A DNA stretch of 64,000 nucleotides, from positions 186,001-250,000 of the forward strand of contig NZ_BSTF01000009.1 in NCBI RefSeq assembly GCF_030269365.1. Direction: 5' to 3'. The DNA is from Lentzea sp. NBRC 102530 (GTDB lineage Bacteria; Actinomycetota; Actinomycetes; Mycobacteriales; Pseudonocardiaceae). Shown here in pieces: positions 1 to 64,000 of the stretch. The position numbers and the translations under genes are program-made. How positions within the stretch are numbered: position 1 is the first letter of the stretch; each line of letters begins with the position of its first letter. The notes beneath the pieces are model-generated. The model did no database searches. It saw only the letters and a list, made by a program, of their open reading frames with translations, and was not told the DNA's origin.

Positions 1-2
1 TC

Positions 3-1619
3 GCGCTGGTCGTGCTCGCGCTGACCTACGGCTCGCTCGTGACCGCCGGCATGAACCTGCTGAGTGCCGGCATCGGCGTCGGCATCGGCACGCTCGGCAT
101 CACCATCGCGACCGGGTTCATGGACCTGCAGTCGACCACGCCGATCCTCGCCTCGATGCTGGGTCTCGCGGTCGGCATCGACTACGCGTTGTTCATCATC
201 AACCGCTACCGCCAGGAACTGCGCCGCGGCTCGGACGTCGGCCACGCCGTCGCGACCGCCGTGGGCACCGCCGGGTCGGCCGTCGTCACCGCCGGTCTGA
301 CCGTCGTCATCGCGCTGGTGGGCCTCGCGATCGCGGGCATCCCGTTCCTCACGCAGATGGGCGTCTCGGCCGCCGCCACGATCGTCGTCGCGGTCCTGAT
401 CGCGATCACGCTCGTGCCCGCGGTGCTGAGCATGCTCGGCCGCCGCGTGCTGACCCGCAAGGAGCGCGCCGCCACCGCCGAGAACCCGGTGGAGCCGAAG
501 GACCGCGGTGTCATCCGCGGCTGGGCCGGTGCGATCACCCGCAACCGCGTCGTCGCGCTGCTGCTGTCGGTCGTCGCGCTCGGCATCGTCGCGATCCCGG
601 TGGCGTCCATGGACACCACGCTCATCCAGAAGCCGCCGGCCGGCTCCACCCAGGAACGCGCGGACCAGATCCTCGCGAAGGGCTTCGGCGAGGGCTTCAA
701 CGGCCCGATCATCGTCCTGTTCGAGGGTGACGGCGCCGCCGCGACGGCCACCAAGGCGTCCGAGCCGATCGCGAAGCTGTCCGACGTCGCCCTGGTGACG
801 CCCGCCCAGCCGAGCCAGGACGGCCGCTCCGCGCTCGTCACCGTGATCCCGAAGTCCGGCCCGGACACCGTGGAGACCGAGAAGCTCGTCGCCGACCTGC
901 GCGCCGAACTGTCCGGTGTGGAGGGCGGCAAGGCCTACGTCACCGGTGCCACCGCCGTCAGCGTCGACGTGGCCACCTCGCTCGACAAGGCGCTGCCGAT
1001 CTACCTCGCGGTCGTCGTCGGCCTCGCCCTGGTGCTGCTCATCCTGGTGTTCCGCTCGCTGCTGGTGCCGCTGGTCGGCGTCCTCGGCTTCCTGCTGACG
1101 ATCGGCGCGTCGCTCGGCGCCACGGTCGCGGTGTTCCAGTGGGGCTGGCTCGCGTCCGCGGTCAACCTCGACGGCACCGGCCCGTTGATCAGCCTCACGC
1201 CGATCCTGGTGATCGGCATCCTGTTCGGCCTCGCCATGGACTACCAGATCTTCCTGGTGTCCCGGATGCACGAGGCGCACCACCGCGGCGCCAAGCCGAT
1301 GGAGGCCATCACCACGGGCTTCCGCCAGGCGGCACCGGTCGTCGTGGCCGCGGCGCTGATCATGTTCTCGGTGTTCGCGGGCTTCGTCCCGGCGGGCGAG
1401 CCGACCGTGAAGTCGATCGCGTTCGCCCTGGCCGTCGGCATCTTCGTGGACGCGTTCGTGGTCCGCATGGTGCTGGTGCCCGCGGCGCTCGCCCTGCTCG
1501 GTGAGCGCGCCTGGTGGCTGCCGAAGTTCCTGCGCTGGCTGCCGGAACTCGACGTCGAGGGCACCGCGCTCGACGAGCTGGACGACAGGAAGAAGCAGGA
1601 GCCGGTCTCGGTCGGCTAA
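3..1619 (+). CDS. MmpL-type RND exporter, 3' part
   Basis: This is the C-terminal 538 residues of an MmpL-family inner-membrane transporter; the 5' end lies outside the window and the frame is open from base 3. Two copies of the family's transmembrane block are visible, with the characteristic motifs GIDYALF and AMDYQIF in the fourth helices, each followed by a proton-relay helix. A periplasmic loop lies between the two blocks. MmpL proteins export lipids, siderophores or drugs using the proton gradient. The protein ends in a charged tail. Its stop codon overlaps the end of the convergent DUF6292 gene. Substrate cannot be inferred. Confidence 0.93.
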   Translation, partial: ALVVLALTYGSLVTAGMNLLSAGIGVGIGTLGITIATGFMDLQSTTPILASMLGLAVGIDYALFIINRYRQELRRGSDVGHAVATAVGTAGSAVVTAGLTVVIALVGLAIAGIPFLTQMGVSAAATIVVAVLIAITLVPAVLSMLGRRVLTRKERAATAENPVEPKDRGVIRGWAGAITRNRVVALLLSVVALGIVAIPVASMDTTLIQKPPAGSTQERADQILAKGFGEGFNGPIIVLFEGDGAAATATKASEPIAKLSDVALVTPAQPSQDGRSALVTVIPKSGPDTVETEKLVADLRAELSGVEGGKAYVTGATAVSVDVATSLDKALPIYLAVVVGLALVLLILVFRSLLVPLVGVLGFLLTIGASLGATVAVFQWGWLASAVNLDGTGPLISLTPILVIGILFGLAMDYQIFLVSRMHEAHHRGAKPMEAITTGFRQAAPVVVAAALIMFSVFAGFVPAGEPTVKSIAFALAVGIFVDAFVVRMVLVPAALALLGERAWWLPKFLRWLPELDVEGTALDELDDRKKQEPVSVG

Positions 1620-1939
1620 CCCGCTCGCAAAGGCCGGTCCACGTCGTGGGCCGGCCTTTGTGCTGTCAGCTGGTCGCGCACCCAGCGCGCGACCGTGCGC
1701 GGGGGAGGTTCGACGGCACCGGCGAGACGCGCCACGACCGTCAGGTCAGCGCCCTCCTCGACGGCGATCGCCCAGCCGCGGCCCTCGGTCCACAGCAGAG
1801 CGACGTCACCGGAGTGGCCGGGTACGGAGCCGTCGACGGCGACGTACACCCGCAGCGGTTTGACGTCCTCGACGCACGAGGACTCCCCGCTCAACCCGAG
1901 CTCCCGCGTGACCCTCAGTGCGTAATCAAGCGCTTCCAC
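1616..1939 (-). CDS. DUF6292 family protein
   Basis: A 107-residue cytoplasmic protein. The core pattern of a YVAVDG segment, then GDVALLWTEGRGWAIAVE, then PPPRTVARWVRDQL resembles DUF6292, a family of unknown function common in Pseudonocardiaceae. The assignment is from memory of the pattern. The gene is convergent with the exporter, overlaps its stop by 3 bases and reads through the terminator hairpin. No functional residues are known to me. Confidence 0.7.
   Translation of the reverse strand: MEALDYALRVTRELGLSGESSCVEDVKPLRVYVAVDGSVPGHSGDVALLWTEGRGWAIAVEEGADLTVVARLAGAVEPPPRTVARWVRDQLTAQRPAHDVDRPLRAG
1629..1659. terminator. Bidirectional hairpin terminator
   Basis: AAAGGCCGG at 1629-1637 pairs with CCGGCCTTT at 1651-1659, and the stem continues inward (TCCAC with GTGGG) to about 14 bp around a 3-nt loop. 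It follows the MmpL stop and lies inside the last codons of the convergent gene, so one hairpin probably terminates both. Confidence 0.75.
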
Positions 1940-2018
1940 GTCGCCCTCCGTCCAACCGGGGTAGCAACGCCGACTGCTTGACGCAGAGCGCGGTTACCCC
2001 GGTGGGCGGAACGCAAAC

Positions 2019-2780
2019 TCAGTCCGCGGCCTTGACCTCGTTCTTCACGTACGTGCCGTGCAGCTCGACCGGCTTGGCGTTGCGCCGGGCGCGCATGCGC
2101 AGGTTCAGGAACTCCACGAACACCGAGAACGCGATCGGCCCGTACACGTACCCCTTCGGGATGTGCTGGTCGAAGCCCTCGGCGATCAGGCTGCCACCGA
2201 TCAGCAGCAGGAACGACAGCGCGAGCATCTTCACCGTCGGGTGGCGGTTCACGAACTCCGAGATCGCCTTGGCGGAGAACAGCATCACGACCATCGCGAC
2301 GACCACGGCCGCGATCATGATGCCCAGCTCGTCGACCATGCCGACCGCGGTGATCACCGAGTCGAGCGAGAAGACGATGTCCAGCACCAGGATCTGCGCG
2401 ATCACCCCGGCGAACGAGACGACCTTGCGCTCCTTGGCGTGGTCCGCGCCTTCCAGCTGCTCGTGGATCTCGAACGTGGCCTTGCCGAGCAGGAAGAGCC
2501 CGCCCAGCAGCAGGATCAGGTCACGTCCCGATATCTCCTGGCCGAACACCGTGAACAACGGTGCCGTCAGCCCGATCACCCACGCCAGCGAGGCGAGCAG
2601 GATCAGGCGCGTGACGAGGGCCAGCGAGAGGCCCACGACCTGGGCCTTGCGCCGCTGCTCCTCCGGCAGGCGCCCGGCCAGGATCGAGATGAAGATGACG
2701 TTGTCGATGCCCAGAACGATTTCGAGCAGCAGCAGCGTCGCGAACGCGACCCACAGCTCCGGGCTCGTCATCCACTCCAT
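2019..2780 (-). CDS. TerC family integral membrane protein
   Basis: A 253-residue polytopic membrane protein of the TerC family, which is linked to tellurite resistance and manganese export. Visible family motifs are the first-helix segment EIVLGIDNVIFI and the matching FSLDSVITAVG segment in the second half, with paired acidic residues in the membrane. ATG at 2780 follows AAAGGA with good spacing, so it is preferred over the TTG one codon upstream. It sits 38 bases downstream of the Spo0M gene and may be cotranscribed with it. No manganese riboswitch fits in the short gap. Confidence 0.92.
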   Translation of the reverse strand: MEWMTSPELWVAFATLLLLEIVLGIDNVIFISILAGRLPEEQRRKAQVVGLSLALVTRLILLASLAWVIGLTAPLFTVFGQEISGRDLILLLGGLFLLGKATFEIHEQLEGADHAKERKVVSFAGVIAQILVLDIVFSLDSVITAVGMVDELGIMIAAVVVAMVVMLFSAKAISEFVNRHPTVKMLALSFLLLIGGSLIAEGFDQHIPKGYVYGPIAFSVFVEFLNLRMRARRNAKPVELHGTYVKNEVKAAD

Positions 2781-2818
2781 CAACGGGTCCTTTCAGGTCG
2801 TGGGCTGCGCGGGAACCG

Positions 2819-3826
2819 CTACTCGCCTTCGAACTCGCCGAAGTCCTCGAACGCGTCGTCCATCATCTCGCCGACGACCATGCCGCCGACGACACCGGCG
2901 GCACCGGCCGCGATGACCGTGCCCATGCCAGGACCGCTGCGGTGGTGGCCGCCGTGGTGCCCATGGTGGCCGTGCTGGTCGTAGCCGTGCTGCTGGCCGT
3001 ACCCGGGCTGACCGCCGAACGCGGGGTTGTGCCCGCCGAACGCCGGGTTCGCGTGGCCGCGCTGCGCGATCTGGGCCAGCCAGCCGTTGATCGCCGACGC
3101 CCAGTCGGTGCCCTGCGCCTCCTGGTGCGAGGCGCGGAAGTGACCGAACGAGTCACCGCCCGACGAGAACATGCCGCCGCGCTTGTCGGCCTCGAGGATC
3201 ACGTACAGCTCGTGCGGGTTCGCCACGAACGTGAGCTCGACCTGCTGGATCTGCCCCGCGAACTGCCCCGGCGGGAAGAACTCGATCTCCTGGTAGAAAC
3301 CCAGCTCCTGCGGCACGCCGTGCAGGCGGCCGGCCTCGACGTCCGCGCTGCGGAACGAGAAGCCGAGCTGCCCGAACGCGTTGAGCACCGCGTCCTGCGA
3401 CGGCAGCGGGTGCACCAGGATCGGGTCGAGGTCACCCTTGTCCGGCGCGCCCGCGATCACGAGCTCGGTCCGCACGCCCACCGTCATGCCGGGCAGCTGG
3501 CCACCGCCGACCGCCGTGATCGGGGTCTCCCACGGGATCGGCAGCTGGAACGGCACCGAGACGGGCTGGCCCGCCGCGACCCGCACGCCCTGCGCCACGA
3601 CGACCCGCAGGAACTCGGACACGCCGCCGTACTCGTGGTCACCGTGCTCGACCTCGACGCGGGTGACGAGCGACAGCACGACCTGGCCGATCTCGGCGTC
3701 CGCGCTGCCGCCCTGGATGCGCACCTGCCCGGTGACGACCTGACCGGGCGTGGCGTGCGGCGAGTCCAGGACGGTGTCGACAGACGGGCCGCCGACGCCG
3801 AACGCGCTGAGCATCCGCTTGAACAT
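2819..3826 (-). CDS. Spo0M-like sporulation/arrestin-fold protein
   Basis: A 335-residue protein whose first 240 residues match the Spo0M family, an arrestin-like beta-sandwich involved in sporulation and morphology in Bacillus and found in actinomycetes. It begins with the family-like MFKRMLSAFGVGGPSVDTVL. The C-terminal third is unusual: a Gly/Gln/Tyr/His-rich linker with a run of histidines, then a Gly/Ala hydrophobic segment and an acidic end. The histidine stretch might bind metal. That is an inference only. Confidence 0.88.
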   Translation of the reverse strand: MFKRMLSAFGVGGPSVDTVLDSPHATPGQVVTGQVRIQGGSADAEIGQVVLSLVTRVEVEHGDHEYGGVSEFLRVVVAQGVRVAAGQPVSVPFQLPIPWETPITAVGGGQLPGMTVGVRTELVIAGAPDKGDLDPILVHPLPSQDAVLNAFGQLGFSFRSADVEAGRLHGVPQELGFYQEIEFFPPGQFAGQIQQVELTFVANPHELYVILEADKRGGMFSSGGDSFGHFRASHQEAQGTDWASAINGWLAQIAQRGHANPAFGGHNPAFGGQPGYGQQHGYDQHGHHGHHGGHHRSGPGMGTVIAAGAAGVVGGMVVGEMMDDAFEDFGEFEGE

Positions 3827-3854
3827 GGTGCGTTTCCTCTCTAGGAAACTCCGG

Positions 3855-4955
3855 TCAGCGGACGCTGACCGGACGGGTGTCGGTTTCGTCCTCGAAGTCG
3901 CCGATCAGCTCTTCGAGGAGGTCTTCGAGTGCGGCAATACCGGTGTTTGACGGCCGCTCCTCCGGAGACGGCGGCTCGTTCGCCGGGAAGTCGGCCGTCC
4001 GGCGCGAACTCGCATCCGTGTCTTCGGCCACCATGGCGAGCTGGGCGCGGGCTTCTCGCATTGCCGTTACCGCCTGGGCCACCGGCATCGACGCCGGAAG
4101 CGTGAGCACTGGGCCCATCAGCTCACGGGCCGAGGGATTCTCGCCGCGAGCCGTGGCGCGCATGGCCTCGCGGATGTGCACGAGGCCCACGTAGGCGCCG
4201 CTCGCATCGGTGACCGGGAAGCGCGACCGTCCACACTGGAGGCTGCGCTGCTCGATCTCGCGGGCGGTGACGTCCTCGGTGACCGTCGACGTGTCGGCGA
4301 TCGGCACCATCACCTCGCGCACGGTCGTGCGCTGGACCTGGAGCATCCTGGTCAGCAGCCGCTGCTCGGCCTCGGGGATGAGGCCGTGCTCGGCGGACTG
4401 GCGCAGCAGCATCCGCAGGTCGTCCGGCCGGTGCGCCTGCGCCAGCTCGTCCTGCGGCTCCACCTTCAGCAGGCGCAGCAGGGCGTTCGACACCGCGTTC
4501 AGCCCGCTGAGGAGCCAGCGGACCGAGCGGGCGAACGCGCGGAACGGCAGCGCCAGGATCAGCGCGGAGCGCTCGGGGTGCGCGATGGCCCACGACTTGG
4601 GCGCCATCTCGCCGACGACCATGTGCAGGAACACCACCAGCACCAGGCTGATCGCGAAGGCGATGCCGTAGGCGAACGCCTCGGGCAGGCCGGTCCACGC
4701 CAGCGCCGGTTCGAGCAGGTCCGCGACGGCCGGCTTCGCCAGCGCGCCGAGACCCAGGGTGCACAGCGTGATGCCGAGCTGCGCGCCCGCGAGCATCAGC
4801 GAGAGTTCGCGGACGCCGGCCACGGCGGCACGGGCCGCGCGGGAGGTTTCGGCGGCCTGCTCCAGCCGGTGCCGCTTCGCCGCGATCAACGCGAACTCGG
4901 CGGCCACGAAGAAGCCGTTCAACGCCAGCAACAACACGGAGATCGCGATGCTCAT
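3855..4955 (-). CDS. CNNM/DUF21 membrane protein with CBS pair, short form
   Basis: A 366-residue protein with an N-terminal DUF21/CNNM membrane domain (three to four helices in about residues 1-190) and a cytoplasmic CBS pair (about 210-310). Unlike its upstream partner it lacks the C-terminal CorC_HlyC domain and ends in an acidic tail. Family members are Mg2+/Co2+ transporters or transport regulators. Its ATG overlaps the stop of the upstream gene by four bases, so the two are translationally coupled and may form a heteromer. Confidence 0.88.
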   Translation of the reverse strand: MSIAISVLLLALNGFFVAAEFALIAAKRHRLEQAAETSRAARAAVAGVRELSLMLAGAQLGITLCTLGLGALAKPAVADLLEPALAWTGLPEAFAYGIAFAISLVLVVFLHMVVGEMAPKSWAIAHPERSALILALPFRAFARSVRWLLSGLNAVSNALLRLLKVEPQDELAQAHRPDDLRMLLRQSAEHGLIPEAEQRLLTRMLQVQRTTVREVMVPIADTSTVTEDVTAREIEQRSLQCGRSRFPVTDASGAYVGLVHIREAMRATARGENPSARELMGPVLTLPASMPVAQAVTAMREARAQLAMVAEDTDASSRRTADFPANEPPSPEERPSNTGIAALEDLLEELIGDFEDETDTRPVSVR

Positions 4956-6196
4956 CGGGACAACACCACCGTGTCGGGGACGTTGCGCGCGACGGTGGTG
5001 ACCACCAGGCGCACTCCGTTCATCTCGATCTCGTCACCGGCCTCGGCCACGCGGCCGAGCTGGTGCAGCACCAGGCCGGACACCGTGTCGTAGGCGTCGT
5101 CGGCGGGCAGTTCCACGCCGGTGGCGTCCTCGACCTCGTCGAGGCGCATGCGGCCGGGCACGCGCCAGTCCTCGCCGACCTTCTCGATCATGGCGGGCAC
5201 CTGGTCGTCCTCGTCGTGGATCTCGCCGACGAGTTCCTCGGCCAGGTCCTCCAGCGAGATCACGCCGGCGAACCCGCCGAACTCGTCGACCACGCAGGCG
5301 AGCTGGCGGCGTTCGGTGCGCAGCCGTTCGAGCACGGCGGGCAGCGGCAGCGTCGCCGGGACCACGAGCGCGGGCGAGGCGATCTTCTCGATCGCCGTCG
5401 TGGACCGCTGCTCGGGCTCCAGGGTCAGCACCTCGGCGAGCCCCACGACGCCACGCAGGTCGTCGAGGTCCTCACCGACCACGGGGAACCGCGAGTTACC
5501 GGTGTCCAGCAACGAGACCACGCGCGAGGCGGGCTCGTCGAACCGCACGGTGTGGACGTTCACGCGGGGCGTCATCGCCTGTTCCGCGACGAGTCCGCGG
5601 AACCCGATGCCGTGCTCCAGCAGCCGGGTCAGCTCGGGGTCCAGGTGCCCCTGCTCCCCCGCGTCCTCCACGATCTGGCGGAAGTCCTCCGGCGTCGCGC
5701 CCTGCGGCAACTCCTCGACGGGCTCGATGCCGATCGCGCGCAGCAGCCGGTTCGCGGCCGCGTCGAACAACCGGATCACCGGTCCGGCGATCTTGAGGTA
5801 CACGAGGGTCGACCCGCTCAACGCGAGCGCGAGCTGCTCGGGCCGGGCGATCGCGAGGTTCTTCGGCAGCAGCTCACCGAGCACCATCTGCACGAACGTC
5901 GCGAACGCCAGCGCGATCACCATGGAGCCGGGGATGCCGAGGCCGGCACCGAGCAGCGGCTCGGCCACGTACCCCACGAGCAGCGCCGTCACCGTGATGC
6001 CGAACTGGGCACCGGACAGCATGAACGAGAGCTTCTGCGTCACGCGATAGGCACGTTCGGCGGCCTTCGAGCCGCCCTCGGCCATCTGCTGCAAACGGCC
6101 GCGATCGACCGCCATGTACGCGAACTCCTGGGCAACGAAGTACCCGGTGGCCACCGTCAGCACCACGATGGCGAGCAAGCCGGATGCGATCAACAA
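4952..6196 (-). CDS. CNNM/CorC family protein (DUF21-CBS-CorC_HlyC)
   Basis: A 414-residue protein with the full architecture: DUF21 membrane domain (about 1-190), CBS pair (about 205-320) containing EFGGFAGVISLEDLAEEL, and the C-terminal CorC_HlyC (TerB-like) domain. It is implicated in divalent cation efflux or homeostasis. The best start is a TTG at 6196, since no in-frame ATG lies near. It is the first gene of a coupled pair with the short CNNM protein and is divergent from the MerR gene. Confidence 0.88.
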   Translation of the reverse strand: MLIASGLLAIVVLTVATGYFVAQEFAYMAVDRGRLQQMAEGGSKAAERAYRVTQKLSFMLSGAQFGITVTALLVGYVAEPLLGAGLGIPGSMVIALAFATFVQMVLGELLPKNLAIARPEQLALALSGSTLVYLKIAGPVIRLFDAAANRLLRAIGIEPVEELPQGATPEDFRQIVEDAGEQGHLDPELTRLLEHGIGFRGLVAEQAMTPRVNVHTVRFDEPASRVVSLLDTGNSRFPVVGEDLDDLRGVVGLAEVLTLEPEQRSTTAIEKIASPALVVPATLPLPAVLERLRTERRQLACVVDEFGGFAGVISLEDLAEELVGEIHDEDDQVPAMIEKVGEDWRVPGRMRLDEVEDATGVELPADDAYDTVSGLVLHQLGRVAEAGDEIEMNGVRLVVTTVARNVPDTVVLSR

Positions 6197-6254
6197 GGCG
6201 CACCCGGCCCAGTACTACAGCCGTCTACATCGGCTTCTTCAGGCATGTTTCCAA

Positions 6255-6272
6255 CAGTAGCACGTAGCACTG
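6255..6272. promoter_or_regulatory. Quasi-palindrome upstream of the MerR gene
   Basis: CAGT-AGC-ACGT-AGC-ACTG lies between the divergent CNNM and MerR genes, 30 bases before the MerR GTG. The outer CAGT/ACTG and central ACGT are symmetric while the AGC blocks are direct. It is a candidate MerR operator, since regulators of this family bind dyads between -35 and -10. Weak evidence. Confidence 0.35.
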
Positions 6273-6301
6273 TATGGTTGCGGGGACGGGAGGTGATCGC
6301 T

Positions 6302-6697
6302 GTGTCGGAAGCGCTGCTGAAGATCGGCGAACTCGCCGCACGGGCGGGCGTGAGCATCCGCACCGTCGACTACTACACGACGCTGGGCCTGATCAGCCCC
6401 GCCCAGCGCACCGCCTCCAACTACCGCCTTTACCGCGCGGACGACGTGGAACGCATCCATCTCGTACAACGCCTGGAGGTCCACGGTCTTCCCCTGGAGG
6501 ACATCGCCCGCGCGTTCGCCGCGGGTCCGGCCGACACGGCGGCGGTGCTGGGGCAGATCGACACGGACCTGCGCACGCTGCAGGAGTGCGCGGACGCGGC
6601 CTCGCCGGAGATGCACGGACTGCTGTCGGTGATCGCCAACCGGGTGCACTCGCTGATCACCATCGCCTTGCAACTCCCGCCGGACCTCCCGATGTAG
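6302..6697 (+). CDS. MerR family transcriptional regulator
   Basis: A 131-residue one-component regulator. The N-terminal winged-helix region reads LKIGELAARAGVSIRTVDYYTTLGLISPAQR, the standard MerR DNA-binding signature, followed by a short coiled-coil dimerisation helix. No cysteine-rich metal-binding loop is visible, so a metal sensor is unlikely. The GTG start at 6302 is fixed by GGAGG eight bases upstream. The dehydratase gene starts 35 bases downstream, so it may be the regulated partner. Confidence 0.88.
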   Translation: MSEALLKIGELAARAGVSIRTVDYYTTLGLISPAQRTASNYRLYRADDVERIHLVQRLEVHGLPLEDIARAFAAGPADTAAVLGQIDTDLRTLQECADAASPEMHGLLSVIANRVHSLITIALQLPPDLPM

Positions 6698-6732
6698 CTA
6701 GGGTCGGAGTGACCACCGAGCAGGAGGCGCCT

Positions 6733-8436
6733 GTGGGACTTCGCAGCGAGCAGTGGTACGCCGGTGACGACCGCAACGCCTACATCCACCGCGCCTGGAT
6801 GCGCCGCGGCACCCCCGACGACGCGTTCCGAAGGCCGCAGATCGCCATCGCCAACAGCGCCTCCGACCTCACGCCGTGCAACGCGCATCTGAACGAGGTC
6901 GCGCAGTCCGTCTCCAACGGCGTCTACGAGGCGGGTGGTAACCCGCTCAACCTGCCCGTCGTGTCGCTGGGCGAGACCAACGTCCGCCCCACCGCGATGC
7001 TGTGGCGCAACATGGCCGCGATGGCCGCCGAGGAGATGCTGCGCGCCAACCCCGTGGACGGAGTGGTGCTGCTCGGCGGGTGCGACAAGACGATCCCGGC
7101 GCTGCTGATGGCCGCCGCGTCCGTCGACGTTCCCGCCGTGGTGCTGCCGGGCGGGCCGATGCTGACCGGCACGTTCCGCGGCACTCCCCTGGGCTGCGGC
7201 ACGGACGTGTGGCGGCTGTCGGAGGAGGTGCGGGCGGGCACGTTGTCGCAGGAGGCCTTCAACCGCTCCGAGTCGGCGATGATCCGCAGCCGCGGCCACT
7301 GCAACACGATGGGCACGGCGTCGACGATGGCGTTGGTGGCGGAAGCCCTCGGCACGGTGGTCCCCGGAGTGGCGGGCACGCCGGCGCCGGACAGCCGGCT
7401 CCTCGAAGCCTCGCACGGCACCGGGAAGCTCGTCGTGGAACTGGTCGAGAAGGACCGCAGGCCCAGCACGTTCCTCACGAAGGCGAGCTTCCACAACGCG
7501 ATCGTGGCGCTGGCGGCGATCGGCGGGTCGACCAACGCCGTGGTGCACCTGCTCGCCATCGCCGGACGCCTCGGCGTCGACCTGACGCTGGACGACTTCG
7601 ACCGCGTCGGCTCCGGTGTGCCGCTCCTGGTGGACCTCCAGCCCGCCGGCCGGTTCCTGATGGAGGACTTCCACCGCGCGGGCGGACTCCTGGCGGTGCT
7701 GCGGGAGGTGCGCGACCTGCTCGACCCCGAGGGCGTCACGGTGACCGGACGGCCGCTCGTCGAGCACCTCGACGACGCGCCGATCTGGGACCCCGAGGTG
7801 ATCCGCACCAGGACCGAGCCGATCATCACCGAGGGCGGGATCGCGGTGCTGCGCGGCAACCTCGCGCCGTCCGGGGCGTTGATCAAACCGGCGGCCGCGT
7901 CCGCGCACCTGTTGCAGCACCGCGGCAGGGCCGTGGTGTTCGACAGCATCGAGGACTTCCACGCCCGCGTGGACGATCCCGACCTCGACGTGGACGCGGA
8001 CTCCGTGCTGGTGCTGCGCGGGTGCGGGCCGCGCGGCTATCCGGGCATGCCGGAGGTGTCGAACATGCCGTTGCCGAAGAAGCTGCTGGAGCAGGGCGTG
8101 CGCGACATGGTCCGCATCTGCGACGGGCGCATGAGCGGCACCGCGTACGGCACGGTGGTCCTGCACGTGGCACCGGAAGCGGCGGCGGGCGGGCCACTCG
8201 GGCTCGTCCGGACCGGCGACGTCATCGTGCTGGACGTGGCGAACCGGCGGATCGACGTGGAGGCGCCGGACTTCCTCCAGCGCTCCCCCAGCACGGCGAT
8301 GGCCGAGGCGTTCGCGGCACCGAAGCGCGGCTGGGAACGGCTCTACGTCGACCACGTGCTGGGCGCGGACACCGGAGCCGACCTGGACTTCCTGCTCGGC
8401 TCCAGCGGCAGCGAGGTAACGCGCGAATCGCACTGA
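6733..8436 (+). CDS. IlvD/Edd-family dehydratase, sugar-acid type
   Basis: A 567-residue Fe-S dehydratase. The family cysteines are visible in SDLTPCNAH, GGCDKTIPA and RGHCNTMGTASTM. Conserved IGGSTNAVVHLLAIAGR and the C-terminal CDGRMSGT segment are also present. The overall pattern looks closer to arabonate/xylonate-type dehydratases than to branched-chain IlvD, so dehydration of an aldonic acid is the likelier reaction. Start GTG at 6733 follows AGGAGG with a 5-base spacer. It is placed just after the MerR gene and ends before a hairpin repeat. Confidence 0.88.
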   Translation: MGLRSEQWYAGDDRNAYIHRAWMRRGTPDDAFRRPQIAIANSASDLTPCNAHLNEVAQSVSNGVYEAGGNPLNLPVVSLGETNVRPTAMLWRNMAAMAAEEMLRANPVDGVVLLGGCDKTIPALLMAAASVDVPAVVLPGGPMLTGTFRGTPLGCGTDVWRLSEEVRAGTLSQEAFNRSESAMIRSRGHCNTMGTASTMALVAEALGTVVPGVAGTPAPDSRLLEASHGTGKLVVELVEKDRRPSTFLTKASFHNAIVALAAIGGSTNAVVHLLAIAGRLGVDLTLDDFDRVGSGVPLLVDLQPAGRFLMEDFHRAGGLLAVLREVRDLLDPEGVTVTGRPLVEHLDDAPIWDPEVIRTRTEPIITEGGIAVLRGNLAPSGALIKPAAASAHLLQHRGRAVVFDSIEDFHARVDDPDLDVDADSVLVLRGCGPRGYPGMPEVSNMPLPKKLLEQGVRDMVRICDGRMSGTAYGTVVLHVAPEAAAGGPLGLVRTGDVIVLDVANRRIDVEAPDFLQRSPSTAMAEAFAAPKRGWERLYVDHVLGADTGADLDFLLGSSGSEVTRESH

Positions 8437-8450
8437 GCAACCGCCCGAAC

Positions 8451-8600
8451 CCACCCTCACGTTTTCCTGCCGCACGCGGGGCCCTCGCGTGCGGGCAGCG
8501 CGAACGAAAGCTCCCCGCGTGCACTCCGGCAACGTGAAACGCGCTCGTGAAGCGAGTGCGACCACCCGGCAACGTGAAACGCGCTCGTGAGGCGAGTGCG
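8451..8600. repeat. Dispersed hairpin repeat, copy 1
   Basis: This segment is nearly identical to 23075-23189. It holds TGCCGCACGCG pairing with CGCGTGCGGGCA across a GGGCCCT loop. Downstream, an approximately 38-base unit beginning CGGCAACGTGAAACGCGCTC is duplicated in this copy only (starting near 8528 and 8566). It lies between the convergent dehydratase and histidine-rich genes, so a bidirectional terminator role is likely. Confidence 0.8.
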
Positions 8601-8628
8601 CTCACGGACAGGACGTTCGGCCGAGTGC

Positions 8629-8811
8629 TTAGTGCGAGTGGTCGTGCTCCTCGACGTGTCCCGCGTCGTGCACATGCGTGTGTGAGTGCGTCGAACCGCC
8701 GTGCGCGTGGGTGTGCTCGTGCTCCACGTGATCGTGGGCGTGCTCGCCATGCGGGTGCGTGTGAGTTACGTCGCCGTGGGTGTGTTCGTGAGTGTGTACG
8801 CCGCTGGTCAT
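8629..8811 (-). CDS. Small histidine-rich putative metal-binding protein
   Basis: A 60-residue protein with 22 histidines, mostly in alternating HxH patterns (for example HTHEHTHGD and HSHTHVHDAGH), plus Asp and Glu. There is no signal peptide or hydrophobic segment. Such composition suits cytoplasmic storage or buffering of Ni2+, Zn2+ or Co2+. It is divergent from a NikABCDE-type importer, which favours nickel. The start is the ATG at 8811; its ribosome site is weak. It is not a recognised named family. Confidence 0.7.
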   Translation of the reverse strand: MTSGVHTHEHTHGDVTHTHPHGEHAHDHVEHEHTHAHGGSTHSHTHVHDAGHVEEHDHSH

Positions 8812-8866
8812 GGCGGAGATGCTGGCACGCCCCTGACCTGCGCGCAGTGGTGCCAGGTATTGCTTG

Positions 8867-8883
8867 TTGCAAGTTTCTTGCTG
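8867..8883. promoter_or_regulatory. Nur-box-like site
   Basis: TTGCAA-GTTTC-TTGCTG matches the Streptomyces Nur box as I recall it (TTGCAA-N5-TTGCAA) at 10 of 12 positions. It is in the gap between the histidine-rich gene and the importer, 42 bases before the importer start. Nur is the nickel-responsive Fur homologue that represses nickel uptake. Confidence 0.45.
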
Positions 8884-8924
8884 TTAGCTGCTCCCGGCAA
8901 GACGGACTTCCGGGGAGGAACTGC

Positions 8925-10490
8925 ATGCGGCGAGTGGCTTGGGTGGCCCTGGTTCTGCTGGCGGGGTGCACCTCACCCGACGGCGAGACGACCGCTTCGG
9001 CCACGTCGATCGTGATCGGCGCGGGCGGTGAACCGGAGAACCTCAACCCCGTGCTCGGCTACGCCCCCGACGGCGCGGCCAAGATCTTCGACGGGCTCGT
9101 GACGCGCGACGCGTCGCTGGCGCTGAAACCCGCACTGGCGACCGAACTGCCGACGGCCTCGGCGGACGGTCTGAAGTGGACCGCGAAGCTGCGCGAGGAC
9201 GTCACGTTCTCCGACGGCACCCCGCTCACCGCCGAGGACGTCGTGTTCACCTACCGGTCCGTGGTGGACAAGAAGGTCAACTCCACGATCGCCTCCCGGT
9301 TCGACGCACTGGCCGACGTCAAAGCCGTCGACCCGGCCACCGTCGAGTTCACGCTCTCCTACCCGTACGCGCCTTTCGCCCAGCAACTCGCGCTCGGCAT
9401 CGTGCCCGCCGCGAAGCTCACCGGGCAGGACATCAACACCGCCGCGTTCAACACCGCACCGGTCGGCACCGGCCCGTACACCGTCGCCGAGTGGCGCAAG
9501 GGTGACCGGATGGTGTTGCAGGCCAACGAGAAGTACTGGGGCGGCGCGCCCGCGATCAAGTCCGTGACCGTCGTGTTCGTGCCCGACGACAACGCGCGCG
9601 CGACCCGCATGGCCGCCGGAGAGTTCGACGGCACGGTGCTGCCGCCCAAGCTCGCCCAGACCTACCGCGACCGGTCCGGGTACAAGATCGTGCAGAACCC
9701 GTCGGCCGACTACCGCGGTCTCGGCATCCCGTCCGAGCTGCCGCTCACGTCGTCGCCGCAGGTCCGGCGCGCGATCAACCTCGGCATCAACCGCCAGGCC
9801 ATGATCGACGCCGTGCTGGCCGGGTCCGGCAAGCCCGCCTCCACGCCGATCTCGCCGTACCTGAAGGACTGGTACGACGAGGGTTCGGCGTTCACCTACG
9901 ACGTCGCCGAGGCGGAGAGGCTGCTCGACGAGGCCGGCTGGCGCAAGGGCGCGGACGGCAAGCGCGCCAAGGACGGTCAGCCCGCCCGGTTGCCGGTGCT
10001 CTACCCCGCCCCGGACGTGCTGCGCAAGGAACTCGCGCTGGCCACGGCGTCCGACATCGCGAAGCTCGGCATCGACGCGCCCGTCGAGGCCACGACGTTC
10101 GAGATCATGCTGCAACGCCGGAAGGAAGCGGCTTCGGTCTGGGGTGGCGGCGACCCGTACGACCCCGACACCGCCGCGTACACGTTGCTGCACTCGCGTT
10201 ACGCGGGCCAGCAGGGTTACGTGAACATGACGCTGTACAAGAACTCCACTGTGGACACCGCACTCGACACCGCGCGCCGCAGCCTCGACCCGGCCGCCCG
10301 CAAGAAGGCCTACGACGAGTTCCAGCAGGCGTACTCGGCCGACCCCGCGTGGGCGTTCCTGGTGTTCCTCGACCACACGTACGTCGTGCGGGACAAGTGG
10401 AACGGCCAGGAGACCCAGGTCGAGCCGCACGACCACGGCCTGGTGCACGCGGTGTGGTGGAACCTCGAGCGCTGGACCCCGAAGCCGTGA
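8925..10490 (+). CDS. ABC importer substrate-binding lipoprotein (NikA/DppA/OppA family)
   Basis: A 521-residue solute-binding protein of the peptide/nickel class (SBP_bac_5). The lipobox LLAGC puts the lipidated cysteine at residue 15. Family segments include LREDVTFSDGTPLTAEDVVFTY and DDNARATRMAAGEFD. ATG at 8925 follows GGGGAGGA. It is the first gene of a tightly overlapping five-gene operon. Peptide or nickel-chelate substrates cannot be separated by sequence alone; the adjacent histidine-rich protein and Nur-like site favour nickel. Confidence 0.9.
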   Translation: MRRVAWVALVLLAGCTSPDGETTASATSIVIGAGGEPENLNPVLGYAPDGAAKIFDGLVTRDASLALKPALATELPTASADGLKWTAKLREDVTFSDGTPLTAEDVVFTYRSVVDKKVNSTIASRFDALADVKAVDPATVEFTLSYPYAPFAQQLALGIVPAAKLTGQDINTAAFNTAPVGTGPYTVAEWRKGDRMVLQANEKYWGGAPAIKSVTVVFVPDDNARATRMAAGEFDGTVLPPKLAQTYRDRSGYKIVQNPSADYRGLGIPSELPLTSSPQVRRAINLGINRQAMIDAVLAGSGKPASTPISPYLKDWYDEGSAFTYDVAEAERLLDEAGWRKGADGKRAKDGQPARLPVLYPAPDVLRKELALATASDIAKLGIDAPVEATTFEIMLQRRKEAASVWGGGDPYDPDTAAYTLLHSRYAGQQGYVNMTLYKNSTVDTALDTARRSLDPAARKKAYDEFQQAYSADPAWAFLVFLDHTYVVRDKWNGQETQVEPHDHGLVHAVWWNLERWTPKP

Positions 10491-11467
10491 CGCGGGGCAG
10501 GGCGATCGGCCGGCTCGCGCTGCGGCGGCTGGCCTTCGCGGTCCCGGTGCTGCTGGTGGTGAGCTTCGCGTTGTTCGTGCTCGCGAAGCTCAGCCCGTTC
10601 GACCCGATCGAACGCTACTTCGGCGTGCGGATCATCGGCGCCTCGCCGGAACGCGTGGCGCAGCTGCGCGAGAACTGGGGTGTCGACGAACCCGTCGTCG
10701 CGCAGTACTGGGCCTGGTTGCGGCACGCCGTCGCGGGTGACCTCGGTGACTCGTTGTCGTTGCAGCAGCCCGTGTCCGCGGTGATCGGCGACCGTCTCGG
10801 GTGGACGGTGCTGCTGGTGTCGGTCGGGTTCACGCTGGCGCTGGTGCTCGGCCTGCTGCTCGGCACGCTCGCGGCGTGGCGGCAGGGCTCCTGGCTCGAC
10901 CGGTCGATCACCGGCGGCTGCTACGCCCTGGAGGCCGCGCCGGTGTTCTGGCTCGGGCTCGCGGTGCTCTACGTCTTCGCGTTGCAGCTGCGGTGGTTGC
11001 CCGGCGGTGGCGTGACCACGGGTTCCGCACCGCCGTCCGCCGGCGGGGTCGCGCTCCACATGGTGCTGCCGGTGACCGTGCTGGCGATCTCGCAGGCGCC
11101 GTGGTTCGTGCTGTTCGTGCGGCAGAACCTGCTCGAGTCGTTCACGCAGGACCACGTGATCGGGGCGCGGGCGCGCGGCCTGCCGGACCACCTGGTGGTG
11201 TCCGGGCACGCGCTGCGCACCTCGCTGCTGCCGTTCCTGACGCTGCTCGGCGCCCGGCTGCCCGAGCTGATCACCGGGGCGTTGCTGGTGGAGACCGTGT
11301 TCTCGTGGCCGGGCATCGCGCGGGCGACCGTGGAGGCGGCGCTGAACGTCGACTTCGCCCTGCTCGGCGCGCTGACCGTGATGGCGACCGGTGTGGTGCT
11401 GCTGGGCAACCTGCTGGCCGACGTCCTGTACGCCCTGGCCGACCCGAGGGTGGCGCTCGATGGCTGA
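10487..11467 (+). CDS. ABC importer permease, NikB/DppB type
   Basis: A 326-residue inner-membrane permease with six helices and the binding-protein-dependent EAA loop around VIGARARGLPDHLVV. The N-terminal region matches the DppB/NikB family: a first helix, then a periplasmic domain ending GDLGDSLSLQQPVS. The GTG start overlaps the stop of the substrate-binding gene as GTGA, fixing the start and implying coupled translation. Confidence 0.9.
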   Translation: MTRGRAIGRLALRRLAFAVPVLLVVSFALFVLAKLSPFDPIERYFGVRIIGASPERVAQLRENWGVDEPVVAQYWAWLRHAVAGDLGDSLSLQQPVSAVIGDRLGWTVLLVSVGFTLALVLGLLLGTLAAWRQGSWLDRSITGGCYALEAAPVFWLGLAVLYVFALQLRWLPGGGVTTGSAPPSAGGVALHMVLPVTVLAISQAPWFVLFVRQNLLESFTQDHVIGARARGLPDHLVVSGHALRTSLLPFLTLLGARLPELITGALLVETVFSWPGIARATVEAALNVDFALLGALTVMATGVVLLGNLLADVLYALADPRVALDG

Positions 11468-12344
11468 CCTGACCTGGCGTCCTGCCCCGCGCAGCCGCCT
11501 CACCGCCGCGTCTCCCCCGCGTTCGCCGAAGTGGCGGCTGCTGCCGTCCGCGATCGTCCTCGGGATCGTCGCGGTGGTCGTCCTGGTCGTGCCGTTGTTC
11601 GTGCAGCTCAACGAGCAGTACGTCGACCTCGCGATCGCCAACCGGCCACCGTCGGCCGCGCACCTGTTCGGCACCGACGAACTCGGCCGCGACGTCTTGC
11701 TGCGCTGCGTTTACGCGCTGCGGGTCTCGTTGACGGTCGGGGTGGTCGCGGCGGTGATCTCGGCGGTCGTCGGCACGGCGGTCGGCGCGCTGGCGGGCTC
11801 GATCGGTGGCTGGTTCGACCGCGTGCTCATGCGGGTGGTCGACGCGATCGCCTCGGTACCGCACCTGTTGCTGGGCATCGTGATCGTCGCGATCCTGCGG
11901 CCGAGCCTGCACGCCGTGATCATCTCGATCGCGCTGACGCACTGGCTCACGGCCGCCCGGATCGTGCGCTCCGAGGTGTTGTCGTTGCGCACCAGGCCGT
12001 TCATCGACGCGGCGATCGTCGGCGGTGCCACCCGGTTGCAGGTGCTCACGCGGCACCTGCTGCCGAACGTCGCCCCGCAGGTGCTGCTCGCGACGACGTT
12101 GATGGTGCCGCACGCGGTGTGGCACGAGACGGCGTTGTCGTTCCTGGGCCTCGGGCTCCCGCCGCACGCGGCCAGCATCGGCAACATGATCAACGACGCC
12201 CAGCGCTCGTTGCTGCTCGGCGGCTGGTGGATGTCGCTGGCACCGGGCCTGATGCTGATCATCACGACGCTCGCGGTGTCCGGCGTGAGCGGCGTGTGGC
12301 GGGATCGGCTGAACCCCAAGCGGCGCACGGAGTTGACGTGGTGA
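11460..12344 (+). CDS. ABC importer permease, NikC/DppC type
   Basis: A 294-residue second permease. It has the DppC/NikC hallmarks: a short cytoplasmic N-terminus, one helix, the HLFGTDELGRDVLLR segment, then five helices with the EAA-like loop DAAIVGGATRLQVLTRHLLPN. ATG at 11460 overlaps the previous gene by 8 bases. It should pair with the NikB-type permease to form the channel. Confidence 0.9.
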   Translation: MADLTWRPAPRSRLTAASPPRSPKWRLLPSAIVLGIVAVVVLVVPLFVQLNEQYVDLAIANRPPSAAHLFGTDELGRDVLLRCVYALRVSLTVGVVAAVISAVVGTAVGALAGSIGGWFDRVLMRVVDAIASVPHLLLGIVIVAILRPSLHAVIISIALTHWLTAARIVRSEVLSLRTRPFIDAAIVGGATRLQVLTRHLLPNVAPQVLLATTLMVPHAVWHETALSFLGLGLPPHAASIGNMINDAQRSLLLGGWWMSLAPGLMLIITTLAVSGVSGVWRDRLNPKRRTELTW

Positions 12345-13240
12345 ACCTGGAGATCGACCGGGTGTCGGTGCGGTTCGCGCTCAAAGGCGCGACCGTGCAG
12401 GCCGTGAACGACGTGTCGTTGCGGATCAGGCCGGGCGAGTGCGTGGCGCTGGTCGGCGAGAGCGGCTGCGGCAAGACCGTGCTGGCGTCGGCACTGCTCG
12501 GGTTCCTGCCCGGCAACGCGGAGACCTCCGGCAGCGCACGGCTCGGCGACGTCGACCTGCTCGCGGCGACCGACCACGAGCTGGCGACCAAGGTGCGTGG
12601 GCGGCAGATCGGTCTCATCCCGCAGAGCCCGGCGAGCCACCTGACGCCCGTGCGCACCGCCCGGTCCCAACTCGAAGAGGCCGCCCGGATTCTCGGCGGC
12701 GACGCGGACCAGGCCGCCGAACGCGCCGGTCTGCTGCCCGAACACCTCGACCGCTACCCCCACGAGCTGTCCGGCGGCATGGCCCAGCGCGTCGCGAACG
12801 CCCTGGCCCTCGTCGGCAACCCGCCGTTGCTGATCGCCGACGAACCCACCACCGGCCTCGACCGCGACCTCGTCGACGGGCTTCTGCAGGAGTTCCGCCG
12901 GCTCGTGGACGAGGGGCACGCCGTCCTGCTGATCACGCACGACCTGGCGGCGGCCCACCAGGTCGCCGACCGGATCGCGGTGATGTACGCGGGCCGGATC
13001 GTCGAGGTCGGCCCGGCGCACGAGGTGCTCGACCACGCGCGGCACCCGTACGCGCGCGGGCTCGCCAACGCGTTGCCGGAACGGGACTTCGTGCCGGTGC
13101 CCGGCCAGCCTCCCCTGCTCACCGACCTGCCGGCGGGGTGCGCGTTCGCCCCGCGTTGCGAGCAGGCCACCGCGATCTGCGAGGACCGCCCCGTGCTGAC
13201 CGACGACCCGCACGCCGTCGCGTGCCACCTGCCGTGCTGA
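12341..13240 (+). CDS. ABC importer ATPase, NikD/DppD type
   Basis: A 299-residue ATPase with Walker A GESGCGKT, signature LSGGMAQRV, Walker B LLIADEPTTGLD and the switch histidine in LLITHD. The C-terminal cysteine-containing tail (CAFAPRCEQATAIC) is the oligopeptide/nickel family domain that can hold an Fe-S cluster. GTG at 12341 overlaps the permease stop as GTGA. Confidence 0.9.
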   Translation: MNLEIDRVSVRFALKGATVQAVNDVSLRIRPGECVALVGESGCGKTVLASALLGFLPGNAETSGSARLGDVDLLAATDHELATKVRGRQIGLIPQSPASHLTPVRTARSQLEEAARILGGDADQAAERAGLLPEHLDRYPHELSGGMAQRVANALALVGNPPLLIADEPTTGLDRDLVDGLLQEFRRLVDEGHAVLLITHDLAAAHQVADRIAVMYAGRIVEVGPAHEVLDHARHPYARGLANALPERDFVPVPGQPPLLTDLPAGCAFAPRCEQATAICEDRPVLTDDPHAVACHLPC

Positions 13241-13836
13241 GCGGCACCGGCATCACCGCCGGCTACCGCGGCCCGGTGATCACCGACGTCAGCCTCACCG
13301 TCCACCCGGGACGGACCGTCGGGCTGGCCGGGCCGAGCGGGTCCGGCAAGTCCACTTTGGCGCGTGTGCTCGCGTTGCTGCACAAGCCGTTCGCGGGGAC
13401 CGTGGAGATCGACGGCGAGACCGTCACCGGGTTCCGCTTCCGGGCCCGGCAGCGCACGAAGATCGGTGTGCTGTTCCAGCAGCCCCGGCTGTCGGTCGAC
13501 CCGCGGTTCACGCTGCGCCAGGCCATCGCGGAACCGGGCGGCGACCGGGTGGACGAGCTCGCGGAGCTGGTGATGCTCACCGACGACCTGCTGGGCCGCC
13601 GTCCGCACGAGGTCAGCGACGGCCAGCTGCAACGCGCCTGCCTCGCGCGGGCGCTGGCGCTGAACCCGCGCTACCTGATCTGCGACGAGATGACGACGAT
13701 GCTGGACGCCTCCACGACAGCCGCGCTGGTCGGCGTGATCCGCGACTACCAGACCCGTTCCGGCGCCGGGGTGCTCGCGATCTCGCACGACGCCACGCTG
13801 CTCGGCCGGTGGGCGGACGAGACCGTCAGACTTTGA
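13234..13836 (+). CDS. ABC importer ATPase, NikE/DppF type, short
   Basis: A 200-residue ATPase with Walker A GPSGSGKST, Walker B YLICDEMTTMLD and the switch histidine in AISHD. Two oddities stand out. The ABC signature is VSDGQLQRA rather than LSGGQ, and the protein lacks the C-terminal family domain found in its partner. It starts at a GTG overlapping the NikD-type stop by 7 bases. It probably forms an asymmetric ATPase pair with that protein. Confidence 0.85.
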   Translation: MLSGTGITAGYRGPVITDVSLTVHPGRTVGLAGPSGSGKSTLARVLALLHKPFAGTVEIDGETVTGFRFRARQRTKIGVLFQQPRLSVDPRFTLRQAIAEPGGDRVDELAELVMLTDDLLGRRPHEVSDGQLQRACLARALALNPRYLICDEMTTMLDASTTAALVGVIRDYQTRSGAGVLAISHDATLLGRWADETVRL

Positions 13837-14350
13837 GCACCGCGTCCACGATGACGTTGTCCCGGTAGCTGCCCGCGGCCCGGTCGAAGTCGCCGCCGCA
13901 CGTCACGAGCCGCAGCTCGGACAACGACGTCGGCCCGTACACGGCCTCGGTCGGGAACGCCGTCTTGTCCGTGGTGTGCGTGCCGCTGACGACGAACGTG
14001 AGCTTGCTGCCGTCCTCGCGCTCCACCAGCACCTCGGCGCCGGGCTGCAACTCGGGCAGCCGGAAGAACACCCCCGGCCCGGTCTTCGAGTCGACGTGCC
14101 CGGCGATCACCGCGGGCCCGGCGTCCCCCGGCGCGACGCCCTTGGCGTACCACCCGGCCTTGTCCGCGCGCGTCGGCGGCTCCAGCGCCCCGGCCGAGTC
14201 GACCTCCAACGCCTCCAGCGTGGTCTCGACCCCGATCGACGGGATCGACACCGTCACCGGCTCCGGCACCTCGTCACCGCCGGGTCCCTTGACCACGTAG
14301 ATCAGCGTGACCAGGACCGCCACGCCCATCAGCAGCTTGCCCTTGGCCAT
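13826..14350 (-). CDS. Class F sortase
   Basis: A 174-residue membrane-anchored transpeptidase. One N-terminal signal-anchor helix (about 5-21) is followed by the sortase barrel: PSIGVETTLE, the catalytic His in AGHVDSKTG, and the catalytic Cys in LVTCGGDFD with Arg in DRAAGSYRDN. Class F sortases occur in actinobacteria and often sit next to DUF4397 proteins, as here. It follows the DUF4397 gene after 1 base and overlaps the convergent ATPase gene by 11 bases. Confidence 0.92.
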   Translation of the reverse strand: MAKGKLLMGVAVLVTLIYVVKGPGGDEVPEPVTVSIPSIGVETTLEALEVDSAGALEPPTRADKAGWYAKGVAPGDAGPAVIAGHVDSKTGPGVFFRLPELQPGAEVLVEREDGSKLTFVVSGTHTTDKTAFPTEAVYGPTSLSELRLVTCGGDFDRAAGSYRDNVIVDAVLKV

Positions 14351-14351
14351 G

Positions 14352-15089
14352 TCAGCCGAACCGGAACAACCGGCCGCGCACCGAGTACATCGCCACGCCC
14401 ACGATCAACGTGATGACCAGCGCGGTCAGCCAGTCCCAGCCGCCCGCCATGCCGCCGAACCCGGTCTCCTGCCCGCCGCTCGGCACGACCTCGGCGCCCT
14501 TGGCGTCGGTCCGCAGCTCGATCCGCCGCGCGTTGACCAGCAGCGAGTAGACACCGCCCGCTTCGAGCGGGGTGTCGAGCTTCGTCGAGTCCTTGCCGCG
14601 CTGGAGCACCTCCAGGGCGTCCGGGCCGGCCGGCACGAGGACGTAGCCGGTCGACGAGGTCGGCTGCACGCCGCGGTGCACCATCGTGGTGCCGCGCTGC
14701 AGGTCCGTCTCCGCGTCGCCCGCGTTGATCACCCGGATCCGCGCCTGGCCGTTCGGCGGCTGGCTGACGTCGTCCTCCAGCGTCCGCATCGAGGACGCCA
14801 TGTCGATGACCGTGTACGCCTGCCCGGCGGTCGCCCGGACCGTCACGGACCGCAGCAGCGGGCTCCCCGGTTCCGACATGCGGAACTCGACGACGTGCTC
14901 GCCCGGCTCGACCCGGCGGTAGTCCCAGAGCTCGGCGAAGTCGAGGGTGCCGAGCTTCTCCCCGTCGAGGACGGCGTCGACCCGCGCCTGGTCCATCGAG
15001 AAGTGCCCGAGCCGCACGTACGTACCCGTCGCGGCCTGCGCGGGCGTGGCGCTGAGCAGCAACAACAGCACAACGGCGAGCACTCGCAC
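14352..15089 (-). CDS. Secreted DUF4397-domain protein with C-terminal membrane anchor
   Basis: A 245-residue surface protein. Signal peptide in residues 1-20 (VLAVVLLLLLSATPAQA), DUF4397 beta-sandwich region (about 25-200) with RLGHFSMDQARVDAVLDG and RIRVINAGDAET, then a single helix (about 222-240) and a short basic tail (RGRLFRFG). GTG at 15089 follows GAGGGGAGGGG and gives a proper signal peptide. No clear LPXTG motif is visible. The pairing with sortase F suggests the two work at the cell surface. Confidence 0.85.
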   Translation of the reverse strand: MRVLAVVLLLLLSATPAQAATGTYVRLGHFSMDQARVDAVLDGEKLGTLDFAELWDYRRVEPGEHVVEFRMSEPGSPLLRSVTVRATAGQAYTVIDMASSMRTLEDDVSQPPNGQARIRVINAGDAETDLQRGTTMVHRGVQPTSSTGYVLVPAGPDALEVLQRGKDSTKLDTPLEAGGVYSLLVNARRIELRTDAKGAEVVPSGGQETGFGGMAGGWDWLTALVITLIVGVAMYSVRGRLFRFG

Positions 15090-15136
15090 GCGGACCCCTC
15101 CCCTCACCGGACGCGCTCCAACGATAACCCGCCTGA

Positions 15137-15994
15137 TCACCGTCCGGTGAGCCTCGTGCGCCCTCCGGCGTGCGACACGGCGGCCGCGGAGGCCTCGACC
15201 GCGAGCCCGGCCGCCTCCTCCGGCCCGTCCCCACGCGTGAGGGCGAACGTCAGGGCGGCCACGAACGCGTCCCCGCCGCCGGTCGTGTCGACGACCTCGA
15301 CGTCTCCCAGGGGCACGACCAGCTCTCCCCCGTCCCACACGAACACGTTGCCCACGTCGTCCACGGCGAACGCCACGAGCTCCTTGGGCATCAGCTCACG
15401 GGCGGCGCTGATCGCGTCGTCGGCCGTCCTGATGGTGCGCCCGGTCAGCAGTTCGGCCTCGCGGTGGTCGGCCCTGACGACGTCCGCGCAGGCCAGCAGC
15501 TCGTCCCTCAGCTGTTCGGACGCACCGTCGAGCACCACGCGCCCCTGGGCCGCCCGTGCCGCCGCGAGTGCCACCTCAGGCCGTTGCTGCAACTGCACCA
15601 CCACGGCGCGCGCACGTTCGATGAGGTCCAACGGCAGGTCTTCCTCCCGCAGCAGCACGCCGTCCGGGAGGTCCTCCAGATAGCGCCAGCCGTCCGCGAC
15701 GACGTCCACGATCAGCCCGGTGGCGCAGTCCGGCCGCACGACCACGTTGCGGGTCGCGATGCCGTCGGCGGCGGCACGGGCGATCAGCCGCGTGCCCACG
15801 TCGTCGTCCCCGACCACGCCCACCAGCGCGACGGGCGCACCGAGCTGCGCCAGCCCGGACGCGATGTTCGCGCCCTTGCCGCCGAGCACCTCCCGGCGTT
15901 GCCTCACGGGCGCCGTGCCACCGGGGCCCGGCACCTCGTCCACGACGAGCACCAGGTCCCGTGCCACCTGTCCGACCACCACGATCTCGTCCAC
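15137..15994 (-). CDS. PfkB-family carbohydrate kinase
   Basis: A 285-residue ribokinase-like kinase. Signature 1 is GGKGANIASGLAQLG and signature 2 is DTTGGGDAFVAAL, where the usual anion-hole sequence is DTTGAGDAF; the catalytic Asp is retained. Family members phosphorylate ribose, fructose, adenosine or related sugars with ATP. No linked sugar gene identifies the substrate. Confidence 0.88.
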   Translation of the reverse strand: MDEIVVVGQVARDLVLVVDEVPGPGGTAPVRQRREVLGGKGANIASGLAQLGAPVALVGVVGDDDVGTRLIARAAADGIATRNVVVRPDCATGLIVDVVADGWRYLEDLPDGVLLREEDLPLDLIERARAVVVQLQQRPEVALAAARAAQGRVVLDGASEQLRDELLACADVVRADHREAELLTGRTIRTADDAISAARELMPKELVAFAVDDVGNVFVWDGGELVVPLGDVEVVDTTGGGDAFVAALTFALTRGDGPEEAAGLAVEASAAAVSHAGGRTRLTGR

Positions 15995-16003
15995 CCAGGG
16001 GGA

Positions 16004-16753
16004 CTACCCGCGCGAGAACCGATCCGTAACGTCCTCGCCGTCCGGCAGCACCGCGAACAGGTCCACCGGCGTCCGCTGGGACACCATCTCGCTGCGGTGC
16101 AGCCGCTTGAGCCGGTCCCTGGCCACGACGACCTGCTGGCCCGGCGCGGACAGCACGAGCACCGGCACCGCGCCCTGGGCGACGTGCGCGCCCACCCGGT
16201 CGGCGTGCCCGCGCCCGAACTTGAGCACCCTGCCGTACCGCACGAGGTAGAGCAGCGTCGTGTCGCCGCGCAGCCGCCTGAGCCTCGCCACCTCGCCCGT
16301 CTCGTCGTCGCGGCCCCAGGTGCCGTGCGACCTCGTCAGCCACCGGTACCCGGTCCAGGGCAGGCCGTGCACGTCCGTCGCGAGCACCGTCCACCCCGGC
16401 CTGGAATACTTCGCCAGGCGGATCTTCACGGTCGTCGCGGCGAGGAACTCCGAGTTCTCCCGCCAGGTGCCGTCGAGCTCCAGCCGGTGCGCGATCCTCT
16501 GCACCGCCGGGTCCGGCACCGACCTGTCGTCCAGGCACACCAGGCACCTCGTGCGCCAGCCGGCGCCGCACGACCGCGCGACCCCGCACCAGCCGCACTG
16601 CTGGATCTGCACCTCGGCACCGCCCGGCCGGTCGTGCAGGACCTTCATCTGGTCCTCCACGAGCCGCAGGCACGGCCCGCACAAAGCACACCACGCGACC
16701 TCGGTGACCTCTTTGCGCGGCAACCGGGTCATGCAGTTGATGCACTGCTTCAC
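16004..16753 (-). CDS. Zn-ribbon protein with possible GIY-YIG-like C-terminal domain
   Basis: A 249-residue protein of unknown function. The N-terminal 90 residues contain four CxxC pairs (CINC, CALC, CGWC, CLVC), which should bind two zinc ions. The C-terminal part has LLYLVRYGRVLKFGRGHADRVGAH, similar in shape to a degenerate GIY-YIG nuclease core, but lacking a convincing catalytic set. It stands alone between the kinase and the GAF regulator genes. Confidence 0.6.
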   Translation of the reverse strand: MKQCINCMTRLPRKEVTEVAWCALCGPCLRLVEDQMKVLHDRPGGAEVQIQQCGWCGVARSCGAGWRTRCLVCLDDRSVPDPAVQRIAHRLELDGTWRENSEFLAATTVKIRLAKYSRPGWTVLATDVHGLPWTGYRWLTRSHGTWGRDDETGEVARLRRLRGDTTLLYLVRYGRVLKFGRGHADRVGAHVAQGAVPVLVLSAPGQQVVVARDRLKRLHRSEMVSQRTPVDLFAVLPDGEDVTDRFSRG

Positions 16754-16780
16754 TGTTCACTCTCCCCCTTGCGGGAAAGC

Positions 16781-17905
16781 CTATTCCAGCGCCCTTCGCA
16801 GGCGCGAGGAGACGAGCGCGTGACGGGGATCGGCCACCGGGAGCAGCACGCGCAGGCGTTCGAGCACCTCGACGTCGTCCCCGCTGTCCGCGAACGACAG
16901 CAACGCGTCGAGATCTCCCCGCTCCAGCACACCCCTGCGCACCGCGGCGGCGAGGTCCACCCGTTCCTCGCGGACCACGGGCGCGTCCGACCGGGGCAGC
17001 AGATCGCCGCTGTAGTGCCGGGTGGCCCGGCCCGCGTCACCGGAGCGCAGCGCCGTCCGCACGTCCAGGAAGTCGCCGCGCACCACCGCGTCGAGCCGGT
17101 ACGGCCTCGTCAACAGGACACCACCGAGCTGCGCACGCAGCCTGTGCAGCTCCGCGCGGACCGTGGTCGGGTTCCCGCGTTCACCATAGAGCAACAACGC
17201 GAGTTGTTCCGCCGTGAGTCCCTTGGGGTGCAACGCGAGCGCCGTGAGCACCTCGGCGTTGCGCAGGGTCAGGGCGAGCGGCCGCCCGTCGAGGTCGGCG
17301 TGCAGCCCGTTGAGGAAGTTCAACGTCAGCACGTGCTGCCTCGGTGCGAACTGCTTGAGGTGGTGCGTGGCGAGCTGGGCGGCGGCGGACACGAGCTGCG
17401 CGACGGCCGGGTGCATCGTCTTGAGCGGCCCGCTGACGTCGACCACGCCCAGCAGCACGCCCGTGTGGGGGTCGAGGATCGGGCTCGCCGCGCACGTCCA
17501 GCCGTGGTAGGTGCGCACGAGGTGTTCACGCGAGTGCACGGTGACGGGGCGGCCGGTCGCGAGCGCCGTGCCCATCGCGTTCGTGCCGATGACGTCCTCG
17601 CTCCAGCGCGAGCCCTCGGTGAGGTGGACGCGTTCGGCGCTGTGCCGCACCCCGTTGTCGCCCTCGCACCAGAGGATGGTGCCGCGGGTGTCGGTGACGA
17701 TCATGATCGTGTCGTCCATCGACAGCGTGGCCTTCAGCAGCGGCACGGTGTGGGCGAGCGGGTGCGCGCCGCGCAGGTCCGCGATCTCGTCGCGCGCGTA
17801 GACCACCGGAGCCTCGTGCCGGTCCGGGTCGACGCGCGCGGCCAGGGAGCGCCGCCACGACTCGAAGATCACCGGACGCGCGGCACCCAGCTCGACTGGG
17901 TCCAT
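16781..17905 (-). CDS. GAF-domain transcriptional regulator of aldehyde/acetoin type
   Basis: A 374-residue regulator. About residues 10-200 match the AcoR/DhaR N-terminal sensor (FESWRRSLAARVDPDR, then a GAF domain with GTNAMGTALATGRPVTVHSREH). The C-terminal region (about 235-300) looks like a transcriptional-regulatory winged helix (LTLRNAEVLTALALHPKGLTAEQLA); no sigma54 AAA domain is present. ATG at 17905 was chosen because the upstream extension has no family similarity. It is divergent from the aldehyde dehydrogenase gene it probably controls. Confidence 0.82.
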   Translation of the reverse strand: MDPVELGAARPVIFESWRRSLAARVDPDRHEAPVVYARDEIADLRGAHPLAHTVPLLKATLSMDDTIMIVTDTRGTILWCEGDNGVRHSAERVHLTEGSRWSEDVIGTNAMGTALATGRPVTVHSREHLVRTYHGWTCAASPILDPHTGVLLGVVDVSGPLKTMHPAVAQLVSAAAQLATHHLKQFAPRQHVLTLNFLNGLHADLDGRPLALTLRNAEVLTALALHPKGLTAEQLALLLYGERGNPTTVRAELHRLRAQLGGVLLTRPYRLDAVVRGDFLDVRTALRSGDAGRATRHYSGDLLPRSDAPVVREERVDLAAAVRRGVLERGDLDALLSFADSGDDVEVLERLRVLLPVADPRHALVSSRLRRALE

Positions 17906-17964
17906 CGGTCCAGGATGCAGGCCGCTCCGCCGCCTGAGCAAGCCTGCGGTTAGTCCGATCGGAT

Positions 17965-17985
17965 GCAACGTGGGTGAAACGTTGC
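17965..17985. promoter_or_regulatory. Inverted repeat operator between GAF regulator and aldehyde dehydrogenase
   Basis: GCAACGT-N7-ACGTTGC is a perfect 7-bp dyad centred 58 bases before the dehydrogenase start and 70 bases before the regulator start. It is the natural candidate binding site for the divergent GAF regulator. Confidence 0.6.
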
Positions 17986-18033
17986 CGGTTCTACGTTCGC
18001 CGCCTGTTCGCAACGACGCGGGAGGCAGGGCGC

Positions 18034-19556
<1,523 letters not shown>

Positions 19557-19557
<1 letters not shown>

Positions 19558-19907
19558 TGCCCCGCGTCGACCTGACCCCTGAGGCCGCGGACGTGCTCCG
19601 CGGCCTCAGGGCCGACCACGGCGAGTTGATGTTCCACCAGTCCGGCGGCTGCTGCGACGGCTCCGCCCCGATGTGCTACCCGCTCGGGGAGTTCCGCACC
19701 GGCGGCTCGGACGTGCACCTCGGTGATCTCTCCGTGGACGAGTTCGTCGTTCCTGTGTGGATGTCCGCGGCGCAGTTCGAGTACTGGAGCCACACGCACC
19801 TGACGATCGACGTGGTGCCCGGTCGTGGGAGCGGTTTCTCGCTGGAAGCACCGCTGGGAGTGCGTTTTCTGGTGCGCTCTCGACTGCTGACCGACGAGGA
19901 GCTCTAG
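19557..19907 (+). CDS. DUF779 domain protein
   Basis: A 116-residue protein with the DUF779 cysteine-rich core HQSGGCCDGSAPMCYP. The ATG shares its A with the TGA stop of the aldehyde dehydrogenase. The family is almost always encoded next to aldehyde dehydrogenases and is thought to support them; its role is unproven. The cysteine cluster suggests metal or redox chemistry. Confidence 0.9.
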
Positions 19908-19917
19908 TCTCTCCCGC

Positions 19918-20772
19918 ATGACCGTCCAATGCGGATGCTGCGGAGCCGAGATCACCTCTACGGACCGCATCGACTACAGGTTGAACCGTCCGGAGCAACT
20001 GCTCGGCGTGCCGGCCGGCCGACTCGGCGCGCCCACCGGCGGCCTGCTCGTCGGACCGGACGGTGCCTCCTACCTCCGTTGCCTGCTCCCGGTTCGGCTG
20101 ACCGGCGGAACCGAGATCGTGTTCGGCGCCTGGACGCAGATCAGCAAAGTCGACGCGATGTACGCGCACGCCGTGTGGGACAACGACGAGCAGTACGCGA
20201 ACCTCCGCGTCTCCGGCACGTTCGCGAACGTCATCAAGCCGTGGAACGTGCTGGGCGTGGCCGTCGAGGCCGCCGTGCTCAACACCGACGAGCTGCCCTA
20301 CTTCACCTCGCACCCGTTGCTGGAACGGGAATGGGACCGCGACGAGGTGCTGTGCCGCATCCGGCACCCGTTGCCCGTGCCCGTCCGCGAGACCCTCGGT
20401 GAGGTCTGGTCCATCGAACGCACCGAGGGCATGCGCTGCGTCGTGGACGGCCGCACGGTCAGGTTCACGAGCCCGGACCGCCGCGTCGCCCTCGACGTCT
20501 ACGCCGACCTCACCGGCGGCAGCGTGAGCGACTTCCTCGGCGCGGTCCTCGACGGCTACCCCGCGAGCGCCGAGCACTCCGTCACGCACGACGGCCCGGA
20601 GTTGCGGCACGCGTTCTGGCTGAGCGAGGTGATCGACGGCCACGAGGAACAGGTCTTCCACGCGCACGTCGTCCGCCCTGGCACGATGATCTCCGTGAGG
20701 TGCGTCCACCGCTATCCGGCCGACCGTTCCTGGGCCCAGCACGTGCTCAACAGCGTCCGGTACGTCGGGTGA
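19918..20772 (+). CDS. DUF2199-like protein, copy 1
   Basis: A 284-residue protein starting MTVQCGCCGAE, a single Cys knuckle, followed by YLRCLLPVRLTGGTEIVFGAWTQIS, similar to DUF2199 proteins (function unknown). The second half has a separate region (IERTEGMRCVVDG to the end). It is the first of two tandem paralogues that share the same layout, including WSIERT, VDV/LDVYADL and WAQHVLNS. Confidence 0.65.
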   Translation: MTVQCGCCGAEITSTDRIDYRLNRPEQLLGVPAGRLGAPTGGLLVGPDGASYLRCLLPVRLTGGTEIVFGAWTQISKVDAMYAHAVWDNDEQYANLRVSGTFANVIKPWNVLGVAVEAAVLNTDELPYFTSHPLLEREWDRDEVLCRIRHPLPVPVRETLGEVWSIERTEGMRCVVDGRTVRFTSPDRRVALDVYADLTGGSVSDFLGAVLDGYPASAEHSVTHDGPELRHAFWLSEVIDGHEEQVFHAHVVRPGTMISVRCVHRYPADRSWAQHVLNSVRYVG

Positions 20773-21611
20773 CGGCCTGCGCCTGCTGCGGCGCTCTCGT
20801 GGACGAGTCCGGTGCCATCGACCTGGACCTGGGCCTGCCACCCGGTGTCACGTCGCCCTCGCTCGCGGCCGGCGGCAACGTCCTGTTCGACGGTTCCGAC
20901 GCCTACGTCCGCTGCGTCCTGCCCGTGGAACTGACCGGTGACCTCGAGCTGTGGTTCGGCGCCTGGATGCAGGTGTCCCCGGACCAGGCCGAGCACGCGG
21001 CTGCCGTGTGGGACGCCCCCGGTTACGCGTCGCTGAAGTTCACCGGCACGTTCGCCCACGACCTCAAACCGTGGGACGGCCTGCGCGGCGCTCCCGTCAC
21101 CGCCGAGGTCCACGAGCCGGAAGACCTCCCCGAATACGTCACCCACCCGCTGCTCGGCACGGTCGCGGACCGCGACGAGGTGCTCAGCGGGTACCTGGTG
21201 GCGTTGCCGATCTCGATCCGCCAGAGGCTGCCCGGCACGTGGAGCATCGAACGCACCGCGGGCCTCACCCCGCACGTGCTGGAGGAGGGCCTGCGCTTCG
21301 CCGGCCCGGGCCGCGCGGTCTTCGTGGACGTCCGCCGCGCGCAGGGCACCCCCGCTCAGCAGTTCCTGGAGATGGCTCTCGACGGCGCACCGGCCGTGCC
21401 TTCGTCGCAGCGGTTCCAGGAGCAGGACGGCGTGGAGCTGAGGCACGCCTTGTGGCTCGAGTCCGCGACGGGGCAGCACGAGTTCCACGGGCACGTGGCG
21501 CGATTCGGTGAGATGCTCGTCGTGACGTGCGTGCACGACGACCCCGCTGACCACGCGTGGGCGCGGCACGTGCTCAACAGCGCCCGCTTCCGGCGCGTGA
21601 CGCGCTCGTAA
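20769..21611 (+). CDS. DUF2199-like protein, copy 2
   Basis: A 280-residue paralogue of the preceding protein, starting at a GTG that overlaps its stop as GTGA. It begins MTACACCGALVDESG and keeps YVRCVLPVELTGDLELWFGAWMQVS, GTWSIERTAGL and WARHVLNSARF. The duplication is old, judging by the limited residue identity. Function unknown. Confidence 0.65.
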   Translation: MTACACCGALVDESGAIDLDLGLPPGVTSPSLAAGGNVLFDGSDAYVRCVLPVELTGDLELWFGAWMQVSPDQAEHAAAVWDAPGYASLKFTGTFAHDLKPWDGLRGAPVTAEVHEPEDLPEYVTHPLLGTVADRDEVLSGYLVALPISIRQRLPGTWSIERTAGLTPHVLEEGLRFAGPGRAVFVDVRRAQGTPAQQFLEMALDGAPAVPSSQRFQEQDGVELRHALWLESATGQHEFHGHVARFGEMLVVTCVHDDPADHAWARHVLNSARFRRVTRS

Positions 21612-21680
21612 CGTCAGGGAAATCCCAAGTTTGTGCGAGTGAACTGGACCACTTATCCGGGCCGACTGACTATTCCCGCC

Positions 21681-22952
21681 ATGAACGTCCTGCTGGCATT
21701 CGCACTCACCGCGAGTCTCACGTCGCCGGTGCACCTCCCCCCGACCGCACCGTGCCCGGAGAACGTCCCCGCCGGCACCACCTGTTACGAGGGCCGGGAC
21801 CCGAACGGCGCGTACTACACGATCGCCGTGCCGAAGAAGTGGAACAAGACGCTCGTCGTGCACTCGCACGGTGGCCCCGACCTCGGCGACCCCACCCCGG
21901 AGCGCACCCGTGACGACCTGAACCGGTGGGCCGTCATGGTGAAGGAGGGCTACGCGTGGGCGGGCACCTCGTACCGGCGCGGCGGCTACGGCACGCGGAT
22001 GGCCGCCGAGGACACCGACAACCTGCGCAAGATGGTCGTCGGCATGCTCAAGCCGCACAGGACGTACATCCACGGGCAGTCGTGGGGCGGCAACGTCGCG
22101 GCCAAGACCATCGAGCTGTACAAGGGTTATGACGCCGCTCTGCTGACGAGCGGTGTGATGGCGGGCGGTTCGCGTGGTTACGACTACCGCGTCGACCTGC
22201 GCGTGGTCTACCAGTACTACTGCGGCAACCACCCGCGGCCGTCCGAGGTGCAGTACCCGCTGTGGCAGGGCCTGCGTCCCGGTTCCACGATGACGACCGC
22301 CGGGCTGCGCGGCCGCATCGAGGAATGCCTTGGCGTGGCAGGCAGTCGCACCGCCGAGCAGCAGCAGAAGCTGAACGACATCCTCGCGGTCACCAAGATC
22401 CCCGAGGAAACCCTGAACTCGCACCTGAACTTCGCGACGTTCACGTTCCGCGACATCGTCCACAACCGACTGGGCGACCGGAACCCCTGGAGCAACACGG
22501 GTGTCGTCTACCAGGGCTCGCACGACGACGCCGCGCTGAACGAGGGCGTCGAACGCTTCGCCGCCGACCCCGCCGCGCGCGCCGAACTCGCGTACGACAG
22601 CGACCTGACCGGCAAGATCGACATCCCGGTCCTGTCCGTCCACGCGATCGGTGACCCGACGGCGTTCGTCGAGCACGAGTCGGCCTACCGCGACACCGTC
22701 CTGAAGGCGGGCCGCTGGTACAACCTGGTGCAGACCTTCACGACCGAGGCCACGCACAGCGCGTTCAGCGACTCCGAGTACGCCGCGGCGATGCAGTCGC
22801 TGTCGGCGTGGGAGAAGTTCGGCCTGCGTTCCAACCCGTTCCTGATCTCGGCGGCCTGCCCGAGCCACGACCGCACGTACGGCACAGGCTGCTTCTTCAA
22901 CCCCTGGTACAAGCCCGCGTCCTACGAGTCCAGGGTCGCACCCCGCAAGTGA
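21681..22952 (+). CDS. Secreted alpha/beta-hydrolase
   Basis: A 423-residue exported protein: a signal peptide (MNVLLAFALTASLTSPVH), then an alpha/beta-hydrolase fold with a nucleophile elbow GQSWGG and an oxyanion-type HSHGGPD strand. The late Asp and His of a triad are plausible at HAIGDPT and ATHSAF. Resembles lipase/peptidase-like S9/tannase-type hydrolases; substrate unknown. ATG at 21681 was chosen over a GTG 48 bases upstream because it gives the signal peptide. Confidence 0.78.
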   Translation: MNVLLAFALTASLTSPVHLPPTAPCPENVPAGTTCYEGRDPNGAYYTIAVPKKWNKTLVVHSHGGPDLGDPTPERTRDDLNRWAVMVKEGYAWAGTSYRRGGYGTRMAAEDTDNLRKMVVGMLKPHRTYIHGQSWGGNVAAKTIELYKGYDAALLTSGVMAGGSRGYDYRVDLRVVYQYYCGNHPRPSEVQYPLWQGLRPGSTMTTAGLRGRIEECLGVAGSRTAEQQQKLNDILAVTKIPEETLNSHLNFATFTFRDIVHNRLGDRNPWSNTGVVYQGSHDDAALNEGVERFAADPAARAELAYDSDLTGKIDIPVLSVHAIGDPTAFVEHESAYRDTVLKAGRWYNLVQTFTTEATHSAFSDSEYAAAMQSLSAWEKFGLRSNPFLISAACPSHDRTYGTGCFFNPWYKPASYESRVAPRK

Positions 22953-23074
22953 CCCTTCCCGTGGTCCGGCTCGCGCAACGCCTCCTCCTGACGGTGCGCG
23001 AGCCGGACCTCGCCGACGTTCCGCGTCACCCCACCCGAGCAACTGCCCGGAAGCCCTGTCAGCACCACCCCGAG

Positions 23075-23189
23075 CCACCCTCACGTTTCCCCGCCGCACG
23101 CGGGGCCCTCACGTGCGCTCAGCGCGAACGAAAGCTCCCCGCGTGCACTCCGGCAACGTGAAACGCGCTCGTGAAACGAGCGCGACCAC
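23075..23189. repeat. Dispersed hairpin repeat, copy 2
   Basis: Nearly identical to 8451-8571. The distal part forms a perfect hairpin CGCGCTCGT-GAA-ACGAGCGCG at 23164-23184. It lies between the convergent hydrolase and chitinase genes, the same context as copy 1, so it is probably a bidirectional terminator or mRNA-end element that spreads by duplication. Confidence 0.8.
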
Positions 23190-23212
23190 GGTCAGGACTC
23201 CTGGCCAAGCGC

Positions 23213-24256
23213 TCAGCGGCCCTGCAACGACTTCACCTTGTCGCCGAAGGTCCAGTTCTTGGAGCCGTCCCAGTTGATCGACCAGGTCATGAGCCCCTTG
23301 AGCTGACCGCCGAAGCTGTTCCAGGCCTGCCCGACCAGCGTCGGGTTCATGTACCCGCCGCCGGCGCCGGGCTGCGCGGGCAACCCGGGAACCTGCTTGT
23401 CGTACGGCACCTTGATCGTGGTTCCCTGCACGACCAGCCCCTTGTTCAGGCACTGGGTCTGCGCCACGAACCCCTGCACGGTCCCGGCCGAGTAGCTGTC
23501 ACCGCTGCAGCCGTACATGGACCCGTTGTAGTACTGCATGTTCAGCCACCACAACCGGCCGTTGTCCGCGTACTTCTTGATGATGGGCAGGTACGCGCCC
23601 CAGATCGACCCGTACACGACACTGCCGCCCGTCACGTACGCCGTCTCCGGCGCCATCGTGAGCCCGAACCCGGCCGGCATCGCCGCCAGCACACCGTCGA
23701 TGATGCGGATCAGGTTGGCCTGCGACGCCGACAACTGGGTGATGTTGCCGCTGCCCACCAGCCCGGTCTCGATGTCGATGTCGATGCCGTCGAAGTTGTA
23801 CTTCTTGAGGATCGGCACCACCGTGGCGACGAACCGGTCGGCCACCGCAGCCGAACTCAGGTCGATCCCCGCCGCGGCCCCGCCGATGGACAGCAGGATG
23901 GTGGCACCGTTCGCCTTGGCCGCGCACATCTCGGCCGGCGTCGCCACCTTCACGCCCGCGTCCATGCCGTCTTCCCACAGCACGGTGCCGTCGGACCGGA
24001 TCACCGGGAACGCCGCGTTGATGACGTTGTAGCCGTGCTGCTTGATGCGGCTGTCCGTGATCGGCGTCCAGCCGAACGGCGGGTGCACGCCGTTGGCCGC
24101 GCCGTCCCAGTTCTCCCAGTAGCCGTGCAGGACCTTGCCGGCGGGGCGGGGTTTGAGAGCGCAGGTGTCGGCCGCCTGGGCGGTGGCCGGGACGAGCAGG
24201 GTGCTCATGAGCAGAATCAGGGCGGTCATTGCCCTCAGCAGGTTGCGGGCAGACAT
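23213..24256 (-). CDS. Secreted GH18 chitinase
   Basis: A 347-residue exported glycoside hydrolase family 18 enzyme. Signal peptide in residues 1-29. The active-site motif DGIDIDIE has D156, D159, D161 and the acid/base E163. Substrate-binding MAPETAY and MQYYNGS segments follow. No carbohydrate-binding or fibronectin domain is present, so it is a single-domain ChiD-like enzyme acting on soluble or colloidal chitin. ATG at 24256 follows AAAGGTGA. A DasR-like site lies about 50-65 bases upstream. Confidence 0.93.
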   Translation of the reverse strand: MSARNLLRAMTALILLMSTLLVPATAQAADTCALKPRPAGKVLHGYWENWDGAANGVHPPFGWTPITDSRIKQHGYNVINAAFPVIRSDGTVLWEDGMDAGVKVATPAEMCAAKANGATILLSIGGAAAGIDLSSAAVADRFVATVVPILKKYNFDGIDIDIETGLVGSGNITQLSASQANLIRIIDGVLAAMPAGFGLTMAPETAYVTGGSVVYGSIWGAYLPIIKKYADNGRLWWLNMQYYNGSMYGCSGDSYSAGTVQGFVAQTQCLNKGLVVQGTTIKVPYDKQVPGLPAQPGAGGGYMNPTLVGQAWNSFGGQLKGLMTWSINWDGSKNWTFGDKVKSLQGR

Positions 24257-24306
24257 TCGCTCACCTTTCGCTTACAGGCGGCGACCCTCGGTCATTGAAC
24301 CACGAA

Positions 24307-24321
24307 ATGGTCCAGACCTCT
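24307..24321. promoter_or_regulatory. DasR-responsive element (dre)-like site
   Basis: ATGGTCCAGACCTCT resembles the dre consensus centred on TGGTCTAGACCA, with two differences within that 12-base core. It lies upstream of the chitinase start at a position usual for DasR control of chitin genes. DasR is the GlcNAc-responsive GntR regulator of actinomycetes. Confidence 0.6.
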
Positions 24322-24375
24322 AGCGGCGGCGTGGAGTGCTGGGGTGGGCGGTCTGCGGGGAGGCGGATGGGCTGT

Positions 24376-24534
24376 GCAGGAGCGCACGGCGGGCGGCAAC
24401 GGCGGGGGTCGGGGCCGGCAGGAGCGCACGGCGGGAGTCTGGGCCGGCAGGAGCGCAACGGCAGCAGACGAGACCTGGTGGCGGCTGGTGGCGGCTGGTG
24501 GCGGCTGGTGGCTGATGGCTGATGGCGGCTGGTG
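24376..24534. repeat. Local direct repeats in a gene-free stretch
   Basis: The 490-base stretch between the chitinase start and the SDR remnant holds no convincing gene. It contains GCAGGAGCGCACGGCGGG at 24376 and 24418 with a third variant at 24447. Three perfect tandem GCGGCTGGTG units follow (24481-24510), then two GCTGATG units and one more decamer. Likely slippage-prone non-coding DNA upstream of the chitinase promoter. Confidence 0.7.
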
Positions 24535-24746
24535 GCTTGCAGCGGATGCGAAGCGACGCACCGCATGGCTCGGATGCGGAACGCGACAACCCCCACCCGT
24601 AGCGATGAAACGGGCGACTCGGAGCACAGCGCGCTGCGGGTGGATGTGGTTGCCGGCGGCAGAGGAGGCGGGTTGACGCGGAGACAGGTGGTGCCTTCGC
24701 GCCAACCTGCCTCCGCGTCCCACTACCTCACCCCTTCCGGCCGTGC

Positions 24747-25127
24747 TCAGGCGTGGGCGAGAGCCCAGAGGGTTTCCTCGGTGTGCTTCCAGAGGGTGGC
24801 GGCCGACTCCGGGTCCTGGGCGTAGGCGGCCAGGCCCCGCACGTGGTTGTCGCCGGTGGACGGCTCCGCCTCGTTGCAGTCCTCGAAGTACCTGCCCGAG
24901 ATGCCGTCGAGCAGTGGGGTCGTCGCGACCACGAGGGTGGTCGCGGCACCCTGTTCCGGGGTCTTGCGGCGGCGGGTGGTGGATCCGCTGCGGCGGATCG
25001 CGGCCTGGAGTTCGTCCTCGGTCAGGTGGCGCTGGAGGTTGGTGGCGATGCTGCCCGGCATCAGGGCGTTCATGGTGATGCCCTCGGACAGCCAGCGCTT
25101 GCCCGCCTCGACGCCGAAGAGGATGTT
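24747..25127 (-). pseudogene. 3' half of the SDR gene split by the prophage
   Basis: These codons encode the C-terminal 125 residues of a short-chain dehydrogenase/reductase (NILFGVEAGKRWLSEGITMN onward), continuous in frame from AAC at 25127-25125. The N-terminal half is at 61308-61871. Joining them at the AAC restores a 313-residue protein colinear with the intact paralogue at 61868-62812. A phage-supplied GTG at 25145 could start a truncated product, which would lack the NAD-binding half. Confidence 0.93.
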
Positions 25128-25147
25128 GGTTCTCTTCGCTGACACTG
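25092..25147. other. attL
   Basis: The host half-site up to GTT (25125-25127) joins the phage half-site. The phage arm CTTCGCT-GAC-ACTG (25134-25147) is the mirror of the arm CAGT-ATG-AGCGAAG in attR. The shared GTT contains the presumed crossover dinucleotide. Confidence 0.88.
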
Positions 25148-25156
25148 TGAATAGCT

Positions 25157-25393
25157 ATGTCAACCGAACGAAGCAATCGACTTGCGCTTTCAGTCAAGCC
25201 TGATCCATCACGCACGGTAATTTACTACAGGTCGTCGTGTGACCTTTGTTGTGGCGAATTCTCCGTGAGTACGCAAGCGCGAGTGAGCGCAAGTCGTTAT
25301 GCGCCGCGCGCGACCAGTCAGCGAGAGATCTCCGTGGCGGACTTGCCGCAGCTCGTGGCAGAGTTGGGTATGACGACTGGGGGTGTCCGATGA
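25157..25393 (+). CDS. Small protein coupled to the integrase
   Basis: A 78-codon frame starting 10 bases beyond the attL arm; its TGA overlaps the integrase ATG as ATGA. It contains a CDLCC segment and ends REISVADLPQLVAELGMTTGGVR. No clear ribosome site precedes the first ATG, so the true start may be internal. Not recognised. Its position makes it a candidate recombination directionality factor or integrase leader peptide. Both are conjecture. Confidence 0.4.
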   Translation: MSTERSNRLALSVKPDPSRTVIYYRSSCDLCCGEFSVSTQARVSASRYAPRATSQREISVADLPQLVAELGMTTGGVR

Positions 25394-27168
25394 CTGGTTT
25401 TCCATCAGCTCTGGCCGGTCCGAAAAGGGTTCGGTATGACCTGACGGGAATTCCCGTGATCCTGTACTTGCGCGCGTCGCAAGACAGGTGGGGAAACAGT
25501 ATTTCCGTGGACTCGCAGTACGACGAAGGGCACGAGTTCTGCACCGAAGCAGGTGCAACGATCGTTGCCGTCTACAGCGACAACGATTTGAGCGGATCGA
25601 CCTATGCGACGGAGGCCCGAGGGGGTTACGAGCAGGCTCTCAGCGACCTGATCGCAGGTCGCGGAAAGATGCTGTGGACGTTCGACCACTCCCGCGCGCA
25701 ACGCGACATCGAGGTGTACGGACGTCTGCGGCGGATCTGCATGGAGACCGGGGCTCTGTGGGCCTACGGCGGGCGTGTCTACGACATGAGCGATCCGGTT
25801 GACCGCGCCGCGACGCTTCGTGACGCGGTCGAGGCCGAGGGCGCGGCGCTCAACATCTCGATCCACTCGACGCGCGGTATCCGGGCACGGGCAAAGCGTG
25901 GCGATCACCCCGGCCCGAAGGCCTACGGCTACAAGCCGTACTACTGCCAGGAGACGGGTAAGTCACTGGGCTGGTACGTCGTGGAGGAGGAGAAGCGCGT
26001 CATCCGGATGATCGTGGACTGGTTGCTGGGCGAGAAGCCCAGGACGTTGAACTGGATCGCGCGCGAACTCAACCGGCTGGGCATCCCGACGCCCCGTGAT
26101 CGGCAGTGGGACCGGCGCAAGGTGTCGAACCTGGTCGACACGAGCAAGCACGAGAAGGAATGGGACGCGTTCCTGGCCTCGCTCACGCCGGAGGACCGGG
26201 AATGGGCGTACACGGTTGTGGAGCGCGTGACGGTCGGTGCGACACCGAAGGACGTCGCGAAGTACTACAACGTGAACAAGGTCCCCTACTTCCACCCGAG
26301 CAAGTGGTGTGGGACGAAGGTCAAGAACATCGCCCTGTCTCCGCCCTCGGCCGGTCTGCGCCGGTACAAGAAACAGATCATGATGCGTCAGGAGCCGGAC
26401 CCGAACGCACCCGAGGGGTTCCGGTTGGTGCCGATCGATACCAACTGGGACGAGATCAAGACATACGAGGAACACCTCAAGCTCAAGGCCCTGTTGGAGG
26501 ACAAGGATCGCCGCGCCTCCGAACCCCATCCCGAGCGGGTCAAGCACCTGTGGACGGGCATCGCCACGTGCGGGGAGTGCGGGGACAAGATCTGTTCAGT
26601 GTTCGACAAGGGCATGTTGCGGTATCGGTGCGCGGTGAAGTCCTGTGTGCTGCGCCGTCAGGACCTGACGGATGCGTGGCTGACCGAACAGGCGCTGTTG
26701 TTGCTCGAACGTGAGGACGCGGCGCAGATATTCCGTATGCACGACGAGAAGGGCGAGGCGGGCAAGGCACAGGACGACCTGGACGCCCTGCGGGCGCAGT
26801 TGGCGGACTTCCGCAGGCAGGCTGTCCAGAAGAAGATTTCGGCGGAGTCGTTCGCGTACTTCGAGGCCGAGTTGCTGCCCGAGATCGAGAAGGCGGAAGA
26901 GCGGTTGCGGCGGGCGCTGCTGCCTGCGGTCCTGGAAACGGTCGTCGGCAAGGTCGACGTCCGCGCGGCGTTTCTGTCCCTCGACGTCGTGCAGCAGCGC
27001 AAGATCCTGCGGGCGATCATGGCCCCGAAGATCTACAAGACGAAGAAGAAGGTACGCGGGAAGCTCGACACGACGACGATCGACCCCGGTTTCCGGTACG
27101 TCGTGCCCCCGACGATGCCGGGCGACGAGCACCAGGAGTCCGGCGCGGACCTGGTCGGCGCGGCCTGA
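25390..27168 (+). CDS. int: Large serine integrase
   Basis: A 592-residue serine recombinase. The N-terminal catalytic domain has YLRAS with the nucleophile Ser30, followed by DRWGNSISVDSQ; the recombinase domain spans roughly residues 190-320. The zinc ribbon uses CGECGDKIC and the later cysteines in CAVKSCVLR. A coiled-coil segment (about 455-510) follows. Such integrases recombine short attP and attB sites without host factors. ATG at 25390 overlaps the upstream small gene. The attachment sites seen here fit this class. Confidence 0.96.
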   Translation: MTGFPSALAGPKRVRYDLTGIPVILYLRASQDRWGNSISVDSQYDEGHEFCTEAGATIVAVYSDNDLSGSTYATEARGGYEQALSDLIAGRGKMLWTFDHSRAQRDIEVYGRLRRICMETGALWAYGGRVYDMSDPVDRAATLRDAVEAEGAALNISIHSTRGIRARAKRGDHPGPKAYGYKPYYCQETGKSLGWYVVEEEKRVIRMIVDWLLGEKPRTLNWIARELNRLGIPTPRDRQWDRRKVSNLVDTSKHEKEWDAFLASLTPEDREWAYTVVERVTVGATPKDVAKYYNVNKVPYFHPSKWCGTKVKNIALSPPSAGLRRYKKQIMMRQEPDPNAPEGFRLVPIDTNWDEIKTYEEHLKLKALLEDKDRRASEPHPERVKHLWTGIATCGECGDKICSVFDKGMLRYRCAVKSCVLRRQDLTDAWLTEQALLLLEREDAAQIFRMHDEKGEAGKAQDDLDALRAQLADFRRQAVQKKISAESFAYFEAELLPEIEKAEERLRRALLPAVLETVVGKVDVRAAFLSLDVVQQRKILRAIMAPKIYKTKKKVRGKLDTTTIDPGFRYVVPPTMPGDEHQESGADLVGAA

Positions 27169-27183
27169 CCGCTGAAACGACAC

Positions 27184-27226
27184 AACGGCCCCCAGCATCC
27201 CGGTTCGTCCGGGTGCTGGGGGCCGT
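27184..27226. terminator. Hairpin terminator between integrase and lysis genes
   Basis: AACGGCCCCCAGCATCCCGG pairs with CCGGGTGCTGGGGGCCGTT around TTCGT, with one bulged base, followed by T residues. It serves the integrase and the convergent late operon. Confidence 0.85.
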
Positions 27227-27239
27227 TTGCTGTTACGGG

Positions 27240-27401
27240 CTAGCGCCCGAGGGTCGCGCGCAGTTGGGGGCTGAGCACGCGCGAGACGAGATCGAGCTGA
27301 GTTTGGGTGAGCCGGGGTGCCTGCGCGACGTTCGCGCGGGCTGAGTCCAGCTCATCCTGTGACAGGACCGTCCTGGGGTCCGGGATGCGGTACCGGGTCA
27401 C
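27240..27401 (-). CDS. Small phage protein downstream of holin
   Basis: A 53-residue frame beginning VTRYRIPDPRTVLSQDELDS and ending PQLRATLGR. Its GTG overlaps the holin stop as GTGA, the same junction style as its neighbours, which supports translation. It is a soluble, mainly helical small protein and the last gene of the late operon. Function unknown. Confidence 0.65.
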   Translation of the reverse strand: MTRYRIPDPRTVLSQDELDSARANVAQAPRLTQTQLDLVSRVLSPQLRATLGR

Positions 27402-27670
27402 CAGGTGTCCCCCTCGCGCTCAGCGGGCGTGAGAGCCCGTCCGGCGCTGTCTCGGGGGTCTGCCAGCGGGGTCACCTTGCGCTCGGCGGTGAGGACGAAT
27501 CCGAGCGTGCCCAGCAGGACGACAACGGCGTTGATCACGCCGGTGATCGCGCTGCCCTGGTCGGTGGTGAGCAGGCCGGAGCCGACCAGGCCGGACACCA
27601 GGGCGGTGAGACCACCGACGACGGAGGCGATGGTGCGCAGTGGACGCGGGCGGGAAGAGATGGTGGACAC
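27398..27670 (-). CDS. Holin-like protein
   Basis: A 90-residue protein with two hydrophobic helices (about 13-35 and 41-61), a charged C-terminal tail and a location right after the lytic enzymes. These are the usual marks of a class II holin that opens the membrane at lysis. There is no sequence-specific motif, so the call rests on size, topology and context. Confidence 0.7.
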   Translation of the reverse strand: MSTISSRPRPLRTIASVVGGLTALVSGLVGSGLLTTDQGSAITGVINAVVVLLGTLGFVLTAERKVTPLADPRDSAGRALTPAEREGDTW

Positions 27671-27694
27671 GAGCGTTGTTCTCCTTGATGGGTA

Positions 27695-28291
27695 TCAGTA
27701 TCCGACGTAGCCGCGCCCGTTGCGGACGTTGACGACGCCGGGGACGCGGCTCTCGGAGCCGTATCGGTTTCGGGCGTAGCGCACTCCGGCGATGATCGAG
27801 TCCACCGGGTGATAGATGTCCGGGTAGCCGGGGAGCTGCCACGCCTGGAACGTGGGGTCGATCGCCTGAATCAGGCCCTTGGATGGGATACCGGCCCGCC
27901 AGTTGCTGTCCCATTCGTTGATGGCACAGGGGTTTCCGCTGGACTCGTAGGCGATGATCAGGTGCACGGCGGCCCGGTCGGTGATCGGGGCGTGTCCGTG
28001 CCAGACCAGCGCGGCGGAGGCCTGGTCTATCCACCGGTCGAGCTGGGCGGCGGTCGCGACGCCACACGCCGGCATCGGGTCGCGCGGCGGTGGCGTCGGA
28101 GTCGGCGGGCTGGGCGGGTCGGGCGGTGCGGCCGTCGTGGTCGTGGCGACCACGGAGGCCGGTGACGAGGCGGAAGTGAGCCGCGGAGCCTCGGCATCGG
28201 GTGGCGGTCTCGGCGCGATGAACAGTGGAACCGTTGTGCCGCCGAGAAGAACGGCGATGAGCAGTAGCGCCGCGGAGCGGCGGCGGGTCAC
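27695..28291 (-). CDS. Transglycosylase SLT-like lysis or tail-associated enzyme
   Basis: A 198-residue protein. It has an N-terminal hydrophobic helix (about 7-24), a Pro/Thr/Ser-rich linker, then a lytic transglycosylase core with the catalytic Glu in IIAYESSGNPCAIN and SKGLIQAIDPTFQAW. The GTG at 28291 overlaps the endolysin stop as GTGA. A signal-anchored muralytic enzyme beside an endolysin suggests two-enzyme wall degradation. Confidence 0.75.
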   Translation of the reverse strand: MTRRRSAALLLIAVLLGGTTVPLFIAPRPPPDAEAPRLTSASSPASVVATTTTAAPPDPPSPPTPTPPPRDPMPACGVATAAQLDRWIDQASAALVWHGHAPITDRAAVHLIIAYESSGNPCAINEWDSNWRAGIPSKGLIQAIDPTFQAWQLPGYPDIYHPVDSIIAGVRYARNRYGSESRVPGVVNVRNGRGYVGY

Positions 28292-29031
28292 CGGAACAGG
28301 ATCGCCCAGTCGTCCCACCACACCTCACCGAAGCGGGTGGTACCCGGCACCTTCGCGCGCTGCCACGCGGCAACGGCATTGGTGGTCTCCTGCTGGTAGA
28401 TGCCGTCCGCCCAGCCGGGGTAGTTGGGCGCGTAGCCGAACTGCTGCATCCGCTGCTGGATCAGCCGCACGTAGTAGGCCTCGTTCGGGATGCCGCCCTG
28501 CGACACGGGCGCGCCGCCGTGCGACTCGTTCGGACCGGTGATCAGTCCGAAGTAGTGGTCACGTGGCAACGGAAACGTCGGATACGTCGGCGGCCGGGGC
28601 GGCGGGGTGCTGCCTCCTCCGAGCATCGGGAGGTTCCACGGCCGGGTGTCGTCGCACGCGGGGTTGTCGACCACGCTGATGTGCACGTGGCTGGTGTGCG
28701 GGTTGGAGCCGTTGTAGGGCATCCACCGCCACGGGTTGTACTGCGGCCGCGAGTCGAGGATGAGGCGGTTCGCGATCAGGTACTTGATCCTGGAATCGCG
28801 ACTCGCGGCGAGTTCGTCGGTGAACCGGTCGATGTCCACGCCGTTCGCGGGGTCGTGGGTGATGTCGAGTGCGGTCACGATTCCCGGCCCGTACCAGGGA
28901 TTGTGGTCGCTCGTGGTGTTCTGGTGGTTGGTGTCGCCGATCGTTCCGTCACTCGCACGGCGGCGGTTCGGGAAACGGGCGTCGATCTGGTCTCGCAGGG
29001 TGAGCAGGGAGCGTGCTACACGCCAGGCCAT
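28288..29031 (-). CDS. Endolysin with C-terminal peptidoglycan-binding domain
   Basis: A 247-residue protein. The first 130 residues contain SDHNPW, TALDITHDP and SHVHISV; the Asp and the two His residues fit a metal-dependent D-Ala-D-Ala/M15-like peptidase. A Pro-rich linker precedes a peptidoglycan-binding repeat (LIQQRMQQFGYAPNYPGWADGIYQQET). ATG at 29031 is chosen because the upstream extension is not protein-like. Confidence 0.75.
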   Translation of the reverse strand: MAWRVARSLLTLRDQIDARFPNRRRASDGTIGDTNHQNTTSDHNPWYGPGIVTALDITHDPANGVDIDRFTDELAASRDSRIKYLIANRLILDSRPQYNPWRWMPYNGSNPHTSHVHISVVDNPACDDTRPWNLPMLGGGSTPPPRPPTYPTFPLPRDHYFGLITGPNESHGGAPVSQGGIPNEAYYVRLIQQRMQQFGYAPNYPGWADGIYQQETTNAVAAWQRAKVPGTTRFGEVWWDDWAILFR

Positions 29032-29106
29032 GCGTTCTCTTTCTGTTGGTGGGCATGACAAAGCGCCCGTCACCGGGGTTGTGGTGACGGGCGCTGGTCT
29101 GTGGGG

Positions 29107-31173
29107 TTAGAAGGTGGGGACGCGGACGCCTTCGCGGAGCAGGACGTCACGCGCGCCGGGGTCCAGCGGCGGGTCCGGCGACAGGCCCACGTCGGTGGGC
29201 GGGCCTGGGCTGTTGGTGGCGCGCAGGCTCAGGACCTGGCGGACGTTGCCGGAGTCGTCGCCGCTGGTGCGGATTCCGACGATCCAGGCCGGTGTGGACA
29301 GGCTCGCGCCCACCGTGTCCTGGACCAGCACGAGGTCTCCGAGCTGCAACCGGGGATCGGGCAGGATCTCGACGTCACCGAGGATCGGCAGTGGCGACGC
29401 GGCGACGGCCAGGAGGTAGTCCGCCACCCGGCCGGCTGCGTCCGGGGTCTGCAACCACGGCGTGGCGGGGACCTGGTAGACCTGCGAGCCGTAGCGGGCG
29501 CGGCTGGTCTCGTTGTAGCGGCGGATGGAGAACCGTTGCGGGTAGCCGGTGGCGAGCTTGATCGCGGCGATGGACACCGACGGCGCGCCGGTCGAGGTGA
29601 CCAGGAACAGATCGTTCCCGCCTCGGTTCTTGAACGTGATGATGAGCTGGTTTCCGTCGCGTTCCGTGGTGGAGTCCACGAGTCCGTGAACGCCGCTGGT
29701 GCCGTTGGACTGGAACGCGAACCGAACACGGCTGGTGCTGGTGTCGGGGGTGGTGACGTAGACGATGGGCGGCGGGCTGTCGTACTCGCTGGTGTCGTAG
29801 TCGTAGGTGATCCGCAGGGTTCCGAACGCCGGTATCCAGCGTCCTTCGCTGTCGCTGAACCGTGTCGTCTTCGGCCCGGCCGCATACGTGCTGTACGGGA
29901 CGTCGACGACGTTGCGCACGTTGTCGATCGCCTCGGACACGCGCATGGAGGCGATCTCCCGCGCGCTGGTGACGGTCGCGACCGTCGCACCAGGACTGAC
30001 GAACCGCTTGTTGCCACGCCACCGGAAGATCCCGAACTCGTCGAACTCGGCCGTCGCCTGCTCGGCGCGGGCCACGGCGGTGATGACGTCCCACGCGGAG
30101 CCTTCGGTGGGCGGGATGGCGACGAGCTGGGAGACGACGTCGTCCAGGACCGCGCCCCGCTGCCACGGCGGATCGAACACCGCGTCCGTGTCGATCAGCG
30201 TCGGCTGGGTGGAGACCTGCACCGCCTCGACGGGCAGGGCCGCGTCCAGCTGGATGTAGTTCAGCTGAGTCCGTGGCATCACGGGGAAGCTGCCCGCGTC
30301 ATCGCGTAGGAACGGCTCGAACACGCCGGGGCCGTCGAGGTAGTAATACGCGCGCGGAGCGCCACCGGTCCCGAAAATCCAGAACACGCCGATGTGGAAC
30401 CGGCCCCGTCCGAGTGTCCGACCCAGCGTGATTTCAATGCTGCTGGTGTCGGTGCCCAAAGTGACCTTGTCCCGCCAGAAGTCCACTTGGAACCGCACGT
30501 TGTTGAACGCGTTGTCCGCCTGGAAGTTCAGCCCGATCTGGACCGTGGCGTTGGTGGAGGACATGTTGGTGGTGTCCACCCAGCACTCGGCGAACAGCAG
30601 TTCACCGGGCGCGGTCGTGCGGGTACGCGGGTCCCAGCGCACCCAGTACGGCGCAAATCCGGGGCTGGGTGCCATCTCCCAGGCGGCACGGTCGCGCCGG
30701 TAGGTCAGATCGTTCGCGGCGTGGTCACGGTAGAACCCGATGTCCGGCGTGAGGCCGCCGTGCATCGAGGCGTAGAGGATCGCTGTCGGCCGGGGCGGCG
30801 GGGCCGTGTGGATGCCCGCGTTGCGCAACAGGTGGTCCACCACCCACACGCCGCTGCTGATCGGTGACCAGGACTGGGTGGACACGCACGCGGGTAGCCG
30901 GGCGGCGTCGCGGAGGCGCTCGGCTCCGTCCAGGGCGGACAGGGCCAGGGTGCCCGCGCCGGAGTCGGCCGCGCGGTCGCGCACGGTGCCCCGGAACGCC
31001 GGGAGCGCGTCGTCTCCCAGTCCCCACCCGTGCAGGACCGATTGCCGGGGCCGGGCTACGTCGCTGGTGAGGTGCGGGGCGTATGGGCTGTAGAGCTGGG
31101 CGGCGGTCTGCTCGTTGTTCCCGGAGAGGTTCAGCCGGAGTTCGGAGGCGGCGGAGCCGTTGACCGAGCGCAT
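29107..31173 (-). CDS. Minor tail protein (tail tip/baseplate region)
   Basis: At least 688 residues, located after the tape measure and distal-tail genes. The first third and last third look like a siphovirus tail-hub/minor tail protein; the middle (about 160-260) looks like a jelly-roll carbohydrate-binding insert. The first ATG is at 31173, but clear coding pattern continues in frame about 50 codons upstream to 31323. A GGAGG at 31334-31330 precedes a GTA there, and no ATG/GTG/TTG is available in between. The true N-terminus is unresolved. Confidence 0.75.
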   Translation of the reverse strand: MRSVNGSAASELRLNLSGNNEQTAAQLYSPYAPHLTSDVARPRQSVLHGWGLGDDALPAFRGTVRDRAADSGAGTLALSALDGAERLRDAARLPACVSTQSWSPISSGVWVVDHLLRNAGIHTAPPPRPTAILYASMHGGLTPDIGFYRDHAANDLTYRRDRAAWEMAPSPGFAPYWVRWDPRTRTTAPGELLFAECWVDTTNMSSTNATVQIGLNFQADNAFNNVRFQVDFWRDKVTLGTDTSSIEITLGRTLGRGRFHIGVFWIFGTGGAPRAYYYLDGPGVFEPFLRDDAGSFPVMPRTQLNYIQLDAALPVEAVQVSTQPTLIDTDAVFDPPWQRGAVLDDVVSQLVAIPPTEGSAWDVITAVARAEQATAEFDEFGIFRWRGNKRFVSPGATVATVTSAREIASMRVSEAIDNVRNVVDVPYSTYAAGPKTTRFSDSEGRWIPAFGTLRITYDYDTSEYDSPPPIVYVTTPDTSTSRVRFAFQSNGTSGVHGLVDSTTERDGNQLIITFKNRGGNDLFLVTSTGAPSVSIAAIKLATGYPQRFSIRRYNETSRARYGSQVYQVPATPWLQTPDAAGRVADYLLAVAASPLPILGDVEILPDPRLQLGDLVLVQDTVGASLSTPAWIVGIRTSGDDSGNVRQVLSLRATNSPGPPTDVGLSPDPPLDPGARDVLLREGVRVPTF

Positions 31174-31309
31174 GGGCGCGGGGAGGTCTGTGGCGTAGGC
31201 GCGGTCCAGCGCCCAGGAGGTGACCTGTTCGGTGACCTCCTTGCCGCCGAGGCGGGTCAGCGCCGTGTACTGGCGTTCCGGCTCGGCGAGCGCGGCGGTG
31301 AGGTCGGGG

Positions 31310-32104
31310 TCAGCTTGCTGTACGGCGCACCTCCGTGAGGTCCACGCTCATGTCTCGGCTGAGCGGTTGGGGACGGTCGGTGTAGGCGGTGACCACCATT
31401 GCCGGGCATCCGTCGCCCAGAGGGGCGCTCAGGCCCGTTGCCGGGGCCGTGCCGAAGGACAACCAGGCCGGGCCGACCAGGCGGGGTGTGGTGCTCGCGG
31501 TGAGCTGGACGACGGGCCGGACGAACACGGTCCCGGCCGGGGGCACGACGAACGGGGCGGCGGCCGGGTCGGTGGTGCCGTTGGCGGCGCCGGTCGCGGT
31601 GAACCACTCCAGCACGCACGCCCCTGCGGCGGGCGCGAGAGCGCTCGCGAACCCGACCGGGACGCCGGGCACCACGGGCCACCCGATCCAGTGTGGGTGC
31701 CGCCACCGCAGAAAGGCCGGCGCGGACGGGGTCGCCACGGTGACGCGGCGGTCTGCCTGTGTGGCGAGCGTGCCCCCGCCGGTGAGCTGGTAGCCGCTGG
31801 GCGGGCCGTAGCCTTGCGACTGTGGCCCGTCCAGCAGGTTGAGCGCGGCAGGGTCGAGCACGGCCAGCGGGAGCGGACCGAACACCCTGCGCGCCAACGC
31901 TTCCAGCCAGCGAGCGTCATCCTCGGCCAGTCCGGTGAACGAGAACCGCAGGCGACGCGGCGGGGTCGCGAGGCTGGTCGCGGTGACGCTTCCGGACAGG
32001 GCGCGGAACTCCGTGACGCCGAGCTCCACGGTTCGTTCGTAGTCGCGGGCGGCGTCGGGGAACTCCCGCATCCGGTCCGGTGGCCCGATCCACAACGAAC
32101 CCAC
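31310..32104 (-). CDS. Distal tail-like protein
   Basis: A 264-residue protein directly after the tape measure gene, the usual place for the distal tail (Dit) protein. It starts at a GTG preceded by GGAGG and 6 bases. Content is beta-rich with repeated hydrophobic strands (for example RLRFSFTGLAEDDARWLEALARR). Assignment rests mainly on gene order. Confidence 0.65.
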   Translation of the reverse strand: MGSLWIGPPDRMREFPDAARDYERTVELGVTEFRALSGSVTATSLATPPRRLRFSFTGLAEDDARWLEALARRVFGPLPLAVLDPAALNLLDGPQSQGYGPPSGYQLTGGGTLATQADRRVTVATPSAPAFLRWRHPHWIGWPVVPGVPVGFASALAPAAGACVLEWFTATGAANGTTDPAAAPFVVPPAGTVFVRPVVQLTASTTPRLVGPAWLSFGTAPATGLSAPLGDGCPAMVVTAYTDRPQPLSRDMSVDLTEVRRTAS

Positions 32105-32107
32105 GCG

Positions 32108-35098
32108 TCACCTCCGTGCGAGCACTCGTGCCCCGTCCGCTGTGGCGCGGGCTATCTCGGTGGAGTCGACCTGCACGACGATGGGCCGGTTGGCCAGTCG
32201 CGTCACGGCGTCGAGGAACACCGACAGCTCCGCCGTCCCGTTGCCAGCCGACGCACCGGGGGCGGCGCTCTGCGCGCCCGTGGTGATGGCGGTACCTGTC
32301 GCCGCGGGCGTGGCGACCTGCGCCGGGATAGCGCCGGTCAGATCGGACAGGTAGCGGCGCACCCTGGGTTCCTCACGCTCGAACCCGGCGACGAGTCCGC
32401 GCATGATGAGAACACCGTTGTCACGCAACAAGATTCGGTCTCGTGCGGGCGGCCCCTTCCAGCTGGGCAGCAGGTTCGTGAGCTGAGTCAGCTTCGCTTT
32501 CACGGCCGACAGCATCGACTCGATGCCGCGAATCAGGCCCCGGATCAGGTTGCGGCCCGCCTCGGTCAGCAGGCCGCCGAGGTCGCCGAGCGCGCCGAGC
32601 AGGCGGCCCGGCAACGACCCGATGAGCGTGATCAGTCCGCCTGTGGCGAGGTCGGCCGCGCCCCGGATGAGCGCGAACGCGCCGGAGACGATGTCACGCA
32701 GGCCGGACCACGCACGTGACCAGTCACCGGACAGGATGCCCATCGCCACGGACACGATGCCCTGGAGCAGACGCAGCGCGCCGGACACAGTGGACACGAC
32801 GCTTCCGAAGATCGGAATCACGACGTCGTAGAGCAGGAACCGCAGGACGGGGAACAGGTCGTCCTGGAACCGGGCGGTGAGTACGGCGATCATGCCGCCC
32901 CAGGTCGCCAGGACCCCGGCCGCCTGCACGACCAGCGGCACCACTGCGGTGATCATCTGGATGAGGGCGGGCAGGACCTCGACGGCCAGGCGCAGCAGCA
33001 GGGGGTAGTTCGGGAGCAGGCCCTCGGACCACAGCGTCATCCACGCCTGGGCGAGTTGCGGCAGGATCGGCAAGAGTCCTTGCAGGGCAATGAGAAGCGT
33101 CTCACCGAGCAGGCGGCCCAGCTCGACCAGGTGGGGTGTCGCGGTCGCGAGACCCGTGCTCAGGACGCCTGCGAGCTGGCGCACGACCTCGACCACGACC
33201 GGCAGGACCGGTAGCGCGGCCTGGAGTCCGGCCAGCATGACCTGAGCCCAGATTTCGGCGAGCTGACCGACCAGGGGCAGGGCGGCGGCGAGCGCGTCGA
33301 GCAGCGTTCCGCCGATCGCGGCCGCGACGGGGGTCAGGACCCGCAGCAGCGAGGCAAGGGCGGGTGCCGCGATGCGGAGCGCTTGGACCAGGAGCTGTCC
33401 GAACTGGACGATCAGCGGTGCCGCCGCGCGTGCGAGTTCGAGCAGGCTCGGTGTCAGGGTGCGGATCGCCTCACCGATGCCGCCGCCGACGACCTCGGAG
33501 ACCAGTTCGGCGACGGCCGGGGCCAGCTCGGCGGCGATCCCGGACACGGCGGTGAGCGCGGGGACGAGCAGCGAGGCGAGAGCCTGCGCCGCGACGCCGG
33601 CAAGTGGCGCGAGAGCCGCGAGGATCTGCCCGGCCGGGGCGGCGGCCGAGGCCAGGATGCCGAACGCCACGCCGACGACGGGGCCGAGCTGCTCGATCGC
33701 CGGGGCGACGTAGCGGACGATCGCGTCACCGACCGCCGTCAGCAACGGAAGAAACGCGGACGTCACGGCCTGTAGCCCGGAGAAGATCTGTTGTAGGGCA
33801 ACGCTTCCCGCGCCGGTGGACAGGAACGCGGCGAGAGAGCCGGTCAGGGCGTTGAGGTTGCCGAGCAGGCTCACGCCGCCGGTGTTCGCGGCGGCGAAGA
33901 CGGCCCCGATGATCCGGACGATGTTGCCCAGCAGCGTTGCCAGCTCGCCGAGAGCCGAGAGGCCACCGGAGATCCATCCGGCGAGTTCGCCGGTCTGGCG
34001 TGCGTTGGCGATGAACGCGCCGAAGCTCGTCGCACCTTCGGCGAGTCCTTCGGACAGCGCGGGCAGGAAGTCCGAGCCCACGGCGGCGATGTCGCGCAGG
34101 CCCGACAGGACCGGCGCGACGCCTCCGGACAGGGCGGACATCGAGCGTGCGGAGTTGTCGAGGATCAGCCCGACGTCGGAGACCGTGCGTGCTTCCCGGC
34201 CCCAGGAGGCGAAGCCGCGCGCGGAGGAGTTGAGCGCGTCGGCCATCTCCCCGAGCCCGGTCCGCACGGCGGGCAGGTGCAGCGCACCGAGCGCGGAGAC
34301 CTCACGCCCCAGACCGGCGAACAACCGGCCCTGGACGTCGAGGCGCAGTTGCCCGAACTCGGTCTGGATCTCGCGGGCGGCGCGGGCGGTCGCCTGCATC
34401 TCGGGCGGCATCTTCGCGATGGCCTCGGCGAACGCGGCCGGGTCGGCGGCGGCGAAGGCCTCGGACATGCCGCTGGTGCCCAGGCGCAGCACGGCGAGCG
34501 CAGCAGCGGCGGCCAGGCCTGCGGCGGGGAGCAGCAGCAGCGAGCCGGAGGCGGCGACGGCCGCGCCGCCGAGGCCGGACAGGACGGTGACCATCTGGCC
34601 GGCTGCGGCGGCCAGCGCCGCGTAGCGCAGGGTCGAGGTGCCCACGGCCGCGGAGTGGCGGGTGATGCTCGCCGTGGATCGGGTGAAACCCTGCCCGACC
34701 TGGCCGAGAGCCCCGATCGAGGCACCGAGCCCCGATACACCGGTTGTGGTGCGCGTGACGGCCTGGTCCAGCGAGCCGAGCGACCGCACGGTGTCGCCCA
34801 GGCTCCGGTCCAGCGAGACCCGCAGACCGATGTCCCGGCCGGACTCCTCGCGCCGGAACCGCTCGACCTCCAGCGCGGCCAGCCGGGTGTCTACGTTGGC
34901 GGGCAACATGATCCGCTGTCGCTCGATCTCGCGAACGACGAAGCGGATGTCACGCAGCAGCTCGGTGAACTGGAACTCGACGCGCAGGCGCACCGGGGGC
35001 GCGGCTCGCTCGACGTCGCGGACTTCCTTGACCACCGTGCGGTAGAGACCGGTCAGCGACGGCAGGATCTTGAGATAGGCGCGGCCGACAGCCGTCAC
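32108..35098 (-). CDS. Tail tape measure protein
   Basis: A 996-residue protein, the longest in the prophage. The N-terminal 110 residues form a charged coil region. Then come long Ala/Leu/Gly-rich helices with hydrophobic segments (for example 160-215 and 420-690), a C-terminal amphipathic region and a Pro/Thr-rich end. Length, low complexity and position after the G/GT frameshift genes identify it. At about 0.15 nm per residue the tail would be roughly 150 nm. Confidence 0.92.
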   Translation of the reverse strand: MTAVGRAYLKILPSLTGLYRTVVKEVRDVERAAPPVRLRVEFQFTELLRDIRFVVREIERQRIMLPANVDTRLAALEVERFRREESGRDIGLRVSLDRSLGDTVRSLGSLDQAVTRTTTGVSGLGASIGALGQVGQGFTRSTASITRHSAAVGTSTLRYAALAAAAGQMVTVLSGLGGAAVAASGSLLLLPAAGLAAAAALAVLRLGTSGMSEAFAAADPAAFAEAIAKMPPEMQATARAAREIQTEFGQLRLDVQGRLFAGLGREVSALGALHLPAVRTGLGEMADALNSSARGFASWGREARTVSDVGLILDNSARSMSALSGGVAPVLSGLRDIAAVGSDFLPALSEGLAEGATSFGAFIANARQTGELAGWISGGLSALGELATLLGNIVRIIGAVFAAANTGGVSLLGNLNALTGSLAAFLSTGAGSVALQQIFSGLQAVTSAFLPLLTAVGDAIVRYVAPAIEQLGPVVGVAFGILASAAAPAGQILAALAPLAGVAAQALASLLVPALTAVSGIAAELAPAVAELVSEVVGGGIGEAIRTLTPSLLELARAAAPLIVQFGQLLVQALRIAAPALASLLRVLTPVAAAIGGTLLDALAAALPLVGQLAEIWAQVMLAGLQAALPVLPVVVEVVRQLAGVLSTGLATATPHLVELGRLLGETLLIALQGLLPILPQLAQAWMTLWSEGLLPNYPLLLRLAVEVLPALIQMITAVVPLVVQAAGVLATWGGMIAVLTARFQDDLFPVLRFLLYDVVIPIFGSVVSTVSGALRLLQGIVSVAMGILSGDWSRAWSGLRDIVSGAFALIRGAADLATGGLITLIGSLPGRLLGALGDLGGLLTEAGRNLIRGLIRGIESMLSAVKAKLTQLTNLLPSWKGPPARDRILLRDNGVLIMRGLVAGFEREEPRVRRYLSDLTGAIPAQVATPAATGTAITTGAQSAAPGASAGNGTAELSVFLDAVTRLANRPIVVQVDSTEIARATADGARVLARR

Positions 35099-35105
35099 GG
35101 GAGAC

Positions 35106-35803
35106 TCACGCCTCCCTCGTCATCATCATCGCGATCTCACGCAACGGCCGCGCGGCCGTGCTCTCGCCCTCCCCTCCCTTCGCGGGAGAGGACTGGACGG
35201 GGCCGGGCGGGTCGAGGACGTCGAGCGGGGAGGCGAGCTGGTCGTCTGTCGGTTCGTGCCCGAGCAGCGCGACGACGGCGGCCCACAGGGCGGTGAGCCG
35301 CCGTTCGGTGGCGGCGGCGAGCACGTCGGCCCGTGTCCACCTGCCTTCGGGGCTCAGCGCCCGCCACAGCGCCGAATCCGGGGGCAGGTGGGTGACCAGG
35401 GCGCAGACGCGCCGATAGGACAGAGCGCCCGTGTAGAGGTCGAGCAGGTCGACCCCGTGGCGCAACAGGTCGACTTCGAGTGCGTCGGCGGTGTGGTCGT
35501 CGCTCAGGAGCTGAGCGACGGTCAGCGGTTTCCCGCGCCCAACTCCTGCATGACCACGGCGGAGAACTCCTCCGCGTCGGCGGCCGTGCGCGCGAGCGCC
35601 CGCCATGCCTTGTACTGCTCCGCGCCCAGGATCACGCGCAGGGCGGCCAGGTGCCGCCCCTCCTCTTCCGCCTCCAACGCCTCCAGCGGGAAGTCCTCGG
35701 CGGTGGGAAGGGTGAACGTGGTCTCGCGCCACTGCACGGTCACGTCCTTGGACGCGCGGGCGGTCTTGGTCTTGGTCGCGGCGGCGCGCTGCCGGGTGCT
35801 CAC
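35106..35803 (-). CDS. Tail assembly chaperone G-GT fusion by -1 frameshift
   Basis: The product begins with the 35522-35803 frame and slips -1 at GGGAAAC, continuing as PLTVAQLLSDDHTADALEVDLL to the stop at 35106. The downstream frame has no start of its own near the junction, and its protein-like sequence begins exactly at the slip. This mirrors the G-GT pairs found before the tape measure gene in long-tailed phages. The fusion is about 231 residues and acts on the tape measure protein during tail assembly. Confidence 0.85.
35522..35803 (-). CDS. Tail assembly chaperone G
   Basis: A 93-residue acidic helical protein between the major tail protein and tape measure genes. It is the unshifted product, ending QELGAGNR two codons after the slippery site. 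G proteins are made in excess over the GT fusion. Confidence 0.85.
   Translation of the reverse strand: MSTRQRAAATKTKTARASKDVTVQWRETTFTLPTAEDFPLEALEAEEEGRHLAALRVILGAEQYKAWRALARTAADAEEFSAVVMQELGAGNR
35528..35534 (-). other. Slippery heptamer GGGAAAC
   Basis: Read on the minus strand in frame as G GGA AAC, the X XXY YYZ form of a -1 slippery site. The zero-frame stop TGA follows after one codon. Confidence 0.85.
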
Positions 35804-35838
35804 GGGAAGGTCCTCCTACGGGTTCGAGTCGACGGGGG

Positions 35839-36465
35839 TCAGGACTTGTCGGCGGCGGCGAGCGCGGGCGGCGCGCCGAGTCCGTTGATCACGGCCGGGT
35901 CGTCGGTCAGCCACACGGCCAGCGTCGTGGACGAGCCGGGCGGAGCGAGCGCGGAAAAGCTCATGCCCCAACGCGCTTCCTGCGATCGGCTCCACTGCGC
36001 GTCGTCGGTCTCGGAGACCTCGGCGCGCGGGATGTAGAGCCGGTGGTGGTAGATCTCGGTCTCGCTGATCGCGTCCGTCCAGTCGATACACAGCGCCCGG
36101 ACGTCGCTCTTGGGAACCGTCGAGATCTCGGCCCGGTACTTCTTCGAGCCGGTCGCCGTCTCGGCGAACACCAGGCCACCGAAGTACGCGGAGAGGACCT
36201 GGGCCTTGGTCTCCTGGAACGTGGACTTCACGCTGAGTTCGTGGGACTTGATGATGTAGCGGGCGGGGGTGATCCGCTGCCAGTGCGCGGTCCCTTCCTT
36301 CTCGACCTTGCGGGCCAGCGTCACGCCGTCCTCGGTCGTCAGACCGAGTCCGGTCCAGGCAGCGGCTAGCGCGGTGGTCGCGTCCGGGGGCTCGGGGGTG
36401 CCGGGTGTGGCGATGGAGAGTTCGCCTGTTCCGGCGACGCGGACCAGGCTTGTGTTTACGGCCAA
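35839..36465 (-). CDS. Major tail tube protein
   Basis: A 208-residue protein upstream of the G/GT genes. Segments LGLTTEDGVTLARKVEKE and ELSVKSTFQETKAQVLSAYFGG match the general pattern of siphovirus tube proteins. TTG at 36465 follows a GGAG ten bases upstream. It polymerises around the tape measure protein. Confidence 0.82.
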   Translation of the reverse strand: MAVNTSLVRVAGTGELSIATPGTPEPPDATTALAAAWTGLGLTTEDGVTLARKVEKEGTAHWQRITPARYIIKSHELSVKSTFQETKAQVLSAYFGGLVFAETATGSKKYRAEISTVPKSDVRALCIDWTDAISETEIYHHRLYIPRAEVSETDDAQWSRSQEARWGMSFSALAPPGSSTTLAVWLTDDPAVINGLGAPPALAAADKS

Positions 36466-36492
36466 GGGAAACGGTCTCCAAACTGGACGCGG

Positions 36493-36918
36493 TCAGCGCG
36501 TCGAGGTGCGGGCGGTGACGGTCACGACCGCGAACGCCAGCGGCGCGGAGGTGTGCGGGTCGAGACCGGAGAGAGGGGCGGTGTCGGGCTCGGCGGCGAT
36601 GAACGCGCCGGTCGCGCGGCGGGCGCACAGAAGGCCCATCGCCAGTGCTACCAACGCTTTCGCGGTGTGCTCGGTGCGGTGCCAGCAGGTGAGCCGGATC
36701 GAGGCGATTTGCAGCGCGGGCCATTGCCATTCGTGGTCGTCCACGGCGACCAGCAGCCACGGCAGAGACGGTGGACCGCCGTCCTTGCCGCGTCCGGTCT
36801 CCGTGGCGACCTGAGCGCCGCGGACGTGCTCGCCGGCCTGTTCAGCCAGCAGGCGGCGGAGCAGCCGCACCACGAGTTCGGCGACGTCGACCGGCACCGG
36901 AACGCCGGAGGCGGTCAC
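36493..36918 (-). CDS. Tail terminator/completion-like protein
   Basis: A 141-residue protein in the slot normally used by the tail terminator, just before the tube gene. Its GTG overlaps the upstream neck gene stop. Sequence is not diagnostic. The assignment is positional. Confidence 0.5.
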   Translation of the reverse strand: MTASGVPVPVDVAELVVRLLRRLLAEQAGEHVRGAQVATETGRGKDGGPPSLPWLLVAVDDHEWQWPALQIASIRLTCWHRTEHTAKALVALAMGLLCARRATGAFIAAEPDTAPLSGLDPHTSAPLAFAVVTVTARTSTR

Positions 36919-37268
36919 GTCCGCCTCCGCTTCCTCTTGCGCTTGCGCTTGCGGGAACGGCGTGGCTTGCGGAACCCCTTGGCGCTCATGCCGTTCTCGG
37001 CGGCGGCGCGCTTGAGGAGTCCGTACTTGGCTTCCATGCCGACGCCCGACGGGTGCGGGATCACCACGCTCACGCCTGCGCGGTCGGTGTTGCGCTCGTC
37101 CTGCACCTCGACCGGGAGCGGGCTCCCGTCCTCGACGATGTGGCCCTGCGCCCGGACGTCGGCCGCGACCAGGTGAGCCGCCAGGCGCAGCAGGTCGCGG
37201 ACATCGTCACTCTTGAGGATCTCCGCGATACCGGCGGAGTCGCGGTAGAACTCGACCACGGGAGTCAC
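36915..37268 (-). CDS. Neck/HK97 gp10-like protein with basic tail
   Basis: A 117-residue protein. The first 95 residues fit a small head-tail joining protein; the last 20 are almost all Arg and Lys (RKRKRKRKRRRT). Such a tail could contact packaged DNA at the portal vertex. Call is by position and size. Confidence 0.5.
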   Translation of the reverse strand: MTPVVEFYRDSAGIAEILKSDDVRDLLRLAAHLVAADVRAQGHIVEDGSPLPVEVQDERNTDRAGVSVVIPHPSGVGMEAKYGLLKRAAAENGMSAKGFRKPRRSRKRKRKRKRRRT

Positions 37269-37283
37269 CTCCCGTGGCGGTCG

Positions 37284-37625
37284 TCAGCCCCGGTTCGGCC
37301 GGAGGCTGGGAGGAGGGAGCAGCCGGAGCGACTCCAGGAAGTCCAGCGCGGACCGGCGCGTGTCCGGTCCGCTCGCGGCGTCGAGCAGTGCGAGCAGCTT
37401 CAGCAGCGGGTCGTGACGCACGTGTTCGAAGTACCGCACCAGGTTCGGAGCCCACGGCCCGCACGGCCGGAAGATCTCAGTCTCGAACAGACTGTCCACG
37501 ATCTGTGGCTGACCGTCCGGTCCTTCGCGGACATCCCAGCGAGGGATGCCGTTGACCAGACGCCGGAACTCGGTCACCAGCGCCTCGTAGCGCTCGCGTT
37601 CCTGCGGCGTCATCCTGTTCGCCAT
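37284..37625 (-). CDS. Hypothetical late-operon protein
   Basis: A 113-residue soluble protein starting MANRMTPQERERYEALV. It lies between the head-closure and neck genes. Helical, charged, with no known motif. The ATG at 37625 is preferred over the GTG six codons upstream. A 316-base stretch with an opposite-strand small gene separates it from the next upstream gene, so it may have its own promoter. Confidence 0.6.
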   Translation of the reverse strand: MANRMTPQERERYEALVTEFRRLVNGIPRWDVREGPDGQPQIVDSLFETEIFRPCGPWAPNLVRYFEHVRHDPLLKLLALLDAASGPDTRRSALDFLESLRLLPPPSLRPNRG

Positions 37626-37772
37626 GCCGACACCATCGCACACGCGTTCGAATAGCCGTCAAGTCGGCCGCCGCAAACGGCGACTTTCGATGGGCCGTTA
37701 GGCGTAATTGCGTGTGTGACATCGAGAATTCCCCCGGCAAGGGGGCTTACGCGCTGCGCCCCCGTGGTCTAA

Positions 37773-38081
37773 ATGGAAGCGGTGTCCTTTGAACTCGCGG
37801 CGCCAATCGCCGCAGCCGCCGTGGTGGCGAGCGTCCCTGTGTGGATGTTGGTTGTCGCTCTTCGGGGCGCGAAGCCAACCGAGCGCCCAGCCATCATTCG
37901 CGCGTTGACGGGATTCGTCCGTGCGAACCGGCGCGTGTTACCTATCCGTCAACGCGGGACAGGTTCGTCTCGTAGTGCACTCGACCAGGCCGGGGCTCCC
38001 AGCGTTCGGGCTCGCCCTCGACCTGGTAGACGCGGCCGTCGTACTCGACGCGCTCGCGCGCGGCGATCGGCTCGGCGGTGA
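37773..38081 (+). CDS. Small membrane protein on the opposite strand (possible moron)
   Basis: The first about 55 residues read like a real small membrane protein: MEAVSFELAAPIAAAAVVAS with a helix to about residue 30, then LRGAKPTERPAIIRALTGFV, a pattern common in actinomycete and mobile-element proteins. The last 45 codons run antisense to the head-closure gene and are low complexity. The real gene might end earlier after a frameshift. No clear ribosome site. Opposite to all neighbouring late genes. Confidence 0.4.
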   Translation: MEAVSFELAAPIAAAAVVASVPVWMLVVALRGAKPTERPAIIRALTGFVRANRRVLPIRQRGTGSSRSALDQAGAPSVRARPRPGRRGRRTRRARARRSARR

Positions 38082-38271
38082 ACAGCCACCACGTGCCGGT
38101 GACGGCCTGGCGGCCGGGCTCGTTCTCGGTGTTGCTGGTGCGGGGTTGCAGCATCCCGTCCACGGCGCGACGGGAGGCCGCGGGGCCGTAGTCGAGGCGG
38201 GGAACGGGGTTGTCGTACTCGTCGGGAAGTTCAGCCGGGGTGACGATCGTCAGCCGGTGTGGCAGGTACAG
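37942..38271 (-). CDS. Head closure/head-tail connector protein, unusual start
   Basis: About 109 residues: LYLPHRLTIVTPAELPDEYD up to HYETNLSRVDG, the pattern of small head-completion proteins. The first ATG (38163) would remove the conserved-looking N-terminus. The frame upstream contains no ATG, GTG or TTG, but a CTG at 38271 follows GAGGAGG by 9 bases. I take CTG as the probable start. It overlaps the end of the upstream connector gene by 41 bases. Confidence 0.65.
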   Translation of the reverse strand: MYLPHRLTIVTPAELPDEYDNPVPRLDYGPAASRRAVDGMLQPRTSNTENEPGRQAVTGTWWLFTAEPIAARERVEYDGRVYQVEGEPERWEPRPGRVHYETNLSRVDG

Positions 38272-38758
38272 GCGGCGGCACCTCCTCGGCGTACTCGGTG
38301 TCCTCGACGAACCGCCACGGCATCGGCTCCCCCGCCCGGCCGTCCGCGTACACGACGGGGACGGTGTCGGGCAGGTCGGCGTGGTCGCCTGCGGTGTAGG
38401 GCATCCGGGTAGAGCGCAGGCCCGAGCGGCGCGCGAGACGGCGCAGGATCTTCCGTTCCACCTCGGTGAGGTAGACGGCGATGTCGTCGTCGTTGCGGCG
38501 CGTGCCGTACTGGCCGATCTGCTCGGAGGCGTAGCCCTCGGGGTTGCGCACGGACCGCCAGGCCGCTTCGCACACGATCGTCACGACGACCGGGGGCACC
38601 GGAACGAGCAGCGCGGCCGGGACCTCGACGCGGACCAGGCCCGAGGCGTCCGCGAGCTTCGCGGCGGCCCTGGTCTCGGCCGGGGTCCCGATGATCGGCT
38701 GGTGGACTCGGGCCTGGAGGTCGTTCAGGGTCGCGAGCGCAGCGGCCGGGGCGGTCAC
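38231..38758 (-). CDS. Head-tail connector (gp6-like) protein
   Basis: A 175-residue protein right after the capsid gene, in the connector slot. It begins with a helical segment (LATLNDLQARVHQPI). The region VTIVCEAAWRSVRNPEGYASEQIGQYG is typical of actinophage connector/head-tail adaptor proteins. The GTG at 38758 overlaps the capsid stop. Confidence 0.72.
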   Translation of the reverse strand: MTAPAAALATLNDLQARVHQPIIGTPAETRAAAKLADASGLVRVEVPAALLVPVPPVVVTIVCEAAWRSVRNPEGYASEQIGQYGTRRNDDDIAVYLTEVERKILRRLARRSGLRSTRMPYTAGDHADLPDTVPVVYADGRAGEPMPWRFVEDTEYAEEVPPPVPATPADDRHPG

Positions 38759-39651
38759 GAACCTGCGGCGGTGGTCAGCCGGACGGCACGCTTGACGGCG
38801 TTCTCGTCCTTCGTGGTCTCGGCACCGGCCAGAGTGGACACAACGGAGCGGTCCTGCTGGAAACCGGGGTCGTAGTCACGGATAAGACGCAGCGCAAACC
38901 CGTTGTAGGTGATGCTCTCGCCGAACGTCGCACCGGCCGGGACGTCGAGGGACCTCGTCACGAGCGGGAAAGCGGTGCGGTGGTAGGCGACGGCGGAACC
39001 GTCCGCGAGGTAGTTCGTCGGAATGACGGTGAAGCCGTACATCCGGCCGATGATCGCTTCCCGCAACGCGGCCGGGGAACCGGAAGCGTCCACGGGGATC
39101 AGCTTGTTGCGGGGGTCGTTGAGCAACATGGCCTCGACCTCGGCACTGACCGCGAAGAACCGATCCTCGATCGGGACGCCTGCCTTGTTCAGGCGCTTGC
39201 GGGCCTCGATCAGCATCGTGTGAACGTCGGTGCCGTCCGCCTTGAGCGCGAGCGAGGACGTGAGCGCGTTCATCTGCGCGGCCACGAGGGACTCGACTCC
39301 GCGCGCGACGCTCTTCGCCTGCGGGGTGGCGATCTGCGACGTGAAGTCCCGGACGTTCAACGTCAGTTGCTCGTCGGGGAGGTTGATTCCCTTGTACAGG
39401 TAAGTGTTCAGCTTGACGTCAACGCCGACTTCCTTCACGTCGTCGACGACGATCGGCTGACCGGCCGCGCGGTTGAACGTGCGCGCCTCACCGACCACGG
39501 TGTCGGTCCGCACGGTGACGGTGTCACCCTGCTTGCCGGAGAACGAGCTTTCCGCGTCGCGCCAGGCGGTCGCGGCCAGCACGGTCTGGTTCTCCAGTGC
39601 CGCGATGGCGGCGGAGGCGATCTGCTTCGGGGTAAGGAACTGGTTCGGAAT
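38755..39651 (-). CDS. Major capsid protein, P22-coat-like, apparent ATT start
   Basis: A 298-residue capsid protein of the P22-coat/actinophage type, with WRDAESSFSGKQGDTVTVRT and the C-terminal region SITYNGFALRLIRDYDPGFQ. The first standard start is a GTG at 39582, but the family N-terminus (PNQFLTPKQIASAAIAALEN) lies upstream in frame. It begins exactly after an ATT at 39651, 8 bases downstream of AAGGAG. No ATG, GTG or TTG is available in that segment. Confidence 0.8.
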   Translation of the reverse strand: MPNQFLTPKQIASAAIAALENQTVLAATAWRDAESSFSGKQGDTVTVRTDTVVGEARTFNRAAGQPIVVDDVKEVGVDVKLNTYLYKGINLPDEQLTLNVRDFTSQIATPQAKSVARGVESLVAAQMNALTSSLALKADGTDVHTMLIEARKRLNKAGVPIEDRFFAVSAEVEAMLLNDPRNKLIPVDASGSPAALREAIIGRMYGFTVIPTNYLADGSAVAYHRTAFPLVTRSLDVPAGATFGESITYNGFALRLIRDYDPGFQQDRSVVSTLAGAETTKDENAVKRAVRLTTAAGS

Positions 39652-39680
39652 GGGCGTGTCTCCTTAGGACAGCAACGCTC

Positions 39681-40202
39681 TTAGGGCGTGGTGGGCTTGC
39701 CGAACACCAACCGCGCGATCGCGGCCGGGTCGTCGTCGGTGCTCTCAGCGGGCGGGGCAGCCGACGCGGGACGCAGCGCCTCGACCGGTCGGCGACCGGG
39801 CGGCAGTGGCGCGGCGGGCGCAGAGGCCGGCGCGGAGCCGGGCGGGGTGGCGGCCTGAGTGGCGGGGCCGACGCGGGTCGCCGCGAGCAGCTCGGCGAGC
39901 GCGGTCGCGTCGGCGGTCAGCTCGGACTCGTCGCCGCCGCGCAGGCGCTCGGCGAACGTGTCGTCCAGCCCGGCCGCGCGGGTCACCCGCAGGCGGGTCA
40001 GCAGGTCCTCGGCGGACGCGGCGCGCTGTTCCAGCTCGGGCACGCGGGCGGCGAGCGCCTGCGCGTCGGCGAGCTGGGCGCGCAGCGCCGCGCCGGGGTC
40101 CTCGGCGGGCGGCTGGGCCGGGGCGGCGGGCGGTGCGGGCTGCTGCTCGACGGCCGGGGGCTGCTCGGCGGTGCCGGGCGCGGCGGGGTCGGGTGCGGTC
40201 AC
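39681..40202 (-). CDS. Scaffolding protein
   Basis: A 173-residue protein, rich in Ala, Pro and Glu/Gln at its N-terminus, with a central coiled coil (about 45-75), a helical segment and a Pro-rich tail. It is placed directly before the capsid gene. GTG at 40202 follows AGGAGG by 6 bases. Composition, coil and position are those of a capsid scaffold. Confidence 0.75.
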   Translation of the reverse strand: MTAPDPAAPGTAEQPPAVEQQPAPPAAPAQPPAEDPGAALRAQLADAQALAARVPELEQRAASAEDLLTRLRVTRAAGLDDTFAERLRGGDESELTADATALAELLAATRVGPATQAATPPGSAPASAPAAPLPPGRRPVEALRPASAAPPAESTDDDPAAIARLVFGKPTTP

Positions 40203-40353
40203 GACGGACCTCCTCAGGTCACGGAGTGGCAGGTGGGAACGCCACCGGGAATTGGTGGCGTGCGAGGGGAAGCCGCGGAACCGGGTGCGCGGCGGATCGA
40301 TAGGCCGGCGAGCAGCTCGGCCGCGCGGCGCGACGGCAGGCCGCGGAGCCGGG

Positions 40354-41145
40354 TCAGGTGGCGCGCAACTGCGCTTCGTGCGCACGACGGAAGGCGTTGC
40401 GGGCCTCTTTGCCGGACAGGCCGTTCTCTACGACCACCGACTCCCACAGGTCCGCGAAGCGCTGCGAAGAGGCGGGGAGGTCGGTGGCGACGTCGTAGAC
40501 GGGCTCCGCTGTGCAGCCGCATCCGTCGTGGTAGTCGTCGGGCTTGCCGCCGCGCATCGTCGTGGAGCCGGATGTGCTGCTGCTGTAGATGGGTCCGCGA
40601 GACGCCAACATCGCGCAGAACGCGCACGGCTTCGGTCCCGTGACGCGCTGGTAGCCCAGCGCGAGCCGGTCGGCGTTGATCGCCTGGTCCAGTGCGCCAC
40701 GGCCGCCGCCTGCAGCGTGTCGCAGCGCCGCAGCGGCAACGCCCGGACCTGCGCGTTCGGCGGCGTCGCTCGGGTCGAGCCCAGCAGCGCTCAAGCGTTT
40801 GACCGTGCTCGGGCCGGTCACGAGCAACGAAACCTCGGCGGCGTCGCGCCACGGGTTCTCGAGTATTTCCGTCACGGGCGGCACGCGTTGGCCGCCGAGA
40901 TCGGGACCGAGCTCGGCGCGGCGGAACTCAGTGAAGTAGTCCAGCGCGAGGCGCTCGGACTTCGAGCGGTGACGGCCGATGAGGTCCAGGACCCGTTGCG
41001 CCCAGGTCGGCCGGGTGGCGTCGAGCCGGTACGGGTCGAGCAACCGCCACAGGCCGAGCACGTCGCGTACCAGGGCGACGCTGACGCGGGCCTGGGCGCG
41101 GCGGTGCTCGGCGGTGAGCCGGGTCCCCTCGGCGGTGAGCGCCAA
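40354..41145 (-). CDS. Phage head morphogenesis (MuF/SPP1 gp7-like) protein
   Basis: A 263-residue protein after the portal gene. The C-terminal half contains RVTGPKPCAFCAMLASRGPIY and DDYHDGCGCTAEPVY, the CxxC and HxxCxC-like pattern of actinophage MuF-type capsid maturation proteins. TTG at 41145 follows GGAGG by 7 bases. A 150-base gap before the scaffold gene holds no gene. Confidence 0.82.
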   Translation of the reverse strand: MALTAEGTRLTAEHRRAQARVSVALVRDVLGLWRLLDPYRLDATRPTWAQRVLDLIGRHRSKSERLALDYFTEFRRAELGPDLGGQRVPPVTEILENPWRDAAEVSLLVTGPSTVKRLSAAGLDPSDAAERAGPGVAAAALRHAAGGGRGALDQAINADRLALGYQRVTGPKPCAFCAMLASRGPIYSSSTSGSTTMRGGKPDDYHDGCGCTAEPVYDVATDLPASSQRFADLWESVVVENGLSGKEARNAFRRAHEAQLRAT

Positions 41146-41165
41146 CGCGTCACCTCCGAGCAGGC

Positions 41166-42485
41166 TCAGGAACCGAACGCGTCTTGACGGCCGAGCACGT
41201 CGGCCAGCAGGGCGTGACCGTCGACAGCCGCAGGCATGGACGACCAGCGCGCAACGTCGGTGTCGGTGACGCCGGGCAGGCGGTCCCACGTCGCGCGGGC
41301 CGGGACGCCCAGCATGGTGACCGCCTTGCCCCAGGCGTCGACCACGGACGCGAGCGAGCGGGACTGTGTGTTGCGCCAGCGGACTTGGGCGCTGGTGTCG
41401 TTCCATCCGGCTAGGTCGCCGTCGAGCAGGCAGCACAGCCGAAGGACCTGTTCCCAGGACTCCCCGTAGGACGTGCGGCGTTCGCCTACTCGGCGCTGTA
41501 GTCCGTCCTCGGCGGCGTCGAGCGCGTCGGCCGCGAGGTTGGTCAGGTTCGCGAGCAGGGTGTGAGGCGGGGTCTGGGTGATCGCGGCCAGGTGCCGCAA
41601 CACCTGTTCGAGGACCTCCACGTACCCGTTGAGCGGGGTGGCGTCGAAGCTTCCGAACCGGGTTTCCGGGCTGTCGGAGTGCAACAGCCGGTCCGGCCCG
41701 ATCGGTGGCTCTTCGCCCTCTTCCAGTTCCAGGCCCGCCGCCCAGCGCTGACGATGCGCGCCGTTCTGGCTCGCCATCATCAGCAGGAACGTCTGGAAGT
41801 TCACGCGGTCCTGGACGTCGAGGATCGGGGCCACGACTCCGGGCACTTCGCCGTCTAGGTCGTCCTCGTCGAGGAACCGCACGACCGGGCAGACTCCCGC
41901 GCCGTGCGTGCGGTGCTCGACATAGGACAGAGCCCCGTCCTCGTCTGGTGCGAGGAAGTAGACGGCCTGGTCGTCGTACAGCCGGTACAGCGTCCGTACC
42001 CCGGCCGGGGTGAACGAGCGGGCTTTCTGCACCGCGTAGACGGGCCACTCGTCGGCGTCGTCGTCGTAGTAGGCGCTCATGTCCCGAGGCGAGTGGCCCC
42101 GGATCACCGGCGACGGATCACCGGGAAGGACCGTGGCGAACGCCCGGCCGTACTTCAGCGTGGCGCGGTGGACACCGGCCTGGCGGCGCGCCATGCGGTT
42201 GCTCGTCCAGTGGCGCCACCCGGCCGAATCGCCGGCAGTGGCGTCCGTGGCGCGGTATCCGTCCACGAACAGGTTCTGTGCCATGAGCTGCAACAGCAGC
42301 GAGCACCAGTTGGTCCGGGACTTGCGCAGCATCCACAGGTAGTGGGCTTTGGCCTTGCGTGGCGCGAAGGGGAGATCGTGGTCTCCCTTGACGTACCGGT
42401 TGATCTTGTCGTTGCGGGCCTGGTCAGGCCAGCGGCCGATCAGGCGTTGCGCCACATCCGCGGCCTCGGTGCGCGACAGCGCCAC
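41166..42485 (-). CDS. Portal protein (SPP1 gp6-like)
   Basis: A 439-residue protein in the portal slot after the large terminase. Segments RRQAGVHRATLKYGRAFATV, PVVRFLDEDDLDGEVPGVVAPI and LAAITQTPPHTLLANLTNLAADAL match SPP1-type portals. It forms the dodecameric ring for DNA packaging. GTG at 42485 has a G-rich ribosome site; an earlier start at 42500 is possible. Confidence 0.9.
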   Translation of the reverse strand: MALSRTEAADVAQRLIGRWPDQARNDKINRYVKGDHDLPFAPRKAKAHYLWMLRKSRTNWCSLLLQLMAQNLFVDGYRATDATAGDSAGWRHWTSNRMARRQAGVHRATLKYGRAFATVLPGDPSPVIRGHSPRDMSAYYDDDADEWPVYAVQKARSFTPAGVRTLYRLYDDQAVYFLAPDEDGALSYVEHRTHGAGVCPVVRFLDEDDLDGEVPGVVAPILDVQDRVNFQTFLLMMASQNGAHRQRWAAGLELEEGEEPPIGPDRLLHSDSPETRFGSFDATPLNGYVEVLEQVLRHLAAITQTPPHTLLANLTNLAADALDAAEDGLQRRVGERRTSYGESWEQVLRLCCLLDGDLAGWNDTSAQVRWRNTQSRSLASVVDAWGKAVTMLGVPARATWDRLPGVTDTDVARWSSMPAAVDGHALLADVLGRQDAFGS

Positions 42486-42516
42486 CGTCCACCCCCTCAC
42501 GGTTGTTGTTGGGGCG

Positions 42517-44196
42517 TCAGGTGAAGACGCGGAGTTTGCCGCCGCGCTTGCGCTGTCGCTTCGCCCAGGCCGGGGACGCGAGCACCAGGCGGCGGATGTG
42601 CCGGGCGATGATCAGGCAGACGGCAAGGTCGATCTTGTGCGGGGACTCCCGCGACTCCTTCGAAATGCCTACGCCGTATCGGTTTGGTGACCGGCGCGCG
42701 TTGAGAACGTGCCGCCGCAGCCTCAGATCTCCGTCATGGGTCAGGGTGCGGTCGCGTATGTCGATCAACGCGCGGCCGGTGGCTTGTGTGGTGTCCTGGA
42801 TTCGGCCGCGCATGTCGTAGGCGACGGCGTGCCGGTTGCGTCCGGTGCTGGCCTCGACCAGGAGATCGTCTCCGAACTCCAGCGCCCAGCCGTCCACGTA
42901 GGACTCGAACTCGCGGACGTCGGCGAAGAAGCCGACGACCTCGAAGCGCTCGAACGCCGAGCGCACCGCGAGGTCTGCCGCGTCGCGGTCGACTTCCCAG
43001 CCCTGTTCGGCCGGAAGGTCCTCGGGGCGTTCCTGGACGTGCAGGACACCGGCGTGTCCGTCCGACATGCGCACGGCGACAAGGCCTGTGGCGTCGTCGC
43101 TCTTGGAGCCGTCGAACATCATCACGATGGCGTCGCCGTCGTCGAGGGGCGGGACGTTCTCGTCGTGGCAGCCGTCCCACTCGGGCACGGTCGCCCAGGC
43201 GGTAGCGGCGGTCCCGGCCAGGTTGAAGAAGTACCGTTTGGACTCTTCGGTGTCCTTCGCCAGGTCCCAGAACTCGTTCTCGACGATGCCGGGCAGATCC
43301 ATCCAGGCGGCGGCCGGGCCGTAGACCTCGGTCAGGGCGGCGACCATCGCGTCCAGGTCGGTGAGGTCGACCTCGGCCGGGGCGTGCCGGTGGTCCCACA
43401 GCAGCCGGGACGCGCGCGTGCGTCCTTCGCGAATCGCGTTGGCCTGCTTGTGGACCGTCTCCAGCGTGGAGTCCTGGCCGCCCTGGTACATCGTGGACGT
43501 GAGCAGCCCCCACGGCTCCGCCGCCTTGCGCTTGCGAAGGTTGCGGTCCACGGTCTTGAACATCCTGCGCAGCTCTGGCGTGATGTAGAGGTGCGGCTCG
43601 TCATAGATGGCAAGGGATTCCTTGCCGCCGTCCTTGGCCGAGCTGCTCGCCGTCGAGGGGATGATCTCGCCGCCCTCGGGCAGCAAGATCCGGGTCAGCC
43701 CGGCCGCGCCGCGCGGAAGATCCTCACCGAGCGGCCCCTCCGCCAGGTTGAAGTGGATGACGTCGAACGTGTTGCCCGTCTGCGACTCTTCCGTTGCCAG
43801 GCAACGAATGTAGGGGTAGGTGATCGGGCGTCCCATCGGTTCGCCCGGAGCGTAGGTGTAGACGAAGTCACGCCAGACGAACGTCTCCCCGCCTTGCGCC
43901 CACCCTGCGAACCGGGCGGGGCCGCGCGCCTCGAACAAGCCGACGAAACCGGCCAGCTCGCTTTTCGCGCGGCCCTTCGCGCGCACCAGGGCGGCACGGG
44001 AGTAGAGGCGGCGTCCCTGCCGGTTCAGCGCGTAGGCGTCGGTGATGAACCCCGCGAACTCGTCGTCCAGCTCGACCGGGTCACCCTGGACGTCACCAGG
44101 ACCGTGTACCGCCCAGTGTTCGATCCACGCGGAGGCCAGCCACCCGAGCGAGCGTGTCCGGTCGTGGTCGGGGGCGCGGACAAGCTCACGGGGCAC
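42517..44196 (-). CDS. terL: Terminase large subunit
   Basis: A 559-residue packaging motor. The N-terminal ATPase has the deviant Walker A RAKGRAKSE and Walker B LAIYDEPH. The C-terminal nuclease begins IVMMFDGSKSDDATG with its first metal-binding Asp and has further acidic residues in FFADVREFE and KIDLAVCL. Overlaps the small subunit gene by 11 bases. Confidence 0.95.
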   Translation of the reverse strand: MPRELVRAPDHDRTRSLGWLASAWIEHWAVHGPGDVQGDPVELDDEFAGFITDAYALNRQGRRLYSRAALVRAKGRAKSELAGFVGLFEARGPARFAGWAQGGETFVWRDFVYTYAPGEPMGRPITYPYIRCLATEESQTGNTFDVIHFNLAEGPLGEDLPRGAAGLTRILLPEGGEIIPSTASSSAKDGGKESLAIYDEPHLYITPELRRMFKTVDRNLRKRKAAEPWGLLTSTMYQGGQDSTLETVHKQANAIREGRTRASRLLWDHRHAPAEVDLTDLDAMVAALTEVYGPAAAWMDLPGIVENEFWDLAKDTEESKRYFFNLAGTAATAWATVPEWDGCHDENVPPLDDGDAIVMMFDGSKSDDATGLVAVRMSDGHAGVLHVQERPEDLPAEQGWEVDRDAADLAVRSAFERFEVVGFFADVREFESYVDGWALEFGDDLLVEASTGRNRHAVAYDMRGRIQDTTQATGRALIDIRDRTLTHDGDLRLRRHVLNARRSPNRYGVGISKESRESPHKIDLAVCLIIARHIRRLVLASPAWAKRQRKRGGKLRVFT

Positions 44197-44626
44197 CGGA
44201 CAGCCTCTTGCGGCGGTCGTCCAGACGAGCCACGCCGGCCGGATCGGCCGCGGAAGTGGCGGAGTCGTCCTGCGGCTCGACGTAGCGGATGCGGAGCTTG
44301 AGGCGGTCCTCGTGCGTCAGGCCGAGCTTGGCCGAGCGCAACCGAAGCTCGGCCGCACGGTTCAGCTCGCCGCGCCAGAACTCCTCCACAAGGCGGGCGG
44401 TCTCCACGGCGAACCGCCAGTCTGTCTCTGTCCACAACCGGCAGTGCGGCATCCGGCGCACCGCATCCCACCACGCCCGTGTCTCGACGTGCCAGCGCTG
44501 ACGGCCGCGCGACGGCAGATCAGGTGACCGCCCTGTGAAGGGCGTGTTCTCAACGGTGGTCCAGTCGTAGGCCTTGGCGTTGCGGTTGCGCGGGTTCTCG
44601 CTCGGCGGGCGGCCGGTGATCGCCAC
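44186..44626 (-). CDS. terS: Terminase small subunit (P27-like)
   Basis: A 146-residue protein before terL. It has an N-terminal GRPPSENPRNRN segment typical of P27-type small terminases, then helical DNA-recognition and oligomerisation regions (WDAVRRMPHCRLWTETDWRF). The GTG at 44626 is 5 bases from GGAGG and is preferred over the GTG two codons earlier. An HNH gene lies three genes upstream, the arrangement of cos-packaging phages. Confidence 0.85.
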   Translation of the reverse strand: MAITGRPPSENPRNRNAKAYDWTTVENTPFTGRSPDLPSRGRQRWHVETRAWWDAVRRMPHCRLWTETDWRFAVETARLVEEFWRGELNRAAELRLRSAKLGLTHEDRLKLRIRYVEPQDDSATSAADPAGVARLDDRRKRLSGAP

Positions 44627-44656
44627 GGCCACCTCCCGAGCGCGTCACGCGCACGC

Positions 44657-45301
44657 TCAGGCGATGCGCTTCGGGTAGGGCTGGTGCATCCGGCGCAGCG
44701 CCCGCCGCGTGGTCTTGTTCAGCGGCAGGATGTACCGGTGTTTCACCGGAAGGTTGCGCATCCGGTACGCGTCCGGGTCGAGTGTGCGGCGCACGTAGTC
44801 CAGGCTCGTCTCGTCCGCACGCTTGCGGGAGCGGGCGAAGTTGGACAGCGTGCGCCCGTGGGTCTTCACGCCCTGCACGAGGTAGTAGGCGTCCGAGCTG
44901 CCACGCGCGCCGGTGTAGAGCCAGTTCGCGGCCTGGTAGACGCCGCCGTGGTGACCTTGCGCGGTGTCGGCGTAGGACACGATCAGGCGTAGGCCGGGGC
45001 ACGCGGCGCGGAGTTGGCGCAGGCTCGCGGCGATCATCTGCGTGACCGGGGCGGCGTGCTCGGTGAGCGCGATCCGCACCAGCTCGACGCACTCGGTTTG
45101 CCCGAGCGCGAACGGGCTCGACATGTGGTTGTTCGCGCCCCGGCCGAAGACGATCGCGCCCACGAAGACGCCGTTCTCCCAGACACCGAAACAGGCGATC
45201 TTGCCGTTGGGCAGGGTGCCCGAGTAGTGCCAGCGCTGCGCCGCGTACTTCGCGGCGGCACGCGTGCACGGGGCCACCAGGAGGTCAGTCGTGCTGATCA
45301 C
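44657..45301 (-). CDS. Mom-like DNA adenine modification protein
   Basis: A 214-residue protein with strong resemblance to phage Mom proteins: AAKYAAQRWHYSG, FGVWENGVFVGAIVFGRGAN, ELVRIALTEH, RLIVSYADTAQGHHGGVYQAANWLYTG and a C-terminal KHRYILPLNKTTRRAL. Mom of phage Mu adds a carbamoylmethyl group to adenine N6 and blocks host restriction. The fold is acyltransferase-like. The start is uncertain: GTG at 45301 abuts its ribosome site, while an ACG at 45292 has ideal spacing. It overlaps the 49-residue gene upstream. Confidence 0.82.
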   Translation of the reverse strand: MISTTDLLVAPCTRAAAKYAAQRWHYSGTLPNGKIACFGVWENGVFVGAIVFGRGANNHMSSPFALGQTECVELVRIALTEHAAPVTQMIAASLRQLRAACPGLRLIVSYADTAQGHHGGVYQAANWLYTGARGSSDAYYLVQGVKTHGRTLSNFARSRKRADETSLDYVRRTLDPDAYRMRNLPVKHRYILPLNKTTRRALRRMHQPYPKRIA

Positions 45302-45434
45302 CTCCTCCGGCCGGGTCGACTCGCTTGCGCCTGCGCGGCGGGGACAGCAGGTCGAGACGCGGGATCTCGGTGACGGGGTTGAAGTCGATCAGCTCGACCT
45401 CGGCGGCGTCGGCCGGGTCGTGGGCAGGCTTCAA
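45285..45434 (-). CDS. 49-residue phage protein coupled to the Mom-like gene
   Basis: TTG at 45434 follows AGGAGG by 6 bases and opens a frame reading LKPAHDPADAAEVELIDFNP, VTEIPRLDLL and an Arg/Lys-rich end. Its stop overlaps the Mom-like gene start. In phage Mu, mom is coupled to the upstream com gene; this small protein is in the same place but lacks Com's zinc finger. Confidence 0.6.
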   Translation of the reverse strand: MKPAHDPADAAEVELIDFNPVTEIPRLDLLSPPRRRKRVDPAGGGDQHD

Positions 45435-45658
45435 CGGCGGCCTCCTGTAGGCGGTCGTGGCGGAGCGCCACGCCGCACCGTGGAAAGGCCGGCGTGACGG
45501 GGAGGTGGCGCGGCGCGAGGAAGTGCCGGCGCGGTGGCGCTGGGTAACGCCGCGGAGCTGCTGCGCCGCGCGGCGAAATCGCCCGAGTTTCGTACAGATC
45601 GCGAGGTGCTATGACGTACCGGTGCCGCCGCGGAAGCGGCGGGGGTCACCCCCCACCC
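45435..45658. other. 224-base stretch without a confident gene
   Basis: No frame has both a plausible start and a protein-like composition on the late-operon strand. A short plus-strand frame ending VALGNAAELLRRAAKSPEFR at 45614 looks protein-like but lacks context. This gap near terS could include packaging or promoter sequences. Confidence 0.4.
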
Positions 45659-45871
45659 CTAGCCGCGTGGCGCAGGCCGGGCACGCCGCGAGGGCTTTTC
45701 CGCAGGCTGAGCGCCCTTCTGTGGGACTGTCGGTGCGGTCTTGCCCTGGTCGGCAGGGTCGGCCGGTTCGGCGAACCCAGCGTTGATCAGAGCCTCCGCG
45801 CCCTGCTGGTCGTGCTCGAACACGGCACCGATGGCACGGCCACCCAGCGCGGCGAGCAGGCGGATTCGCAC
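45659..45871 (-). CDS. Small phage protein, 70 residues
   Basis: Starts MRIRLLAALGGRAIGAVFEHDQQGAEALINAGFAEP, a pattern typical of small phage structural or assembly proteins (beta hairpin then helix ending AGFAE), with a Lys/Arg/Pro-rich tail. GTG at 45871 follows AAAGGTGA by 6 bases. Function unknown. Confidence 0.65.
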   Translation of the reverse strand: MRIRLLAALGGRAIGAVFEHDQQGAEALINAGFAEPADPADQGKTAPTVPQKGAQPAEKPSRRARPAPRG

Positions 45872-45877
45872 GGGCTG

Positions 45878-46165
45878 TCACCTTTCGATCAGGCCGGGAT
45901 GCGGCGCAGGCAGACGGGACGCGGAAGCACGACGGGCGGCGGCGGCCCGCCCTCCCTCACTCGCGCTCTTCGTGCGGTGACAGGGGACGCAGATCCCTTG
46001 CAGGTTGCTGTCCGCGTGGTCGTCGCCCGGTTCGATGTGATCGACCTCGGCGGACAGCCGGAGTCCGCACACGCGGCATAGCGGGTCTCGGCGCAGAATG
46101 CGCGCCCGGATTCGGGGCCAGTCGGCAGGCAGACGGGCGGAGCGAGTACTACCGGTCCAGGGCAC
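45878..46165 (-). CDS. HNH endonuclease
   Basis: A 95-residue nuclease with CRVCG, the catalytic VDHIEPGDDH, NLQGICVPCHRTKS: the four structural cysteines and the HNH motif are all present. Small HNH proteins near terminase genes are needed for cos cleavage in many siphoviruses. Start GTG at 46165. Confidence 0.9.
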   Translation of the reverse strand: MPWTGSTRSARLPADWPRIRARILRRDPLCRVCGLRLSAEVDHIEPGDDHADSNLQGICVPCHRTKSASEGGRAAAARRASASRLPAPHPGLIER

Positions 46166-46240
46166 GCGTGGTGCCCCCTCAACGCCTTGTAGGCGCGTGA
46201 GGACACGCGGGCCGGAGCAGGGGGAAGGGTGCAGACGCGG

Positions 46241-46282
46241 GAGCGCCCCAGCACCGGGGGGAACCGTAGTGCTGGGGCGCTC
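46241..46282. terminator. Early-operon terminator
   Basis: GAGCGCCCCAGCAC (46241-46254) and GTGCTGGGGCGCTC (46269-46282) form a perfect 14-bp stem around a 14-base loop. It lies after the last early gene and before the HNH gene, so it separates early from late transcription. The gap from 46166 to 46371 has no other recognisable feature. Confidence 0.8.
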
Positions 46283-46371
46283 AACCGCTGGGGGGCGTTG
46301 GGAGTCCGGTGGGGGCAGACCTCACCAACATGATCAACGCTACGTTCGCCGCAGGTCAGGGCGCAACGCAA

Positions 46372-46965
46372 TTAATCCTGCGCTTGCCTGATCGCCTTCA
46401 CGTGCCTTGCGGCGGTCGAGTACACGACTCCGACGCGTTCGGCGATCTTGGCTACGTTCGTCTCGCCAGCATCGACCAGTTCGCGAATCTGTCGAGCGAC
46501 CTCGGCGCGCGGCTTGGACTCGGTGCGTCCAGGTGGACGTCCGCCTGGACGATGAGCCTGCGCGCGTTCCTCGCGCTCGGCCTTGAAGTACTCGACAACG
46601 CGGCGGGGCCAGAACAGCCGACCACAGATCTCCACGCTTCCCGCAACCTTGTAGTCGGTCCAGGTCTTCGTCTCGATCCCGGCGAACGCGGCGCACTCGT
46701 TACGGTCGAACAGGTCGCCCGGATTACCTGGCGAACCGAGCGGGACACTGGGAGGAAGGTCGGGGATCGGCCGCCGGTCGGCGTAGGCCTGGGCCTGTGC
46801 GAAGTCCCAGAGGTCCGGCTGTCCCTTGCCCCGCCCGCCGCTGGTGATCTTGTCGGGGTGACCGGTCTGTGCCCAGGGCCGGACGCGCCGCGCCTTGTCG
46901 GGACTGAGCCCGTGCAGTTTCGCGATGCCCGCCGTATCGACGGCGTCACGTCCGACGTGGATCAC
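46372..46965 (-). CDS. Helix-turn-helix phage protein
   Basis: A 197-residue DNA-binding protein. The C-terminus (about 150-195) is a resolvase/Hin-like HTH: EVARQIRELVDAGETNVAKIAERVGVVYSTAARHVKAI. An N-terminal segment (AGIAKLHGLSPDKARRVRPW) and the middle (RNECAAFAGIETKTWTDY) resemble further HTH units. As the last early gene before the early/late boundary, it could be a late-gene activator. That is an inference. Confidence 0.65.
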   Translation of the reverse strand: MIHVGRDAVDTAGIAKLHGLSPDKARRVRPWAQTGHPDKITSGGRGKGQPDLWDFAQAQAYADRRPIPDLPPSVPLGSPGNPGDLFDRNECAAFAGIETKTWTDYKVAGSVEICGRLFWPRRVVEYFKAEREERAQAHRPGGRPPGRTESKPRAEVARQIRELVDAGETNVAKIAERVGVVYSTAARHVKAIRQAQD

Positions 46966-47005
46966 CCTTGCTCCCTTCCGCTGATCGGGTCTTCAGTGTG
47001 CCAAG

Positions 47006-47032
47006 GCCCCGGCCCCTTGGAGGGGCCGGGGC
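47006..47032. terminator. Hairpin terminator after the DUF2786 gene
   Basis: GCCCCGGCCCCT (47006-47017) and AGGGGCCGGGGC (47021-47032) form a perfect 12-bp stem with a 3-base loop, 12 bases after the DUF2786 stop. Confidence 0.85.
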
Positions 47033-47044
47033 TGTGCCGGGTTA

Positions 47045-47833
47045 CTACTTCGTGGCGGTCTTGCCGCTCTTCAGCTTGCTCTGTCCCGTGTCGGCGGTGC
47101 GACCGGCGCGGAAGCCGTCAGCCCGGCCGTCAAGGCTGACCTTGTCCGGCGCCACCGTCTTGAGGTTCGATCCGTACAACTTCTCGAACTTCGCCGCGAC
47201 GCGCTCGGCTTCACTGGCCAGAACCAGCGCGCCGGAGGTCTCGGCGACTTCCTCGGCCAGGTCGGTCCGGAACTCCGTGATCTTGTAGGCGACCCCCGCG
47301 CCGAACGCGGCGAGGTAGCTCCGGAAGTACACGCGGCGAGCCCGGTTGAGTTCCTGCTCGGTCTCGTAGTCCGCCTTGACCTCCTGACGGTAGGCCGTTG
47401 CCTCCACGCGGCCCCGCAACTCGGCCTGGTCGAGGATCGACGGCAAGAGCACCTCCAGTGCAGACAGGGCGGATGCGGTGCCGACGATGAGGACCCAACG
47501 CGTCTTGCTGTTCATGATGTTGCCCTCGAACGCGACGCTGCATCCGTAGGCCTCTGCGACTGCGGCGGCGCATTCGGCGCGGCCCTTGCCGTGGTAGCCC
47601 TGGCCGGAGATCTCGAAGCGGAGCAGCTTGATCACGTCGGGCCGCTTGTCGTTCTCGGCCTTGAAGATCGCCGCGTCAAGCGCGTGGCGCGTCATCAGCT
47701 CTGCGGCCTTCGCGGCGAACGCCTGCGCCTCCTCCTTGGTGACGCCGGAGTCCTTAGCCTGGTTCAGCAGCGCCTGAACCTTCGCGATCATCTTGGCCTT
47801 GTCGTCGCGGGCGTTGCTGGTCTTCGTGGCCAT
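47045..47833 (-). CDS. DUF2786 family protein
   Basis: A 262-residue protein. The N-terminal 45 residues (KAKMIAKVQALLNQAKDSGVTKEEAQAFAAKAAELM) match DUF2786, a short helical domain found in phage and plasmid proteins of unknown role. The rest is mainly helical with a Lys-rich C-terminus. It has its own strong promoter and a hairpin leader (see 47849-47934) and is followed by a terminator, so it is a monocistronic early gene. Confidence 0.82.
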   Translation of the reverse strand: MATKTSNARDDKAKMIAKVQALLNQAKDSGVTKEEAQAFAAKAAELMTRHALDAAIFKAENDKRPDVIKLLRFEISGQGYHGKGRAECAAAVAEAYGCSVAFEGNIMNSKTRWVLIVGTASALSALEVLLPSILDQAELRGRVEATAYRQEVKADYETEQELNRARRVYFRSYLAAFGAGVAYKITEFRTDLAEEVAETSGALVLASEAERVAAKFEKLYGSNLKTVAPDKVSLDGRADGFRAGRTADTGQSKLKSGKTATK

Positions 47834-47848
47834 GATCAGTTCCTGTTC

Positions 47849-47934
47849 TTCGCGGTGGATTCTTGTTGCGGGAGAGGGGTTCCAGTTCCCCTCCCGACAA
47901 GAACAACTATACCGCGAACACTGCGCAGTCGCAA
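47849..47934 (-). promoter_or_regulatory. Promoter plus CUGGAA-loop leader hairpin A
   Basis: On the minus strand: -35 TTGCGA (47934-47929), 17-bp spacer, -10 TATAGT (47911-47906). The hairpin (47901-47862) follows, with CTTGT/ACAAG and CGGGAGG... stems and loop AACTGGAACC. A CCACCGCGAA box comes next (47859-47849 region), then AGGAAC before the DUF2786 ATG. Transcription would start at about the first base of the hairpin. The spacer holds the 10-bp palindrome ACTGCGCAGT. Confidence 0.7.
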
Positions 47935-48013
47935 CCACGAGGTGAGGCGGGTCACCACGCAAACGGGGCCGGACGAATCGCCCGGCCCCGCACGCGCAGA
48001 TCTCTGGTTGCCG

Positions 48014-48481
48014 TCAGGATGCGACGGCGTAGGTAGCTCCGGCCCGGATCTGGCGCAGGACTTCCGCTTTCAGGTCCTGGGACGACAGATCGAAGGGCAC
48101 GAAGAACATGCCGATTTCCATTTCATACCAACGAAACTTGACTTGAATGCGCGACAGAGCGTGCTTGGCGTGCTCCAGCGGCCCAGGGCAGGCGTGCCGC
48201 ACCTCGCGCTCAAGGTCGTCAATCCCGTCCGGCACGTGCTCGGTCAGAGCGTCGGAGACGGGCCAGTCTTTGCAGTAGGGACAGACCTCCTGTGCGCACT
48301 GCTCTTCCGAGAGCACCCAGACGACCTCCAGCCCGTCCCTGTCACTCGGCACCACCTCGCGCACATAGTCGGAGTACTCCCCGCCGATCGCGGTGTACTC
48401 GGAGGGTTCGCGGTAGAAGTAGATGCCATAGGCAAGACATCCTTGCGGGGCTTGATCTTCCACGTCGGTCAGGTCGGTCAT
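48014..48481 (-). CDS. Hypothetical early phage protein, leader C
   Basis: A 155-residue acidic protein starting MTDLTDVEDQ. It has a single CPYC pair. The sequence FRWYEMEIGMFFVPFDLSSQDLKAEVLRQI is strongly protein-like. No family recognised. ATG at 48481 follows TAAGGA and hairpin leader C. Confidence 0.65.
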   Translation of the reverse strand: MTDLTDVEDQAPQGCLAYGIYFYREPSEYTAIGGEYSDYVREVVPSDRDGLEVVWVLSEEQCAQEVCPYCKDWPVSDALTEHVPDGIDDLEREVRHACPGPLEHAKHALSRIQVKFRWYEMEIGMFFVPFDLSSQDLKAEVLRQIRAGATYAVAS

Positions 48482-48502
48482 TCGAGTTCGTTTCCTTACT
48501 GG

Positions 48503-48549
48503 TCGCGGTGAGACCGTCGCCGGACGGGGTTCCAGGTCCGTCCGGCGAC
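48503..48549 (-). promoter_or_regulatory. CUGGAA-loop leader hairpin C
   Basis: A perfect 12-bp stem GTCGCCGGACGG (48549-48538) / CCGTCCGGCGAC (48527-48516) with loop ACCTGGAACC on the minus strand, followed by TCACCGCGA (48511-48503) and TAAGGA. It lies between two early genes with no clear promoter of its own. Confidence 0.7.
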
Positions 48550-48560
48550 AGCGGATCTCG

Positions 48561-48836
48561 TTAGTAGCAAGCGGCGATGCGTGCGGCGCAGGTCGAGCGC
48601 AGGACCGCGAGTACCTCGACACGGTTCGCGGCGGTGGTCTCCCAGAGGCGCCCCGGCTTGACCGTGATCACGTCAGTTCCGACGTAGAGATGAACCTCGG
48701 CGTGAGGGTTCTCGGTCAGCACGACCGTGGCGACGCGTTGCGCGTAGCGCCATCCATCCGACTCGATGCGGGCGCGGCCCTCATCGGCGATGCCCTCTCG
48801 CGTCTCGACATACCAGGAGTGCCACGTTTCCTTCAA
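48561..48836 (-). CDS. Hypothetical early phage protein
   Basis: A 91-residue protein starting at TTG (48836), 6 bases from GGAG. The middle reads RVATVVLTENPHAEVHLYVGTDVITVKPG, a beta-rich pattern, and it ends CAARIAACY. Unrecognised. It lies just before leader C. Confidence 0.6.
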   Translation of the reverse strand: MKETWHSWYVETREGIADEGRARIESDGWRYAQRVATVVLTENPHAEVHLYVGTDVITVKPGRLWETTAANRVEVLAVLRSTCAARIAACY

Positions 48837-48909
48837 CGGATTCTCCGATCGCAGTGCACGCGCCAGACGCTGAGGGCGTCGGGCGGCGCGAAGTGTGCTG
48901 GGGGATAAG

Positions 48910-48936
48910 GGGTGTGCCCTTTAGGTGGGCACACCC
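48910..48936. terminator. Hairpin terminator in the early operon
   Basis: GGGTGTGCCC (48910-48919) and GGGCACACCC (48927-48936) form a perfect 10-bp stem with a 7-base loop, directly after the 48950-49408 gene stop. Confidence 0.82.
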
Positions 48937-48949
48937 TCGCGTCACTCGG

Positions 48950-49408
48950 CTAACGCGGGTCCACGGCGTCGTATGCGTTGATCGCGTTCGTCAAGGCGGT
49001 CACGCAGTCGCGCCAGGCCATGTAGTCGGTGACTTCCCAGGCGATCGGGCCGAACTGAATCCGCAGGTGCGCCGGAGAGTGAGAGGTCTTGGGAATCCGC
49101 GTGCAGGTCCGAGTAGGCACGCCCGGAAGATCCACGAGAACGTGTGCGCGGTGCAGGCCGGGGTTCCCGCCTGCGTGCACGTCCTCGTAGTAGCCCGGCA
49201 GGCCGGACATCTCGTCCTCTGCGACCGCCCAGACGTAGTGAAGCTCGTTCAGTGCCTCAAGCTCGTGCACTCGAACAGTGACGTCCCCCAGGCGCACGCT
49301 CACGCCCATGTTCGGGTTGCCGACGTTGTACAGGTCGACCCGGCACAGCACTTCCCCAGAGGTCCGAACCCTGATTTCGGACACGTTGCTACCAGTCGGG
49401 TTGCTCAC
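48950..49408 (-). CDS. Hypothetical early phage protein, leader B
   Basis: A 152-residue protein, beta-rich (SEIRVRTSGEVLCRVDLYNVGN, GVSVRLGDVTVRVHELEAL), ending with a helix. Not recognised. Starts at GTG 49408 after AAGGAG. It has its own promoter with leader B and a terminator, so it is a separate early unit. Confidence 0.62.
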   Translation of the reverse strand: MSNPTGSNVSEIRVRTSGEVLCRVDLYNVGNPNMGVSVRLGDVTVRVHELEALNELHYVWAVAEDEMSGLPGYYEDVHAGGNPGLHRAHVLVDLPGVPTRTCTRIPKTSHSPAHLRIQFGPIAWEVTDYMAWRDCVTALTNAINAYDAVDPR

Positions 49409-49431
49409 CCTGACAGCTCCTTAGCTCGTAC

Positions 49432-49512
49432 TTCGCGGTGGATGTCAGGACCGGGGTTCCAGGTCCGTTCCCAACGAGAAAAACTCTACCGCGAACAGTG
49501 CGCAGTGGTCAA
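49432..49512 (-). promoter_or_regulatory. Promoter plus CUGGAA-loop leader hairpin B
   Basis: Minus strand: -35 TTGACC (49512-49507), 18-bp spacer, -10 TAGAGT (49488-49483). The hairpin GGAACGG-ACCTGGAACC-CCGGTCC follows (49471-49448), then CCACCGCGAA (to 49432) and TAAGGAG. Spacer sequence CTGCGCACTGTTCGCGG nearly equals that of leader A. Confidence 0.7.
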
Positions 49513-49550
49513 CACCGGATGTCCCGCTACACTCGTGGCTGCTCCTTACC

Positions 49551-49624
49551 TTCGCGGTGGAGCAACTGGCGGGGCTCGAAGGTTCCAGCCTTCTGAGCTT
49601 GCTCGGAAGGTCTTCGGCCCCGCC
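49551..49624 (-). promoter_or_regulatory. CUGGAA-loop leader hairpin D, without a gene
   Basis: An outer stem GGCGGGGC/GCCCCGCC (49624-49617 with 49575-49568) and an inner stem GAAGG-CTGGAA-CCTTC. CTCCACCGCGAAG and TAAGGAG follow, then a GTG that is immediately followed by TAG. Leader B's promoter begins right after it. It appears to be an orphan leader, or a start-stop regulatory element. Confidence 0.6.
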
Positions 49625-49633
49625 GCCCACCAT

Positions 49634-50626
49634 CTACGCTGCTCGCGCCGGTCCGCGCCTGCGCTGCCACGAGGCGAGCACATCGGGCCGTGCGAACAGC
49701 GGCCGGGACTTCGAACCGTGGTTGATCCACTGGTCCTCATGCCGCCAGCGCCGCAACGTTCCATTCGGGACGGTCAGCCACGCCGACAACGATGCGAAGT
49801 CCGACAGCGGCGTTCCGAGAGCGTCGCCGAGCATGTCCCAGAACGCGCGGGGCCAGCTGGTCCCGCACGAGCGGCAAGTGATCGACTCACCGCCCAGACG
49901 GGCACGTAGGCTCGCGCCGCACGGGCGGACAACGCCGTTGTCCCGGATCTTGATCGGGCAGGCCCCGACGGGGACGGATCGTTCGTGCAGGCCGAGCACG
50001 CCGCGCAACTGGTGGCGCAGCTCGCCGGCCTCTTGGTTGAGGTCCGCCACCCAGTACTGCCGCGTGATCCAGTCCTGCCACTGCAACAGAAAGTGCGCCT
50101 CACCGGACACGGTCCGCTCGGCGATGCCGAGCGTGACCGAGATGGCCTTACGCGCCTCGGTGAGCTTGTCCAGGATGCCGACCGCCCACACCTGGTTCGC
50201 GGTGTAGTCGAGCCACCCGGCCAGCAACCCGCCCTCGCGGCGCACGCCCTCGGGGATCTCGCGCGGGACCAGGCCGACGTCCTCGCGGACGTTGTCGGCC
50301 CACGAGCCGAGAACGTCGAGCACGGGCAGCGGATCGCCCTCGTCCTCGGCGTGGCTGCGCGGATCGGTCATCGCAAGCACGCTGTCCCGCGCCGGAGAAC
50401 GAGACCCGTACCCAGGGCTGCCCCGTGTGCCGCCATCGGAGACACCAGGCAGCAGCGCGTCGTCCAGCAGGGCGTACAGCTCCACGATTTCCAGCAGCGT
50501 GGAACGCAGCTCGGCGGCGCACGGGTCGCACGTGAGGTAGCCCGACTGGGCGGGCCACGGGTCGCCCCCAGGTGCCCGGCACCCGAGCACGCACAGGGTG
50601 TCGGTGTTGGTGATGGTCGTGCTCAT
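49634..50626 (-). CDS. Zn-ribbon phage protein
   Basis: A 330-residue protein with two likely zinc sites: CVLGC...CDPC near residues 12-35, and CPIKI...CGAS...CRSCG at about 240-265. It ends with an HTH-like stretch (LSAWLTVPNGTLRRWRHEDQWI) that could bind DNA. ATG at 50626 follows AAGGAGATC and overlaps the upstream gene stop. Probably a DNA-replication or transcription accessory factor. Confidence 0.65.
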   Translation of the reverse strand: MSTTITNTDTLCVLGCRAPGGDPWPAQSGYLTCDPCAAELRSTLLEIVELYALLDDALLPGVSDGGTRGSPGYGSRSPARDSVLAMTDPRSHAEDEGDPLPVLDVLGSWADNVREDVGLVPREIPEGVRREGGLLAGWLDYTANQVWAVGILDKLTEARKAISVTLGIAERTVSGEAHFLLQWQDWITRQYWVADLNQEAGELRHQLRGVLGLHERSVPVGACPIKIRDNGVVRPCGASLRARLGGESITCRSCGTSWPRAFWDMLGDALGTPLSDFASLSAWLTVPNGTLRRWRHEDQWINHGSKSRPLFARPDVLASWQRRRGPARAA

Positions 50627-51204
50627 GCGGGGATCTCCTTGTGTGGCAGCGTGTCTGCTCGCCGCTCGGCCTGGCACTGCTCGGCTCGTTCGGTGCGCGA
50701 GGCGTGTACGCCCTTGTGCAGGTCGACGGTGTCCGGGCGGCCCTTGCGCCGTGCTCCGGTGCGTCGGCAGGGCGTCCCGGCCGCCGCGAGGCACTCCGGA
50801 ACCGGGCACGCGACGGACAGGGCGGAGATGTGCGCGTCCGGGCGCTTCCAGCCCATCGCGGCGCGGATCTTCGACATGTGGGCTTCTGCGGCGTTCGCGG
50901 CCTCGGCCGGGTCGACCTTCGCCGCGGACGCGGCGAGCACCTGCGCATCGAGCGTTTTCCGTCGTGCGGCGCGGATGTGGACGATGAGGTCATGGGCGAG
51001 CGGCGGGTGGTTGCTGTGCTGGGTGTGGATCACCAGCGCGGCGAGGCACTCGCCGAGCGAGTAGCCGGTGAGCGCCGCGCCCCAGGCCGCGACGGCTTCA
51101 CGACCGACGCTGATGCGGTGCCCGGCTGAGAGGATCATCCCGAGCAGGGTCGTGACCTCCGCGCGGCTCATGCGCACGTTGGTGACGGGAACGACCTCGG
51201 TCAT
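50623..51204 (-). CDS. Early phage protein with C-terminal zinc-finger-like motif
   Basis: A 193-residue protein. The first 120 residues are helical (SRAEVTTLLGMILSAGHRIS) and could be a helicase-loader-like segment. The C-terminus has CPVPECLAAAGTPCRRTGAR...DLHKGVHASR, a small CxxxC-C-H zinc-finger-like motif common in actinophage early proteins. ATG at 51204 overlaps the replication gene stop as ATGA, and its own stop overlaps the next ATG. Confidence 0.62.
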   Translation of the reverse strand: MTEVVPVTNVRMSRAEVTTLLGMILSAGHRISVGREAVAAWGAALTGYSLGECLAALVIHTQHSNHPPLAHDLIVHIRAARRKTLDAQVLAASAAKVDPAEAANAAEAHMSKIRAAMGWKRPDAHISALSVACPVPECLAAAGTPCRRTGARRKGRPDTVDLHKGVHASRTERAEQCQAERRADTLPHKEIPA

Positions 51205-52415
51205 GCCGCCGCCCCGGACAGAAGCGCGCCCATCCCGGACGCTCCGGTGCCAGCTGCAGCGCGCAGCAGGCGGCCCAGCTCGGTGTCGTCGCCGTCCTCG
51301 GTCGCGTACTGGGCAGCCAGCGCGAACGCATTGGCGACGCGCTCGTCCGGACCACGTGGCGGCCTCGAGTTCGCGGCGGCGTCGATCTGGGGTGCGCGCA
51401 TCGCTTCGCCGACCAGCTCGGCCAGCAGCCCGACGCCGAGGCTCTTCCCAGCCCACAGGCGCAAGCCCGCCTCGACGTCCTGGGCCTCGATGCCCTCGGC
51501 CAGCAACGCGGCGACCTCGGTCACAAGCCGTGTGGCGACCTTCGCGGGTTGTCCGGGCAGGACCTCGGCGACGAGCTGGGCGGCGTCCTCGCGCGTAGGC
51601 GCGCTCTCGCGTGTGCGCGCGACGCCGCCCTGAACTGAGGAAGCACTCAACAGGACGGGAACAACGCAACCCTTCCCCCTACCCCCTTCCCCCTGAGCCT
51701 GCGCGGAAGGGTCGCCGGAGGGGTTCCCGGCAGGGTTCGCCGTGACGGCCCCGACGAGCTCGCGCGGGTCGAGCTCGGGGACGGCGGGCCGGGCCTCGGA
51801 CTGCTTGACCGCCTCGGCGGCGGGCGCGGCGGCAGGGCGCGCCGGCCTCGTGGCCCGCCGCGCCACCGGAGCCGTCGAACCGGCCTTCGTGGCGGCCGGG
51901 GTCTTCGTGGACTTCTCGCGGCGGTGCTGCTCCATCGCGGCCTTGACGACCGGAGGAAGCTCCCGCGCGCCGGACAGCAGCGCCTCGGCCGCCATCGCCG
52001 GGGCCGGGCCGGTCACCTCGACCGGCAGGCGACGCAGCTCGGCCGCGAGCGCGCCGCGCACGACCGCAGACGACGCGGCGAACGCGGCCCGCAGGGCAGC
52101 CGCGAGGATCTGCGGCTGCTTGTAGATGCCGTCACGGCGGATCAGCGACCGGACAAGGACCTCTTCGGCGTCGTGGTCGACCACGACGAACCGGCGCGCG
52201 TCCAGCTCGGCCAGCGCCGCCGTGACGGCCTCCACGGAACCGGCGTTCATCTTCGACGTCCAGCGCCGCAGGCGCAGGGGCAGCAGACCCGCGTAGGTCA
52301 GCTCCCGTTGCATCGTCAGGAAGAAGTAGAGCAGCTTCGCGGAGTCGGACAGGGCAAGGAAATCGGTGTCGTCCTCCCACATCGAGCAGTAGTGAACGGC
52401 GTGGTCACGCGCCAC
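51201..52415 (-). CDS. Replication initiator-like protein
   Basis: A 404-residue protein. The N-terminal 110 residues (WEDDTDFLALSDSAKLLYFF, YAGLLPLRLRRW, LAELDARRFVVVDHDAEEVLVRSLIRRDG) match the winged-helix N-terminus of actinophage replication initiators. A low-complexity Ala/Pro/Lys linker follows, then a helical C-terminal domain. GTG at 52415 is 9 bases from AGGAGG; the TTG at 52424 abuts it and is unlikely. Confidence 0.72.
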   Translation of the reverse strand: MARDHAVHYCSMWEDDTDFLALSDSAKLLYFFLTMQRELTYAGLLPLRLRRWTSKMNAGSVEAVTAALAELDARRFVVVDHDAEEVLVRSLIRRDGIYKQPQILAAALRAAFAASSAVVRGALAAELRRLPVEVTGPAPAMAAEALLSGARELPPVVKAAMEQHRREKSTKTPAATKAGSTAPVARRATRPARPAAAPAAEAVKQSEARPAVPELDPRELVGAVTANPAGNPSGDPSAQAQGEGGRGKGCVVPVLLSASSVQGGVARTRESAPTREDAAQLVAEVLPGQPAKVATRLVTEVAALLAEGIEAQDVEAGLRLWAGKSLGVGLLAELVGEAMRAPQIDAAANSRPPRGPDERVANAFALAAQYATEDGDDTELGRLLRAAAGTGASGMGALLSGAAA

Positions 52416-52647
52416 GGGAAACAACCTCCTGTAGGGGGTTCACGGGCAGGCACAGACGCGCGCGGATACGCGCGGCCGTGTAGGTGGACAGGCCGAGTCG
52501 GATCGCGATCTCGGCATCGGACAGGCTGCGACGGTGCAGCCAGGTGACCGCAAGTTCGCGGGCACGCGTGCTCAGCTCGTCGGCGAGCAGGTCACCGTTC
52601 AGACAGCGGCGGGCGTTCTCCGCGTCGGCGTGCAGCTGCGGCGTCAC
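52405..52647 (-). CDS. Small HTH protein
   Basis: An 80-residue protein with a LuxR/sigma-like HTH: RRSLSDAEIAIRLGLSTYTAARIRARL. It overlaps the replication gene by 11 bases and the upstream gene by 4. A small phage regulator or replication accessory factor. Confidence 0.7.
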   Translation of the reverse strand: MTPQLHADAENARRCLNGDLLADELSTRARELAVTWLHRRSLSDAEIAIRLGLSTYTAARIRARLCLPVNPLQEVVSRGA

Positions 52648-53240
52648 GACGCGGCGCGACGCTCCGCACCGTGGCGGACCTCGCCGCGGACCTCACCAAC
52701 GCCGGCAGTGGCGCTCTCCTCCGCCGCGTCGGTGATGCGTTCCAACGCGGCCGGGTCGACCTCGTAGACCGGCTGAGGCTTGCCGCCGTTGCGAGCCTCA
52801 ACGTCCGTGCACCGCACGTACACGCCGGTGTGCCGCAACAGCTTCACGGCGATGAGGCGTTGCACGGTCGCACCGACCACGCCTGGACGAACCCAGTCGG
52901 GCAGCAGCGGACGCCACCCGTTCGCGGTCGTGCGCCACAGCGGATCGGTCCCCGCGTCATGCAGGACGGCCGAGACGACCGCCTCAACGTGCTTGCGGTT
53001 GCTCGGGTCGATCACCAGCAGCGAGCACACCGCCGCGACCGCGTCGGCCGGAGCGGGGCTCTGGGCGATCGCCTGACGGGCGACGACCTGCACCGCTTCG
53101 CCGAGGTCGTGCCGCGTCCACTCGATCTCGTCCAGCTCCGCGCACAGCGGGTGCGCGGTCCGGCCGGACCCCTCGGCCAGCGAGTACCCGCAGACCCGGC
53201 ACGGCCGGGACCTGCGGGCGAACGTCGCGCGGCGGCTCAT
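52644..53240 (-). CDS. Early phage protein with N-terminal Zn knuckle
   Basis: A 198-residue protein. An N-terminal CRVCG...HPLC motif suggests a zinc knuckle; the remainder includes a winged-helix-like C-terminus (VQRLIAVKLLRHTGVYVRC). ATG at 53240 overlaps the upstream stop. Function unknown; the location suggests replication. Confidence 0.6.
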   Translation of the reverse strand: MSRRATFARRSRPCRVCGYSLAEGSGRTAHPLCAELDEIEWTRHDLGEAVQVVARQAIAQSPAPADAVAAVCSLLVIDPSNRKHVEAVVSAVLHDAGTDPLWRTTANGWRPLLPDWVRPGVVGATVQRLIAVKLLRHTGVYVRCTDVEARNGGKPQPVYEVDPAALERITDAAEESATAGVGEVRGEVRHGAERRAAS

Positions 53241-53572
53241 GACGCCTTCAGCAGCACGAACCGCCGCGTCTCGGTGATGTCGAGGCACTGTTCCGCCACG
53301 TCGGGGAAGTTCTTCTTCAGGATCGACTGGTCCAGCGCGATCGACGTGACGTGCTTGTAGGACACGACCGGGACACCGGCCACCGTGCCGACCTCCGTCT
53401 TACCCAACGCGGCCTTGACCTTGCCTTGCAGCTTCGTGCGCAGGCTCTTGAGCTTCGACAGCTGTTCGTCCACCTGGCGCAGCAACACCAGCTCGGCCGC
53501 CAGCTCGTCCAGTGCGGCAGTGGAACCGTCCAATTCAGACGGAACGGGCGTTGCGGTGTGTGACTTTGACAT
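53237..53572 (-). CDS. First early-operon protein
   Basis: A 111-residue protein. A helical coil (LAAELVLLRQVDEQLSKLKSLRTKLQGKVKAALG) is followed by EVGTVAGVPVVSYKHVTS and LDITETRRFVLLKAS, a pattern I have seen at the C-terminus of phage YqaJ-like recombination nucleases. Here it stands alone. It is the first gene of the leftward early operon. Confidence 0.6.
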   Translation of the reverse strand: MSKSHTATPVPSELDGSTAALDELAAELVLLRQVDEQLSKLKSLRTKLQGKVKAALGKTEVGTVAGVPVVSYKHVTSIALDQSILKKNFPDVAEQCLDITETRRFVLLKAS

Positions 53573-53743
53573 GTGACGGCCGCCTCCCGGACGGCCGGGG
53601 AACTACTCGGGAACGAGGGACTCGGCGAGCGCGCCGCCGGACACCACGCCTCGGTGTCCGGCGCGGCCTCTCCCGGCCAACCAGCAGGCCAGAAGCGCCA
53701 GCGCGTGTGGTGGGACCCGTCTTCGAGCAGCGCAAAGACTGCG

Positions 53744-53813
53744 CATGTCACCCCCCAGTGAACAGACGCTCATGTCACCCGGACGGGCGACTAGCTTCGT
53801 GACGTTCTGTCAC
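53744..53813. promoter_or_regulatory. Three TGTCACCC direct repeats in the immunity region
   Basis: TGTCACCC occurs at 53744, 53771 and 53806 in the gap (53573-54039) between the early operon and the repressor gene. Starts are 27 and 35 bp apart. Regular same-orientation sites of this kind suggest repressor or activator binding at the early promoter. Confidence 0.55.
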
Positions 53814-53852
53814 CCACCTTGATCACCCATTGCGGCTGTGTCAAGTTTCTTA

Positions 53853-53872
53853 CACAAATGCGCGCATTTGTG
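53853..53872. promoter_or_regulatory. 20-bp perfect palindromic operator
   Basis: CACAAATGCG followed by CGCATTTGTG is a perfect 20-bp palindrome 168 bases before the repressor start, next to TGTGTCAAGTTTCTTACA. It is the best candidate immunity operator. Confidence 0.65.
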
Positions 53873-54039
53873 GCGCAGGAGGCCACACGACGAAGGTCAC
53901 TGAGTCAACCGACTCCGGTCGGTAGTAAGAAGCCGAACGATGCGCCATGATCAGCGCCGCAAGGGGAACGCGGCCAGAATGGCCCGAGGACGTTCGATCG
54001 CTGACGGGTGCAAACGGCGGCGATCAGGGAGGGCACCAC

Positions 54040-54528
54040 ATGATCGCCGCCGACGAGACCGGTCAGCAGCCCCCGGCAAGAGGCGCGACCACGCGCCAAG
54101 AGGACGGCGTGCCCCCCGAGGCGGGCGAACCCACACCGGGATCGGCCGTCGACGCACTGATAGCCGATGCGCTCAAAGCGATGGGCACGCCGGACCTGAG
54201 CATCCGCAAGCTAGAGGCCCAGAACGGGATGCCTGAGGGCTCACTCTCCACCCCGCTCAAGAAGGCCAACCGGGGCAAGTGGCCGACCCTTCAGACCCTG
54301 CAACGCTTCGCGCAGGCGCTCAAGCTCGACATCCACCCGGTCTCCCGCGCGTTCTCTGCTGACGCCATCGGCGACGCGCTCACCGACAGACAACGGCGGT
54401 GCCTCGCGATGCTCGCGCAGCTTCCTGAGTCCTATCAGGACACTGCGCTAGAGCAGGTAGGCGCACTGCTTGAACTGGCACGCCGTACCGGGAACCTTGT
54501 CATTGACAACCAATCGGTCACCGACTGA
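54040..54528 (+). CDS. Phage immunity repressor, XRE-like
   Basis: A 162-residue protein with a central HTH (LSIRKLEAQNGMPEGSLSTPLKKANRGKWPTLQTLQRFAQAL), an acidic Pro/Gly-rich N-terminus and a C-terminal helical region for dimerisation. ATG at 54040 follows AGGGAGGG. Divergent from the leftward early operon and next to clustered operators, as expected for the lysogeny repressor. No LexA-like cleavage domain is present. Confidence 0.75.
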   Translation: MIAADETGQQPPARGATTRQEDGVPPEAGEPTPGSAVDALIADALKAMGTPDLSIRKLEAQNGMPEGSLSTPLKKANRGKWPTLQTLQRFAQALKLDIHPVSRAFSADAIGDALTDRQRRCLAMLAQLPESYQDTALEQVGALLELARRTGNLVIDNQSVTD

Positions 54529-54751
54529 TTAGCGGTCCTACCTGAGCATCTCCGCCGCGATTCGCCGTGTGCGGGAAATCTCGTGCGGCAACTTCCCCAA
54601 CTCGCTGGACGTACCTGGGGTAGTAGTTGAAGGTGGAAAGATCAGACGAACGGATCGCCGCGCGTCGCCCTGGGGAGGGTCCGCCGCGTGGCATGGGGGC
54701 ACGCCCGGCGCACCGCAACGCGTCATCTGGGGGGCGCGCGGAGAGGCAGCC

Positions 54752-55099
54752 GTGGAGGAAGTCAGATACCCACTGGTGCAGGCGATCGAGGGACTGACGG
54801 TCGACTTCGAGCTACACACGAACCCGGACGGTTCCTACACCGTCCACTTCCGCCACGGACTGCCCTTCGGCCACCAGGCAGCGGCGATGATCAACGAACT
54901 CGCGGTCCATCGCGATGAACACTGTCCGATCTGTACGGCGGTCCTGCTGAAGTCCGCCTCGCACAGTCCCGGCAGCGACGCCGATCTAGCGGACCTCATC
55001 CGCAAGGCGGTTCACCACAACTGGCACTTGACCCATGGCCCCGAACGAGTCGTTCGCCAGCGCACCGACTCGCCAGACGTAGAGCGCCGCGTTTGTTGA
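54752..55099 (+). CDS. Hypothetical protein next to the repressor
   Basis: A 115-residue protein starting at GTG: VEEVRYPLVQAIEGLTVDFE. It has an HCPIC zinc-like pair and His-rich stretches (VHHNWHLTHGPERV). A ribosome-like GGAGAGG precedes it. Unrecognised. The upstream 223 bases (54529-54751) probably hold its promoter; no conserved site is apparent. Confidence 0.55.
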   Translation: MEEVRYPLVQAIEGLTVDFELHTNPDGSYTVHFRHGLPFGHQAAAMINELAVHRDEHCPICTAVLLKSASHSPGSDADLADLIRKAVHHNWHLTHGPERVVRQRTDSPDVERRVC

Positions 55100-55109
55100 A
55101 CAGCGATTC

Positions 55110-55155
55110 GGTCCGCGCCTCGCGCCGGCCTCTTCGTCCGGCCGCGAGGCGGACC
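55110..55155. terminator. Convergent terminator
   Basis: GGTCCGCGCCTCGCGCCGG pairs with CCGGCCGCGAGGCGGACC with small bulges around an 8-base loop. It lies between the convergent 54752-55099 and HTH regulator genes. Confidence 0.75.
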
Positions 55156-55176
55156 GCCACGATGGCTAGCAGGAGG

Positions 55177-56637
55177 TCACAGAAGCAACGTCCTATCACG
55201 CCATGCGATGCGCAGTAGCGTCAACGCACTCGCTGATAGCCGCGGATTCAATCGCTCTATCGCCTCGCCCGAGAACGGCATGTCCGTTCGACCGTTGCCA
55301 CCAACGATCTTTCCCTCATCGTTGGTGCGCACGAGGTTCGCAAACAGCTCATCGAACACGAGGTCATCGAGCACCGCCACCGTGAGCTGCATCGCGCCCA
55401 ACTCCAAGGGCTCAATGACGAGTCCGTAATGCCACAACCGGAATCCCCCGCCGTCGCGGAATCGCTCAAACGACCTGAACGGCTCCTCAGTGGCGTAGTC
55501 GATCGGTTGAGGGCTGTTGCCGTCGTGCTCAGGATTCCCGAGGAACTCCTCTGAGAACTCGCGCATGATGTTGCGCCACAGGGAAAAGTCGTTGTAGACG
55601 TCCGTCGGGTCGACGGAGGACGGTTGAAACTCACCCGCTGGCATGACATGGCAGAGTCCGCCCCCGTCAGCGACTTTGCCGCCGTCGCGCTCGTGCAGCA
55701 CGAACCGGTGATCACCATCGTGGCCTCGACGGATCGTCAGCGTGTTGATCCCAGGAGACATCAGCAGACGATCGGGATCGAACGGATCACCGATGGACCT
55801 GCGCAACGGCAAAGCGTCCCAGTCCGGCACCGAACGCTCTGCCGCAAGCCACGCTGACTTGAACTCGTGGGCTACTGATTGCTTCACGTCGAACGTCTCA
55901 AAGAAGGACGTCGTACCGAACGTGAGTTCCAGGCCTCGACGGCTGTCGAGGCCGAGCAACCTGTAGCTCAGACGATTTTCCAGCAGACGCGGGCGGACGA
56001 GGTCGCGCACCGCACGGCTGTAGTTCGTATACCGATGTCCACGGTCAGTGAGCGGAAGGACATGGTCAACCGGCGCTAGCGACGGAACGGGGTGCTGCGA
56101 TTCGCTCCATAGCAACCGGACGTCATCAAGTTCGACAGGTTCGTCCAGCAACCAGCCAGGTCCAGTCAGAACGTGTCCGCCAGGTCCACGGGAAGACTCT
56201 GGATAGAGCCACGCAGCCAACTCGGTCAGTTCGCGGCCCCGGACTCCTGGAGCGTTCCTGACCTCCAACCACTGGTCTTGGCTGGCCCGAACCTGGTGGC
56301 TTGGTGCCACCTCGGGTGTGGTCGGTGGCGCTGTCGAGGCCGGCGAGTCCGTCAAGCGGGCGCGCAGCCGCATCTGCTCGTCTTTCGCTTCGGCTCGCAG
56401 CGCGACGAGGACGCCGTCGGCGTCGAGCACATTGTCGAGGGCCTTCACGAGTTCCCGCGACGGAAGGTTCTTGCCGACCTTCTGGGCGGAGGCTATGTAC
56501 TGCCTGCTGTACCCAGCCCTGATCGCGACCTCGTTGTCGCTGAGCTTCGCGAGCTTCCGCAACTCTTTGACCTTCTTAGCCAACCGCACGGCTGCCGGTT
56601 CTGGCTGCTTGTCAGCGGCGAGTCGATCGTTCGTCAC
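55177..56637 (-). CDS. HTH regulator with Nudix-like C-terminal region
   Basis: A 486-residue protein. The N-terminus (about 20-75) is an XRE HTH: ELRKLAKLSDNEVAIRAGYSRQYIASAQ. The large C-terminal part contains FVLHERDGGK, GLCHVMPAGEF and IMREFSEEFLGN, resembling a degenerate Nudix box (REFSEEFLG) with an enlarged loop. It might sense or hydrolyse a nucleotide derivative. Divergent from the radical SAM operon, with a 10-bp inverted repeat between them, so it probably controls that operon. Confidence 0.72.
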   Translation of the reverse strand: MTNDRLAADKQPEPAAVRLAKKVKELRKLAKLSDNEVAIRAGYSRQYIASAQKVGKNLPSRELVKALDNVLDADGVLVALRAEAKDEQMRLRARLTDSPASTAPPTTPEVAPSHQVRASQDQWLEVRNAPGVRGRELTELAAWLYPESSRGPGGHVLTGPGWLLDEPVELDDVRLLWSESQHPVPSLAPVDHVLPLTDRGHRYTNYSRAVRDLVRPRLLENRLSYRLLGLDSRRGLELTFGTTSFFETFDVKQSVAHEFKSAWLAAERSVPDWDALPLRRSIGDPFDPDRLLMSPGINTLTIRRGHDGDHRFVLHERDGGKVADGGGLCHVMPAGEFQPSSVDPTDVYNDFSLWRNIMREFSEEFLGNPEHDGNSPQPIDYATEEPFRSFERFRDGGGFRLWHYGLVIEPLELGAMQLTVAVLDDLVFDELFANLVRTNDEGKIVGGNGRTDMPFSGEAIERLNPRLSASALTLLRIAWRDRTLLL

Positions 56638-56661
56638 GGCGTCTCCGAGTCCATCAAGGGG

Positions 56662-56695
56662 GGAGGCAAATACGCGCGCAGCTTGATTTGCCTCC
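56662..56695. promoter_or_regulatory. Operator of the radical SAM cassette
   Basis: GGAGGCAAAT-N14-ATTTGCCTCC, perfect 10-bp arms centred 24 bp apart, lies between the divergent HTH regulator and radical SAM genes. Likely bound by the HTH regulator. Confidence 0.68.
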
Positions 56696-56766
56696 TTACG
56701 TGATCTTAGCCGCGCTGGTCACATAGCAGCAGGCCGCCGACGAGGCGGCATGACGGGGAGGTCAAG

Positions 56767-57969
56767 GTGGCGGGTTCCTGCAAGAACGACTCGGACGTCG
56801 TCGGGGCGGTGGTGGCGTCGTCGCGCCTGCTGCCGCTCGTGACGGACTCTGTCCGATCGACGCTCCGGCCCGAGTTGCTCGACGTGATCGAGTACCGCAA
56901 GTCCGGGCTCAGCGTGAACTGGATCATCGGCTGCCCTCTGGACTGCTCGTACTGCGTCCGCCACCTGTTCGACAACTTCGAGATGAGGGTTCCTCGCGCC
57001 TTGATGCGTGAGGAGGAGGCAGTTGACCGCCTGATCACGCATCCGCACTTCGAGCCGGGCGTGACCCCGATTCAGCTTCTCAACCGCGCGACCGACCCGA
57101 TGTTGCAGGCGGTCAAGCCGCACCTGTTCAACATGCTGCGCCTCCTCGACGAGCGCGGGTTGACCAACCACGTGCTGGTGATCAGTAGGTGGCACGTGAA
57201 GCCGGAAGACTGCGCGGTACTGAACTCTTTCCAGAACATCAAGGTCACTCTCTTGATCACGCACTCTGGGATCAATGACGAGCGGGTTGAACCGGTTGAC
57301 TCCAACATCGCGGCGACGTCGTTGCGCACGGCGTTCGAACACGCCGCCAGGTACCGCACGGTCTTGTACTGGCGACCGATCGTGCCTGGCCTGAACGACA
57401 GCGATGAGCACATCAGTCAAGCGCTCGAACTCAGCAGGTACGCCCACGCAACGGTGTTCACCGGTCTGTTCTACAAGGACCAGATCCGGGAGTACTACGT
57501 CTCCAACGGTTTGCCGGAGCCCTACGAGGACGGCGCACGGCGCAAGGTGTTCCCCGAGGAACTGGAGCGGCGCATCCTCGCCGCGGCGAAGGCTAGGCCG
57601 GCGGGTGGGTCGCCACTGTTCCGCAAGACCTCCTGCGGCGTGACCTACGCCCACGGCGTCGCCGACTACAACGGGCACTTCGGCATCCGCGAGTTGTGCG
57701 ACATCTGCCCCGCTTCACAGTTGGCGCGGTGCGCAAAAGCGTGGACTCCGCCCAACACGCCGGAAGTCGCAGCGATGGCTGAGGCTCTGGGCGGCAAGCT
57801 GGTGACCATCAACGAACGCGCCGTGGTCGTCGCTGGGTTGGACGAGCAGCGCCGCTACCGACTTCAACACCACTTCGGCTACCAGATCCACGACATCAAC
57901 AAGCCGCACCTCGTTCAACGGCACGGACGCGCCGAGACCGGGTGGCCCGCTCCTCAGGAGGTCTCGTGA
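56767..57969 (+). CDS. Radical SAM protein, SPL-like
   Basis: A 400-residue radical SAM enzyme with the Fe-S motif CPLDCSYC (C56, C60, C63). The barrel continues with PIQLLNRATDP, HVLVISRWHV and VTLLITHSGINDERVEP, a pattern close to spore photoproduct lyase-like enzymes. The C-terminus has additional cysteines (TSCGVTY...CDICPASQLARC) that could hold an auxiliary cluster. GTG at 56767 follows GGGGAGG. First gene of a three-gene overlapping operon. Confidence 0.82.
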   Translation: MAGSCKNDSDVVGAVVASSRLLPLVTDSVRSTLRPELLDVIEYRKSGLSVNWIIGCPLDCSYCVRHLFDNFEMRVPRALMREEEAVDRLITHPHFEPGVTPIQLLNRATDPMLQAVKPHLFNMLRLLDERGLTNHVLVISRWHVKPEDCAVLNSFQNIKVTLLITHSGINDERVEPVDSNIAATSLRTAFEHAARYRTVLYWRPIVPGLNDSDEHISQALELSRYAHATVFTGLFYKDQIREYYVSNGLPEPYEDGARRKVFPEELERRILAAAKARPAGGSPLFRKTSCGVTYAHGVADYNGHFGIRELCDICPASQLARCAKAWTPPNTPEVAAMAEALGGKLVTINERAVVVAGLDEQRRYRLQHHFGYQIHDINKPHLVQRHGRAETGWPAPQEVS

Positions 57970-58580
57970 CCAGCACCCTTCCCGCCGCTCTGCGCGACCG
58001 CGCCCTGGTGGTCGCCGACGTCGAGGGCAACGGGCAGCAGCCGCCCGACATCGTGGAACTCGCAATGCTCACGGTGGACGGCCCCGGCGACCAGTCGGAC
58101 TTCAAGTCGTGGCTCGTGCGCCCCACGCGCCGGATCTCTCCCATCGTCCAGCGCATCCACGGAATCAGCAACGCGGACGTCGAGAACTGCCCGCCGTGGT
58201 CCGCCATCGAGCAGGAGGTCTCAACTCTCCTGGCCGGTCGCACCTTGATCGCGCACAGCGCCTCGGTCGAGTACAAGGTGATTGGCTCCCACCTGCCGCA
58301 ATGGGCGCCCCCGATGGTCCTCGACACTCTCAAGCTCGCCAAGCACGTGTGGCCAGATCTGGAGAGCTACAAACTCACCGACCTGATCGCACACGCCGAG
58401 ATCGACACGACGGAGTTCAGCGAGCAGCGACCACACCGAGCGGGATACGACACGTGGTGCGCGTGGCTGCTCCTGTGCGCGCTTCTCGGCGATCAGGAGA
58501 TGACCTGGGAGCAGTTGGTCAAGGTGGCGCACCTGAAGGGCTTCGAACCGTCTGCCGAACCTGACGGTGGGCTGTGGTGA
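57966..58580 (+). CDS. DEDDh 3'-5' exonuclease
   Basis: A 204-residue exonuclease of the DnaQ/oligoribonuclease superfamily: D18 and E20 in VVADVEGNG, RIHGISNADVE, AHSASVEYKVI and the final motif PHRAGYDTWCAWLLL with His and Asp. The GTG overlaps the radical SAM stop as GTGA. It could act on DNA, RNA or short nucleotides modified by the radical SAM enzyme. Confidence 0.85.
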   Translation: MTSTLPAALRDRALVVADVEGNGQQPPDIVELAMLTVDGPGDQSDFKSWLVRPTRRISPIVQRIHGISNADVENCPPWSAIEQEVSTLLAGRTLIAHSASVEYKVIGSHLPQWAPPMVLDTLKLAKHVWPDLESYKLTDLIAHAEIDTTEFSEQRPHRAGYDTWCAWLLLCALLGDQEMTWEQLVKVAHLKGFEPSAEPDGGLW

Positions 58581-59191
58581 ACAGTTCCGTTGAACGACCG
58601 GTCACCGTCGCGGTCGCTGGCACGCACTCGACGGGCAAGACGACGTTCATCGCGCGCCTCGCGCATGAACTGCGCCGCGACAAGATCACCGTTGCACATG
58701 TGGCCGACCTCGGCGAGACCGCCATGAGTCTCGGGCTGCCCCTTCTCGACAACCACACCTGGGCCTCAACTCTGTGGTTCATCACCAAGGGAATCAGCAG
58801 CGAGATCGAGGCGTGGAATCGGGCTGACGTTGTTCTTATCGACCGGCCGGTCGCGGACGCGATTGGCTACTACCGGGCCGCGCTTGCCTACCGGAGTGAG
58901 CAACCAGAGCCTGACCGCATGACCATGCTCGAATCACTCGCACGGCATCACAGCAGCAACTACGACCTGATGTTCAGAACCACGCTTGATCCCACTATCC
59001 CGTTGGGTGACAACAAGGAGCGAGACTCCAACGCGCGGTTCCGACACCTCGCGGATCTTCATGTCGCTAGCGTTCTTGACGACCTGGATCTTCCGCACGA
59101 GTTGTTGCCGGTGGACGGCCACGATGCCGCCTTGTCACACGCCATCCGCTTCATCGACGGCTACCTGAGCGGCGTTACCGGCAATTCCTGA
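58577..59191 (+). CDS. P-loop NTPase/kinase-like protein (AAA_28-like)
   Basis: A 204-residue P-loop protein with GTHSTGKT at residues 15-22, DVVLIDRPVADAIGYYRAAL as the Walker B-like strand, and a lid region with KERDSNARFRHLADLHVAS. It resembles the NadR/Ttd14-type AAA_28 nucleoside or nucleotide kinases. It overlaps the exonuclease gene as GTGA and is the last gene of the cassette. Confidence 0.78.
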   Translation: MNSSVERPVTVAVAGTHSTGKTTFIARLAHELRRDKITVAHVADLGETAMSLGLPLLDNHTWASTLWFITKGISSEIEAWNRADVVLIDRPVADAIGYYRAALAYRSEQPEPDRMTMLESLARHHSSNYDLMFRTTLDPTIPLGDNKERDSNARFRHLADLHVASVLDDLDLPHELLPVDGHDAALSHAIRFIDGYLSGVTGNS

Positions 59192-59274
59192 TCCCCCAAG
59201 CTGGCGGCAAGGGCCGGGTGACTTCCCCGACCCCCGACCCTTGCCGCCGACCCAACACCCAAAGGCGTTTGCAA

Positions 59275-59748
59275 ATGACAATGTCTGCGGTGAAGTCGCG
59301 GCGGAAGTCATCTGTCCAAGAAGGTGACGAGCTAGACGCAACCATATCGCTTTGCGGCGAACTGCTTGGCTGGCCGATCGCGGTCAACACCGAAGGTGTT
59401 TTCCTGCCGGTCAGCAAGGAGATCGGCGGTCTCACAGTGCCTGCTGGACTTGCAGGCGAAGTCAACACGGAGATCATCCGTCGCGAGATCCGAGTCCCGA
59501 TCATCGCAGCACCAGGGGTGGGAGGCCGGTGGGTATTCCTCGTTCAGATGCCGCCCTCGCTCCCCGGTCTTCCGGTGGGAGTAGGGCTGATAAGCGGAAC
59601 TACTCGAATCCCGCTTCCGCCGACGAAGGTCGGCGATGAGCCTTCACGATGGATCTCTCGGCCGTCGGACATGTACCGGGTCGTCGTTCCTCCAGCGAGC
59701 CAGGTACTCCAGGCCATTCGTTACACCCTGAACCCGAAACCCATCTAG
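59275..59748 (+). CDS. Hypothetical protein
   Basis: A 157-residue protein beginning MTMSAVKSRRKSSVQEGDE, then ISLCGELLGWPIAVNTEGVFL, a pattern also seen in actinomycete mobile-element proteins of unknown function. Predicted mixed alpha/beta. GGCG-rich upstream sequence; no strong ribosome site. Not recognised further. Confidence 0.55.
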   Translation: MTMSAVKSRRKSSVQEGDELDATISLCGELLGWPIAVNTEGVFLPVSKEIGGLTVPAGLAGEVNTEIIRREIRVPIIAAPGVGGRWVFLVQMPPSLPGLPVGVGLISGTTRIPLPPTKVGDEPSRWISRPSDMYRVVVPPASQVLQAIRYTLNPKPI

Positions 59749-59759
59749 TGGGGCCATCG

Positions 59760-59972
59760 GTGAACGATCTATGCATCTGCGGCTGGCCGCTCTTAATCGT
59801 GCTCGTTGAAGCACACGTTGGATTCGTGGTCTTTCTGTTGATTCCGACCAACGGCCGGACCGCAAAGAAGATCGGCCGATGGGGACGGCAACACGGCCCC
59901 GAACGCGGCGGTCGTACCGTGGCTGATCTGATCGAGGACCGAGAGCGAGACAACGTTTCGTTGGGCAACTAG
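59760..59972 (+). CDS. Small membrane protein
   Basis: A 70-residue protein starting at GTG 59760, with one helix (WPLLIVLVEAHVGFVVFLLI) and a basic/acidic tail (TAKKIGRWGRQHGPERGGRTVADLIED). Context suggests a mobile-element accessory protein. Confidence 0.5.
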   Translation: MNDLCICGWPLLIVLVEAHVGFVVFLLIPTNGRTAKKIGRWGRQHGPERGGRTVADLIEDRERDNVSLGN

Positions 59973-60090
59973 ATCGACTGGACGAGGGGCGCCTCCTGTC
60001 TCGTCCAGTCAGCGACGGAGCCGGTTGAAGACCGGTCGTCCACCTGCACCTGCGGCTCCTGGCTCCGTCGCACTTCTGAGGAGATTACCT

Positions 60091-60447
60091 GTGGCACTTG
60101 GGAAATTTCGGTACATCCAGGGGTGTCGAGCAGATCAGCTCGGACCCCAAAGGCTTCAAGCCGAACCGGACGAACTCGCCGCGCGTGTGGCTGTCAACTA
60201 CAGCTGCCCACAGGGGCATGTCTTCGACGTGCTGTTCGCCGCCGAGGCCGAAGAGTTGCCGCCTGTTTTGAGCTGTCGGCGGCACGGCGTTGAGTGCAGG
60301 CGGGTGGATGCGGCACCGCCTCAAAGGAAAGCACCGAAGGTGCGGACGCACTGGGACATGTTGCTTGAACGTCGGTCACTCCCTGAATTGGAAAAGCTCC
60401 TCGACGAACGCATCAGGCTCTTGCGCGCCACACGCGCGGAGATCTAA
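60091..60447 (+). CDS. Phage-encoded RbpA-like RNA polymerase-binding protein
   Basis: A 118-residue homologue of actinobacterial RbpA. The core has YSCPQGHVFDVLFAAEAEELPP and the sigma-interaction domain VRTHWDMLLERRSLPELEKLL (about residues 84-104), the most diagnostic part of the family. The N-terminal tail starts MALGKFRYIQG. RbpA binds principal sigma and core RNA polymerase and stabilises open complexes. GTG at 60091 follows GAGGAG by 7 bases. A phage copy could redirect transcription in favour of the prophage. Confidence 0.85.
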   Translation: MALGKFRYIQGCRADQLGPQRLQAEPDELAARVAVNYSCPQGHVFDVLFAAEAEELPPVLSCRRHGVECRRVDAAPPQRKAPKVRTHWDMLLERRSLPELEKLLDERIRLLRATRAEI

Positions 60448-60473
60448 GCACAACAGGACGGATCAGGTAGAAC

Positions 60474-61076
60474 GTGCGAAGAAAAGGACGCCGGGGCAAC
60501 GCAGGACTCCGGCGCGGCGCTACGGCTCCTATCGACTACGGCCCAGATGGGATGTCGCGGTGGCGGCCATGCCCGGTGTGCTGGAAGGTCGGCTGGATCG
60601 AAGAACACTTTGCAAAGCAGGCCTTGACGCTGTTGCGTGAGGAATACGCGAGCAGAGCGCGCCAGACCGGACTGGATCACCGCACGGTAAAACGCGTGTT
60701 TCAGTGCGACCCTACGGGGCATGGCTTGTGGCACACCACAAGCCAGGAAGAGTTCCGATTCACGGCGCTGGTACTTCCGCCGCCTCCGGAGCCTGTGACG
60801 CCGAACCTGCCGGAGTACTGGGAATCGGTTCGCCTCTTGATTATAGGGCGAATAAAGACGTCAAGTCCGGGTTATCTTCCTCGTTTGGCCGTTATAGCAA
60901 GCCACTTCGGTACACACCAGGCAAATCGTCAGGTCAAGGAAATGATTCAGCAACTGGTTGCATCTGGTTTTGTCGAGCTGCGTGACGACATTCCTGGTTG
61001 CGGGAAGGTCTACGCCACGCGATTCGCTGGGGTTACCACTGGCGGAGGCTCCTGCTCGCCAAGATCCTCGGACTGA
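60474..61076 (+). CDS. Zn-ribbon and winged-helix protein
   Basis: A 200-residue protein. A CPVCWKVGW zinc-like pair (about 33-40) is followed by a charged helix and DPTGHGLWHTT; a C-terminal winged helix reads YLPRLAVIASHFGTHQANRQVKEMIQQLVASGFVEL. It ends Ser/Gly-rich. DNA-binding likely. Located just before the right attachment site; GTG at 60474. Confidence 0.6.
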   Translation: MRRKGRRGNAGLRRGATAPIDYGPDGMSRWRPCPVCWKVGWIEEHFAKQALTLLREEYASRARQTGLDHRTVKRVFQCDPTGHGLWHTTSQEEFRFTALVLPPPPEPVTPNLPEYWESVRLLIIGRIKTSSPGYLPRLAVIASHFGTHQANRQVKEMIQQLVASGFVELRDDIPGCGKVYATRFAGVTTGGGSCSPRSSD

Positions 61077-61256
61077 GCCAGCAGCCACCGAAGATGGAAC
61101 TTGCAGGGCGCACCCTGACGTCACAGATTGTGATCTTTGCCCTATCGTCTAGGACGCGGCTGAATGTTGGCGGACGCGCGCGGAACTGGTCGCTGATCGT
61201 TTCCACTGAGCCTGAATCGGCACGATCAGGTCCTTAGGCTCGGCAGCAAGCCACGA
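61077..61256. other. Non-coding right end of the prophage
   Basis: The 180 bases from the last right-arm gene to the SDR fragment stop hold only a weak short frame at 61094-61237 without a ribosome site. In the circular phage this segment would lie upstream of attP and the integrase, so it may carry the integrase promoter. Confidence 0.4.
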
Positions 61257-61871
61257 CTAGGCAGCGCTGACCTGCGGATATGTATTCCCAGTATGAGCGA
61301 AGTTGACGTTCGCCGTCTTCGACTGGCCGTACGCCTGCCAGCGGTCGTACTCGCGGTGCGCGTAGTGGATGTCGTCGAAGACGACGTCGCTCATCAGGTG
61401 GGCCGAGGAGCTCACGTTGACCACTCGGGCGCCTTCGGCTCGCAGGGAGTTGAAGAGGCCCGTGGTGAGGGCGAAGTGGCCGTAGTGGTTGGTGGCGAAC
61501 TGGAGTTCCCAGCCCTCCGCCGTGCGCGTCAGCGGCGTGGCCATGACGCCCGCGTTGTTGATGAGCAGGTGCAACGGGCCGTCCCAGTTGCGGGCGAACG
61601 CCTTGACCGAGGCCGGTGAGGCCAGGTCCAGGTGGGCCGTGGAGATGGTCTTGTTGCCGGTGGCCTTGACCAGGGCGGTGGCCACGCGCTGGGCCGCGTC
61701 CTGGTCGCGGGCGGCGATCGTGACCTCGGCGCCCGCGGCGGCGAGGGCGCGGACGGTTTCCACGCCGATGCCCGACGCTCCGCCGGTGACGACGGCGCGG
61801 CGGCCCGTCAGGTCGTGCTGGGCCGCCACTTCGAGGGCGGTCGTGTCGAAGCCGTAGCCGGTGGTGATCAT
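61257..61871 (-). pseudogene. 5' part of the SDR gene split by the prophage
   Basis: Encodes the N-terminal 188 residues of an SDR oxidoreductase (TGGASGIGVETVRALAAAG cofactor motif, NNAGVMATP, and the active-site YGQSKTAN) up to AAC at 61310-61308, then 16 phage-derived residues and a stop. The truncated product keeps the YxxxK but lacks the C-terminal substrate region. ATG at 61871 overlaps the upstream paralogue's stop as ATGA. Confidence 0.93.
61289..61369. other. attR
   Basis: The phage arm CAGT-ATG-AGCGAAG (61289-61302), then TTGAC, the shared GTT (61308-61310) and host SDR sequence. Combined with attL it gives an attP whose 14-base arms are 11/14 mirror-symmetric about the GTT core. 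Confidence 0.88.
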
Positions 61872-62812
61872 GCTTGCACCTTCAGGGTTTCCTCGGAGAG
61901 CTTCCACAGCTGGGCGGCGTTCTCCGGATCGGTGGCGTAGGAGGCCAGGCCGTTGGTCATGCCCGGCTCGTTCGGGAGGGCCTCGTTGCAGTCCTCGAAG
62001 TAGAGGCCCGAACGGCCTTCCACGAGAGGCGAGACGGCGAGGACCAGGGTGGTCGCGGCGCCTTGTTCAGGCGTCTTGAGCTGCAGCGGGTTGTCTCCGC
62101 CGCGCAGGCGGATGCGCGCCTGCAGTTCCTCCTGCGAGATGTGGCGCTGCAGGGCGGTGAGGATGCCGCCGGGCATCAGGGCGTTCATGGTGATGCCCTC
62201 GGACGCCCAGCGCTTGCCCGCCTCGACGCCGAAGAGGATGTTCGCCGTCTTCGACTGGCCGTACGCCTGCCAGCGGTCGTACTCGCGGTGCGCGTAGTGG
62301 ACGTCCTCGAAGACGACCGGGCTCGAGAGGTGGCCCGCCGAGCTCACGTTCACCACGCGGGCGCCCTCCGCGCGCAGGGCCTCGAAGAGCCCGAGCGTCA
62401 GCGTGAAGTGGCCGAAGTGGTTCGTGGCGAACTGGAGCTCCCAGCCCTCCGCCGTGTGCGTCAGCGGCGTGGCCATGACGCCCGCGTTGTTGATCAGCAG
62501 GTGCACCGGGCCGTCCCAGGCGGCGGCGAAGGCCTTCACCGACTCCTGCGAGGTCAGCTCCAGCGGCGCGACGCGCACCGCCTCGTTGCCCGTGGACGCC
62601 GTGACGTCCGCGGCCACTTTCCGGCCCGCCTCGACGTCGCGGGCGGCGATGGTGACCTCGGCCCCGGCGGCGGCGAGAGCCCGCACGGTCTCGACGCCGA
62701 TGCCCGACGCCCCACCGGTGACCACGGCGCGACGGCCGGACAGGTCGACGCCCTCGACGACCTCGAGAGCGGTGCTCCCGAACCCGAACGGGGTGGTGAT
62801 GCGCTCACTCAT
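61868..62812 (-). CDS. SDR family oxidoreductase, intact paralogue
   Basis: A 314-residue short-chain dehydrogenase. TGGASGIGVE (NAD(P) loop), NNAGVM, the catalytic Ser region and YGQSK are all present, with a C-terminal SPLVEGRSGLYFEDCNEA. It is the upstream member of a tandem pair with the split gene and is coupled to it. It carries a 95-bp exact copy of the prophage's rebuilt attB at 62207-62301. Divergent from a TetR gene with two operators. Confidence 0.92.
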   Translation of the reverse strand: MSERITTPFGFGSTALEVVEGVDLSGRRAVVTGGASGIGVETVRALAAAGAEVTIAARDVEAGRKVAADVTASTGNEAVRVAPLELTSQESVKAFAAAWDGPVHLLINNAGVMATPLTHTAEGWELQFATNHFGHFTLTLGLFEALRAEGARVVNVSSAGHLSSPVVFEDVHYAHREYDRWQAYGQSKTANILFGVEAGKRWASEGITMNALMPGGILTALQRHISQEELQARIRLRGGDNPLQLKTPEQGAATTLVLAVSPLVEGRSGLYFEDCNEALPNEPGMTNGLASYATDPENAAQLWKLSEETLKVQA

Positions 62813-62841
62813 CTGATTTCCCCAACCTCTGTCGTACACTG

Positions 62842-62861
62842 AAACGGAGGTTCCTCCGGTT
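62842..62861. promoter_or_regulatory. TetR operator 1
   Basis: AAACGGAGG-TT-CCTCCGGTT, a near-perfect dyad with one asymmetric position, in the divergent SDR/TetR gap. Confidence 0.8.
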
Positions 62862-62874
62862 CGAGTTCCACCGT

Positions 62875-62894
62875 AAACGGAGGGTCCTCCGTTT
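62875..62894. promoter_or_regulatory. TetR operator 2
   Basis: AAACGGAGG-GT-CCTCCGTTT has perfect 9-bp arms and lies 33 bp (three helical turns) from operator 1, 27 bases before the TetR ATG. Confidence 0.85.
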
Positions 62895-62920
62895 TGCAAG
62901 TGACGTACCCCATAGGAGTG

Positions 62921-63493
62921 ATGAACGTGCGTGCCGACGCGGTCCGGAACCGGGGGCTGCTGATCGAGGTGGCGCGTGACGCGTTCACCCACCACAAAGA
63001 CGCGACGCTCGGCGCCATCGCGAAGGAGGCGGGCGTCGGCATCGGCACCCTCTACCGGCACTTCCCCACCCGCGAAGCGCTGATCGAGGCCGTCTACCGC
63101 ACCGAACTCGAGAAGCTCTGCGACGCCGCGCCCGAACTCCTGCGGACCCACTCCCCCGAGGACGCGCTGCGGGAGTGGATGAACCACTTCATCGGCTACA
63201 TCAACGCGAAGCACGACCTGAAGGACGCACTGCAGGCGGTGTTCGCGCTGGGCATCAACCCGTTCGAGCACAGCCGCGCGAAGCTGGTCGAGGCCATCAC
63301 CCTGCTGCTCACGCCACTGGGGGCCACCGCGGAGCCGCTCGACGTGATGACGCTGGTCGTCGCCGTCTCCCAGAACGACGACGAGGATCAGGCGGGCAGG
63401 CTGCTCGACCTGATCATGGCCGGGATCCTCCACGGCGCTGAGACTCGGCACGCTGGGCTTCGAAGCGCTCCACCAGCACCGGCGCCTCGTTGA
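62921..63493 (+). CDS. TetR family repressor
   Basis: A 190-residue regulator with the N-terminal HTH ATLGAIAKEAGVGIGTLYRHFPTREALIEAV, then a ligand-binding helical domain. ATG at 62921 follows AGGAGTG; a TTG upstream is inside an operator. It presumably represses itself and the divergent SDR genes. The last 80 bases overlap the convergent GbsR/MarR gene. Confidence 0.9.
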   Translation: MNVRADAVRNRGLLIEVARDAFTHHKDATLGAIAKEAGVGIGTLYRHFPTREALIEAVYRTELEKLCDAAPELLRTHSPEDALREWMNHFIGYINAKHDLKDALQAVFALGINPFEHSRAKLVEAITLLLTPLGATAEPLDVMTLVVAVSQNDDEDQAGRLLDLIMAGILHGAETRHAGLRSAPPAPAPR

Positions 63494-63905
63494 GCAGGAA
63501 CGCGTAGAAGTCCCGCATGTACTCGAGCCGGTCGCGCGCGCGACCGGCCCCGACCGCGTCGACCCCCTCGTCCACGGCGCGCAGCACCTCGTCGACCACC
63601 GAGTGCTGCCGGGTGTAGAGCGTCGTCCAGGCGTTGTCGCGCATGCGGAAGTGCTCCCGGCGGCTGCCGGCGACGTGCACCCGCTCGATCAGCCCCATCT
63701 GCGCGACCATCCGGACCGCACCGGACACCGACCCCGCGCTCACCCCGAGCTCGGACGCCAGGTCGGCCGCGGTCAGCGTCTCCTGCTCGGAGAACAGGAA
63801 CGCCGCCAGCGCGCGTGCGCCCATCCGCTGCATCCCGACGCCGACCAGCGTGAGCGCCAGCCGCTCGGCAGCCTCCCTGCGCTCTGTCTCGCCCGTCACA
63901 GCCAC
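63414..63905 (-). CDS. GbsR/MarR family regulator
   Basis: A 163-residue regulator with a winged HTH (LTAADLASELGVSAGSVSGAVRMVAQMGLIERVHVAGSRREHF) and a GbsR-like C-terminal helical region (YMRDFYAFLLNEAP). Its 3' end overlaps the TetR gene by 80 bases on the opposite strand. It is divergent from the gene starting at 63965 and probably regulates it. Confidence 0.87.
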   Translation of the reverse strand: MAVTGETERREAAERLALTLVGVGMQRMGARALAAFLFSEQETLTAADLASELGVSAGSVSGAVRMVAQMGLIERVHVAGSRREHFRMRDNAWTTLYTRQHSVVDEVLRAVDEGVDAVGAGRARDRLEYMRDFYAFLLNEAPVLVERFEAQRAESQRRGGSRP

Positions 63906-63911
63906 CCTGTC

Positions 63912-63927
63912 TTCAGAAATTTCTGAA
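63912..63927. promoter_or_regulatory. GbsR/MarR operator
   Basis: TTCAGAAATTTCTGAA is a perfect 16-bp palindrome 6 bases from the GTG of the regulator and 37 bases before the divergent gene. Confidence 0.8.
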
Positions 63928-63964
63928 CGTTCGCTAGCCTCAATCCTAGGGGAAGGGGCTGGTC

Positions 63965-64000
63965 ATGGCCACAGGACTCAGCGGCAGGGTGCTCGTCGTC
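63965..64000 (+). CDS. Start of a gene cut by the window end
   Basis: ATG at 63965 after GGAAGGGG, reading MATGLSGRVLVV before the window ends. Probably the target of the GbsR/MarR regulator. Product cannot be identified from 12 residues. Confidence 0.6.
   Translation, partial: MATGLSGRVLVV

Follow-up and report, generated by a model that had tools for sequence, protein, structure and literature searches.

The window considered here, a 64,000-nucleotide stretch of the genome of Lentzea sp. NBRC 102530, contains a block of leader sequences that lies between a replication initiator and a terminase gene and is therefore located in a prophage. Three of the leaders (A, B and C) precede genes that are each followed by a strong, terminator-like inverted repeat; the fourth (D) has no gene directly behind it. 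The features are, in order of position:

42517-44196, terminase gene, one flank of the leader block
47006..47032, terminator-like inverted repeat after gene A (repeat search)
47045..47833, minus strand, gene under A, 262-aa DUF2786/phrog_421 protein (family match)
47849-47934, minus strand, leader A, opening with a sigma-70-like promoter
47850..47856, minus strand, box ACCGCGA of A (sequence pattern)
47866..47899, minus strand, hairpin of A, loop AACUGGAACC (folding)
47906..47934, minus strand, predicted promoter of A, TTGCGA-17-TATAGT (sigma-70-like site search)
47964..47990, terminator-like inverted repeat after gene C (repeat search)
48014..48481, minus strand, gene under C, 155 aa, Cys-containing, no family match
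48503..48509, minus strand, box ACCGCGA of C (sequence pattern)
48516..48549, minus strand, hairpin of C, perfect 12-nt arms, loop ACCUGGAACC (folding; no promoter seen)
48910..48936, terminator-like inverted repeat after gene B (repeat search)
48950..49408, minus strand, gene under B, 152 aa, no family match
49432-49512, minus strand, leader B, opening with a sigma-70-like promoter
49433..49439, minus strand, box ACCGCGA of B (sequence pattern)
49443..49476, minus strand, hairpin of B, loop ACCUGGAACC (folding; weak alone)
49483..49512, minus strand, predicted promoter of B, TTGACC-18-TAGAGT (sigma-70-like site search)
49552..49558, minus strand, box ACCGCGA of D (sequence pattern)
49568..49624, minus strand, D element with outer stem, nested hairpin and CUGGAAC bulge, immediately following the 49634 stop codon (no promoter seen)
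49582..49588, minus strand, motif CUGGAAC of D (sequence pattern)
49634..50380, minus strand, gene upstream of D (start assumed; open frame reaches 50809), a conserved anchor for locating D elsewhere
51201-52424, replication initiator, other flank of the leader block

The initial annotation had described four leaders that share a CUGGAA motif and a downstream ACCGCGA sequence, here called the box. All four were found where it had placed them, on the minus strand, with CTGGAACC followed by ACCGCGA at 47885..47850 (A), 48535..48503 (C), 49462..49433 (B) and 49588..49552 (D) and a CTGGAAC-to-ACCGCGA distance of 16-23 nt. The pattern CTGGAACC-N(4-30)-ACCGCGA has nine matches in the whole 9.5-Mb genome, four of which are the window leaders, as opposed to two matches of the reversed control pattern. 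By themselves, both ACCGCGA (53 versus 26 expected) and CTGGAA (39 versus 17 expected) are frequent in the window. Between positions 46900 and 50000, a search for sigma-70-like sites returned only the promoters of A and B (two versus 0.2 expected) and none at C or D, and the -10 boxes of these two promoters, TATAGT (A) and TAGAGT (B), represent the only TAKAGTT sites in the 64-kb window (0.7 expected). As proposed before, the predicted promoters would place the transcription start (+1) of A and B at the foot of the hairpin. Promoter and box of B form an 11-nt inverted repeat, and A contains an 8-nt inverted repeat, TTCGCGGT/ACCGCGAA.

The notion that each leader forms a simple hairpin was borne out in part. 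Compared with 300 dinucleotide shuffles each, A (z = -3.9) and C (z = -6.1) fold beyond expectation, as does D (z = -2.5). The fold of B alone is not significant (z = -0.1); the B element is instead supported by its ortholog and the family. D does not adopt the GAAGG/CCTTC hairpin suggested originally: its best fold comprises a long outer stem (arms 49568-49575 / 49617-49624) with a nested hairpin inside and CUGGAAC as a bulge. The proposed start of transcription at the hairpin foot is limited to A and B, since C and D lack the promoter.

A family of leaders in related prophages

Searches with neighboring proteins, covariance models and sequence patterns identified 46 copies of the element in 11 related prophages of Lentzea, Actinokineospora and relatives, all in gene-sense orientation. 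The family is thus real. A search with the DUF2786 protein led to prophages in genomes G197, G138, G223, G252, G143 and G038; among 297 genomes of the bacterial family, it produced matches in 173, mostly weak and probably host genes, with inspection for leaders confined to the six next-best loci. The homolog of the 49634 protein was found at 25 loci in 21 genomes, and the ten best of them (at least 179 bits) all have D. D was absent from the 12 weaker loci inspected by eye (all but L298, L299 and L301), although L293 contains a look-alike. This search revealed the elements of G038 and a second prophage in G143 (on contig C22, G143:C22), so that D was found in both via its protein neighbor, blind to the motif.

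The first covariance model, R1, had stems misaligned by MAFFT, and RNAalifold recognized three pairs in it, none of them double-changed; it is therefore effectively a sequence profile. It matched 37 of 390 genomes of the family at E ≤ 0.01, and among 30 loci inspected by eye, those below about 1e-5 and one of G143 were genuine. R1 uncovered G323, missed G038 and G143:C22, and matched three of 397 genomes of the order at E ≤ 1e-4, all from the same family. A second model, R2, comprising 12 pairs from six Lentzea/G197 hairpins, recovered the hairpins it was built from, two of which also scored on the opposite strand (E = 0.011 and 0.066), found the copies on contig C38 of G143 (G143:C38) only at E = 0.13-0.56 and returned no Actinokineospora copy at E up to 1. 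It matched 11 of 386 genomes of the family at E ≤ 0.005, with G000, G002, G197 and G323 as carriers; six other loci inspected (L273-L278) were dismissed, as they resemble unrelated strong hairpins. In viral contigs, a loose pattern retrieved at least 120 stretches and a tight pattern 13, four of which are carriers, adding L230 and re-finding three. A genome scan gave six finds, three of them carriers; its candidate from Streptomyces albireticuli (L243) was rejected, because it folds but lacks the box.

Three scans of viral contigs for related loci with genes A, B and C returned nothing. Likewise, neither the window leader block nor the 49634 protein nor two DUF2786-family proteins had a relative among 50,697 phage records. 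For the replication initiator, 257 phage records gave distant matches (<60% identity over <80% of its length), and an Actinokineospora block showed one 94-base match among phage records, to Streptomyces phage Salutena, and none among plasmids. Within the genus, the block recurs in G002 complete with its four elements (80.6% identity over 8.2 kb), and the element sequences of this genome equal those of Lentzea aerocolonigenes NRRL B-16140. In the same way, G138 and G223 match records of Actinokineospora auranticolor and A. enzanensis in element sequence; together with G252, which has the same genus label, and L230, they constitute what we call the Actinokineospora set, a grouping made by sequence. 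In the Actinokineospora prophages, the product of the first leader gene possibly bears a distant likeness to the gene-C protein (17-22% sequence identity), a pair that phmmer did not link.

Each prophage contains three to six copies, located ahead of several genes. Thirty of the 46 copies have a TAKAGTT-like -10 box (once TACAGTT, and TAGTATT in G323), 11 are of the D type, and no promoter was seen for the remaining five, namely C in two genomes, a copy cut by a contig start, 143c and one copy in G143:C22. In simple copies, the hairpin loop measures about 7 to 10 nt, and the promoterless C and 143c have stems of at least 12 perfect pairs. D copies, present at the orthologous place in ten prophages besides that of the window, directly follow the stop codon of the 49634 homolog; in their outer stem, a nested hairpin occupies the 5' side (11 of 11 copies), and the motif bulges out on the 3' side. 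In all 35 gene-bearing copies, the start codon follows 38-61 nt after the motif and about 11-26 nt after the box, which is mostly of the ACCG type and directly precedes the ribosome site; two D entries with a spurious ORF were dropped from these distance counts. Motif-box pairs occur on the gene strand and were absent from the other strand in the early-region loci, and copy 252e of G252 is exceptional in having a box and a Shine-Dalgarno (SD) sequence without a motif hairpin. The motif-to-box distance ranges from 12 to 27 nt across the family and shows no clear compensation by the box-to-start distance (rho = -0.28, p = 0.10 for the 35 copies; rho = -0.12, p = 0.63 for 19 representatives), reaching p = 0.02 only after one copy was dropped. 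In the first copies examined, motif-to-box distances were multiples of three.

Covarying stems and a lineage-specific motif and box

The initial annotation had pointed out that the stems differ in sequence yet still pair, and the homologs confirm this covariation. For 12 pairs in nine distinct simple hairpins, 96 of 108 cells (88.9%) are paired, as compared to 32-46% when the register of the same hairpins is slid by 1-3 positions, and both sides have changed in 10 of the 12 stem pairs. None of 5000 within-column shuffles, which ignore the relatedness of the sequences, reached any of three covariation measures. The nine hairpins stem from the Lentzea, G197 and G143:C38 prophages and were aligned by their loops, with gapless arms flush to the loop and the register taken from the folds; g2A and g2C (identical or same-arm) and all Actinokineospora, G038, G323 and G143:C22 copies were omitted. 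A misregistered alignment of D (A3) gave a weak count, with 78.6% of cells paired and 35 of 500 shuffles equally high.

Among 34 family copies folded against dinucleotide shuffles, 25 have z-scores below -2. Moreover, 36 of 45 copies tested (excluding the G323 copy cut at the contig start) keep the motif unpaired inside five or more enclosing pairs, whereas random positions pass the same test in 187 of 3000 cases for windows of the simple type and 137 of 3000 for those of the D type, 53 of the latter also showing a nested 5' hairpin. The nine misses are window B, seven of the 11 D copies, in which the motif is partly paired in the best fold, and the G143:C22 copy at 7227 (G143C22-7227), with no enclosing hairpin in the segment folded. 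Folding the sense or the antisense strand makes no difference in stability (18 versus 16 copies, p = 0.96), and G-U pairs are about as frequent in both (40/521 sense versus 49/534 antisense), so this strand test cannot tell RNA from DNA. Its neutrality would also suit operators that act as DNA through imperfect inverted repeats, a role proposed for the ESAS elements of cluster K mycobacteriophages, and the inverted repeats between promoter and box (11 nt in B, 8 nt in A) would fit such sites. However, the stem arms vary while pairing is kept, D retains the motif in another architecture, and the elements are sense-oriented upstream of the SD sequence; in addition, the promoter-box repeat is altered in copy A of G002 and was not seen at the promoters of other lineages. 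We regard a role as DNA operators as very unlikely.

The CUGGAA loop sequence described initially holds for the Lentzea lineage, but changes elsewhere together with the downstream box. There are seven lineage-specific motif-box combinations, each common to all or nearly all copies of a prophage:

Lentzea (2 prophages): CUGGAAC and ACCGCGA
G197: CUAGAAC and ACCGTCATC
G323: CUAGAAC and ACCGTGATC
Actinokineospora set (4 prophages): AUGGAAC and (A/C)CCGTTGC
G143:C38: UAGGAAA and CCTCTGCGC
G038: UAGGAAC and CCTCTACG
G143:C22: UUCAGAC and ACCGCGATC, once ACCGCGAAC

In the Actinokineospora set, the motif is not entirely uniform: D has UUGGAAC, and the last copy reads AUGGGAC or ACGGAAC. The copy list was compiled by searching each prophage with its own motif and box and by itself is no test for foreign combinations; the D motifs of G038, G323 and G143:C22, though, were read before any motif had been chosen for these prophages. 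The promoterless D sits at an orthologous locus and has its own architecture, and yet its motif and box follow the other copies of the same prophage. This match argues for selection by a shared reader and is poorly explained by the copying of whole cassettes. The evidence that a shared reader selects motif and box within a prophage is strong but indirect, and it suggests a co-evolving, virus-specific trans-acting factor that would recognize both.

Possible modes of action

A simple 5' stabilizer, a hairpin that protects the 5' end of the mRNA from decay without a specific partner, would suit the start of the hairpin near the predicted +1 in A and B and, judging by the position of the -10 box, in the other copies with a promoter. 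It leaves unexplained the conserved motif and box and their joint change between lineages, and 16 of the 46 copies have no promoter seen just upstream, making this explanation unlikely. Short, unpaired, lineage-specific sequences would be natural targets for a small antisense RNA that base-pairs with loop and box. Nevertheless, exact complements of motif and box within 150 nt of each other are absent from the gene-sense strand at the loci searched in 10 prophages (L230 excluded), save for one such pair that G002 has in L263, away from the early region, and we consider such an RNA highly improbable. CsrA/RsmA sites present GGA in 5'-leader hairpin loops, and GGA is part of the motif in most lineages, as expected if host CsrA were bound. 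The motifs CUAGAAC and UUCAGAC lack GGA, and CsrA (PF02599) is missing from five of the eight carrier genomes searched, including that of the window; CsrA is excluded as a general reader, and the chance that it acts here is close to nil. A leader peptide (uORF) was rejected, because motif-to-box distances fall into all three mod-3 classes over all copies and the frame in copy B meets a TGA after a few codons.

We tentatively favor the idea, which we hold with somewhat less than even confidence, that the leaders are bipartite cis-acting translational operators, read by a phage-made trans-acting factor and governing a small regulon. The hairpin or nested hairpin would present the seven-nucleotide motif, followed by the box adjoining the ribosome site, and the factor would read both together and thereby set the translation of several genes jointly. 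In the simplest form, it could be a repressor that competes with the 30S subunit, as does gp43 of phage T4. Translational control is favored because of the distances of motif and box from the start codon and the T4 gp43 precedent. The genes controlled are presumably early ones.

A candidate factor is the DUF2786-family protein, which would then be autoregulated. In each of the 11 prophages, a leader precedes a homolog of its gene as identified by phmmer, three times in G038; the homologs of G038 and G143:C22 are recognized at phmmer level only, as the Pfam DUF2786 model did not match the two tested. In an AlphaFold model of the protein (six sequences, mean pLDDT 79), Foldseek related the middle domain to KH3 of hnRNP K and PCBP2 (probability up to 0.94-0.96, E about 0.2-0.3), with no match of the protein at E ≤ 0.001, and VIA-align scored KH domains at Z = 3.8-3.9, below and among unrelated folds. 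This weak fold match provides a lead that the protein may be KH-like and bind RNA. It is conceivable, albeit doubtful as a whole, that an RNA-binding phage protein, possibly the DUF2786/KH-like one, runs the regulon through a code of loop motif and box in seven versions, with D as a gene-less sponge or sensor.

For the gene-less D, a translational operator is a poorer fit than antitermination, mRNA processing or a sponge, and for this reason the rival explanations keep their weight. Chief among them is processive antitermination or RNA polymerase modification, in which the nascent hairpin and box would let RNA polymerase pass the terminator-like repeats that end each gene, similar to lambda nut or HK022 put. 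The combination of hairpin and linear box, the lineage-specific recognition, the location at the transcript start, the repeats behind genes A, B and C, and the position of D behind the upstream gene without a gene of its own would all agree with this mechanism. By contrast, the order of hairpin and box, both of which are lineage-specific, and the presence of copies at several genes, adjoining the ribosome site, speak against it, as does the failure to identify an N-like gene in an unsystematic look. Antitermination is, in our view, rather unlikely.

Comparison with known systems

The lambda nut sites, whose boxB loops are lineage-specific, resemble the leaders in combining a linear box and a hairpin (boxA and boxB) in leader RNA. 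However, boxA lies upstream of boxB, whereas here the hairpin precedes a lineage-specific box that is situated beside the SD sequence and repeated per gene. CsrA/RsmA sites are alike in exposing GGA in a hairpin loop, but CsrA occurs in only three of the eight carriers, and two of the motifs lack GGA. Phages of the mEpimmI group each have three nut sites, in which the loop region of boxB is conserved (PMC11893012).

The nearest described phage elements are SAS/ESAS of cluster K mycobacteriophages and Microbacterium phages of cluster EF, which consist of a repeated start-associated element and an upstream inverted repeat with a promoter, precede several genes and vary in consensus by subcluster (PMC3203893, PMC11373665, PMC7302621). 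The leaders share with them the repetition before several genes and the lineage-dependent consensus. ESAS arms are conserved and 17 bp long, and departures in the arms generally do not support RNA pairing according to the authors (PMC3203893); later work places SigA-like promoters inside ESAS (PMC11373665). Unlike in ESAS, with its promoter in arms that do not pair as RNA, the hairpin here follows the -10 box and has arms that vary and covary. The SAS 13-mers GGGATAGGAGCCC (cluster K) and GGGAAAGGACCCC (cluster EF) have no occurrence in the window at up to two mismatches.

Closest in layout is the gp43 operator of T4 and RB69. T4 gp43 binds its own mRNA at a hairpin about 40 nt upstream and a ribosome-site sequence, and the operator loop varies among related phages, with UAAC in some and UAAA in RB49 (PMC3014915). 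The leaders similarly combine a hairpin upstream of the start codon with a ribosome-site sequence and a loop that varies between relatives, and 35 copies agree with a gp43-type operator in position, though in position only (motif at 38-61 nt, box at about 11-26 nt). The gp43 operator is autoregulatory and serves one gene, whereas the leaders are multi-gene and include a lineage-specific box and a nested-hairpin variant.

Rfam 15 had no match at the gathering cut-off in the window or in five related loci, the best score at leader C being that of CRISPR-DR29 (16.5 bits versus a cut-off of 39), and the element was not described among the matches listed in the literature searched, with subscription papers largely beyond reach. 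Given stems that covary across homologs, a family spanning 11 prophages and no Rfam match, the original proposal of an undescribed cis-acting RNA family that would control phage genes, for instance through a phage protein, is the reading favored by the evidence. Collectively, our findings suggest an undescribed RNA control switch of dormant actinomycete viruses that may be read by a virus-specific factor. It would give access to a control circuit of actinomycete phages, a natural series in which the evolution of RNA-binding specificity can be followed and, possibly, an orthogonal set of RNA-protein pairs. To our knowledge, the phage RNA operators nearest in design, such as that of gp43, serve a single gene; here, one putative operator is spread over several genes, and both of its recognized parts have changed together several times in close relatives.

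Promoters and enclosing repeats of the leaders

The promoter sequence TTCGCGGT and the box ACCGCGAA form an inverted repeat that encloses hairpin B as well as hairpin A, and both promoters carry a symmetrical element in the spacer between their -35 and -10 boxes:

49432-49495, promoter-box inverted repeat around hairpin B, 11 nt
47849-47918, promoter-box inverted repeat around hairpin A, 8 nt
49497-49506, minus strand, near-palindrome ACTGCGCACT in the spacer of promoter B
47920-47929, minus strand, palindrome ACTGCGCAGT in the spacer of promoter A

The enclosing repeat is changed in copy A of the same-genus relative G002. The spacer elements are possible operators. In the four prophages of the Actinokineospora set (L190, L191, L192 and L230), every leader promoter is preceded by a shared sequence resembling GCGTCGTGGATCACC, which lies some 40 nt before the -10 box, and inspection by eye revealed no clear -35 at any of these promoters. 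Together this suggests an activator site.

Start-stop and accompanying genes

The promoterless element D is followed by a start codon fused directly to a stop codon, and a gene of a DNA-modification family lies in the same prophage:

49527-49547, minus strand, Shine-Dalgarno-like AAGGAG followed by GTG joined to TAG
44657-45301, minus strand, Mom family protein (PF25680; E 5e-56)

The GTGTAG behind D recurs in six of the 11 prophages compared (the window, G002 and the Actinokineospora set) and was not seen in G197, G323, G038 or the two prophages of G143 (C38 and C22). Mom family homologues are present in five of six other prophages compared with the window (G138, G223, G197, G143 and G252); none was found in the G002 stretch. 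CsrA genes (L304, L305 and L306) occur in G138, G223 and G252, three carriers that belong to a single genus, with none found in the five other carrier genomes searched.

Possible further lineage and leader duplication

On the reverse strand of L293 (G165), downstream of a weak homologue of the 49634 gene that precedes D, GGUGCAGGAACACC tops two hairpins (~1982 and ~2527), each followed by an (A/C)CCGAA(A/G)AGGAC stretch. This pair, left out of the copy count of the family, may belong to a lineage more distant than the seven counted, which would be the eighth. The Actinokineospora prophage G138 carries three leader-bearing genes:

L190:8744-10913, genes of 191, 184 and 216 aa

By eye, their products resemble paralogues, suggesting that gene duplication carried the leader along.
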